Made by a program: the position numbers and the translations under genes. The notes under the pieces are model-generated. The model made no database searches, was not told the DNA's origin, and saw nothing but the letters and a program-made list of their open reading frames with translations. 32,851 nt of DNA from a virus. How positions within the stretch are numbered: the first letter of the stretch is position 1; the number at the start of each line of letters is the position of its first letter. Of the stretch, positions 1 through 32,851 are shown one piece after another. Where the stretch lies: positions 1 through 32,851 of the IMG/VR virus record IMGVR_UViG_3300033149_000574; one strand, given 5' to 3'.

Positions 1-105
1 ATTAGCAATATTATACAAGCGTTTAAATGCCCTAAGATGAGCCAAACAGAATTATTCTTACACATACCTAAGTCTTTTGTATGCGATTGGCAACATTGCA
101 ACTAA
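1..105 (+). CDS. 3' part of small membrane protein (second copy of end of window)
   Basis: This is the last 34 codons plus stop of the 59-residue protein that is complete at 32663-32842. It appears here only because the window repeats its own end. The frame opens at base 1 and stops at 103-105, with the TAA lying in the GCAACTAAC element of the following attC-like site. It should not be counted as a separate gene. Confidence 0.85.
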   Translation: MSNIIQAFKCPKMSQTELFLHIPKSFVCDWQHCN

Positions 106-114
106 CGGTTAGTA
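1..114. repeat. Terminal direct repeat, left copy
   Basis: These 114 bases are identical to 32738-32851. The simplest reading is that the sequence is a closed circle, or a circularly permuted phage genome, whose assembly overlaps itself. The repeat falls inside a gene and inside a recombination-like site, and joining the two ends completes both. A biological terminal repeat used in packaging is possible but less likely, because it cuts a coding sequence. Confidence 0.93.
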
Positions 115-160
115 TAAGAAACGTGGCTTTTCGCCATGTTATTTATACCGTGTTAGTTGC
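98..160 (+). other. attC-like recombination site (junction site B)
   Basis: The site runs from GCAACTAAC (98-106) to GTTAGTTGC (152-160), which are reverse complements. Between them, GG and ACC extend the outer stem. A second hairpin pairs ACGTGGC (121-127) with GCCATGT (133-139) over a TTTTC loop. Outer arms, unpaired spacer bases and a terminal G-TT core are the plan of an integron attC site. It separates the small membrane-protein unit (32621 to 106) from the methyltransferase unit. The core is not the perfect integron consensus RYYYAAC/GTTRRRY. Confidence 0.6.
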
Positions 161-186
161 AGTTTTAATAATTAAATAAATATAAA

Positions 187-1191
187 ATGAAAAATAAAAA
201 ACATAAATTCCCATACGAATGGACTTTAAAAGATGCGAACTTTACAAAAGATAAAGGGACAGTTTTTAGTTGCTTTGCCTGTGGTGGTGGCTCGACAATG
301 GGTTACAAATTAGCGGGGTTTAACGTGTTAGGGTGCAATGAGATTGACCCTAAAATGATTGAAGCCTACAAAGAAAACCATAACCCTAAATATGCTTATT
401 TAGAACCTATACAGACTTTTAAACTTAGAAAGGATTTGCCAAAAGATTTATACAATTTAGATATTTTAGACGGTTCTCCACCTTGCAGCTCTTTTAGTAT
501 GGCTGGAAATAGAGAAAAGGACTGGGGAAAGGAAAAAGTTTTTAGAGAAGGACAAGCTGAACAAGTTTTAGATACATTGTTTTTTGACTTTATAGATTTA
601 GCAAAAGAATTACAACCTAAAGTAGTAGTAGCTGAAAATGTAGCTGGTATGATGATGGGAACAGCGAAAGAATATGTAAAAAAGGTTTACACGGAGTTTA
701 AAAAAGCAGGTTATCAATTAAAAATTGAACCTTATTTATTAGATGCTTCAAAAATGGGAGTGCCACAAAGACGAAAAAGAGTGTTTTTTGTAGCGTTAAG
801 AAACGATTTAAGTGATAATTTTATGGAGCAAGTGGATATGTTCCAGGTTGCACCTAAATTAGAACTAAACTTTAATGAACCAGAAATAGCAGTTAAAACA
901 TTTGCAGAATTTGAAGATAAAAAAGAAACGATAAATTATAGCGAAAAAAGATTTGGGGATGTTATATTAAACTTAAATAGAGCGGCCAACACTATAACCA
1001 GTGGTGTTAGGTTTTGGTTAAATGATAAGCAGATATTAAAAAAGGTGTGTTATAATTTGATTGGAAGCTATCCAGTAGATTATAAATTTAATTCTGATAA
1101 TGTTTATATGATAGGGATGAGTGTACCACCTGTAATGACTGCACAAATAGCAACAGAAATTTATGAGCAATGGTTGGCTAATTGCAACTAA
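187..1191 (+). CDS. C5-cytosine DNA methyltransferase
   Basis: It transfers a methyl group from S-adenosylmethionine to carbon 5 of cytosine in DNA. The conserved order is visible: motif I FACGGGSTMGYKLAGF (about residues 30-45), the catalytic Pro-Cys in GSPPCSSF (Cys near 100), ENV (about 150), QRRKRVFFVAL (about 195-205), AANTITSG in the motif IX area (about 275), then a C-terminal motif X-like segment. At 334 residues it is normal length and intact. No restriction endonuclease lies beside it, so it is an orphan, probably protecting phage DNA from host restriction. The gene is the sole cargo of a unit bounded by GTTAGTTGC (152-160) and GCAACTAAC (1184-1192), and its TAA stop lies inside the right boundary. 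The short leader has no recognisable promoter. Target sequence cannot be read from the protein. Confidence 0.93.
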   Translation: MKNKKHKFPYEWTLKDANFTKDKGTVFSCFACGGGSTMGYKLAGFNVLGCNEIDPKMIEAYKENHNPKYAYLEPIQTFKLRKDLPKDLYNLDILDGSPPCSSFSMAGNREKDWGKEKVFREGQAEQVLDTLFFDFIDLAKELQPKVVVAENVAGMMMGTAKEYVKKVYTEFKKAGYQLKIEPYLLDASKMGVPQRRKRVFFVALRNDLSDNFMEQVDMFQVAPKLELNFNEPEIAVKTFAEFEDKKETINYSEKRFGDVILNLNRAANTITSGVRFWLNDKQILKKVCYNLIGSYPVDYKFNSDNVYMIGMSVPPVMTAQIATEIYEQWLANCN

Positions 1192-1255
1192 CGGTTTGGC
1201 TATGATTAGTCATTTGAGGAACGAAAATTATTAATTATAGGTGGTGTTACCCACC
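1184..1255 (+). other. attC-like recombination site (site C)
   Basis: It starts with GCAACTAAC (1184-1192), the reverse complement of the left edge of the methyltransferase unit. It ends with GTTACCCACC (1246-1255), the left edge of the next unit. Inside, CTATGATTA (1200-1208) pairs with TAATTATAG (1232-1240) with one G-T wobble, leaving a 23-base loop. The two ends do not match each other but each matches the far end of its own unit. That is expected for integron cassettes, where the site is rebuilt in the excised circle. Confidence 0.6.
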
Positions 1256-1271
1256 GTTAAACTTACAAAAT

Positions 1272-1499
1272 ATGACTTACGATATAGTAAATGTGCAATT
1301 AACACACCCATCATTTAGTTGGGGGAACGGCTTGTATGCTGTAATTGAAATAAAAGGAACTGAATTAAGAATGTGCCAAATAAATAAAGATGGTAAACCT
1401 TCGCTATTTGATGATGGTAGTTTTATGATTACTTGCACAGGAACAGGTAATAAAGAAGTTTACCCAACGGATTTAAAGCTCGAATATAATGGTGGGTAA
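1272..1499 (+). CDS. Small cassette protein, unknown function (75 aa)
   Basis: I do not recognise this family. It is a 75-residue soluble-looking protein with no signal peptide or membrane segment, alternating short hydrophobic stretches (GLYAVIEIK, ELRMCQI) and a Gly/Thr-rich end, suggesting a small beta-rich fold. It is the only gene in the unit bounded by GTTACCCACC (1246-1255) and GGTGGGTAAC (1491-1500). Its TAA stop (1497-1499) lies within the right boundary. The start is 17 bases after the left boundary, preceded by an A-rich stretch. It is real on the basis of frame, start context and its fit to the unit; function is open. Confidence 0.7.
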   Translation: MTYDIVNVQLTHPSFSWGNGLYAVIEIKGTELRMCQINKDGKPSLFDDGSFMITCTGTGNKEVYPTDLKLEYNGG

Positions 1500-1540
1500 C
1501 AATACGCTAAAAACCATTAAACGATTTAGTAATAGTTTAT
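1491..1540 (+). other. attC-like site, degenerate last site of the array (site D)
   Basis: It begins with GGTGGGTAAC, complementary to the left edge of the preceding unit at 1246-1255. CTAAA (1508-1512) can pair with TTTAG (1525-1529), and GTTTATA (1535-1541) could serve as the closing core. No matching AAC element is seen further right, so this looks like the end of the cassette run. The left arm is well supported and the right end is a guess. Confidence 0.4.
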
Positions 1541-1575
1541 ATTAGTCAATAAAAGAACACTAACCGATTTAGTAA
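1522..1575. repeat. Pair of 11-bp direct repeats
   Basis: CGATTTAGTAA occurs at 1522-1532 and again at 1565-1575, 43 bases apart start to start. With one mismatch the match extends to TAA[A/C]CGATTTAGTAA. The second copy sits in a small hairpin, ACTAA-CCGAT-TTAGT. They lie in the gap between the cassette run and the first conserved phage gene, so they may be protein-binding sites or insertion scars. No function can be read from sequence alone. Confidence 0.5.
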
Positions 1576-1600
1576 AACAAAAAGATACAACATCTAAACC

Positions 1601-1667
1601 AAATCAAAGGGCAGTCCTGTATGCCGAGCTTTAACAGTTACGACTTAGGATAACCCTTTGATAATTT
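1601..1667 (+). ncRNA. Candidate structured leader or small RNA
   Basis: ATCAAAGGG (1603-1611) pairs perfectly with CCCTTTGAT (1654-1662), enclosing 42 bases. Inside, TCCT (1615-1618) can pair with AGGA (1647-1650). The stem ends 17 bases before the start codon of the gene at 1680, so it could be a 5' leader element of that operon. There is no T-run after the stem, so it is not a simple terminator. I do not recognise a known riboswitch class. Confidence 0.45.
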
Positions 1668-1679
1668 AAACAGTAAAAA

Positions 1680-1985
1680 ATGATAGAGCTTCACGAAATA
1701 ACAGGAAAGGGTAAGTTAGGGCAATGCGACCTATACCCTAAACACTCACTTCAAAAGGTAGATTTAGAAGATGGAAAACGATATACCAATAATAGAAGAG
1801 ACTTTATTAATATAGATATAGGAAGTAAAAAACTAGACCTTTTACCTAGTGAAATGGAGTCAATGCTAGAACAAGGTAAAAAATGTTATTCGTGTAAAAA
1901 TACATTCACTAAGGAAGCAGAGTTTAATACTGAGAATGAGTGTATAAGATGCCACGAAAGAAAAACAATTGTAAATAGGATATAA
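1680..1985 (+). CDS. Small zinc-ribbon protein, unknown function
   Basis: This 101-residue protein has two CxxC knuckles near its C-terminus: CYSC (about residues 69-72) and CIRC (about 88-91). The layout is typical of a single zinc ribbon. The N-terminal two-thirds is charged and carries no recognised domain. There is no signal peptide or membrane segment, so it is probably a cytoplasmic nucleic-acid- or protein-binding factor. It is the first gene of the conserved run leading to the terminase. An inverted-repeat leader (1601-1667) sits directly in front of its start. Confidence 0.7.
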   Translation: MIELHEITGKGKLGQCDLYPKHSLQKVDLEDGKRYTNNRRDFINIDIGSKKLDLLPSEMESMLEQGKKCYSCKNTFTKEAEFNTENECIRCHERKTIVNRI

Positions 1986-2005
1986 TAAAGCAACTTAATT
2001 AATAC

Positions 2006-2013
2006 TATATTTG
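2006..2013 (+). promoter_or_regulatory. Candidate TAnnTTTG promoter box, near-leaderless
   Basis: TATATTTG matches the Bacteroidota -7 consensus TAnnTTTG exactly. It ends five bases before the ATG at 2018, so transcription would begin at or next to the start codon. A matching upstream TTG at the usual distance is not evident, so the call is tentative. Confidence 0.4.
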
Positions 2014-2017
2014 AGCT

Positions 2018-2632
2018 ATGACAATTAGAGTTTACATTACAGCGTACAACAGACTAAAGATGTTAGCAGACGCTTTGAAACATTTAAAAGGATATGGTAT
2101 AACACCCATAGTATTTGAAGACGGCGTGACGCATTCCTTTAGAGGTAAAGAAGGATTTTGGAAAACGTGGAATGATATACTAGCAGACTGTGAGAAACAC
2201 CCTAGCGACTTATATTTATTTATGCCTGAAGATCACCAAAACATTAACATAGACAAAATAACAAAACTACATGAAGAATTTAATTCTGCTCCCTATGCTT
2301 ACAATACAGTAAATGATGGTAGACATGAAAGCTGGATTCAATTCCAAAGGCAACAGCCAAAGAACGGAACAGAAGAGGTGGGGTTTGTTGATTGTGGATT
2401 CTTTTGTAATACTGAAGCGTTAAAAGAAACAGGGTATCAATTAAAACAACCCCCGTCAACTAGATGGAATAATACAAACATCAGTAGCGGAGTAGGTCAA
2501 CAGTTAACGTATAAATTAACGAATGCTAAAATAAAGATGTATAAGCCCGTTGAAAGTTTAGCTTATCATGGAGACCATAATAGTGAGATGCACCCACTAG
2601 AACGAATTAAAAACCCATTAACAAGCAAATGA
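2018..2632 (+). CDS. Glycosyltransferase-like protein (GT-A type)
   Basis: The protein begins with a nucleotide-sugar-transferase-like strand and loop, MTIRVYITAYNRLKMLADAL, as in family-2-like GT-A enzymes (YN-R-ML-AL). An acidic pair follows at LFMPEDHQN (about residues 67-75), where a metal-binding DxD-like motif would sit. It is 204 residues long with no signal or membrane segment. The stop overlaps the start of a second glycosyltransferase-like gene by four bases (ATGA), so the two are co-translated. Possible acceptors are modified phage DNA, a virion protein or host surface glycan; nothing here decides. The fold assignment is from motif pattern only. Confidence 0.6.
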   Translation: MTIRVYITAYNRLKMLADALKHLKGYGITPIVFEDGVTHSFRGKEGFWKTWNDILADCEKHPSDLYLFMPEDHQNINIDKITKLHEEFNSAPYAYNTVNDGRHESWIQFQRQQPKNGTEEVGFVDCGFFCNTEALKETGYQLKQPPSTRWNNTNISSGVGQQLTYKLTNAKIKMYKPVESLAYHGDHNSEMHPLERIKNPLTSK

Positions 2633-3264
2633 GAGTAATTGTAGGAATAGCCACAACAGGAACGAGACACGAATCACTTGTAAAAACGTATGCAAGTTTA
2701 AAAGAGCAAGTTGACACTATATGGGTATACGATAACAGTCAAGAGTCTATTGATTATACAGACAACGGAAAATTCTATTTCTTAGATGAGTATGAAGAGC
2801 CTGTGTATTACTTCAGTTGCGACGATGATATAATCTACCCACCAAACTACATAGAGAAGACCATAGAAGCCATAGAAGAGCATAAATGCATAGTAAGTTA
2901 TCACGGACGTATATTGAGGGGCTTAGGATTGAGCTATTACACAAAGCATACTGCATTAAGTTGTTTACAATCATTCGTACAGACAAAAGAAATAGATGTA
3001 GTTGGTACAGGGGTAACAGCATTCAGAACAGATTACTTTTTTCCTACTGATATTTACAAAGCAAAGGATAAATGTATGTCGGATTTGGTATTTAGTTTAG
3101 AAGCAACGAAGCAAGGTAAAAAATTAATGCATATCGGTCACCTCTCAGGATGGATTGAAGCCATTGAGCAACCAAAAGGAACAACGATATACGAAAACCA
3201 TTGGAATAATGACAAACGACAAACACAAATAGCAGACGAAATTTATAAACTTAAATATACATAA
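2629..3264 (+). CDS. Glycosyltransferase (family-2-like, GT-A fold)
   Basis: The start MRVIVGIATTGTRHESLVKT resembles the first strand of family-2 glycosyltransferases. A clear metal-binding DDD cluster lies in FSCDDDIIYPPNYI (about residues 63-76). A later region, SDLVFSLEATKQGKKL (about 145-160), resembles the usual acceptor-side acid and helix. The length of 211 residues is short but complete for a soluble phage enzyme. It overlaps the upstream glycosyltransferase gene (ATGA) and is followed two bases later by a secreted-protein gene, forming one transcription unit. Sugar donor and acceptor are unknown. Confidence 0.75.
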   Translation: MRVIVGIATTGTRHESLVKTYASLKEQVDTIWVYDNSQESIDYTDNGKFYFLDEYEEPVYYFSCDDDIIYPPNYIEKTIEAIEEHKCIVSYHGRILRGLGLSYYTKHTALSCLQSFVQTKEIDVVGTGVTAFRTDYFFPTDIYKAKDKCMSDLVFSLEATKQGKKLMHIGHLSGWIEAIEQPKGTTIYENHWNNDKRQTQIADEIYKLKYT

Positions 3265-3265
3265 C

Positions 3266-3670
3266 ATGAAAAGAGTACTATTAATTGCAACCCTATTGTT
3301 TACTATCCATTCTTATGGACAATTAGAAGTAAGCGAACCAATTAAAACAACAACTTTATTCAAGGTAGCACCAAGCCTACGACTAATTAAGTTTGAACGA
3401 GACACCACTCTAATATCATACACTCTGTACTATCAAAACGAAAAGTATAACCATATAAGAGATTCAAAGTATATTATATTTAGTGACAGTTTGGAGTTAA
3501 ACCAATTTATAAACCTATGTATTGAAGCAATAGACAATGATAAGGATTACCAAACTTCAAAGTACATATTAAAAAGAATGAATAAATCTATATTTGTAAT
3601 GAATACAGATAGGAGTTATTTCACAATGACAAAAAAAACATTATCTAAAATGTTATTAATTAAAAAATAG
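3266..3670 (+). CDS. Secreted protein of unknown function
   Basis: Residues 1-18 form a signal peptide (MKRVLLIATLLFTIHSYG) ending just before Gln-19, the usual Bacteroidota cleavage context. The mature part, about 115 residues, is polar with alternating strands and no cysteines; there is no C-terminal anchor, so it should be periplasmic or outer-membrane associated in the host. It follows the glycosyltransferase pair by one base. Roles such as superinfection exclusion or envelope modification are possible, but no family is recognised. Confidence 0.7.
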   Translation: MKRVLLIATLLFTIHSYGQLEVSEPIKTTTLFKVAPSLRLIKFERDTTLISYTLYYQNEKYNHIRDSKYIIFSDSLELNQFINLCIEAIDNDKDYQTSKYILKRMNKSIFVMNTDRSYFTMTKKTLSKMLLIKK

Positions 3671-3694
3671 TTATCTTGCAATAAACTAATTCAA

Positions 3695-3946
3695 ATGATA
3701 CTAACTATAATTACTATAATGGCACTAGGATTCTTTATAACAGAGTTTGAGCCTTTACACATATCACTAGACTGGATAAGAACAAAACTACCTGACAACT
3801 TAGCAATAACATTTGTATTTGGTTCGTTTAGTTGTTGGCAATGTATGAGCTTTTGGAGTGGATGGATATACACAGGGAATATCTTTACAGCTATGATAGC
3901 TTCAATGGTTTCAGTAATAGTTTATGGATGGATGCAAAAGAAGTAG
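3695..3946 (+). CDS. Small membrane protein with CxxC motif
   Basis: There is a hydrophobic N-terminal segment (about residues 1-16), a central hydrophobic segment with SCWQCMSFWSG (about 46-56), and a C-terminal membrane segment (about 62-79). The CxxC-x-FW-G pattern resembles DUF1360-type phage membrane proteins; that comparison is from memory and uncertain. It may be a membrane-located phage-host interface protein. The 3' end overlaps the next gene by 19 bases. Confidence 0.6.
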   Translation: MILTIITIMALGFFITEFEPLHISLDWIRTKLPDNLAITFVFGSFSCWQCMSFWSGWIYTGNIFTAMIASMVSVIVYGWMQKK

Positions 3947-4125
3947 TAACACTAGAACAGCTTAAACTTGAAATAATAGGTGCGGTTAACAAAACTACAG
4001 CGGTTAAAGCTCGGAACGTTTACAATGCCTACCATGAGAAAGTAGACCACATTACAGACTGTATGTGTTCACGAATAAGGAGAAAAATATTAGGTAGTGT
4101 AATACTAGAATGGTATGAAGGATAA
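3928..4125 (+). CDS. Small phage protein, unknown function (65 aa)
   Basis: The open frame extends back to 3832, but that would overlap the membrane protein by more than 110 bases. The ATG at 3928 gives the normal short overlap and removes an unlikely N-terminus. The product is 65 residues, basic, with a predicted helix (EQLKLEIIGAVNKTTAVKARNVYNAY in part) and two cysteines in DCMCSRIRRK. It overlaps the sigma-like gene by 11 bases. It may be a small regulator, but no family is recognised. Confidence 0.55.
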   Translation: MDAKEVVTLEQLKLEIIGAVNKTTAVKARNVYNAYHEKVDHITDCMCSRIRRKILGSVILEWYEG

Positions 4126-4615
4126 AATTGATAAATTCCTTACTGACAATTACGAAAAGTTGCTACACATCGCCTATAAGAAAGTAGCATACTTTAACAG
4201 ACCAACGTCCGCTGAAGCTATTTTAAATGATGCCTATTTATATGTAGTTCACAACCCCCCTGAATTAATAAAGGACATACCTAGATACATGGTAAACCAT
4301 ATCAATATGGAATTACGATACACAAAATCATATACCACCAGACGAGACAGAATAACATCAAGGGAGGTAAAGTATATCAAACAAACCACAGAAATAGATA
4401 TAGATAGTATAGATATTAAAAACCACATAACAGAGTTTAGAAATACTTTGTGCAAGGTAGACCAAATAGTTTGGGATGTATATACGATCAAAGATAAGCG
4501 CAAAGTGCGTGAAATATCAGAACATTTTGGCATTAATATGTCAAGTGCCCAAATATATAGAACAAAAGTATTAACCAAATTCAAAAAGTATTATGAAAAT
4601 CAAACAAGAGTATAA
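4115..4615 (+). CDS. RNA polymerase sigma factor-like protein
   Basis: At 166 residues it has the size and plan of an ECF-type sigma factor. A region-2-like half (about residues 12-75) contains LLHIAYKKVAYF, an acidic AEAILNDAYLYVV segment and IPRYMVNHINMELR. A region-4-like half (about 115-160) has a helix-turn-helix, VREISEHFGINMSSAQIYRT, followed by basic residues. It lies just upstream of the terminase genes, so it may switch on late transcription, or could act as a terminase-linked regulator. The linker is divergent. An alternative is another HTH regulator of the same fold. Confidence 0.65.
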   Translation: MKDKIDKFLTDNYEKLLHIAYKKVAYFNRPTSAEAILNDAYLYVVHNPPELIKDIPRYMVNHINMELRYTKSYTTRRDRITSREVKYIKQTTEIDIDSIDIKNHITEFRNTLCKVDQIVWDVYTIKDKRKVREISEHFGINMSSAQIYRTKVLTKFKKYYENQTRV

Positions 4616-4820
4616 GCACAGAGTAGTAACAATTAGCGGAACGTTCGTAAACAAAACTACTACACTAGGAGAGATGTCACAGGTAGAACTTAAAAACCTA
4701 CAAAGGATAGGCTATCCAAACTTTGATAATTTAATAGAAGAACCAAAGGCAAAGAAGACCAAAGAAAAGAAGTACACAGGTATCGACGAAACTAAAGAAG
4801 AAAACAATGGGGAAGCCTAA
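4593..4820 (+). CDS. Small basic protein upstream of terminase, unknown
   Basis: This 75-residue protein has a beta-like N-terminal half and a Lys/Glu-rich disordered tail (EEPKAKKTKEKKYTG). It starts inside the end of the sigma-like gene (23-base overlap) and ends 14 bases into the small terminase gene, so it is tightly coupled to both. It may assist packaging or simply be a conserved small phage protein. I do not recognise the family. Confidence 0.6.
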   Translation: MKIKQEYKHRVVTISGTFVNKTTTLGEMSQVELKNLQRIGYPNFDNLIEEPKAKKTKEKKYTGIDETKEENNGEA

Positions 4821-5217
4821 ATACATAGAAACACCTGAAAAGCTTTGGGAGCTATTTATTGACTATACCAAAAACCTTAAACCTAGAGCAATACAAAAAG
4901 CAACTAATAAAGGAGTACAGACAGAACAACACACACCACCTCTAACAATGGCAGGGTTTGAATGCTACTGCTTAGATAAAGGCTCCGATGCTCATCATTA
5001 TTTCGATAACACAGATAACAGATATGATGCGTATAGGACTATCTGTATACGCATTAAGAAAAGAATACGTCAAGATCAGATTGAAGGTGGCATGGTAGGT
5101 CAGTTTAATTCTAGTATCACACAGCGATTAAATGGCTTAACTGAGAAGACAGACATAACAACAAACGGAGAAAACATAACTAAGATTGAAATTGAAATTG
5201 TCAAAGGCACAAAGTAG
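4807..5217 (+). CDS. terS: Terminase small subunit (gp3-package-like)
   Basis: The small terminase recognises phage DNA and recruits the packaging motor. The protein (136 aa) has the form seen in Bacteroidota phages: ETPEKLWELFIDYTK near the N-terminus, then LTMAGFECYCLDKG, a helix with RYDAYRTICIRIKKRIRQDQ (about 77-96), and GQFNSSITQRLNGLTEKTD (about 101-119) before a short polar tail. This resembles the DNA-packaging protein gp3 family (Pfam GP3_package), recalled rather than searched. It directly precedes the large subunit, which strengthens the call. Confidence 0.85.
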   Translation: MGKPKYIETPEKLWELFIDYTKNLKPRAIQKATNKGVQTEQHTPPLTMAGFECYCLDKGSDAHHYFDNTDNRYDAYRTICIRIKKRIRQDQIEGGMVGQFNSSITQRLNGLTEKTDITTNGENITKIEIEIVKGTK

Positions 5218-5274
5218 AAGTGTTTTCGTACTGTAGATATGAGACTAATCATTTAATAATCAACTAATTAAGAA

Positions 5275-6432
5275 ATGGCTATAGCTCAATTAAAAGCAAC
5301 TGAGGTTTTTCTTGCTAACCGTAAAGCATTAAAAGGAGGTAAAAGATTCATAGTTAATCAAGGGGGGAGTAGGTCTAGTAAGACTTATTCCCTTTGTCAG
5401 TTATTCATTATTCATTGTATGTCCGTTCCAAACGAACGGATAAGCATAGTTCGGAAAACTCTTCCTGCATTACGTAATACTGTTATGGTAGATTTCTTTG
5501 AAGTATTGCAAGGATTAAACCTATACAACAAGAACCAACATAATAAAACTAATAATACTTATTCATTTTCGAATGGCTCACAGGTAGCATTTTTCAGTAC
5601 AGATGATGAGCAGAAATTGAGAGGTAGAAAGCATAGTATAGTTTGGGCAAATGAAGCCAACGAATTATTGTACGATGAGTTCTTACAATTAAACATGAGA
5701 TGTGAGGGCAAATTCTTTGTTGACTTTAATCCATCGGAAAACACATCATGGATTTACGACCTACCCGACGAGGATATGATTACAATAAAGTCTACATACA
5801 AAGACAATCCTTTTCTACCTCAATCGATTATCGAGCAAATAGAAGATTTAAAGAGAACCGATGGAGCCTTATACCAAATCTATGCATTAGGTGAAAAGGC
5901 AATAAGTAAAAGCAACATTTACTCAAATTGGACATTTATTAAAAAGAAGCCTGAGAGATTTACACAATATGTATATGGTTTGGATTTTGGTTATAACCAT
6001 CCAACAGCATTAATTAAGGTATGGTGGCATGAAAAGGATATATACATCGAACCAGTTATTTATGAGTCCTATCTAACAACAACAGATTTGATTGAGAAGT
6101 TTAAAGGATTAGATGTTAATCAAACAATAGATATGTTAGCGGATTACTCGAGACCTGAAATAATAGCAGAACTACAAACAGCTAACTTTAATTGTAACAA
6201 TGCAATCAAAGAAGTTAAAAAAGGAATTGATGGTGTAAAGACATTTAAAGTATATGCCTTAAACCATGAAGGATTAATGAAGGAATACGATAACTACAAA
6301 TGGAAGAAAGTACGAGACACAATAACAGACGAACCAGTAAAATTACATGACGATGCAATGGACGCTGTAAGATATGCAGTAGCATTTATCAGGTCCGAAT
6401 ACTACACAGACAATTCCTATCTTTCCTTTTAA
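5275..6432 (+). CDS. terL: Terminase large subunit (PBSX-like)
   Basis: This is the ATP-driven DNA packaging motor and genome nuclease. The ATPase half has a Walker A-type GGSRSSKT (residues 30-37), and a Walker B region IVWANEANEL (about 120-129). The nuclease half shows YGLDFGYNHPTALIKVWW (about 233-250) and the late acidic motif HDDAMDAVRYAV (about 358-369), all in the order of the Terminase_3/PBSX family. At 385 residues it is a little short but intact. There are 57 bases between the small subunit and this start. Headful or cos packaging cannot be told from this alone. Confidence 0.95.
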   Translation: MAIAQLKATEVFLANRKALKGGKRFIVNQGGSRSSKTYSLCQLFIIHCMSVPNERISIVRKTLPALRNTVMVDFFEVLQGLNLYNKNQHNKTNNTYSFSNGSQVAFFSTDDEQKLRGRKHSIVWANEANELLYDEFLQLNMRCEGKFFVDFNPSENTSWIYDLPDEDMITIKSTYKDNPFLPQSIIEQIEDLKRTDGALYQIYALGEKAISKSNIYSNWTFIKKKPERFTQYVYGLDFGYNHPTALIKVWWHEKDIYIEPVIYESYLTTTDLIEKFKGLDVNQTIDMLADYSRPEIIAELQTANFNCNNAIKEVKKGIDGVKTFKVYALNHEGLMKEYDNYKWKKVRDTITDEPVKLHDDAMDAVRYAVAFIRSEYYTDNSYLSF

Positions 6433-6462
6433 TAAGAATACCGTTATAAACCAAATAGATAT

Positions 6463-7872
6463 ATGGCAATTTCACTTATAGCAAAACCACAAGATATTAC
6501 TCCTGCATATAATCCTATGAAGTTTATATATGATTCTACTAATAAGAACGAATTAGGCTTTAGATATATATTTGATGTTTACCTCTCAGGAACGGCAACA
6601 AAGATTGCAGAGTATAGACCACTACCAAATCCAGATGGTTATGGTGAACAGGATTTAAGCAGGTTATTACAGAACTATGTTAGCCATGATTTCAATCCAA
6701 CAAACACAACATTCTTCGACCCTACAAATTGCTATTATTTTTATGATGTTAAGATAGGTGAAATGTATATCGAGACTATAAACTATACAAGTAGTTTAAC
6801 AGCTTCGACAACAAATGTGCAGATTAATGTAACGAATACATATACAGCAGGTGACCAAATTACTATTGAGCAAGTAGATGGCGGTGCAGCTAATCCAAAC
6901 CTAGAAGGATTGTTTACGGTTTTAAGTGCTACAGGTAGTGACTTTGTAGTAAATTCATTATGGGCTGAGATTAACGACGCCACAATAGATGGAGCAGTAC
7001 AATATGCAGATAAGCGTAAAACAATAACAAGGTCTGTTATATCTTCATTAGGAAACTATGCATTTAATGGAGCGTTAACATTCTCGACATTCAGAACATA
7101 CGACCATGATGACTATGTACTTACTGCAATAACAGATCTACCGTTAACTTCTTCACCTTTAAATCTAAAGAATAAATTAAGTCAGGATATGTGGGTTAAC
7201 TTTATACCTCCTGCTGAAGCACCTGGCTTTATATATTTCGAGAACTCTACAAGTGATATATTTAGGAAGCCTATTTCAACTGGTGGATTAATGGCTTGTG
7301 GAAGTGTTGGAGCTAACAACTTTGGTTCACCTACTTTAGTAAGTGGCACAGGTGTGTTAATAGAAGATGACGTAGACTATTACGATTATTGGTATGCAGA
7401 TAATAGCGGTATTCAAAAATCCATTAAGCACAGAATAACATTAGATAGAAGATGTACTATTAATGATTATGAGATTATCTTCATGGATAGGCTAGGTTCT
7501 GTTATGTCCTTTGCATTTCAATTAAGAGAGATGTTAACAGGTTCAGTTAAAAAGGAAACGTATAACCAAAAAATTGAGGGTACAACAGATGGTAGTGAGT
7601 GGGGTTATGAAAGTTATGATAAAGGGATGAAAGTAGTTAATCCACGAATTGACGAAACGTACGAACTCAACACCAACTTTATGACTGAAGCTGAAAACGT
7701 ATATTATTCAGAGCTTATCAGTTCACCAAATACATATATTAAAATAGATAACGAATATTTTAGTTGTATAGTTCAGGACACAGGATATGATAAAGTTCAC
7801 CAAAGGAATAAGAATCTAATTCGCAAAACAATAAAAGTTAAATTATCAGTTCAAGATAGAGTCAATGGTTAA
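6463..7872 (+). CDS. Tail-tip/baseplate-associated protein (putative)
   Basis: This 469-residue, beta-rich protein lies directly after the terminase and overlaps the large tail protein that follows by eight bases. Its N-terminus (ISLIAKPQDITPAYNPMKF, then RYIFDVYLSG and YRPLPNPDGYGEQDLSRLL) is a pattern I associate with tail proteins of Bacteroidota phages that sit at the distal tail. Repeated Thr/Asn-rich strands follow, with no signal or membrane segment. Position beside the adhesin-like proteins supports a tail-tip role; the exact part, for example a distal tail-like ring, is inference. Confidence 0.6.
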   Translation: MAISLIAKPQDITPAYNPMKFIYDSTNKNELGFRYIFDVYLSGTATKIAEYRPLPNPDGYGEQDLSRLLQNYVSHDFNPTNTTFFDPTNCYYFYDVKIGEMYIETINYTSSLTASTTNVQINVTNTYTAGDQITIEQVDGGAANPNLEGLFTVLSATGSDFVVNSLWAEINDATIDGAVQYADKRKTITRSVISSLGNYAFNGALTFSTFRTYDHDDYVLTAITDLPLTSSPLNLKNKLSQDMWVNFIPPAEAPGFIYFENSTSDIFRKPISTGGLMACGSVGANNFGSPTLVSGTGVLIEDDVDYYDYWYADNSGIQKSIKHRITLDRRCTINDYEIIFMDRLGSVMSFAFQLREMLTGSVKKETYNQKIEGTTDGSEWGYESYDKGMKVVNPRIDETYELNTNFMTEAENVYYSELISSPNTYIKIDNEYFSCIVQDTGYDKVHQRNKNLIRKTIKVKLSVQDRVNG

Positions 7873-10540
7873 GATACAAGTAGACGAAGGTTATTTGAAT
7901 GTAGTTGAGGGTACTGCTTTTCCTATTACATTTAGTGTAGGTGACATAAGAGACGTATCAAAGAAAACAGGCTCACGTTCCAAGACTATTAAATTAGTAG
8001 GTGACGACAATAACAATATAATCCTTAGTAACTATTATGATGTAAACATTGAAGCAGGAACGTTTGACATTAATATAGTTAAGAAGTGTATTGTTATTCA
8101 GGATGACATTCCTATAATGGAGGACGCTTATTTACAATTAGTAAGCATAGACAAAATAGAGCATTCAGATGGTGAAGAAGAAACAATAGTATATTCAGCA
8201 CTTGTTAAAGATTCGAGAGCAGACTTCTTTACTGTTATGAATAATAAGGAATTAACGGATTTGGACTTTTCAGATTTAAACCATAACTATGCAGCGGCAC
8301 GAATAGTATCAACATTTACAAATACAGTAGCGGATGGTTATGTATATCCTTTGGGGGTGACTGCAAGTGAAGATACACATATCACAGACTATAGACCTGC
8401 TATATATTTACAAACGTACTGGGATAGAATACATTCGACAAATGGTTTCAGTTATGAAATGAATGTAGATATATTTGATAAGTTAATTATACCTTATAAT
8501 GGCGACCAGCCTAAAGTTGACTATACAGATTATCAAGTAGAGTTTAACAAGGCTTCATTTATACCAGTATTAGGTGATGCAGTTACTACATGGACTGAGA
8601 CACTAGACGACCAAAACCTATTCAATCCTGTTACTGGTAGATACACTCCCCCTTTTTATATTGGAGTTGGTCAGGCTATTAACTGGGAGGTAACAATAGA
8701 TTTCGATTTCAATCTAGTTAATGGCACAGGAGCAGATGCTTACATGGTAGATTTATTAACTACAGCAATAGACGTAGGAAGAGAATATAATCCTGTAATG
8801 ACATTTAGAAAGAATGGTTTAATAGGTCAATCAATTTCAGGTAACTTAATACAGGGAGTACTTCCAAACTATAAAGAATCAGATGGAGCATTACCAAACG
8901 GAACAACAAATCTACATTCAGGCACTATTACTTTAAATATAGGTCAAACGAACTTAGTACCATCAGATTTTATTGACATAGTATATCAAGTATTTGAGTC
9001 AGGATATGCAGGAAGTTTCTTTTATACAGCATGGAAGGACGCTCCCTCAGTTAGTGGAGCGGACGTTGTTATAACAAGTCAGTTATCAATAACATCAGTT
9101 GAAGTTAAAGGCACAGTTTCGGTCAATGGATTAGGATTCGGTCAGGAAGTTGTAATGAATAACTTCATACCACAAAAGACAAAACAAAAGGACTTGGTAA
9201 AATCAATAACTACTGCTTTTCATTTGGTAGTAGATGTTGACCCCGACAATCAAAACAAACTAATCTACAAAACAAACGATGATTACTATGATGAGGGAGT
9301 TGAAAAGAATTGGAGCTTAAAGCGCAAAAAGGATTCACCACAAGTTATAAAGTTCCTTCCTGAATTATCAAAGAAGCGTTTACATTTCACTTATAAGGAT
9401 GGTAAAGATTCATACAATGAAACATACTTAGATGCAATTAGAGAAACATACGGACAAGCTGAATACATATTTGATAATGAATTTATAAAAGGCATAGAGC
9501 GTAAAGAGTTAATCTTTGCACCAACACCAACAATATTAAATTCATTCAATGCAGTTGTACCCACTTTTGTAGGTAGCGCACCAAAGAACCAAATTAGACT
9601 ACTTATCCATAATGGACAAAGAAGTTGTGATCCATTCCATATCTATGACTACGGTACTTCAGGACAAACAGGATTGACAAGTTATCCAAACATAGGACAT
9701 TTTGACGACCCGTATAATCCTACTATAGACATAAACTTTGCAGTATGTGATTATTACTTCTATGATGGTATTACGTTAACTAACAATAATCTGTTTAATA
9801 TGCATTGGCGACGTACAATGGCACAGATTAACAAGGGTATAATGCTTATTGAATACTTTGATTTGCATGAAGACGACATAGCTACAATGAAGCTGAATGA
9901 TAAGATTTGGACAAATGGCTCATGGTGGCATATTAACCAAGTACTAGACTACGATGCAAATTCAAATGAGTTCACAAAGGTAGAGTTGTTTAGCGTAGAT
10001 GATGAAATAGAGCTACCATCATTTATAGTTAAACCAGTTAAACCAACAGGACCACTAATCGGTCACGACCCTATAGATTCATTATTAAGCGTTTACTATA
10101 AACAAAAAAATACAAACTACTCACAGGGTTCTACAGTTATAAAAGGAACTGGAAACACAGTACTCCCAAACGTAAAAGCGATAGTAATAGGAAACGATGG
10201 CTATATTGATAGTGATGGGTATTGGTTAAACGGTTCAAAGATAGGAGACGACGGAGACGACACTCCAAGCGAAGACCATTCCTTCCTACCAGTATCAACT
10301 GATTATGATATTAATTGTGAGTTTGACGAAATAGTAGAAGCTATAGTAAATAATATTACTTTAACTTTACCAAATAGAAGAGAGTGTATTGGTAAAATCA
10401 TTTACATTAAAAATGCATCAACTGGCAAAATAGATATAACAACAGCTACAAGTTTTATTGATGGTGACGTAACAATAAAACTAAGAAAAAAAGAAGCATT
10501 AACAGTTACTAGTGATGGAAACGAATGGATAATATTGTAA
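7865..10540 (+). CDS. Large tail-tip protein with fibre-like C-terminus
   Basis: At 891 residues it is the largest protein in the genome, likely the tail-associated hub or receptor-binding base. The body (about 1-720) is beta-rich with a charged section, VEKNWSLKRKKDSPQV, common in Tal/gp44-like hubs. A proline-rich hinge (KPVKPTGPLIGHDP, about 725) leads to a C-terminal domain. That domain ends in ITLTLPNRRECIGKIIYIKN and a final DGNEWIIL, a form often seen at the end of phage fibres. It is coupled to the upstream tail gene and followed four bases later by a small beta protein. Confidence 0.65.
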   Translation: MVKIQVDEGYLNVVEGTAFPITFSVGDIRDVSKKTGSRSKTIKLVGDDNNNIILSNYYDVNIEAGTFDINIVKKCIVIQDDIPIMEDAYLQLVSIDKIEHSDGEEETIVYSALVKDSRADFFTVMNNKELTDLDFSDLNHNYAAARIVSTFTNTVADGYVYPLGVTASEDTHITDYRPAIYLQTYWDRIHSTNGFSYEMNVDIFDKLIIPYNGDQPKVDYTDYQVEFNKASFIPVLGDAVTTWTETLDDQNLFNPVTGRYTPPFYIGVGQAINWEVTIDFDFNLVNGTGADAYMVDLLTTAIDVGREYNPVMTFRKNGLIGQSISGNLIQGVLPNYKESDGALPNGTTNLHSGTITLNIGQTNLVPSDFIDIVYQVFESGYAGSFFYTAWKDAPSVSGADVVITSQLSITSVEVKGTVSVNGLGFGQEVVMNNFIPQKTKQKDLVKSITTAFHLVVDVDPDNQNKLIYKTNDDYYDEGVEKNWSLKRKKDSPQVIKFLPELSKKRLHFTYKDGKDSYNETYLDAIRETYGQAEYIFDNEFIKGIERKELIFAPTPTILNSFNAVVPTFVGSAPKNQIRLLIHNGQRSCDPFHIYDYGTSGQTGLTSYPNIGHFDDPYNPTIDINFAVCDYYFYDGITLTNNNLFNMHWRRTMAQINKGIMLIEYFDLHEDDIATMKLNDKIWTNGSWWHINQVLDYDANSNEFTKVELFSVDDEIELPSFIVKPVKPTGPLIGHDPIDSLLSVYYKQKNTNYSQGSTVIKGTGNTVLPNVKAIVIGNDGYIDSDGYWLNGSKIGDDGDDTPSEDHSFLPVSTDYDINCEFDEIVEAIVNNITLTLPNRRECIGKIIYIKNASTGKIDITTATSFIDGDVTIKLRKKEALTVTSDGNEWIIL

Positions 10541-10544
10541 CCCT

Positions 10545-11042
10545 ATGACATACATTAATAGAACAGACGGATATGTAGATTATAACGACTTAGCAACAGC
10601 GTCTACTCCTGTAGTATTAGTTACGGACACATGGACGGACGTGCCTAATGATAAGTTAGGAGCATTTACAAATGAAGATTCTTTACCACCAACAGTTACC
10701 AATCTCATGGATGGCTCAACAGGTTATTTAGACTTTAGTGATTTATCAATAGGAAGCGATCTTTTAATAAGGATAGATTTTTCAGTAACACCCGAGATTA
10801 ATAATGCCTTAATGGAAACAAGATATGTATTAGGTCAAGGAGCTGGTGAATATACTTTAACGGTTAATTCAAAGCGATTAGATACGGGTAGTGGAGTTCC
10901 CTACTCATCTGCTAAAGGTAGTTTTTATATTTATATGGGCGATTCAAACACCATAGGCGGTGTAGGAAAATTACAGGTAAAAATATCATCTGCAGGAACT
11001 CTAATTAATAACGGTGTGGCAATTAAAATTTTCAAGAAATGA
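10545..11042 (+). CDS. Small beta-rich virion protein (putative fibre or spike)
   Basis: The protein (165 aa) has no signal peptide or membrane segment and no cysteines. Gly/Thr/Asp-rich strands alternate throughout, ending in a short hydrophobic strand (NNGVAIKIFKK). Such proteins in this position are often trimeric fibre or spike parts. It overlaps the next gene by four bases, so the large hub, this protein and the LamG-like protein are made together. No family is recognised. Confidence 0.55.
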   Translation: MTYINRTDGYVDYNDLATASTPVVLVTDTWTDVPNDKLGAFTNEDSLPPTVTNLMDGSTGYLDFSDLSIGSDLLIRIDFSVTPEINNALMETRYVLGQGAGEYTLTVNSKRLDTGSGVPYSSAKGSFYIYMGDSNTIGGVGKLQVKISSAGTLINNGVAIKIFKK

Positions 11043-12334
11043 GCATTCAAATATATAACGATACAGATGCAAGGGCTGTTTTTATAAAAGATTCAAACGG
11101 TTCGCAAAACATGAATACGCTTCAGGCTATTTTAAAAAATCCTTTAGATACATTTTTGAGCATTGTAGATTTAGCCAGAGATATAGAAATTATTTCAGAT
11201 GTTGAGTACGATGAATTTATTGATGAGTCAAGTACTGTTTACGGGGCCAACGCAACCGAAGTAGTAAATGCTTTAAATATTGCATTTACAGCTGCGGGGG
11301 GCAATACCATTGCTGTTCCTGTTATTACTTCAAGTTTAGCAATTAATATCACAGCAGGAGACACTATCAATTATGAATTAACAGGTACAAATGGAAGTGA
11401 AGTAATTTGGGATTTTTCAAGTGCTACAGGTGTTAACGTATCTACAGAAAACAGATACAAAATAAACGGAGGTACTGCCTTGACTGCTGGAACTTATAAC
11501 ATACCTGTATTGCTCCAAAACTCAATAGGTCAAGATTCCGAAACTTTAGTTATAACAGTAGCTAGTCCTCCATACAATAACACAAGAGCTGTAAAGTTTA
11601 ACAAAAATGATTATTGTGATGCAACTGCAAATACTTCAAACCCTTTTTATAGAGCTTCAAATGGTACTGGTTCATCGGATGCGTGGACTGTTGCAGTATG
11701 GTTTAAAGGTGGTACTAGCAATAATAAAGAACAAACTATAATTTCTTATGGAGGTAACAATAAAGCAAGTGAAGGTCATGTATGGCTTTACTGGGATGCG
11801 TCGAATAATGACAAACAAATCATATTAAGATACGGAACTGAAAATGATTATTTAATGTTCAAAACTCCTGACAATGGGTTTACTACTGGAGTATATAGAC
11901 AGATAATTGTAACTTATGATGGTGGTACTACAGGCGATGACCAAAACGATTTGGCAGACTATTATAGCAGGTTTAAAATTTACATAGATGGTGTGAGTCA
12001 AACCCTTACTAATTCAAATAACAATGATGGATGGGCAGACGAAATAAAAGACGAAGTGTTTAGGATTGCTGAAGCGTGTTTTGGTGGTAAGCATTTACAA
12101 AAAAATTGTTTAGTTGATGAAATTGGATTGTGGAATAGTGATGAAACTGCAAACGTATCTTTAATATATAATAGTGGCACAACCCATGATCTAGGATTAC
12201 TGGCAACCCCCCCAACTAATTATTGGATGATGGGAGATGGTGACACGTTCCCAACTTTACAGGATGATATTGGCAGTTTAGATTTCACAATGTTTAATAT
12301 GACTAGTTCCGACATAGTCAATGACGTACCCTAA
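11039..12334 (+). CDS. Tail adhesin with LamG-like (concanavalin A-like) domain
   Basis: A probable receptor- or glycan-binding tail protein of 431 residues. The N-terminal part (about 1-90) likely attaches to the virion. A central segment (about 95-180) resembles an Ig-like or putative-Ig fold with NYELTGTNGSEVIWDFSS. The C-terminal part (about 183-430) is a LamG/jelly-roll module: SDAWTVAVWFKGG, a Tyr-rich strand, KIYIDGVSQTL (about 320) and CLVDEIGLWNSDET. Such modules bind carbohydrate or host surface structures. It ends the tail-tip group and is followed by a gp10-like gene. Binding target is not known. Confidence 0.75.
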   Translation: MSIQIYNDTDARAVFIKDSNGSQNMNTLQAILKNPLDTFLSIVDLARDIEIISDVEYDEFIDESSTVYGANATEVVNALNIAFTAAGGNTIAVPVITSSLAINITAGDTINYELTGTNGSEVIWDFSSATGVNVSTENRYKINGGTALTAGTYNIPVLLQNSIGQDSETLVITVASPPYNNTRAVKFNKNDYCDATANTSNPFYRASNGTGSSDAWTVAVWFKGGTSNNKEQTIISYGGNNKASEGHVWLYWDASNNDKQIILRYGTENDYLMFKTPDNGFTTGVYRQIIVTYDGGTTGDDQNDLADYYSRFKIYIDGVSQTLTNSNNNDGWADEIKDEVFRIAEACFGGKHLQKNCLVDEIGLWNSDETANVSLIYNSGTTHDLGLLATPPTNYWMMGDGDTFPTLQDDIGSLDFTMFNMTSSDIVNDVP

Positions 12335-12372
12335 TTAATTAATAAAAAAATAAGTGATTTAATTATATAACT

Positions 12373-12807
12373 ATGGCTTCATTCAAAGTAAAATATAAAA
12401 CACGTTTAAAGTTACAACGTGCAATTCAGCAAGAAATAACATTGTTAGGATTAGTAGACACAGGAGCTTTGCGTTCGTCAATTCGTATTAGTGCAGTCAC
12501 AGGAGACTTAAACCAAATCACGCTAACAATTAACTGTTTATACTACTACGTTTTTTTAGATATGGGAACAATAGACATAGCCCCACAGGATATAACAGAG
12601 AAAGCATTAAGAAGTAGTAATGGTAAAAAGTTTATGGAAGAGACAGTTCAAGCGTATGTTGATTTCTTAGTTGAAGAATACCCTATACTTGACGTAGCTA
12701 CAATTGACATAAGTCCAATAGTTAATCTACAATACAATACTTTTGGAAGTACAGACCCTAGTTATCCAAATGGTATCTATTCACCTAATACAATAATAAA
12801 CGTATAA
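12373..12807 (+). CDS. HK97 gp10-like head-tail joining / tail completion protein
   Basis: The 144-residue protein contains VDTGALRSSI (about residues 28-37) followed by a beta hairpin and YYYVFLDMGT (about 56-65). This is the spacing of the HK97 gp10-like family, which joins head and tail. The C-terminal helix SSNGKKFMEETVQAYVDFLV (about 77-96) fits, with a further Pro/Asn-rich tail. It lies just before the bidirectional terminator, away from its usual partners (portal, connector), which are at 17-19 kb. Confidence 0.7.
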   Translation: MASFKVKYKTRLKLQRAIQQEITLLGLVDTGALRSSIRISAVTGDLNQITLTINCLYYYVFLDMGTIDIAPQDITEKALRSSNGKKFMEETVQAYVDFLVEEYPILDVATIDISPIVNLQYNTFGSTDPSYPNGIYSPNTIINV

Positions 12808-12813
12808 TTTTAT

Positions 12814-12821
12814 TATATTTG
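12814..12821 (+). promoter_or_regulatory. Candidate TAnnTTTG promoter box before the terminator
   Basis: TATATTTG matches the Bacteroidota -7 consensus. It lies just after the gp10-like gene and about 30 bases before a strong terminator, with no gene of its own. If active, it would make a short RNA of about 60 bases. It may be chance in AT-rich DNA. Confidence 0.3.
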
Positions 12822-12847
12822 TTTCATAGAGAGTTTCTATATGCTAT

Positions 12848-12887
12848 AAGGGGGTTATCGTTTCAATGGTGAAACACCCCCTTTTTT
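12848..12887. terminator. Bidirectional rho-independent terminator
   Basis: AAGGGGGT (12848-12855) pairs with ACCCCCTT (12876-12883), and GTTTC pairs with GAAAC inside. T-run follows on the plus strand, and A-rich bases before the stem give a U-run for the minus strand. It lies exactly between the convergent gp10-like gene and the two minus-strand genes, ending both units. Confidence 0.9.
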
Positions 12888-13623
12888 ATTTCAAATCATT
12901 TTTCATTGATAGGATATTGAGTACGAAGATTAGACTCATATCTAATATGTCATTCATTTTAGTAATGTCATCATTTGCCAAACCAAGCGTAACAGATTCA
13001 AAAGCCCATTTATTAAACTTAGCTTCTTCCTTTTCGTCTTTTAATCTTTCGGCTTTCTCTTCAGGTGTTAACTCTTCTTCGTCTTCAAACAAGGAACTAC
13101 CAAACAATTCTTTATAAGCACCATTAATTAAACTATCTCTATAAGTTAAGTACTCAGAAACAACTCCATAAATTGAAGTGATAGGAAGTCTATTGAATTG
13201 TTTCCCTCTATCCTTTGGACTGTAATTGTATGGCTCTATGATATTGTTATTCCAGTTATCTTGTGATTGTCTACGGTAAAAGATACCACATATTGTGCAG
13301 ATGTTTTCTATGTAATCATTTGAATAGTAGTATTCCAAATCGATAAACATACCCCACGTTATATTCTTAAAAGGAATTATAGTATAGTCTCCTATTGTCT
13401 TAGCATACTTTTTGTGTGGTTCTTTACTTAGCCATGATAATTGATTGACCATATCTGTTAACTTGTCTAAGGTCATATCCTCGATAACCTCCAAATTAAT
13501 ATCAGTAGCAGTAAGAATTAAATCCATATACTTCTCAGTGATAGAATCGGACGGTTTGCTGTTTGCCGTCCTTAGTTCTATAAACTGGTCCACGTCAATT
13601 TCATTCCAGTTACTCGGTAACAT
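12886..13623 (-). CDS. Minus-strand phage protein, tail-assembly-chaperone-like (putative)
   Basis: This protein of 245 residues starts MLPSNWNEIDVDQFIEL and has a helical N-terminal half. A central ITWGMFIDLEYYYS segment and a Glu/Lys-rich stretch (EEELTPEEKAERLKDEKEE, about 180-198) follow. It is the second gene of a two-gene minus-strand unit and overlaps the first by 14 bases in a different frame. Size, helical and acidic character, and pairing resemble tail assembly chaperones, but the pair does not sit before the tape measure. Function is inference; the gene itself is secure. Confidence 0.55.
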   Translation of the reverse strand: MLPSNWNEIDVDQFIELRTANSKPSDSITEKYMDLILTATDINLEVIEDMTLDKLTDMVNQLSWLSKEPHKKYAKTIGDYTIIPFKNITWGMFIDLEYYYSNDYIENICTICGIFYRRQSQDNWNNNIIEPYNYSPKDRGKQFNRLPITSIYGVVSEYLTYRDSLINGAYKELFGSSLFEDEEELTPEEKAERLKDEKEEAKFNKWAFESVTLGLANDDITKMNDILDMSLIFVLNILSMKNDLK

Positions 13624-14158
13624 CTTCTGTCATGTTCTTTGCTACCTTTTCAGCATTTGCTGTAAGTACTACCTGAACGTCTAATACAAAAGGAATAGCG
13701 AGTTCTGCTTTCATTCCTTTAAATAACTTTGATTTGTGTTTAATATGTGCCTTTGCATAATGTTCTGTTCTAGTCAAGTCAACACGTTTAAACAAAATAG
13801 CCATTGCTTCAGATGCAAAACAACTAAGATCATGCTTCCAAACCTTTTCAATTAATGACAAATCTTTAACACCTATTTGTTGTTTGGCTTCATAGGTATA
13901 TCCATCATGCTCAATAGATAGTACTTTAACTTTAGGCACTTCAGTCTCAACATCAAAGTTTTGTTTAAGCTTAACAAACTGTTCCATGCTGTACTCATCA
14001 AATGTCTCTTCAGGCACTCCAAGATAGACGAACTTCTCAATCCACTTCTCGATAATATCCAATTCTTTATTGTTTTCAATGTTGTTAAACTTGTCGAACT
14101 GTTCAATAGTCAATTCACTAATTAAGTTAGGCACTTCTATTCCTTCAATTGTTATCAT
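13610..14158 (-). CDS. Minus-strand phage protein, tail-assembly-chaperone-like (putative)
   Basis: This is the first gene of the only minus-strand unit. The product has 182 residues, mainly helical and acidic: ISELTIEQFDKFNNIENN near the N-terminus, then ELDIIEKWIEKFVYLGV and a region typical of regulatory or chaperone proteins. Its last codons contain the ATG of the next gene (14-base overlap), so the two are co-translated. I see no heptamer slippery site in the overlap. A TATATTTG box lies on the minus strand 17 bases before the start. A tail-assembly role is inferred from genome position only. Confidence 0.55.
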   Translation of the reverse strand: MITIEGIEVPNLISELTIEQFDKFNNIENNKELDIIEKWIEKFVYLGVPEETFDEYSMEQFVKLKQNFDVETEVPKVKVLSIEHDGYTYEAKQQIGVKDLSLIEKVWKHDLSCFASEAMAILFKRVDLTRTEHYAKAHIKHKSKLFKGMKAELAIPFVLDVQVVLTANAEKVAKNMTEDVTE

Positions 14159-14174
14159 AGGTTGTTGTTTTATA

Positions 14175-14182
14175 CAAATATA
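14175..14182 (-). promoter_or_regulatory. Promoter box for the minus-strand pair
   Basis: Read on the minus strand, TATATTTG matches TAnnTTTG and would start a transcript about 10 bases before the ATG at 14158. A second TATATTTG lies at 14214-14221 on the same strand. The divergent plus-strand gene at 14226 shares this short spacer. Confidence 0.55.
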
Positions 14183-14225
14183 AAAATAAAATAATAATTA
14201 TGCTTTAGTAGACCAAATATAACTA

Positions 14226-15233
14226 ATGGACAAACGACCAATATACGACGTCTCAATAGATGCTGAGTATCAGCAAGGGGATAACGAACTAGGATGGGAT
14301 GAAACGGCTTTCACTTCAGACCCTGCTATTATGATTAAGGGCATGGCTTACAAGTCACAAGCTCCGAAACAAATATTTGCAGACAAAAAGAAGTATAGAG
14401 TAACAGCCCCTGCTATGATTCCAATGGATATATACAGGAGTGATGAAGATGGTGATTACGATGTAAGATTTACAGAGCAGACTATAGAGGACTTACATAA
14501 AAAGTTTATGTTAAACCTAGACAATAAGGATAAGTTTAACATGGAGCATGATGAGAGTGACAGAGTTCCTGCTTATATGCTAGAGTGTTGGTTGGTCGAC
14601 AATCCAAAACAAGATAAGGCTTATAGTACTTTTGGTTTAGAAGTTCCAAAGGGTACGTTAATGTTTACAGTACAATTCACAGATAAAGACTTTTACAATG
14701 AGATAGTACAAAACGAACAAATAGGATTATCTATTGAAGGGTTTTTAGGTCTATCTATAATCAAGGAACAATTAAACAAACATAAGAGTATGAAGTTACC
14801 AGATGGCAACTTTACAATTGACGGCAAAGCATATACTGTTTTAAATGGTGAGGTTGCAATAGCTGAAGAAGTAAAGGAAGAAGAAGAAGAAATGGCTGAA
14901 GAGGTTACTGAAGAAGAAGTTGAAGTGGAAGCTGAAGCGGAAGAAGACGTAAAAGAAGAGGTCGAAGAGGAAATGGCAGAAGTAGAAGTTGACGAAGAAG
15001 AAGTAGAAGTTGAAGCGGAGGTTAATCCTGAAGCAGATGCTGAAGCAATTCTAGCAATTGTTATGCCTGTTATTGATGAAAAGATTAATGCAGTACTAGA
15101 ACTTATTGCAGAGATTAGAAATGAATTAGTTGATTCTGCTGAAGTGCCGACAGAAGATACTGAAGTAAACATGAGCGCACAAAACAAAAACAAAGAAGGA
15201 TTTAGAAAATTAATCCAAACATTTAACAATTAA
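14226..15233 (+). CDS. Prohead protease (XkdF-like) fused to acidic scaffold
   Basis: The N-terminal part (about residues 30-185) resembles the XkdF/S78-type phage serine protease: VTAPAMIPMDIYR, a His in KFNMEHDESD (His-108), and a Ser in IGLSIEGFLGL (Ser-169) as likely catalytic residues. Next comes a very acidic Glu/Val/Ala repeat (about 215-285) that probably is disordered and acts as the scaffold during shell assembly. A helix (EAILAIVMPVIDEKINAVLE) and a basic end follow. It sits four bases before the major capsid gene, the usual order. The acidic stretch also leaves long false frames on the other strand. Confidence 0.82.
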   Translation: MDKRPIYDVSIDAEYQQGDNELGWDETAFTSDPAIMIKGMAYKSQAPKQIFADKKKYRVTAPAMIPMDIYRSDEDGDYDVRFTEQTIEDLHKKFMLNLDNKDKFNMEHDESDRVPAYMLECWLVDNPKQDKAYSTFGLEVPKGTLMFTVQFTDKDFYNEIVQNEQIGLSIEGFLGLSIIKEQLNKHKSMKLPDGNFTIDGKAYTVLNGEVAIAEEVKEEEEEMAEEVTEEEVEVEAEAEEDVKEEVEEEMAEVEVDEEEVEVEAEVNPEADAEAILAIVMPVIDEKINAVLELIAEIRNELVDSAEVPTEDTEVNMSAQNKNKEGFRKLIQTFNN

Positions 15234-15237
15234 GAAA

Positions 15238-16164
15238 ATGGCTAAAAAGTACAAATTTGATTTAACAGTTGATAGCTCGGCTTTACTTCAAGCAAACCCA
15301 ACAGAATTTTATTCACGTTTATTCGGAATGGAATCAGCTTCTGCTAACTATAGAATGTTAACAGGAATTAAAAACAAAACAAAGATTGCAAACGTATTGT
15401 TTGACCAATTGACACAAGACAGCGCTTGTACATTCACACCAACAGATTCGACAGTTTCGGCTCTTACAGTTGATGTATGTCCATTAATGATTAATACGTC
15501 AGTATGTCAGTTTCAATTAGAGTCTTCATGGTTAGCGGATGAGATGACTAAAGGTTCTAACTCGGACTTTACAGTAGCTTCATTCATGGCTTACTTCTGG
15601 AATGAAATGGCAAACAAAGCGCACGAAGAATTAGCTATCTTAATGTGGCAAGGTGATTCTGCTGGTTCTACTTCTACATATTTAGATTTATGTGATGGGT
15701 GGCTTAAGCGTATTTGTGGACTTGCTCCAATTAGAGCTACTCAAACAACAGTAACTACTACAAACGTAATTGCAGAAATGGGTGAGTGTTTACAATTGTT
15801 ACCAAAAGAGGTAAACAGAAATGTAGTACAATTCAAAGTTTCACAAAACATTGCAGACGTTTACAGAATTGCTACGGCTTCAACTAATACAGTATCAAAC
15901 GTAACTGAAGCACTAGCTTTAACTTACTTAGGAATTGAAATTGTAGTTGAATACGGACTTCCTGACAACACTATGTTCTTAGCAGATAAAAATAACTTTG
16001 TTTACGCTACGGATTTGGAAGGAGATATGGATTCTTTAGAGATTGTAGATTTCTCAAAAACTACTTTAGACAGAGTTATCGGAGCTAGAGCAGATTATAA
16101 GACAGGATTCTATATTACTAATGCGGAACAAATCGTATTCTACGGAGACTGTACAGCATCGTAA
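15238..16164 (+). CDS. Major capsid protein
   Basis: At 308 residues with no signal or membrane segment, it directly follows the protease/scaffold gene. It has the composition of an HK97-type shell protein: a helical N-terminal arm (about 1-50), then alpha/beta with MINTSVCQFQLESSWLADEM, FWNEMANKAHEELAILMWQG (about 122-141), and a late VVEYGLPDNTMFLADKNNF segment. A G/C-rich hairpin follows the stop, as often after highly expressed capsid genes. The call rests on position, length and fold-like pattern, not a search. Confidence 0.82.
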   Translation: MAKKYKFDLTVDSSALLQANPTEFYSRLFGMESASANYRMLTGIKNKTKIANVLFDQLTQDSACTFTPTDSTVSALTVDVCPLMINTSVCQFQLESSWLADEMTKGSNSDFTVASFMAYFWNEMANKAHEELAILMWQGDSAGSTSTYLDLCDGWLKRICGLAPIRATQTTVTTTNVIAEMGECLQLLPKEVNRNVVQFKVSQNIADVYRIATASTNTVSNVTEALALTYLGIEIVVEYGLPDNTMFLADKNNFVYATDLEGDMDSLEIVDFSKTTLDRVIGARADYKTGFYITNAEQIVFYGDCTAS

Positions 16165-16181
16165 ATAATTAACAACTTTAG

Positions 16182-16200
16182 AGGGGGTGAGAATCCCCCT
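16182..16200 (+). terminator. Hairpin after the major capsid gene
   Basis: AGGGGG (16182-16187) pairs with CCCCCT (16195-16200) across a seven-base loop. Only a weak T-rich stretch (TTATATT) follows, so it probably reduces rather than stops read-through, or stabilises the capsid mRNA 3' end. Confidence 0.65.
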
Positions 16201-16220
16201 TTATATTAAAACAAAACGAA

Positions 16221-16739
16221 ATGGCTTGTACAACTTTAGAAGATATAATAAAAGGCTGTGACAATAACATAGGTGGTATTACTGCTGTATATGTTAACGA
16301 CATGGATAACCTTACAACAGTAACAGAAGATGCTGCTACATGGGAGGTGACAGCAATTACTCAAACAACTAGATTCCAAACGTTCCAATTTAGACGAAAC
16401 GTAGGAAACTTTACAGAAGATTCTGCAATTGATTTGACTAATGGCTCTAGCTTTGTAACTCAGGTAATCAACTTGATGTTACATAGAAGAGAAGCTTCAG
16501 TATCAAGAGCTTTAAAAATACTAGGTGAAGGTCAAAGAGATTTGGCTATTATAGTATTAGATGCTAATGGCAAATACTGGTACTTCCCTAATGCTCAATT
16601 GACGACACTAGGAGAGGGAACTGGAACAGCGAAAGCAGACGGTTCTAAATACTCAGTAGCATTTACAGCGGAGAATGAATTCTTATCAAAAGAAGTAGAT
16701 TCTACTATTATTGCGGCATTGTTAGAACCTATATCATAG
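16221..16739 (+). CDS. Major tail (tube) protein (probable)
   Basis: At 172 residues, its alternating beta-strand pattern with TRFQTFQFRRNVGNFTE (about residues 54-70) and a helix-containing middle (SSFVTQVINLMLHRREASV) fit a phage tail tube monomer. It follows the capsid gene and ends at a strong terminator, so it is a highly expressed, separate unit. A head-spike or other structural protein is the alternative; tube is preferred because no other candidate is present in the genome. Confidence 0.62.
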   Translation: MACTTLEDIIKGCDNNIGGITAVYVNDMDNLTTVTEDAATWEVTAITQTTRFQTFQFRRNVGNFTEDSAIDLTNGSSFVTQVINLMLHRREASVSRALKILGEGQRDLAIIVLDANGKYWYFPNAQLTTLGEGTGTAKADGSKYSVAFTAENEFLSKEVDSTIIAALLEPIS

Positions 16740-16760
16740 GAACTAACTACCCAAAGAAAG

Positions 16761-16791
16761 CCCTTGCTATTAATTTAGTGAGGGTTTTTTG
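16761..16791 (+). terminator. Rho-independent terminator after tail protein gene
   Basis: CCCTTGCT (16762-16769) pairs with AGTGAGGG (16778-16785), including two G-T pairs, and is followed by six Ts. It closes the capsid/tail protein unit before the portal group. Confidence 0.85.
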
Positions 16792-16834
16792 TTTATAGTT
16801 AACAAGAATTGAATGTTAAACCAAATATATAAAG

Positions 16835-17173
16835 ATGATATATATTGAGCAAGGCACAGAAAACGATATAATACTTACACTAACTGAGAGTGCTACGATA
16901 GTTTTGCCTGTATTTTTATTCAAGTTCACATGGGAAACTGATTTGGACATAGCTCCTTTATATTGGATTGGAACGGATCTAAGTAATTATACTTATAGAT
17001 ACAATCAGTTCTTATTAGATGAAGGAACAGACGTAACATTCAGGCTAGGACAATATGTATATGAAGTATATGAAGACGCAACAGGTAGCACACCAGTAGA
17101 CGAAACAGGACTCACAATGATAGAAGAGGGGAGAATGGTAGTTAACGGAACATCAACATCAATTTACGATTAA
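16835..17173 (+). CDS. Small structural-region protein, unknown
   Basis: The protein (112 aa) has a beta-rich core with YIEQGTENDIILTLTES at the start and VTFRLGQYVYEVYE near the middle. Its end overlaps the portal start by one base. Proteins of this shape in Bacteroidota phages lie between tail and portal genes; the role is not clear. No membrane or signal features are present. Confidence 0.6.
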   Translation: MIYIEQGTENDIILTLTESATIVLPVFLFKFTWETDLDIAPLYWIGTDLSNYTYRYNQFLLDEGTDVTFRLGQYVYEVYEDATGSTPVDETGLTMIEEGRMVVNGTSTSIYD

Positions 17174-18441
17174 TGGGAATATTTAATTTTAAGAAGAGTA
17201 ACAAAGTAGACGTAGTTAGTATTGACAATAACTATCAATCTTTTAGTACTCCATTTCTAAAGACACCAAAAGGGAATTTATCTTTACCTTTTATTTATAG
17301 TGGATATAGAGGAACTAATTACGTTCCGTTTGGTGAAGACAATCTATATCGACAATACTTAAATCAAATGTACTATACAAGTCCTTTACATGGCTCTATA
17401 GTAGATTTCAAAGTTACAGCTTCAGTAGGTGGTGGTTTTGAAATTGATTCATCTCATTTAAACGCAAAGGAGAAAGTAGCTTTATTTGGATTTGAACAAA
17501 AAGTAAACCTAGATAAATTAGTTCCAAAGATAACACAGGAGAACGTACTGCATGAAAGCGTATATTTTAAAGTGACTATAAAGAATAGATTAGCTTCTAA
17601 CTTTGAACATATAGGAGCAGAGAAAGTTAGGGTGAACGAAGATAAAACAGTTTATACAATATCTTCTGATTGGTCACAAAATCTAAATGTTACAACTTTA
17701 ATACCATATTCAAAAGGTTGTGTTGATGGTACTTATATTTTAACCTTTGAAAGTTTATCAGCAGGACAAGATATATATTCTATTCCACGTTACACATCAG
17801 CTTTAAACTTTGCATTTCTAAGTGGTGAATTAAGCTATCTAAGCAAGTCAAATATACAGAACGCTGTATTTCCTTCCTTTGCTTTAATGTTTCCAAAGAA
17901 GCCACAAAACAATGAAGAACTTGAAAAGATACAATCCACAGTAAACAAAATGAAGGGTGCGGAAAATGCAGGTAAAGCGGTTGCATTCTTTGCTAACAAT
18001 AAGGAACAACTACCTGAACTTACAGCAATACCAGTAAACCAAAACGATAAACTATTTCAAGAGGCAAGCGCATTGAATACAGAACAGATTTGCTTTGCAC
18101 ATACAATTGACCCTATATTAATGGGAGTACGTACAACAGGAAGTTTGGGAGGTGGTGCAGACATTAAGCAAGCCTATGTTATATTTGAAAAGAATGTTAT
18201 CCTTCCATTACGCAACAGGATAGAAGATATATTTAACACTATGATTGAACTTGCAGGAGTTAATGCAACTCTCACAATCAATAACTTTCAAATCATTAAT
18301 GAAACAATAACAGAGGTAGAAGACAATGAAGTAGTGAATGCCCTCACAGCATTGCCTGACGATATTAGAAGCGTTGTAATATCAAAAATGACAGATGAAG
18401 AACTCAGAGCATTGGCTAACTTAAACACAGTAATAAAATGA
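17173..18441 (+). CDS. Portal protein
   Basis: The dodecameric portal forms the DNA entry channel at the capsid vertex. The 422-residue protein has an N-terminal basic stretch, NYVPFGEDNLYRQYLNQM (about residues 50-67), SPLHGSIVDFKVTASVGGGF (about 73-92), a helical core, and IDPILMGVRTTGSLGGGADI (about 315-334), followed by a long helix (IFEKNVILPLRNRIEDIF) typical of the portal stem/crown boundary. Its end overlaps the connector gene by four bases. Portal here lies after the tail gene rather than next to the terminase. Confidence 0.85.
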   Translation: MGIFNFKKSNKVDVVSIDNNYQSFSTPFLKTPKGNLSLPFIYSGYRGTNYVPFGEDNLYRQYLNQMYYTSPLHGSIVDFKVTASVGGGFEIDSSHLNAKEKVALFGFEQKVNLDKLVPKITQENVLHESVYFKVTIKNRLASNFEHIGAEKVRVNEDKTVYTISSDWSQNLNVTTLIPYSKGCVDGTYILTFESLSAGQDIYSIPRYTSALNFAFLSGELSYLSKSNIQNAVFPSFALMFPKKPQNNEELEKIQSTVNKMKGAENAGKAVAFFANNKEQLPELTAIPVNQNDKLFQEASALNTEQICFAHTIDPILMGVRTTGSLGGGADIKQAYVIFEKNVILPLRNRIEDIFNTMIELAGVNATLTINNFQIINETITEVEDNEVVNALTALPDDIRSVVISKMTDEELRALANLNTVIK

Positions 18442-18953
18442 TATACTTTGTAACTGAATCTTATTTAAAGAATAACACACCTATAACAGCGAATGTTGAT
18501 GTAACGGATATTATGCCTTATGTGCGCACACAAGCTGAAATGAGATTGATGTCAATTCTAGGAACTTACTTCTATAAAGATATGTTGGCTAAATATAACG
18601 CACAGACTTTGAACGCAAACGAAACTACACTTGTCGAATATATACAGCCTGTAGTAGCGTGGCGAAGTGCAGAAGATGCTGTGTTTAGTTTATCGTATCA
18701 ACTAAAGAACAAAGGTATTCAAGTTCAATTCGGAGACTATTCACAAAATGTAAGTCAAAGCGAAATTGCTTTTAATATGGATCATTATGGACAAAAGGGG
18801 GCATGGTTTGAGAATCGATTAACGTTTTGGTTATTAGACAACAAAGCATTGTTTCCTGAATTTCTAAGTACACAAAATAATGATAGTGATATAAAGCCCT
18901 CAGATGACTGTGATGACAGCGATAGTTATAACAATACAATGTTAGTCCTGTAG
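18438..18953 (+). CDS. Head-tail connector-like protein
   Basis: At 171 residues, the N-terminal two-thirds is helical (DIMPYVRTQAEMRLMSILGT, about 25-44, then PVVAWRSAEDAVFSLSYQL), the plan of gp6-like head completion proteins. The C-terminus is Asp/Asn/Ser-rich and probably flexible. It resembles DUF6712-type proteins of Bacteroidota phages, recalled and not checked. It is coupled to the portal by a four-base overlap, and the tape measure follows at once. Confidence 0.65.
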   Translation: MIYFVTESYLKNNTPITANVDVTDIMPYVRTQAEMRLMSILGTYFYKDMLAKYNAQTLNANETTLVEYIQPVVAWRSAEDAVFSLSYQLKNKGIQVQFGDYSQNVSQSEIAFNMDHYGQKGAWFENRLTFWLLDNKALFPEFLSTQNNDSDIKPSDDCDDSDSYNNTMLVL

Positions 18954-18954
18954 T

Positions 18955-21078
18955 ATGGCTGTAATTCCATTAACTATAGGCGGCATAAACGAAGCCAAAG
19001 CACAACTAGCAGACTTGAAAAAGTCTATAGAAGAAGCGGGAAGCACAAAAGAGAAGGGAGCTTTAACTAAACAATTCAAAACACTAGAGAAGCAAGTAGG
19101 CAGCACAACAAAGGCTTTCAATACTATGAGTAAGTCGGGGGCAAACTTGACTGCTACTTTTGAAGATATCTATGGTGAGGGTGCAAAGCCTTTAACTAAT
19201 CAAATAAGTGAATTAGAAGACAGATTATATTCCATGTCTTTAGCAGGAGAGGGAGCTTCTGAAGAGTTCAAACAAATTAGCCAACAGGTAGGAAAACTAA
19301 AGGGTACTATAATTGACGTAGACAAGTCTATAGATTTACTTGCAGAGAACAGAGGGCTAAGCGTTTTTAGTACTGGTCTAGGTCAAGTAGGTGAACGTTT
19401 ACTTAGATTAGATTTTGATGGTGCAGCGAAGGATGCTAAGCAAATGAATGATGCTGTAGGTAATCTAGGTTCTATAGGTAAAAAAGCACTCACAGGATTC
19501 GCAAAAACAGTAGGACATCTTTCAAAGGCTTTCATTAAAATGGGTATAGCACTACTGGCTAATCCAATCTTTTTAATAGTGGCTGTAATCGTTGCTATTG
19601 TAGGAGTTATTGCTATGTTACTTTCTAAGTTAGGATTATTGAAGCCTATGCTTGATGCAATAGGAACTGCCTTTGGATATATTAAGGATGCTATAATGTT
19701 AGTTGTCCAAGCTATAAAAGACTTTTTAGATTGGATAGGCTTAACAAGTTTTGCACAAAAGGAATTAGCTCAGGAAAATATAGATATGATTGATTCTATG
19801 ATAGCTAAGGCAGATGAAAAGTCTAAAGCCTTTGCAAAGAACATAGATCACGAAATAAGAATAGCAGGAATACAAGGTGAGAATACAACTAAGCTACAAA
19901 AGAAAAAGCAGGAGGAGTTAATAAAAGAAGCGAGGTTAAGGAAGAAACTTTTAGAAGAGAGAATAAGACAAGCAGAGATAATTGGAGACATTGACGAGGA
20001 GGAGTTGGCTAAAATCAAAGAGCAGATAGAAGCAACTAAAGAGGTTATTGATACTGCACGAAAAGAGTATGCAGCTATAAACCTACAAGCCGATGTAGAT
20101 ACTGAAAACAGAAGACAAGCCGACTACGACAAATGGAAAACACTTCAAGAAAAGAAGTTAGCAGATGAAAAGACGTACGGTTTAGAGCGTTTAAGAATAC
20201 AACGCCAGATTGAAGATATGAGTACTCGTCAAATTGAAGATGGTTTATTAAAGGAGCTTATATCAAACAATGCAAAGTACGATAGATTAATAGAAGACAC
20301 TTTATCAAATGAGAAAATATTAGAGGAAGAGAAGAACGCTTTAATTGCAGGGTTTGAAGCAGAAAAGGAAGCTAAGAATGAAGAGTTAAGAGAGAAAGAT
20401 ATAGAAGCAAAAGAGAAAGCTAAACAAATAGAACTCGATTTTATACTTGAACTAAATGAAGCTATTGAGAACGCTCAAGACGAAGCCGACACAAAAGCAT
20501 TTGAAAGACAGGAAGCAATAGACGCAAAAATATTATCAGATGCGAAAGCCTTAACAGACGGTAAACTATTCTTAGCAGAATCTTTACAACAAGGATTACA
20601 AGGAATTGAAACATTAATAGCAAGCACAGGAGCAGAGACAGTAGGTCTACAGAAAACGATAGCACTAGCACAGATAGCTATAGACACAGCTAAGTCTATA
20701 AGTGCAGTTGTGGCAGGTGCTACGTCAGCAGCAGCTACTACAGGTCCAGCAGCTCCATTTGTTTTAGCAGGATATATTGCAACTGGTATTGCTACAGTCT
20801 CTTCTAGTATTGCGGGAGCTTACAAAGCCTTACAGTCAGCACCACCAATAGGAGGAAGCGCAGGAGGTGGAGCAGTTCCAAGTGTATCAACAACTTCTAC
20901 ACAATCGGCAACACCTAGTTTTGAGCTATTCGGTCAAAGCAATGATTCAAATACTTTTGGAAGTCCACAAGACCAAGAAACAAACCAAGAAATAATTGTT
21001 AAAGCTTATGTTTCGGAAACTGAAGTAACAGCAACACAGAACACTATTCAACAAATACAAGAAAACGCTACACTATGA
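18955..21078 (+). CDS. Tail tape measure protein
   Basis: It sets tail length and is ejected ahead of DNA. At 707 residues it has the expected plan: N-terminal coiled coil (about 1-130), a hydrophobic segment able to cross the membrane (about 195-225, including NPIFLIVAVIVAIVGVIAML), a long highly charged coiled coil (about 270-540) and an Ala/Gly-rich hydrophobic region (about 560-630) before a Ser/Gln-rich end. At roughly 0.15 nm per residue this would give a tail near 105 nm, an inference. No lysozyme or peptidase domain was seen. Confidence 0.9.
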   Translation: MAVIPLTIGGINEAKAQLADLKKSIEEAGSTKEKGALTKQFKTLEKQVGSTTKAFNTMSKSGANLTATFEDIYGEGAKPLTNQISELEDRLYSMSLAGEGASEEFKQISQQVGKLKGTIIDVDKSIDLLAENRGLSVFSTGLGQVGERLLRLDFDGAAKDAKQMNDAVGNLGSIGKKALTGFAKTVGHLSKAFIKMGIALLANPIFLIVAVIVAIVGVIAMLLSKLGLLKPMLDAIGTAFGYIKDAIMLVVQAIKDFLDWIGLTSFAQKELAQENIDMIDSMIAKADEKSKAFAKNIDHEIRIAGIQGENTTKLQKKKQEELIKEARLRKKLLEERIRQAEIIGDIDEEELAKIKEQIEATKEVIDTARKEYAAINLQADVDTENRRQADYDKWKTLQEKKLADEKTYGLERLRIQRQIEDMSTRQIEDGLLKELISNNAKYDRLIEDTLSNEKILEEEKNALIAGFEAEKEAKNEELREKDIEAKEKAKQIELDFILELNEAIENAQDEADTKAFERQEAIDAKILSDAKALTDGKLFLAESLQQGLQGIETLIASTGAETVGLQKTIALAQIAIDTAKSISAVVAGATSAAATTGPAAPFVLAGYIATGIATVSSSIAGAYKALQSAPPIGGSAGGGAVPSVSTTSTQSATPSFELFGQSNDSNTFGSPQDQETNQEIIVKAYVSETEVTATQNTIQQIQENATL

Positions 21079-21698
21079 CAAGTTATATAAAACTACTAGC
21101 AAAGATAGAAGCGTTTTGTGATGCTCATTTGCAGATACAAAGATACGGTGGTGAGTTTAGGGAGCAGATGCCTAACATATCTACAGAGAATGAAAAGTAC
21201 CCTATTGTTTTTGTAACACCTAACAATGCAAACCCTCACTATGATACAAACCAAATCACACTAGACATATACTGTGTAGACATAATACAAAAAGATAGAG
21301 CGAATATAAATACAATAGTAAGTGATTGTCATTTAATGCTTACAGATTTGTATGGGTATTTTAGTCAAGGCACAGATTTGGAAGTTGACGTAATAGGCAC
21401 ACCCTCACAGTCACCATTGAACAACCTAGATATGGATTATGTGGCAGGGTGGTTAATGAGCATAACATTTGAAGTTGATGGCTATTGTATTAATGCTATA
21501 CCAATGACACCTATAGATCCTGCTACAGGAACGGACGTAACAGTAGAGAATTCAGATACAAGTTATCAAGTAAGTGTCGACTGTGGAGATACGCTTATAC
21601 TTCCAGACACTACTTTTAAAATATACGTTAATGGTACACTAGACCAAACAGTAATACAACCTAGTATTAAAGATACAACATTAAACATAAATGCATAA
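21075..21698 (+). CDS. Tail terminator/minor tail-like protein
   Basis: The N-terminal half (about residues 1-140) has a helical start and a beta core with EKYPIVFVTPNNANPHYD, similar in plan to tail terminator or tail completion proteins. The C-terminal half carries an added beta module, SYQVSVDCGDTLILP followed by FKIYVNGTL, of a type found in Bacteroidota phage proteins. It overlaps the tape measure by four bases and shares a base with the fibre gene, so is part of the same coupled run. The assignment is from context and pattern. Confidence 0.6.
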   Translation: MTSYIKLLAKIEAFCDAHLQIQRYGGEFREQMPNISTENEKYPIVFVTPNNANPHYDTNQITLDIYCVDIIQKDRANINTIVSDCHLMLTDLYGYFSQGTDLEVDVIGTPSQSPLNNLDMDYVAGWLMSITFEVDGYCINAIPMTPIDPATGTDVTVENSDTSYQVSVDCGDTLILPDTTFKIYVNGTLDQTVIQPSIKDTTLNINA

Positions 21699-23014
21699 TG
21701 GCAACAGTAACAATTAATTTAACAGTAGGGCTACCGGGAGTATTAACAAATGACAATACAACAGGGGCGAATAACATAGTTATAACAGCAGGGCAACAAA
21801 TCATTGACAGTTCTAGTGATGCCTTTTTAATGTTTGATTCGGGAGATGTTAATTTATACTCAGACAGCACTCATGCTTTCCCTTCAGGTTTGTATATGTC
21901 AGATGGTGAAATTGAACTTTCAACAAACAATGGAGTAGATGGTGTATTTTGTACTAGCAACGGTGCAGAGGTAAATATAATTTCAACAACTGGTAAAGTT
22001 CAGATAAAAACGGTAACAGAGATTTTAATGCAATCTGAGCAAATTACTTTTAAAGACGATAGTTCTAATTTTGAAGCGCAGATTAACATGAATCTGTTAA
22101 CTGCTAATCGAGTTCAACAGATACCAGATAAGGGCGGTACATTTGCAATGCTTTCAGATATTACAGCGCATGATGGAAACATATATACAAAGGATGGTAC
22201 AATAGCAGATGCTGAACGGATAGTAACATTAAACGGTGAGACAATTAATGATAAAATAGTCTTCACAAATGGCACGGATATTATACTGACTATTAAAGGA
22301 AACGGAGAGGTATTTTCAAGGGGTGCAAATAATCTCACTACAAATACAGCTTATGGTGAATGCGCTTTAGATGGTTCTGTAAGTGGCTCACTAAATACAG
22401 CTTTCGGACAAGAAGCATTGACAACCTTGTCAACGTCGTCTGGCAATACAGCAGTTGGATATAGGGCGCTATACCTTGTAACAGGAAAAGAGAACACAGC
22501 AATAGGAGGTAATGCAGGTAAATCAATAACAGCAGGGCAAAGGAATGTTGCAATAGGTTATTCTGCTTTACAAAATGGTTCAGGGAGTAATAACATGGCT
22601 TTTGGATATTTCTCAATGGGAGAAATGACAACAGGAGCAAACAATGTAGCCATAGGCAGTAATTCGGGGCGGTCTATTTCAGGGGGGGTGATTCCTAATG
22701 AAACGGGGGATAACTCAGTTTTTATAGGCGCAGACACTAGACCACTAGCAGACAATGACCAATATGAGATTGTCATTGGAGTAGGGATGACAGGCAAGGG
22801 ATCAAATACAACTAGCATAGGAACATCTGCAACGAAAGGTACGTTCTTATATGGGGCTGTAATGATAGGAGAGTACACAGTAGCAACACTCCCAACAGCT
22901 TCAACTTATCAAGCAGGGATGGTAATGGTAACAGATGAAACAGGAGGGTATACACAGGCATTTTCGGACGGTACAAACTGGAGGCGAGTCCAAGACAGGG
23001 CAATAGTATCTTAA
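21698..23014 (+). CDS. Trimeric tail fibre with YadA-head-like repeats
   Basis: This 438-residue protein has a beta-rich N-terminal shaft, then a collar-like segment (VQQIPDKGGTFAMLSDI, about 137-153). From about residue 210 to 330 come short repeats with the SGNTAVGYRAL / GQRNVAIGYSAL / GANNVAIGSNSG pattern. These match the Hep_Hag/YadA-head repeat, a left-handed trimeric beta roll. The C-terminus (VTDETGGYTQAFSDGTNWRRV) is common in phage fibres. It probably contacts the host surface. No intramolecular chaperone peptidase domain is seen. Confidence 0.82.
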   Translation: MATVTINLTVGLPGVLTNDNTTGANNIVITAGQQIIDSSSDAFLMFDSGDVNLYSDSTHAFPSGLYMSDGEIELSTNNGVDGVFCTSNGAEVNIISTTGKVQIKTVTEILMQSEQITFKDDSSNFEAQINMNLLTANRVQQIPDKGGTFAMLSDITAHDGNIYTKDGTIADAERIVTLNGETINDKIVFTNGTDIILTIKGNGEVFSRGANNLTTNTAYGECALDGSVSGSLNTAFGQEALTTLSTSSGNTAVGYRALYLVTGKENTAIGGNAGKSITAGQRNVAIGYSALQNGSGSNNMAFGYFSMGEMTTGANNVAIGSNSGRSISGGVIPNETGDNSVFIGADTRPLADNDQYEIVIGVGMTGKGSNTTSIGTSATKGTFLYGAVMIGEYTVATLPTASTYQAGMVMVTDETGGYTQAFSDGTNWRRVQDRAIVS

Positions 23015-23025
23015 TTAAAAATAAG

Positions 23026-23033
23026 TATATTTA
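23026..23033 (+). promoter_or_regulatory. Weak promoter box before the 23-kb genes
   Basis: TATATTTA is one base off TAnnTTTG. It lies 17 bases before the ATG at 23051 and would give a short A-rich leader. The sequence between the fibre gene and this start holds nothing else. Confidence 0.35.
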
Positions 23034-23050
23034 CAAAAAAAATTATAAAA

Positions 23051-23356
23051 ATGGCTTTAAAAATTACAGCAACAACAGAAAAGAAAATACTTATCAAAGG
23101 AACAGAAGTTGAGTTACAAGAAATTTATGCTAGGCTAGAAATGGTAGCAAGGGCAGACGGTAAAACAATGGAATTGTATTTAAGCTACTACGCTAACAAA
23201 GATCAGTTTAAAAATAACGAACCTCTAGCAGTAGACATACCATTTAAACGCATCACCGTAAAGGATATGAAAGATGAAGTACAGAGTATAGATTCAGCTC
23301 ATACCTTTGCTATAACAGCACTAGAAGAACAATCATACAAAGCAGTTAAAATATAA
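23051..23356 (+). CDS. Small phage protein, unknown (101 aa)
   Basis: It is a beta-then-helix protein with LQEIYARLEMVARADGKTM (about residues 22-40) and a strand-rich middle, no signal or membrane segment. It follows the fibre gene and precedes the lysis region; similar small proteins occur in the tail/lysis junction of Bacteroidota phages. A chaperone or structural accessory role is possible. No family name can be given. Confidence 0.6.
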   Translation: MALKITATTEKKILIKGTEVELQEIYARLEMVARADGKTMELYLSYYANKDQFKNNEPLAVDIPFKRITVKDMKDEVQSIDSAHTFAITALEEQSYKAVKI

Positions 23357-23381
23357 CAGCAATAAAAAACAATTAAACATT

Positions 23382-23531
23382 ATGACATTTACATTCACAG
23401 AAACGGACGGAGAAGGACAAGTATTTTTATTAGAGTTTGATACAGACAGAGAACCAGACTACAATAAAATTGCAGATATGATTATTGAGATAGTAGGAGA
23501 AAGACCTGAGAGAGAAGAAAGACGATCATAA
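23382..23531 (+). CDS. Very small acidic/basic protein (49 aa)
   Basis: A short frame with good A-rich start context, 25 bases after the previous gene and one base before the next. The product has a strand-rich first half (MTFTFTETDGEGQVFLLEF) and an Arg/Glu-rich end (GERPEREERRS). It fits the spacing of the surrounding genes, so it is likely real, but it is too short for a functional call. Confidence 0.5.
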   Translation: MTFTFTETDGEGQVFLLEFDTDREPDYNKIADMIIEIVGERPEREERRS

Positions 23532-23532
23532 A

Positions 23533-23919
23533 ATGAAAAGTTTTAAAGCTATTGTTAAATTATCTTTTGTTTCTTTAATTGGTTTAGTACCAATGCTATT
23601 TTTAGGCGACAGCATGAACGAAAATAAGATAGATATATATTTGTTTAGCGACAGACTTAGATACCCTGAGAACGTAGCGTATGACATAAGCGAGATACTT
23701 ACAATAATAATTCTAGTCTATGTTATATACGACTTAATACCTGAGCTCACATATAAAAGATATGCACTTTGTTTTCTTATAGCTTCGATACTTTCAGGCA
23801 TAGGATATTTTTTATTCTATTCAAAGTATGTATCTATAGTTTTAATTCCTGTGTTAATAGGAATGATATTATTTACTTATTACAAAAACAGCCATGAAAA
23901 AGGAAGTAACATTGGGTAA
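23533..23919 (+). CDS. Membrane protein in lysis region (holin candidate)
   Basis: At 128 residues it has about four membrane segments (about residues 8-24, 50-70, 78-94, 99-116) with a short basic cytoplasmic end. It heads the group of small membrane proteins around the DUF5675-type enzyme. It could be a holin or antiholin, but multi-pass membrane proteins of other use are not excluded. The end overlaps the following gene by 26 bases. Confidence 0.5.
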   Translation: MKSFKAIVKLSFVSLIGLVPMLFLGDSMNENKIDIYLFSDRLRYPENVAYDISEILTIIILVYVIYDLIPELTYKRYALCFLIASILSGIGYFLFYSKYVSIVLIPVLIGMILFTYYKNSHEKGSNIG

Positions 23920-24151
23920 TCTTATGAGTATCTTTGTGCCTATATTTGTTCTCATTATGGGGTGGGGCATTTCGATAAACAGTCGAATTGCAAGCCATGA
24001 TATTGAGATTAACCAAAACAAAGAAACATTAAAAGCACAAGGTGAAAAGATTGAAAAGGTAGACGACAAGATAGACAAGAACTTTAAAGAGATGCAACTT
24101 AAACTTGACAAAATATTATATCACGAATTACACCAAACAACAGAACAATGA
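23894..24151 (+). CDS. Membrane-anchored coiled-coil protein (XhlA-like plan)
   Basis: One N-terminal membrane segment (about residues 10-27) is followed by a long heptad-like coiled coil (about 33-75). This plan resembles XhlA-type lysis accessory proteins, where the membrane part is C-terminal, and also inner-membrane spanin subunits. Its overlap with neighbours puts it firmly in the lysis unit. The precise role is open. Confidence 0.5.
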   Translation: MKKEVTLGNLMSIFVPIFVLIMGWGISINSRIASHDIEINQNKETLKAQGEKIEKVDDKIDKNFKEMQLKLDKILYHELHQTTEQ

Positions 24152-24339
24152 AAAAATTATATGAAATAGCAGGAGGGAGAAAACTATTCTTTGCAATAGT
24201 ATTATTAACTATAGCTTCGACTATGTTATGGTTTAACAAAGTAGATTCTATTCAATGGATTGACTTTATGAAGTGGATATTCGGTATCTATGCAAGTGGC
24301 AATGTTACAGAGCATATAGCAAAAGCAATACGTAAATAA
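24148..24339 (+). CDS. Small membrane protein, holin candidate
   Basis: The 63-residue product has two hydrophobic segments (about 12-29 and 38-50) around a short turn and ends with GNVTEHIAKAIRK. Small two-segment proteins placed directly before the lytic enzyme are commonly holins. It overlaps the upstream gene by four bases (ATGA) and is one base from the enzyme gene. It is the best holin candidate here by size and position. Confidence 0.55.
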   Translation: MKKLYEIAGGRKLFFAIVLLTIASTMLWFNKVDSIQWIDFMKWIFGIYASGNVTEHIAKAIRK

Positions 24340-24340
24340 T

Positions 24341-24817
24341 ATGATACTAGATCTAAAGCGTTTTAAAGACGACGGAGACACAACTCTAGGTGGGTTGTAT
24401 ATTGATGGTATATTTAATTGTTTTATAGTAGAAGACCAACACCAAACAAAAAAGGTCTACGGAGAAATGAGAATCCCTGAAGGAAGTTTTAAGGTATCAC
24501 TACGAGCTGAAGGGGGTTTTCATGGAAGGTATAAAAGGAAGTTTGGTCAACAGGATGGAATGCTATGCATACACAATGCCCCCGACTGGAAAATTGTAGT
24601 GGGTGAAATTGTATTCCAGTATGTATTGATTCATATTGGTAACTCAGATGATGATACGGCTGGATGCCTTTTGCCAAATACCTCAGTTAACTCTCAAACA
24701 ATGAGAGGTTCGGATTCGACCAACGCTTACAAAAGACTTTACCTAGTAGCACATGAAGCAATAAAGAATGGCGAAGAGGTTACAATTAATATCCATGATA
24801 TAGAAGACGGCAAATGA
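24341..24817 (+). CDS. DUF5675-type putative lytic enzyme
   Basis: The 158-residue protein has the DUF5675 pattern: LGGLYIDGIFNCFIVED near the start, RIPEGSFKV (about 46-54), MLCIHNAPDWKIV (about 84-96), and YVLIHIGNSDDDTAGCLLP (about 105-123), then a helical end. The His and Cys in IHIGN..TAGCLL recall a YkuD-like active site. It has no signal peptide. It stands among small membrane proteins, so it probably is the endolysin that cuts peptidoglycan at the end of infection. Family assignment is from memory of the motif. Confidence 0.72.
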   Translation: MILDLKRFKDDGDTTLGGLYIDGIFNCFIVEDQHQTKKVYGEMRIPEGSFKVSLRAEGGFHGRYKRKFGQQDGMLCIHNAPDWKIVVGEIVFQYVLIHIGNSDDDTAGCLLPNTSVNSQTMRGSDSTNAYKRLYLVAHEAIKNGEEVTINIHDIEDGK

Positions 24818-25047
24818 TGCGAGTAATTGAAATACTACGAGAGTACGGTCTACCTTTTATCATATCTATATTGATAATTTGGGGGGTTGTATTCTTTGTA
24901 CTTTGGAAAACTCACGAATGCCCAAAGGTAAACGTTCCTGAAGTAACAAAAGAGTATATAAATAAAGTAAAACAAATTTCAGATGCAGAAGATAAACATA
25001 CTATTGATAGCCTTATGCTTGAACTTTACGGCTTTCAGCCAGATTGA
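24814..25047 (+). CDS. Inner-membrane spanin-like protein
   Basis: The 77-residue product has one N-terminal membrane segment (about residues 13-31) and a periplasmic polar helix. It overlaps the enzyme gene by four bases. The next gene starts inside it, 65 bases before its end, in another frame. That embedded arrangement is the hallmark of Rz/Rz1-type spanin pairs, which fuse inner and outer membranes at lysis. The periplasmic part is short. Confidence 0.5.
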   Translation: MMRVIEILREYGLPFIISILIIWGVVFFVLWKTHECPKVNVPEVTKEYINKVKQISDAEDKHTIDSLMLELYGFQPD

Positions 25048-25288
25048 TAGCTTACATTGTTTCACAACACCACAGGTAAAACAGTTTCTTTATACTAAGG
25101 TAGAACTTGACCTTTGTTTAAGTCAGTACGATAACATCATTATAGAGAACGATAGCTTAATTCTAAGCAACGTTAACTTATTAACTGACCTTAGTACTAC
25201 AAACAAGAAATTAAAACGCTCACGTAAAGCCTTTGAGGTTGCAACTGGCACATCAATTATATTCCTTTTATTGCTAGTGTTGTTATAA
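24983..25288 (+). CDS. Exported coiled-coil protein with C-terminal anchor (spanin partner candidate)
   Basis: At 101 residues: a signal peptide (about 1-19, ending FS before Gln-20), a polar coiled-coil region (about 38-84), and a C-terminal hydrophobic segment (about 86-101) right at the end. There is no lipobox Cys, so it is not a normal Rz1 lipoprotein. It begins within the previous membrane gene in a different frame, which supports a joint lysis role. Host-envelope spanning by signal plus C-terminal anchor is unusual. Confidence 0.5.
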   Translation: MQKINILLIALCLNFTAFSQIDSLHCFTTPQVKQFLYTKVELDLCLSQYDNIIIENDSLILSNVNLLTDLSTTNKKLKRSRKAFEVATGTSIIFLLLLVLL

Positions 25289-25393
25289 TTATACTTATAT
25301 TAGCACTTAAGGGGGATAATTTTGTTTTTTTGGTTTGTTATTTTTTATTTTTAACTCAAAGTAAACCCCGTTAACCATTTGTTTAGGTACAAG

Positions 25394-25420
25394 AAAGCTC
25401 TCTTAATCGAGGGCTTTTTT
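25394..25420 (+). terminator. Rho-independent terminator ending the late region
   Basis: AAAGCTCTC (25394-25402) pairs with GAGGGCTTT (25409-25417, one G-T pair), followed by Ts to 25420. It separates the lysis genes from the early genes that begin at 25486. The stretch 25289-25393 before it holds no gene that I can support. Confidence 0.85.
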
Positions 25421-25440
25421 ATTTTAATTCAATAAAATAC

Positions 25441-25470
25441 TTGTGTATTAAAATACATTGACTATATTAG
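25441..25470 (+). promoter_or_regulatory. Early promoter (TTG-19-TATATTAG)
   Basis: TTG (25441-25443), a 19-base spacer, then TATATTAG (25463-25470), one base from TAnnTTTG. The spacing is correct for Bacteroidota promoters. Transcription would start about 10 bases before the ATG at 25486. The spacer contains TGTATTAAAATAC (25444-25456), which recurs exactly at 28449-28461 in another promoter region, so it may bind a common regulator. Confidence 0.65.
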
Positions 25471-25485
25471 CAGAAACAAATACAG

Positions 25486-25665
25486 ATGGATATGAATATA
25501 GAGCAAGCTTTTAATATAATGAAGTCAGTAATACTAAAGCCAGTAGAAAACAATAATATCTACATACCACCAAATGGAGTGACAGAAGTTGATAGGCGTA
25601 AATACTTTACTAACTATAATGAAGATTTGAGAACTAAAGTACAAACAATTAAATTTGATAAGTAA
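25486..25665 (+). CDS. First early protein, unknown (59 aa)
   Basis: A short frame directly downstream of the early promoter. The product is 59 residues, with a helical start (MNIEQAFNIMKSVILKPV) and a polar end. Its TAA shares one base with the following ATG, so it is coupled to the next gene. It is real on frame, promoter and coupling; function unknown. Confidence 0.6.
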   Translation: MDMNIEQAFNIMKSVILKPVENNNIYIPPNGVTEVDRRKYFTNYNEDLRTKVQTIKFDK

Positions 25666-25961
25666 TGGATAAGATAATCAAAATAACAGCATCAGAACCA
25701 ACAAAAGATTTGGATGATTACATAGTAAATTTATTTATTACTAGGACACGTAGTAAAAGGCTTGGTACTTTATGGTTAGACAACGAACAAGACGCAAAGC
25801 AAATAAGCAAAGCAATGACGGCACTACCTGAACTTATGATTGTAATGGATCATTGGAAGGGAATGCAGAACTCACAACAACTAAATGCAGATAGTACTCA
25901 ATTACTACATAAAATGCTAAACGAGAAACTACAGGATGCATACAATAAAATTAATTCATAA
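25665..25961 (+). CDS. Early phage protein, unknown (98 aa)
   Basis: The product, 98 residues, is a soluble helical protein with TRSKRLGTLWLDNEQDAK in the middle and a long C-terminal helix (STQLLHKMLNEKLQDAYNKI). It shares one base with both neighbours, so all three genes are translated in a chain. No family is recognised; early host-takeover or replication accessory roles are possible. Confidence 0.6.
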   Translation: MDKIIKITASEPTKDLDDYIVNLFITRTRSKRLGTLWLDNEQDAKQISKAMTALPELMIVMDHWKGMQNSQQLNADSTQLLHKMLNEKLQDAYNKINS

Positions 25962-26287
25962 TGAATAACGAAATAGTATTTAAACAAAAGAAAAAATACA
26001 CACCTGAAGAGGATAAGTATATGCTCTTAAATATGGGTACAATGAAATACAAGGACATAGGAGAACACTTAGGAAGGTCGTACACTAGTATTCAGAATAG
26101 ACTGTACAGATTAAACTTACGAAAGCTACCAATGTATAAGAACGTAACTAAAAAGATAGTATCAGAGAAAGTCTGTGTGTTTGGTTATAAAACAGAAGCG
26201 TACTATACAGAGCAGCAAATGTTATCATGTCCATATTACAATCCTTTAGAACTTACAGGAGAAGAACTATTAATCCTAAACAAATGA
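25961..26287 (+). CDS. Myb/SANT-like DNA-binding protein
   Basis: Residues about 12-55 show a Myb/SANT-like three-helix pattern: KYTPEEDKYMLLNMGTMKY, then DIGEHLGRSYTSIQNRLYRL, with the typical PEED start and recognition helix. The C-terminal half (about 58-108) has two cysteines and no known domain. It probably binds DNA and regulates early genes or replication. Its stop overlaps a tiny membrane ORF (ATGA). Confidence 0.7.
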   Translation: MNNEIVFKQKKKYTPEEDKYMLLNMGTMKYKDIGEHLGRSYTSIQNRLYRLNLRKLPMYKNVTKKIVSEKVCVFGYKTEAYYTEQQMLSCPYYNPLELTGEELLILNK

Positions 26288-26367
26288 AAAGTAATATAAT
26301 AAACCTATTTAAAGTAGTATTATACTCTATATCTTTTATATCTTTTATATGGATATGTAATTTATAA
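26284..26367 (+). CDS. Tiny single-pass membrane protein (27 aa)
   Basis: The ATGA overlaps the stop of the Myb-like gene. The product is a single hydrophobic helix, VVLYSISFISFIWICNL at its end, after a short polar start. Part of it is built from a repeated DNA unit (TATCTTTTATATCTTTTATAT at 26332-26352). Similar overlaps are seen after the HTH gene (30627) and NinG (31371). Translation is likely but unproven. Confidence 0.4.
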   Translation: MKSNIINLFKVVLYSISFISFIWICNL

Positions 26368-26370
26368 TAG

Positions 26371-26378
26371 TATATTTG
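26371..26378 (+). promoter_or_regulatory. Promoter box for the replication genes
   Basis: TATATTTG matches the -7 consensus exactly. A transcript would begin around 26383, within the first strand of the hairpin at 26381, so the RNA would start with that structure. No clear TTG is at the normal distance upstream. Confidence 0.55.
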
Positions 26379-26380
26379 TA

Positions 26381-26443
26381 GTGTGTCAGATACTTAGCGG
26401 TTCTGTTCAATGAGGGTAGTCACGTTCCTGCACACTTCTTTTT
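26381..26443 (+). ncRNA. Structured leader or small RNA with attenuator-like stem
   Basis: GTGTGTCAG (26381-26389) pairs with CTGCACAC (26428-26435), one unpaired T, enclosing about 38 bases. TTCTTTTT (26436-26443) follows directly. The promoter box is just upstream. The unit therefore looks like a short RNA ending in its own terminator, or a leader whose stem decides whether the replication genes are transcribed. The gene starts 28 bases after the T-run. The enclosed bases are not a class I recognise. Confidence 0.5.
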
Positions 26444-26470
26444 AAACGTGATTAATATAAAACGACGACA

Positions 26471-27130
26471 ATGGCAAGCAACAAAAAATCTGTACTCTTA
26501 TATTGTGATATAATTCACACAGTGGAGAAGATGGACAACGCAACAGCAGGAAAGTTTTTCAAACACTATCTTAGATACATCAACGATTTACATCCTGAGA
26601 CTGACGACATGATAGTAGACATTGCTTTCGAGTCTGTTAAACAGAATCTTAAAAGAGATTTGAAGAAATGGGAACAAAGAGCTGAAAACAGCCGTACCAA
26701 TGGAAAGTTAGGAGGTAGACCAAAGAAACCCAAAGAACCTAATGGGTTAATTAATAACCTAACCGAACCCAAAGAACCTGTTAAAGATACAGTAACAGTT
26801 ACAGTAACAGATAAAGTAATAGAAGTAGACAATACCACGACTAAAGTCGAGGGTTTTGATTTTTCTAAACTACTAGAATACATAAACACCTCTTTCAGTA
26901 GAGACTTTAGAACCATAAACCAAAGCGTTAAAGCAAAGTACAAAGCACGTTTAAAAGATGGTTACACTAAAGATGATGTAATGAATGCAATACTGAACTG
27001 TAAAAATGATAGTTTCCATAAAGAACTAAACTACAAACATTGTACTCCTGAATATTTCAGCAGAGCAAATACACTAGACTTACATTCAGAGGTAAAAGAA
27101 GTTAAAGCTAAAAACCCTCAATATGGTTAA
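26471..27130 (+). CDS. Replication initiator-like protein (conserved phage C-terminal domain)
   Basis: The 219-residue protein has an N-terminal DUF6291-like part (SVLLYCDIIHTVEKMDN and GKFFKHYLRYIND), a basic linker (GKLGGRPKKPKEP, about 74-86), and a C-terminal domain (about 130-205) with YINTSFSRDFRTIN and NCKNDSFHKELNYKHCTPEYF. This C-terminus resembles the Phg_2220_C domain of phage replication proteins. It is followed by a DnaB-like ATPase gene overlapping by eight bases. It probably binds the origin or loads the helicase. Confidence 0.75.
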   Translation: MASNKKSVLLYCDIIHTVEKMDNATAGKFFKHYLRYINDLHPETDDMIVDIAFESVKQNLKRDLKKWEQRAENSRTNGKLGGRPKKPKEPNGLINNLTEPKEPVKDTVTVTVTDKVIEVDNTTTKVEGFDFSKLLEYINTSFSRDFRTINQSVKAKYKARLKDGYTKDDVMNAILNCKNDSFHKELNYKHCTPEYFSRANTLDLHSEVKEVKAKNPQYG

Positions 27131-28115
27131 AGGATTTAAAATAACAAAAGGTAGTGAGATACTACAGGAGTTAAAAACGTACAGAGATACGTACCACGAA
27201 AAAGGAAAATATCTAGGATGGGACAAAATGCATGAGCATTACTCAATGCAATTAGGCAACGTCACAGACTGGACTGGCTATCCTATGAGTGGTAAAACAC
27301 AAGTGTTAATGGAGTGCCTACTGAATACATCTCTTTGGTACGGTTGGCGGCATTTGGTTTATTTCCCAGACGTAGGAAATAACATTGAGATTATAGCCGA
27401 CTTATTACACAAAAAGACAGGTAAAAGTTTTGATCCAAAATCAAATAATACAATTACAGATGCAGAGATAGTAAAAGAAATAGATTGGATTACGCATCAT
27501 TTCAAGGTATTGACAAAAACTGAAATAAAATCTAGTATGTCACCTGTAGAGTTTTGGGATATGGCAGTAGAGATTAAAAAAGCGGTGGGATTAGAGACAG
27601 CTTCTATTGATGCATGGAAGGATATGTCACATAATTATTCAGAGTTCGGAGGTTACGCTCAATACTTAGAATTTGTTTTGCCATACCGTAACCAAATAGC
27701 AGAGGACAATAATTTACATCTTCACACTATCATTCACCCCAAATTAACAGACAAGGATAAGAACGGCAACAGAAAGCCACCAGTACCTTATGATTTAAAG
27801 GGGGGTTCTGAATGGTTTAATAGTGGTAAATGCCAAATAACAATACACAGAGAGGACTTAGATACGAGCGCAGTAGAAATTATATTTAATAAAATTAAAC
27901 CTCGTTCAGTAGGAAAAAAGGGTTCTATATCTTTGAGATTTGATGTTGAGCGTTTAGTGTATTATGATTTGATTTGCAACTCTGCTAATAATTACAGTAA
28001 AGATTGGGCAAGTGAACAGGGCAAATCGACAAAAGACACCAAAGATTTCACAAACAATATAAACAATCAAGCAGGATTTGGATTTGATAAAGATAAAGCC
28101 GACGCTCCTTTTTAA
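27123..28115 (+). CDS. DnaB-like replicative helicase (RecA-fold ATPase)
   Basis: The 330-residue protein is a single RecA-like domain as in the C-terminal half of DnaB. A Walker A GYPMSGKT lies at residues 52-59; a hydrophobic Walker-B-like strand with SIDAWKDM is at about 160-167; ITIHRED and basic residues (RSVGKKGSISLRFD) are near the C-terminus. The usual N-terminal helicase domain is absent. It overlaps the initiator-like gene by eight bases, so it acts with it. It could be an accessory ATPase rather than the full helicase. Confidence 0.78.
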   Translation: MVKGFKITKGSEILQELKTYRDTYHEKGKYLGWDKMHEHYSMQLGNVTDWTGYPMSGKTQVLMECLLNTSLWYGWRHLVYFPDVGNNIEIIADLLHKKTGKSFDPKSNNTITDAEIVKEIDWITHHFKVLTKTEIKSSMSPVEFWDMAVEIKKAVGLETASIDAWKDMSHNYSEFGGYAQYLEFVLPYRNQIAEDNNLHLHTIIHPKLTDKDKNGNRKPPVPYDLKGGSEWFNSGKCQITIHREDLDTSAVEIIFNKIKPRSVGKKGSISLRFDVERLVYYDLICNSANNYSKDWASEQGKSTKDTKDFTNNINNQAGFGFDKDKADAPF

Positions 28116-28123
28116 ATAAAACT

Positions 28124-28414
28124 ATGATAGAACTTTGGCAAATAGCAAGCGTAAAATGTAATCTAACTATTTTATTAAGTACAGAACAGTTTAGATTATC
28201 ATACGCTCAAAAGAAAGGATTAACCGAAAAGGAAGAAACCCACAAAAGACATAAGACATATCTTACAGAAGTGTATGAAGTATTCACGAACCTATCAAAA
28301 GAAAACACAGCACTACAAACTAGAAACATGGAACTAAACTATTCAAACGCAAAGCTACTCCATGAAATAGATAAACTTAAAGAACAAAATAAACACCTAC
28401 AGGATGGACTGTAA
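28124..28414 (+). CDS. Small coiled-coil protein, unknown (96 aa)
   Basis: The C-terminal half (about residues 55-93) is a coiled coil (LSKENTALQTRNMELNYS and LLHEIDKLKEQNKHL). The N-terminal part is helical and charged. It follows the helicase gene by eight bases and ends the first early unit. A role in the replication complex is possible by position; no family is known. Confidence 0.55.
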   Translation: MIELWQIASVKCNLTILLSTEQFRLSYAQKKGLTEKEETHKRHKTYLTEVYEVFTNLSKENTALQTRNMELNYSNAKLLHEIDKLKEQNKHLQDGL

Positions 28415-28447
28415 AAAATAAATCAAAAATAAATGTATAATACTGCA

Positions 28448-28475
28448 TTGTATTAAAATACTATACGTATATTGC
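28448..28475 (+). promoter_or_regulatory. Second early promoter region
   Basis: TTG (28448-28450), a 17-base spacer, then TATATTGC (28468-28475). It shares TGTATTAAAATAC with the 25441 promoter. The fit to TAnnTTTG is fair and the spacer is two bases shorter. It is placed 22 bases before the ATG at 28498. Confidence 0.5.
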
Positions 28476-28497
28476 AGTATAATTAAAACTTAAACAA

Positions 28498-28731
28498 ATG
28501 GAAAAGATACAAAAAAGGAAAGTTCAATTACAGTCATGTATAGACTTATTGGATAAGATTTCAAAAAGAGAGTACTGGATAGAGTGCAAGAAAGCTGAAA
28601 TTAAAATCGAGCATGAGCCTTATATTAGTTTACAGCATAAGAACGAGATGCACATTGAAACTCATTTGAATGATATAAAGAAGCTCACGAAGTCTTACAA
28701 ATCAATATTAAGAGAACTCAATGTACACTAG
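28498..28731 (+). CDS. Small basic helical protein, unknown (77 aa)
   Basis: It is 77 residues, Lys-rich and helical throughout (KIQKRKVQLQSCIDLLDKI, then KKAEIKIEHEPYI and a last helix). It is first after the second early promoter and overlaps the next gene by 11 bases. It may bind nucleic acid. No family is recognised. Confidence 0.6.
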   Translation: MEKIQKRKVQLQSCIDLLDKISKREYWIECKKAEIKIEHEPYISLQHKNEMHIETHLNDIKKLTKSYKSILRELNVH

Positions 28732-28972
28732 GCTTATAAAATTCTACAAGGGTGTGGTACTTGTACAGATACATTCAAAGCTAGTTAGTGATGGTAGTAT
28801 AGTCAGCATAGATGAAGTTGACGACCTATTAAAAGACTTTGCAGACTCTGTAGGTTCCACAAAAGACATGAGCAAAGAAGAGCTGAACGATTTAATAGAG
28901 ATAAGTAAACAGTTCGCCTTAACAATAGGCTTAGATATCGACAAAGGAAACGGAATAGAATTAAATTTTTAA
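28721..28972 (+). CDS. Small acidic protein, unknown (83 aa)
   Basis: The 83-residue protein has a basic, hydrophobic start (MYTRLIKFYKGVVLVQIH), a run of acidic helices (VDDLLKDFADSVGSTKDM, KEELNDLIEISKQFALTIG) and a short end. It overlaps the gene before it by 11 bases and is 10 bases from the next. An ATG further in (about 28862, in DMSKEEL) would give a smaller acidic version; the longer frame is preferred because of the tight overlap. Confidence 0.55.
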   Translation: MYTRLIKFYKGVVLVQIHSKLVSDGSIVSIDEVDDLLKDFADSVGSTKDMSKEELNDLIEISKQFALTIGLDIDKGNGIELNF

Positions 28973-28982
28973 AACAAACGAA

Positions 28983-29441
28983 ATGAAAACAAGTAAAATA
29001 AAACAAATATTAGACAATAAAGAACACGTAAACAATTACGGTACTACTATCTACCATAATTTATTAATGGAGAACGGAGACAAGATTAACATAGGTAAAA
29101 AAGCACTTCAGCAAGTAGGGTGGGAGTTGACTTATGAGATAGTCGAAGAGGGGCAACATGAGTTTAACAAAGCAAAGGCAGTTAATCCAAATGATTTTCC
29201 ACAAACAACACAAGCACCACAACAAACTAGACATTCAGGAATTACTTTACCAACATCAGCATCGAACGGAACTATAGATGTAGGAGACTCAATACTATAT
29301 CAGGTGTGTTTAAAAGGAGCTATGGAGCATTACACAACAACCCACAACCCACAGTTTGAAAACTTCTTTACAGCTAAAAACATAAATGAATTAGCGTTAA
29401 GCATTGCAGTAATAGCAAAAGAGAACATTAAAAATATGTAA
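28983..29441 (+). CDS. SSB-like / OB-fold phage protein (putative)
   Basis: The N-terminal half (about residues 1-60) has the form NYGTTIYHNLLMENGDKIN, then GKKALQQVGWELTYEIVEEG: strands around a Gly/Lys loop like phage single-stranded DNA-binding OB folds. A Gln/Thr/Pro-rich linker (about 73-85) leads to a C-terminal helical part (FENFFTAKNINELALSIAVI). It lies between early genes of unknown role and downstream of the helicase. SSB is an inference; no aromatic-stacking pattern is decisive. Confidence 0.5.
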   Translation: MKTSKIKQILDNKEHVNNYGTTIYHNLLMENGDKINIGKKALQQVGWELTYEIVEEGQHEFNKAKAVNPNDFPQTTQAPQQTRHSGITLPTSASNGTIDVGDSILYQVCLKGAMEHYTTTHNPQFENFFTAKNINELALSIAVIAKENIKNM

Positions 29442-29446
29442 TAGTT

Positions 29447-29710
29447 ATGTCAGAACAAAAAGAGATAGCAAAAGAACTGATAAGAAAGTACTTACCTTTA
29501 GCAATAAGCACAGACAAGTGGGGAGTCAATTGTCTTAATCAAAGACTACAAAACGCTAAACAATGTGCTATTGAAGAGATAAAAGGTATTAAAAAAGCAT
29601 TAGAAGACTACACAGAGATTATAACAGTTGAAGCGTTTGATACGATGGGAGTACCTGAAGCACCAATTTATAAATGGGAGCAAGTAGAAAAAGAAATACA
29701 TAAGATATGA
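29447..29710 (+). CDS. Small early protein, unknown (87 aa)
   Basis: The product is 87 residues with a helical, amphipathic build (EIAKELIRKYLPLAIS; ALEDYTEIITVEAFDTMG) and no signal or membrane segment. It overlaps the next gene by four bases (ATGA). The family is unknown. Confidence 0.6.
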   Translation: MSEQKEIAKELIRKYLPLAISTDKWGVNCLNQRLQNAKQCAIEEIKGIKKALEDYTEIITVEAFDTMGVPEAPIYKWEQVEKEIHKI

Positions 29711-29901
29711 GTTACGACGAAAGGAAAAAAGCATACGAAGCGGAGTTTACCAACAGAACAAAAGACAATCCTAACTTATTAAACGTTCTATTTTGGAAAT
29801 GGCAGGAAGCGTATAAAGAAAAGTGGGGATGTTATTTACAAAGCGCAAGTATAGCAGATAGGAAACACATATCTAATAATAGAGAGGGCGTAAATATATA
29901 A
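29707..29901 (+). CDS. Small early protein, unknown (64 aa)
   Basis: A 64-residue polar protein with two aromatic helices (ERKKAYEAEFTNRTKD; LFWKWQEAYKEKWG). It is the last gene of the early run. Eight bases after its stop the TGTAAATTT hairpin of the first cassette-like site begins, so this gene marks the left limit of the variable region. Confidence 0.6.
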   Translation: MSYDERKKAYEAEFTNRTKDNPNLLNVLFWKWQEAYKEKWGCYLQSASIADRKHISNNREGVNI

Positions 29902-29908
29902 TGGTTTG

Positions 29909-29951
29909 TGTAAATTTTCGTTTTAATGAAATTTACATTGTGTTAGGTGTA
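29909..29951 (+). other. Hairpin and left edge of isolated cassette unit (site H)
   Basis: TGTAAATTT (29909-29917) pairs with AAATTTACA (29929-29937). GTTAGGTGTA follows at 29942-29951. GTTAGGT is an exact GTTRRRY core, and TACACCTAAC at 30327-30336 is its complement. No AAC element is found to its left, so this is the entry edge of the first unit, either an insertion target or a partly lost site. Confidence 0.5.
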
Positions 29952-29967
29952 GTAATTAATAATAAAT

Positions 29968-30120
29968 ATGGAGTTTTTAGATATAATTAGAGTGTCAAGT
30001 GATAAATACTTAATAAGGTTTTGGAATTACCAAGGCGGTAAAAAAGAAATGATTGAAATAAGTTGCTCAAGATTTGAGTATGAAAAATATATAAAAAAAA
30101 TAGATAATGATACCAGATAG
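29968..30120 (+). CDS. Small cassette protein A, unknown (50 aa)
   Basis: The ATG lies 16 bases after the left edge of the unit. The product (50 aa) has strands at the start (MEFLDIIRVSSDKYLIRFW) and a basic helical end (FEYEKYIKKIDNDTR). It overlaps the following gene by 14 bases in another frame, so the two small proteins are co-translated. No family is known. Confidence 0.5.
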   Translation: MEFLDIIRVSSDKYLIRFWNYQGGKKEMIEISCSRFEYEKYIKKIDNDTR

Positions 30121-30322
30121 ATCAGAATTAAAAAACGGTAATATAGTAGAGGTTGATACTATTGAAATACAGATAAATAATAATGACCACAACAAATACC
30201 TTACTGCAACTATTGATTATGCTGAATATGACAATAATCAAGAATTAAGTGATGAAGACTATAACGAGTTAAATGAGTATGATGATTTAATTATAGATTT
30301 AATTGACCATTTAGAGTTATAG
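30107..30322 (+). CDS. Small acidic cassette protein B (71 aa)
   Basis: A very acidic 71-residue protein, Asn/Asp/Glu-rich, ending in DEDYNELNEYDDLIIDLIDH. It begins inside the gene for the basic protein A and ends five bases before the right edge TACACCTAAC of the unit. A basic small protein followed by an acidic one with overlapping frames is a toxin-antitoxin-like plan, but I recognise neither partner, and DNA mimicry or anti-defence action are also possible. Confidence 0.6.
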   Translation: MIPDRSELKNGNIVEVDTIEIQINNNDHNKYLTATIDYAEYDNNQELSDEDYNELNEYDDLIIDLIDHLEL

Positions 30323-30326
30323 AAAT

Positions 30327-30387
30327 TACACCTAACACCAAAACAAGAAGCGTTTTTTTAATGCTTTCTTGTTAACTGTTATCCACC
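30327..30387 (+). other. attC-like recombination site (site G)
   Basis: It starts with TACACCTAAC, where ACCTAAC is an exact RYYYAAC core. Inside, AACAAGAAGC (30342-30351) pairs with GCTTTCTTGTT (30363-30373) leaving one unpaired A/T position, the sort of extrahelical base that orients integron attC sites. It ends at GTTATCCACC (30378-30387). This is the closest match to a classical attC in the window. No complement of the closing core is found downstream. Confidence 0.65.
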
Positions 30388-30407
30388 GTTTTAATGGTGG
30401 GGTTTTT
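30383..30407 (+). terminator. Rho-independent terminator before the HTH gene
   Basis: CCACC (30383-30387) pairs with GGTGG (30396-30400) over an eight-base AT-rich loop, followed by GG and five Ts. It overlaps the right edge of the attC-like site and would stop transcription leaving the isolated cassette unit. Confidence 0.7.
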
Positions 30408-30427
30408 AAATTAAATAAAAAAAATAT

Positions 30428-30637
30428 ATGAGAAAAATAAAGAGAGGGAAAATAGAAGCAGACTTAGCAGAACTATTACGAGACTTCATAATAGATAAAG
30501 GATTAACAATAGCAGACGTAAGCAAAGCAGTAGGATGCAGCCCTCATACAATTTCAAGATGGATAAGAGGTCAACAAAGCATGAAACTAATCACATGGGA
30601 GAAACTAAATGCATACATAGATAACTATGAAGATTAA
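30428..30637 (+). CDS. HTH (XRE-type) DNA-binding protein
   Basis: The 69-residue protein is a single helix-turn-helix of Cro/C1 type: LLRDFIIDKGLTIADVSKAV, GCSPHTISRWIRGQ (about residues 37-50), and a closing helix (LITWEKLNAYIDN). No partner repressor on the opposite strand and no integrase are present, so a lysogeny switch is not supported. It may regulate NinG-region or cassette genes. Its end overlaps a tiny membrane ORF. Confidence 0.8.
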   Translation: MRKIKRGKIEADLAELLRDFIIDKGLTIADVSKAVGCSPHTISRWIRGQQSMKLITWEKLNAYIDNYED

Positions 30638-30734
30638 ATTCTGGAATATAATTATGTTTCTTTCGTGGCTATCTGTGATGCTTTTATTAATCTATTGGTG
30701 TATTCATACCAGTAAGCCTGTTAAAGTTCATTAG
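30627..30734 (+). CDS. Tiny single-pass membrane protein (35 aa)
   Basis: It starts 11 bases before the stop of the HTH gene. One membrane helix (FLSWLSVMLLLIYWCI, about residues 11-26) is preceded by a short basic start and followed by a polar end (HTSKPVKVH). It sits between the HTH and NinG genes. Such small frames arise by chance in AT-rich DNA, but the same coupling is seen twice more in this genome. Confidence 0.45.
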   Translation: MKIKFWNIIMFLSWLSVMLLLIYWCIHTSKPVKVH

Positions 30735-30756
30735 AACGCTTTAAAACAATAAGAAG

Positions 30757-31374
30757 ATGCTAATATCAATTAAACAAAAGCCTTGTAAGGGAACAGGAAA
30801 AGCAAAAGGTTACGGCTGTAATGATAAAGTACTTAAAAGAAAGTATGGTTTATGCATGAATTGTTATCCTACATGGTTGTTTAATTCAGAAGAGGGTAAA
30901 GAGCTTGTACAGAAACATACTTTAAAGGCAACAGCACCACGACAAAAGCTACAAAATGCCCTTGAAGAGTACAAAGAAGAGAGAAGCCTATCATGGTTAT
31001 TAATAAATACTAGGACATGGTGTCATAAATACATACGATTGAGAGACAAAGGAAGAGACTGTGTTTCGTGTGGTCACGAATGGAACCCAAACCATCAGGC
31101 AGGACATTGGAAGAAAGCAGAGTTATATAGTACTTTGAAGTTTGACGAATTAAACATTCATAATCAATGCATGGGCTGTAATTTAATGAAGGATGGCAAT
31201 GTACAACAGTATGCAGACAGAATTACGTTAAGGATAACAGAAGCTGACAAAGCTAAAATAGAACAAATGGCAAAGGATGAAAAGAAGAACTCATTCAAAT
31301 GGGATAGGATCAAATTAAACGAAACAAGAGAGTACTACAAAGACAAATACAACAAACTAAAAAAAGAACTATGA
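30757..31374 (+). CDS. ninG: NinG/Rap-like recombination protein
   Basis: At 205 residues it shows the NinG plan: an N-terminal Cys region (KPCKGTGKAKGYGC..YGLCMNCY), LSWLLINTRTWCHKYIRLRD (about 74-93), then DCVSCGHEW, NHQAGHWKKAEL (about 110-121) and HNQCMGCNLMKDGNV (about 133-147), a zinc-binding and HNH-like section. In lambda, NinG (Rap) acts in RecBCD-associated recombination and Holliday junction endonuclease activity. It is complete and has no phage recombinase beside it. Its end overlaps a tiny membrane ORF. Confidence 0.85.
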   Translation: MLISIKQKPCKGTGKAKGYGCNDKVLKRKYGLCMNCYPTWLFNSEEGKELVQKHTLKATAPRQKLQNALEEYKEERSLSWLLINTRTWCHKYIRLRDKGRDCVSCGHEWNPNHQAGHWKKAELYSTLKFDELNIHNQCMGCNLMKDGNVQQYADRITLRITEADKAKIEQMAKDEKKNSFKWDRIKLNETREYYKDKYNKLKKEL

Positions 31375-31451
31375 CAAAGCGCACAACATTTATAGCAATA
31401 ACACTACTAAGCTTTATCTTTTGGTGGGGAATGTATAAGATATTTATATAA
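31371..31451 (+). CDS. Tiny single-pass membrane protein (26 aa)
   Basis: ATGA overlap with the NinG stop. The product is almost entirely one hydrophobic helix (FIAITLLSFIFWWGMYKIFI). The third case of such coupling in the genome makes chance less likely. Function unknown. Confidence 0.4.
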   Translation: MTKRTTFIAITLLSFIFWWGMYKIFI

Positions 31452-31473
31452 TGTTAATGTAAATTTTGAAGCG

Positions 31474-31716
31474 ATGAATATAAGAGACGAAATAGAAGAT
31501 ATACTTTACGTAACTGACTTAAAACCTAGTGTAATTGAAAGGGTAACTGAAAAGCTTTTGAATTTACATCTTGTTATGCAACGTGATATGCTAAACGATA
31601 TGATAATGCAACAAGAGGAAATAGTAAGCAGTCCTATAAGGTTTAACGGTGTGCATATTGAAAACATAAAGAAGATATTTAAAAACAACGGTACAGAATA
31701 TCAATCACCTTTTTAA
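31474..31716 (+). CDS. Small helical protein, unknown (80 aa)
   Basis: The 80-residue product is helical (EIEDILYVTDLKPSVIERV, then LLNLHLVMQRDMLNDMIMQQ) and ends NNGTEYQSPF. The stop is four bases before the GCATAAC of the next attC-like site, so it probably is the cargo of the unit to the left of site F. A left edge could be GTTAATG (31453-31459), but it does not complement GCATAAC exactly, so cassette membership is unsure. Confidence 0.55.
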   Translation: MNIRDEIEDILYVTDLKPSVIERVTEKLLNLHLVMQRDMLNDMIMQQEEIVSSPIRFNGVHIENIKKIFKNNGTEYQSPF

Positions 31717-31720
31717 TGTT

Positions 31721-31786
31721 GCATAACGCTTGTGTATGCTCTGTATGGAGCAAAGCGGAATATGGAGTATAAACCTTGTTATAAGT
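31721..31786 (+). other. attC-like recombination site (site F)
   Basis: It runs from GCATAAC (31721-31727) to GTTATAAGT (31778-31786). The inside folds as CGCTT/AAGCG (31727-31731 with 31753-31757) with an inner GCTC/GAGC stem over a six-base loop and six unpaired bases on one side. It ends with a G-TT core that matches the right edge of the next unit (ACTTATAAT at 31993-32001). Confidence 0.5.
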
Positions 31787-31795
31787 ATTTTAATT

Positions 31796-31990
31796 ATGAA
31801 AACAGTATATTTTCAACCACACGATATAAATAAAAAGTTTTGTGAAATTGGTATGATTTCAGAAACTGACCCAGAATACATTTGGTACTTAGATGAACCA
31901 TGTAAAGTATTAATCAAAGACGTGAAAATAATAGACAAAGAAAGAGTAACCTACGACAAAAAGAATAGGTTGCATAGAGTAAAAAGCTAA
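31796..31990 (+). CDS. Small cassette protein, unknown (64 aa)
   Basis: An open frame reaches back to 31730, but that part lies inside the recombination-like site. The ATG at 31796 is nine bases after the core and A-rich before it, so the product is 64 residues. It is a mixed alpha/beta protein (TVYFQPHDINKKFCEIGMI; EYIWYLDEPCKVLIKDVKII) with two cysteines, no signal or membrane segment. It is the sole gene of its unit. No family is recognised. Confidence 0.6.
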   Translation: MKTVYFQPHDINKKFCEIGMISETDPEYIWYLDEPCKVLIKDVKIIDKERVTYDKKNRLHRVKS

Positions 31991-31992
31991 TT

Positions 31993-32049
31993 ACTTATAA
32001 TGGGTACAGCTAAAACACGCTTTATTGTGTTTTAGGTGCTGTTACCCTC
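31993..32049 (+). other. attC-like recombination site (site E), strongest hairpin
   Basis: ACTTATAAT (31993-32001) is the complement of the left edge GTTATAAGT of its unit, apart from the last base. Then GGGTACAGC and TAAAACAC (32002-32018) pair with GTGTTTTA, and GCTGTTACCC (32027-32047) across a short loop. Unpaired bases (an extra T, and GGT) lie on one strand only. The one-sided unpaired bases are the signature of attC strand choice. The site ends at GTTACCCTC (32041-32049). Confidence 0.65.
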
Positions 32050-32122
32050 TTTTATTTGTGCGCCTGAAACCCCTATAAACACTAGAAAAATGAAAATAAT
32101 TTAAAATTTCTTTGTATTTCGC

Positions 32123-32152
32123 TTGTATATACAATGTATTGTAGTACATTTA
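32123..32152 (+). promoter_or_regulatory. Promoter with palindromic operator inside a cassette unit
   Basis: TTG (32123-32125), a 19-base spacer and TACATTTA (32145-32152, one base off TAnnTTTG) form a promoter. A perfect 12-base palindrome, TTGTATATACAA (32123-32134), covers its upstream box, and TGTA-N6-TACA (32136-32149) covers the downstream one. Such symmetry suits a ribbon-helix-helix dimer, and one is encoded in the same unit (32462). The start of RNA near 32158 rules out a gene start at 32134 and supports 32179. Confidence 0.65.
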
Positions 32153-32178
32153 CAACAGAAACAACAACAATAAAGATT

Positions 32179-32451
32179 ATGACAACATTAGAACAAGCGA
32201 TAGAAAACTTCGATTACAGCTCATTATTTACTGATGAAAACAATGAAAAAATAGCAAAAGAAATAGAGATTGAAAATAAAGAAAGAGAGCAAAAAAAATA
32301 TGCTGAACAAATGAATAAATATTCAATGGAAATAAAAGATCATACAACTTTAAGAACTTGTAAAAGATGTCAAGGTACTGGAGAGATTAAGAGCTACAGA
32401 CATGTTGCTAATGGTGTTTGTTTTACTTGTGGTGGATATGGTAAAAAATAA
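32179..32451 (+). CDS. Cassette protein with DnaJ-type CxxCxGxG zinc motifs (90 aa)
   Basis: The frame extends to 32134, but the promoter places the true start at 32179. The 90-residue product has an acidic helical N-terminal part (EIEIENKEREQKKYAEQ) and two zinc half-sites near the end: CKRCQGTGE and CFTCGGYG, as in DnaJ-type zinc-finger units. It lies 10 bases before a ribbon-helix-helix gene in the same unit. Possibly the toxin or effector of a two-gene stability system, but zinc-binding adaptor roles are also possible. Confidence 0.65.
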   Translation: MTTLEQAIENFDYSSLFTDENNEKIAKEIEIENKEREQKKYAEQMNKYSMEIKDHTTLRTCKRCQGTGEIKSYRHVANGVCFTCGGYGKK

Positions 32452-32461
32452 AAACTAAACT

Positions 32462-32593
32462 ATGAAACAACCCTATCAAATAAGAATAGAACCAACAATG
32501 TTAGAGCAACTAAAAAAGGTTGCTAAAGAGAACGACACAAGCGTAAACCATGAAATAAGACAGGCTATCAAAAAGCGGTTGCAAGAAAAATAA
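32462..32593 (+). CDS. Ribbon-helix-helix (Arc/MetJ-like) protein (43 aa)
   Basis: The 43-residue product has a ribbon-helix-helix plan: beta strand QPYQIRIEPTM (about 3-13), helix LEQLKKVAKENDTS, and helix VNHEIRQAIKKRLQEK. These form dimers that bind palindromic DNA, often as antitoxins that repress their own promoter. It is the second gene of the unit, stops three bases before the right edge GAGGGTAAC, and the unit's promoter carries matching palindromes. A partner role with the zinc protein upstream is likely but not shown. Confidence 0.75.
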   Translation: MKQPYQIRIEPTMLEQLKKVAKENDTSVNHEIRQAIKKRLQEK

Positions 32594-32595
32594 TT

Positions 32596-32628
32596 GAGGG
32601 TAACGGTTTGAATATGGTGCGTTGCATC
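32596..32628 (+). other. attC-like site, short form (site A)
   Basis: It begins with GAGGGTAAC (32596-32604), the exact nine-base complement of GTTACCCTC (32041-32049), the left edge of the two-gene unit. It ends with GTTGCATC (32621-32628). Only 16 bases lie between, with no strong hairpin; AACG/GCGTT can pair at most. The site is much shorter than the others and is assigned by the matching edges. Confidence 0.55.
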
Positions 32629-32662
32629 ACAAAATTAAATAGATAAACTAAAACTTTGAATT

Positions 32663-32842
32663 ATGATAAAATACATTAAAGACAACATAAGCAATGCATT
32701 ATATTTTGTGTTAGTTGCTGTGTTTTTGTGGGTGTCAATTAGCAATATTATACAAGCGTTTAAATGCCCTAAGATGAGCCAAACAGAATTATTCTTACAC
32801 ATACCTAAGTCTTTTGTATGCGATTGGCAACATTGCAACTAA
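32663..32842 (+). CDS. Small single-pass membrane protein (59 aa)
   Basis: The 59-residue product has one membrane segment (ALYFVLVAVFLWVSI, about 12-26) and a C-terminal tail with three cysteines (QAFKCPKMSQTELFLHIPKS, then CDWQHC). It lies between GTTGCA (32621-32626) and TGCAAC (32834-32839), so it is the cargo of one unit, and its stop lies in GCAACTAAC. Complete here, it runs into the 114-base terminal repeat. I do not recognise the family. Confidence 0.7.
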   Translation: MIKYIKDNISNALYFVLVAVFLWVSISNIIQAFKCPKMSQTELFLHIPKSFVCDWQHCN

Positions 32843-32851
32843 CGGTTAGTA
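32738..32851. repeat. Terminal direct repeat, right copy
   Basis: It is identical to bases 1-114. Joining the copies gives a 32,737-base circle and restores attC-like site B, whose left arm is at 32835 and hairpin and right arm are at 115-160. Confidence 0.93.

Follow-up and report, generated by a model that had tools for sequence, protein, structure and literature searches.

A C5 DNA methyltransferase as probable cargo of an integron-type gene cassette in an integrase-less phage array

Methyltransferase cassettes of phages have been published, including those of Polaribacter phage P12002L (Qi et al., 2023; PMC9892861). According to the parts of that paper considered here, phage attC sites recombine with IntI1, as does one of the two P12002L sites, and the P12002L CALIN holds two methyltransferases. 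The same parts treat arrays in Vibrio and Shewanella phages as pieces of host integrons, report that the bottom strands of the sites are the more active ones, and discuss orphan phage methyltransferases and restriction protection. They note divergent site directions and contain neither a unit polarity nor a comparison with phage P12002S. For the phages Freya and Danklef, the corresponding parts of PMC8776804 interpret the integrase as hinting at a possible temperate life style, with no mention of integrons or cassettes in that text.

Here, we analyzed a stretch of 32,851 nt from an IMG/VR virus record (IMGVR_UViG_3300033149_000574), hereafter the window. It is a circular phage genome with a 114-bp terminal repeat and 32,737 bp of unique sequence, it encodes a terminase of the Terminase_3 family (Pfam), and its host probably belongs to Bacteroidota. 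We conclude with good confidence that positions 107-1192 form an integron-type gene cassette with an orphan C5 methyltransferase as its cargo, in an integrase-less (CALIN-like) phage array. We found that relatives share, gain and lose exactly the hairpin, the gene and the right arm, with junctions at AAC. The features of the array, with the basis of each assignment in brackets, are as follows.

29902-30336, plus strand: unit D, with hairpin, GTTAGGTGT at 29942, ORF 30107-30322 and ACACCTAAC (arms, fold)
31573-31727, plus strand: possible unit X, from GTTATGCAAC to GTTGCATAAC, weak and doubtful (arm list)
31728-32000, plus strand: unit E, from GTTATAAGTA at 31778 to TACTTATAA(T) (by eye and fold; absent from the exact-arm list)
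32001-32604, plus strand: unit F, with GTTACCCTC at 32041 and GAGGGTAAC at 32596-32604 (exact arms, fold)
32605-32737, plus strand: first part of unit A, with GTTAGTTGC at 32710 (aligned to L021 and L092)
1-106, plus strand: second part of unit A, past the origin, ending in GCAACTAAC at 98-106
107-1192, plus strand: unit B, the probable methyltransferase cassette of hairpin, left arm, gene and right arm (hairpin common to L161-L166 with other cargo)
107-151, plus strand: attC-like hairpin of unit B, 5' of the gene (fold when rejoined with its own right arm)
152-160, plus strand: left arm GTTAGTTGC of unit B, putative R box (arm search)
187-1191, plus strand: C5 DNA methyltransferase ORF, 334 aa (Pfam, phrog)
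1184-1192, plus strand: right arm GCAACTAAC of unit B, holding the stop codon (exact-arm list)
1193-1500, plus strand: unit C, with hairpin, left arm GTTACCCACC at 1246 and right arm GGTGGGTAAC (arms, fold)

The ORF at 187-1191 is a complete C5 methyltransferase, matching Pfam DNA_methylase (E 2e-42) and phrog_116 (E 2e-64). Both the family profile and the PC and ENV catalytic motifs are present. Its stop codon TAA (1189-1191) lies within GCAACTAAC at 1184-1192, which is the exact reverse complement of GTTAGTTGC at 152-160; the exact match between the two arms is 10 nt. The original prediction that a complete C5 methyltransferase fills one unit, with its stop in the right arm, was borne out by profiles, arms and the chain statistics given below. 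Neither Pfam nor PADLOC showed an endonuclease partner among the neighboring ORFs tested, several of which are small and without a family.

A scan for arms plus hairpin at a loose threshold gave equally many weak matches on either strand and many in shuffled sequence. We replaced it with a chain test, which counts linked GTT...AAC arm pairs in the circular genome and in 300 dinucleotide shuffles of it. Units F, A, B and C are linked as a four-unit chain across the origin, and none of the 300 shuffles reached even three. The circular genome has 18 arm pairs of 9 nt or longer, compared with a shuffle mean of 7.4 and a maximum of 16 (300 shuffles). Units D, E and X are looser, and D is isolated from the chain. 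Every unit carries complementary arms of its own (GTTxxx on the left, xxxAAC on the right), with AAT in place of AAC at the end of the right arm of E and of the stretch before D. The left arms differ by unit, being GTTACCCTC in F, GTTAGTTGC in A and B, GTTACCCACC in C, GTTAGGTGT in D and GTTATAAGTA in E. As for cargo, unit F holds an ORF at 32134-32451 and an Arc-like ORF at 32462-32593; the ORF of unit A begins at 32663, within the hairpin loop; and unit C encodes 75 aa at 1272-1499, with no Pfam match and with its stop inside the right arm GGTGGGTAAC. The left arm of unit X sits within ORF 31474-31716. An Rfam search of the window gave no match. Elsewhere in the window, a Glu/Val-rich repeat was observed at 14867-15054, inside ORF 14226-15233.

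The edges of the units were defined by what is shared with other viruses. Unit A aligns over its whole length (239/239 bp) to L021 (96%) and L092 (92%), and the 200-bp flanks on each side do not align. The hairpin of unit B (107-151) recurs in six viral contigs (L161-L166), five of them distinct (L161 and L163 read alike), with different DNA before it and different genes after it (five distinct cargoes); in L165 and L166 it precedes DPPY-type methyltransferases. Since this hairpin travels with the gene in related DNA, the methyltransferase unit is 107-1192 and does not start at 152. Thus, of the edges first claimed for it (152-1192), the right one stands, and the left one gives way to a true start at about 107 that includes the hairpin.

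Beyond the window, 19 of 84 pattern matches in viral contigs had own arms that match over 9 nt or more, whereas about 1.5 were expected from arms swapped between loci. The cassette pattern itself had 15 matches in viral loci, themselves retrieved with a looser version of that pattern. In viral contigs, members of the same hairpin families are found repeatedly with unlike cargo, and methyltransferase is nearly the sole recognizable function among 49 cargo ORFs behind such hairpins. Ten of these match methyltransferase families (7 N6_N4, 2 C5, 1 MT-A70), two of the ten deriving from contigs found through the unit-B hairpin. We also observed that, behind hairpins of the type ATGAATACAGAT (L042, L058, L068, L077, L081), unlike cargo frames are fused in frame to one short N-terminus encoded by the hairpin loop; the frames of L042 and L058 are alike, and those of L068, L077 and L081 are different. 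No gain or loss was seen at the window's own site, and no near relative covering the methyltransferase site was found. Searches with the terminase, NinG and the glycosyltransferase-like protein each led to a single related locus (L011 at 98%, L094 at 36%, L095 at 43%), and the contig of L011 stops short of the cassettes.

Precise gain or loss of single units was seen in Freya, Danklef and P12002L/P12002S, and is indicated by sharing for units A and B. We compared Freya isolates 1, 2, 5, 6, 8, 9 and 10 (7/10 isolates examined), which are cultured Polaribacter phages of the same host strain. They form a nested stack: Freya_2 equals Freya_1 plus 842 bp, Freya_5 adds 902 bp, and Freya_6 a further 472 bp. 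Freya_9 instead gains 2,891 bp and Freya_10 a further 307 bp, and Freya_8 is without the internal 902 bp. Some steps contain two or more ORFs and could each consist of several units. All junctions in the compared pairs are at AAC, and the newest DNA always adjoins the same anchor, ACCCCTATAACAACAATAAG, immediately before the integrase gene. The exact-arm chain of Freya_10 is only 2, the same as in shuffles. With nested units beside the integrase in one phage on one host, the Freya isolates (L106-L111, L172, L173) represent a natural experiment on cassette capture.

In the cultured Polaribacter phages Danklef_1 and Danklef_5, an adenine methyltransferase lies in a 781-bp unit with TAAC on both edges, a unit that Danklef_2, 3 and 4 are without. 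The annotated integrase of the Danklef isolates (L167-L171) is only 132 bp long (10361-10492 of L167), so the enzyme may be broken, although the methyltransferase unit still varies among isolates. P12002L and P12002S are 99.7% identical over the 5,044 bp between their two arrays and hold different methyltransferase units, with identity breaking at AAC; in one array, the matches end at a shared anchor, AAC|AACGGATAAAAC. The same 68-bp sequence, beginning AACAACGGATAAAACAAG, follows both P12002L arrays (L104, minus strand, 37265 and 29239) and looks anchor-like. The proposal of a mobile methyltransferase cassette is supported by this whole-unit exchange in relatives together with the sharing of units A and B. 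The comparison of related phages proposed at the outset gave different methyltransferase units in P12002L/P12002S and the gain or loss of one such unit in Danklef, not at the window's own site.

Such modules could also be swapped by homologous recombination between the short repeated hairpins during co-infection, with no site-specific recombinase involved. This would suit the recurrence of hairpin families with different cargo, as well as the lack of an integrase in the window and in most cassette records. However, the isolate breakpoints share just a few bases ending in AAC, and homology is unlikely to act there because these stretches are too short. Moreover, adjacent units have unlike arms, and additions in Freya are invariably placed at a single anchor beside the integrase gene. 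As an account of the units as a whole we regard homologous recombination as improbable; between shared hairpins, it could move unit edges in some cases.

We examined the folding and polarity of the sites. Rejoined with its own right arm, the unit-B site folds at -16.7 kcal/mol (z -6.5; 0/200 shuffles). On the gene strand, the fold of each of the six window units tested is stronger than that of almost every shuffle, with z values, to which the arms of the rejoined sites contribute by construction, of -6.5 (B), -4.4 (C), -7.1 (F), -5.0 (D), -4.1 (E) and -2.5 (A). One of four isolate sites failed to fold on either strand, namely the Freya site with a guessed right arm (z +0.9). The gene strand folds at least as well as the other strand in 6/6 window units and in 2/3 isolate sites with known arms. 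In integrons, the bottom strand of the site is the more active one, and attC usually, though not absolutely, lies at the 3' end of the cassette gene. Here, by contrast, the hairpin travels with the downstream gene. In Bacteroidota chromosomal arrays (L154, L150), each gene is followed by a site running from TAAC-A(C/G)... to ...CAAAAC, or a close variant, ahead of G|TTA. Sites in the phages have nearly this sequence, but on the strand opposite to the phage genes. Their sense is thus the usual one and it is the phage gene that is inverted, which places the hairpin before the gene. The longest ATG frame starts within the hairpin in 19 of 49 cargo ORFs (the choice of frame was mechanical), and in unit A and L006/L007 the reading frame passes through the left arm.

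The integrase of Freya (271 aa) scores best with the XerA model, at 146 bits and under that model's own cut-off of 220, and its best PDB match is the XerC-like (XerA-type) protein 4a8e (E 2e-27). An alignment of the Freya enzyme with the integron integrase 2a3v falls into two pieces, with about 44 more residues between them in IntI (94, from 171 to 266, compared with 50 in Freya, from 169 to 220). This extra region is a defining feature of IntI. We considered and rejected a classical IntI, as the integron-integrase model TIGR02249 gives 96 bits against a cut-off of 265 and the IntI-specific region is missing. The catalytic columns R, K, H, R, H and Y are invariant in five relatives of the enzyme, and relatives in viral contigs are 36-39% identical. 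Arrays lie directly upstream of the integrase in L112, L114 (L115 reads alike) and L116. These are all three distinct relatives with enough upstream sequence, L113 being left out as a contig that starts at the integrase gene. Their upstream chains are 5, 4 and 6, compared with a shuffle maximum of 2 and with 2, 1 and 1 downstream. No Freya-type integrase was found in the window or in P12002L, and a search of 43 cassette-bearing records revealed it in just one. On balance, we lean towards the view that Bacteroidota phages run an integron-like system of their own, distinct from IntI integrons. In it, a compact XerA-like integrase would have an attI-like anchor at the 5' end of its gene, and each cassette would carry its hairpin 5' of the cassette gene, often encoding the start codon and N-terminus. 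Units would be stacked and dropped among isolates on one host, and integrase-less phages such as that of the window would use the same cassettes in trans.

Recombinases of the broad family are common in Bacteroidota genomes (73/296 at E 1e-60), and 17 of 19 bacterial stretches examined with a related integrase show no array. The other observation in these stretches was that of armed chromosomal arrays beside a related recombinase in L154 (chain of 4) and L150 (chain of 3, a weak case, as a chain of 4 arose in one shuffle of another stretch). They lie on the other side of the recombinase gene than in phages, with genes in the usual integron direction. Their existence favors a third possibility, namely that the phage acquired its array as a fragment of a host integron, which is how Qi et al. 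treat their Vibrio and Shewanella cases. Yet the gene polarity relative to the site is reversed compared with these chromosomal arrays, and the scanned bacterial genomes gave no real match to the cassette pattern, against the 15 in viral loci. The eight matches in genome_contigs comprise seven of one conserved Alteromonadales sequence and one in a Bacteroidetes MAG (L100) without a hairpin. A host origin of this kind thus appears unlikely.

Phages commonly encode relatives of the methyltransferase, at 60-89% identity in viral contigs and at up to 68% among GenBank phages; a search of genome_contigs found none. That the gene is native to an ordinary phage neighborhood, its arms being terminators or chance repeats, agrees with 11 of 13 relatives examined, which lie outside any armed unit in ordinary gene order (L001 is 89% identical), but is very improbable in view of the chain statistics, the swapped-arm control and the unit-exact sharing of unit A and of hairpin 107-151 with other cargo. 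The enzyme itself is an ordinary orphan phage methyltransferase, whose likely benefit, by analogy with the orphan enzymes discussed by Qi et al., would be protection from host restriction.

For the cassette reading, we propose that the hairpin, folded from single-stranded DNA, would be engaged by a tyrosine recombinase, with strand exchange at G|TT as seen on the strand opposite to that of the gene. In the circle formed on excision, the right arm, the hairpin and the left arm would be joined again, and the complete site so restored could then insert at an attI-like anchor or at another attC-like site. The recombinase may act in trans, coming from the host or from a co-infecting phage that encodes a Freya-type XerA-like integrase. 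The methyltransferase is predicted to methylate phage DNA and protect it from some host restriction enzymes, and an exchange of units would change methylation specificity in one step. Since related viruses add and lose whole units, modification genes can be gained or dropped in one step; if true, this reading explains one-step changes of DNA modification in phages. The Freya and Danklef isolates, which carry zero to several units on the same host, make cassette capture by a phage recombinase testable now, along with whether captured methyltransferases alter restriction sensitivity.

Methyltransferase CALINs of phages were already known, and what differs here is the 5' hairpin, the non-IntI recombinase and the stacking in isolates. 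In the open-licence PMC literature, we found no report of the reversed polarity or of a gene start inside the site, nor of a XerA-like integrase with an anchor or of stacked Freya isolates. Compared with the orphan C5 methyltransferases of Flavobacterium phages, the window enzyme belongs to the same protein family (59-62% identity). Such orphan enzymes in the viral-contig relatives checked lie in no cassette except in L006/L007, whereas that of the window does. The P12002L CALIN is the same kind of phage array of arms and hairpins with methyltransferase cargo, and has the same 5'-hairpin anatomy, found here in the P12002L sequence; the methyltransferase of the window is a C5 enzyme. The system resembles the integron (IntI, attI, attC) in its anchor beside the integrase, stacking at that anchor, complementary R boxes, hairpin site and GTT at the crossover. 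Unlike the integron, the recombinase in relatives is XerA-like and without the IntI-specific region, the site lies 5' of the gene, whose start is often within the hairpin, and the genes point towards the integrase.
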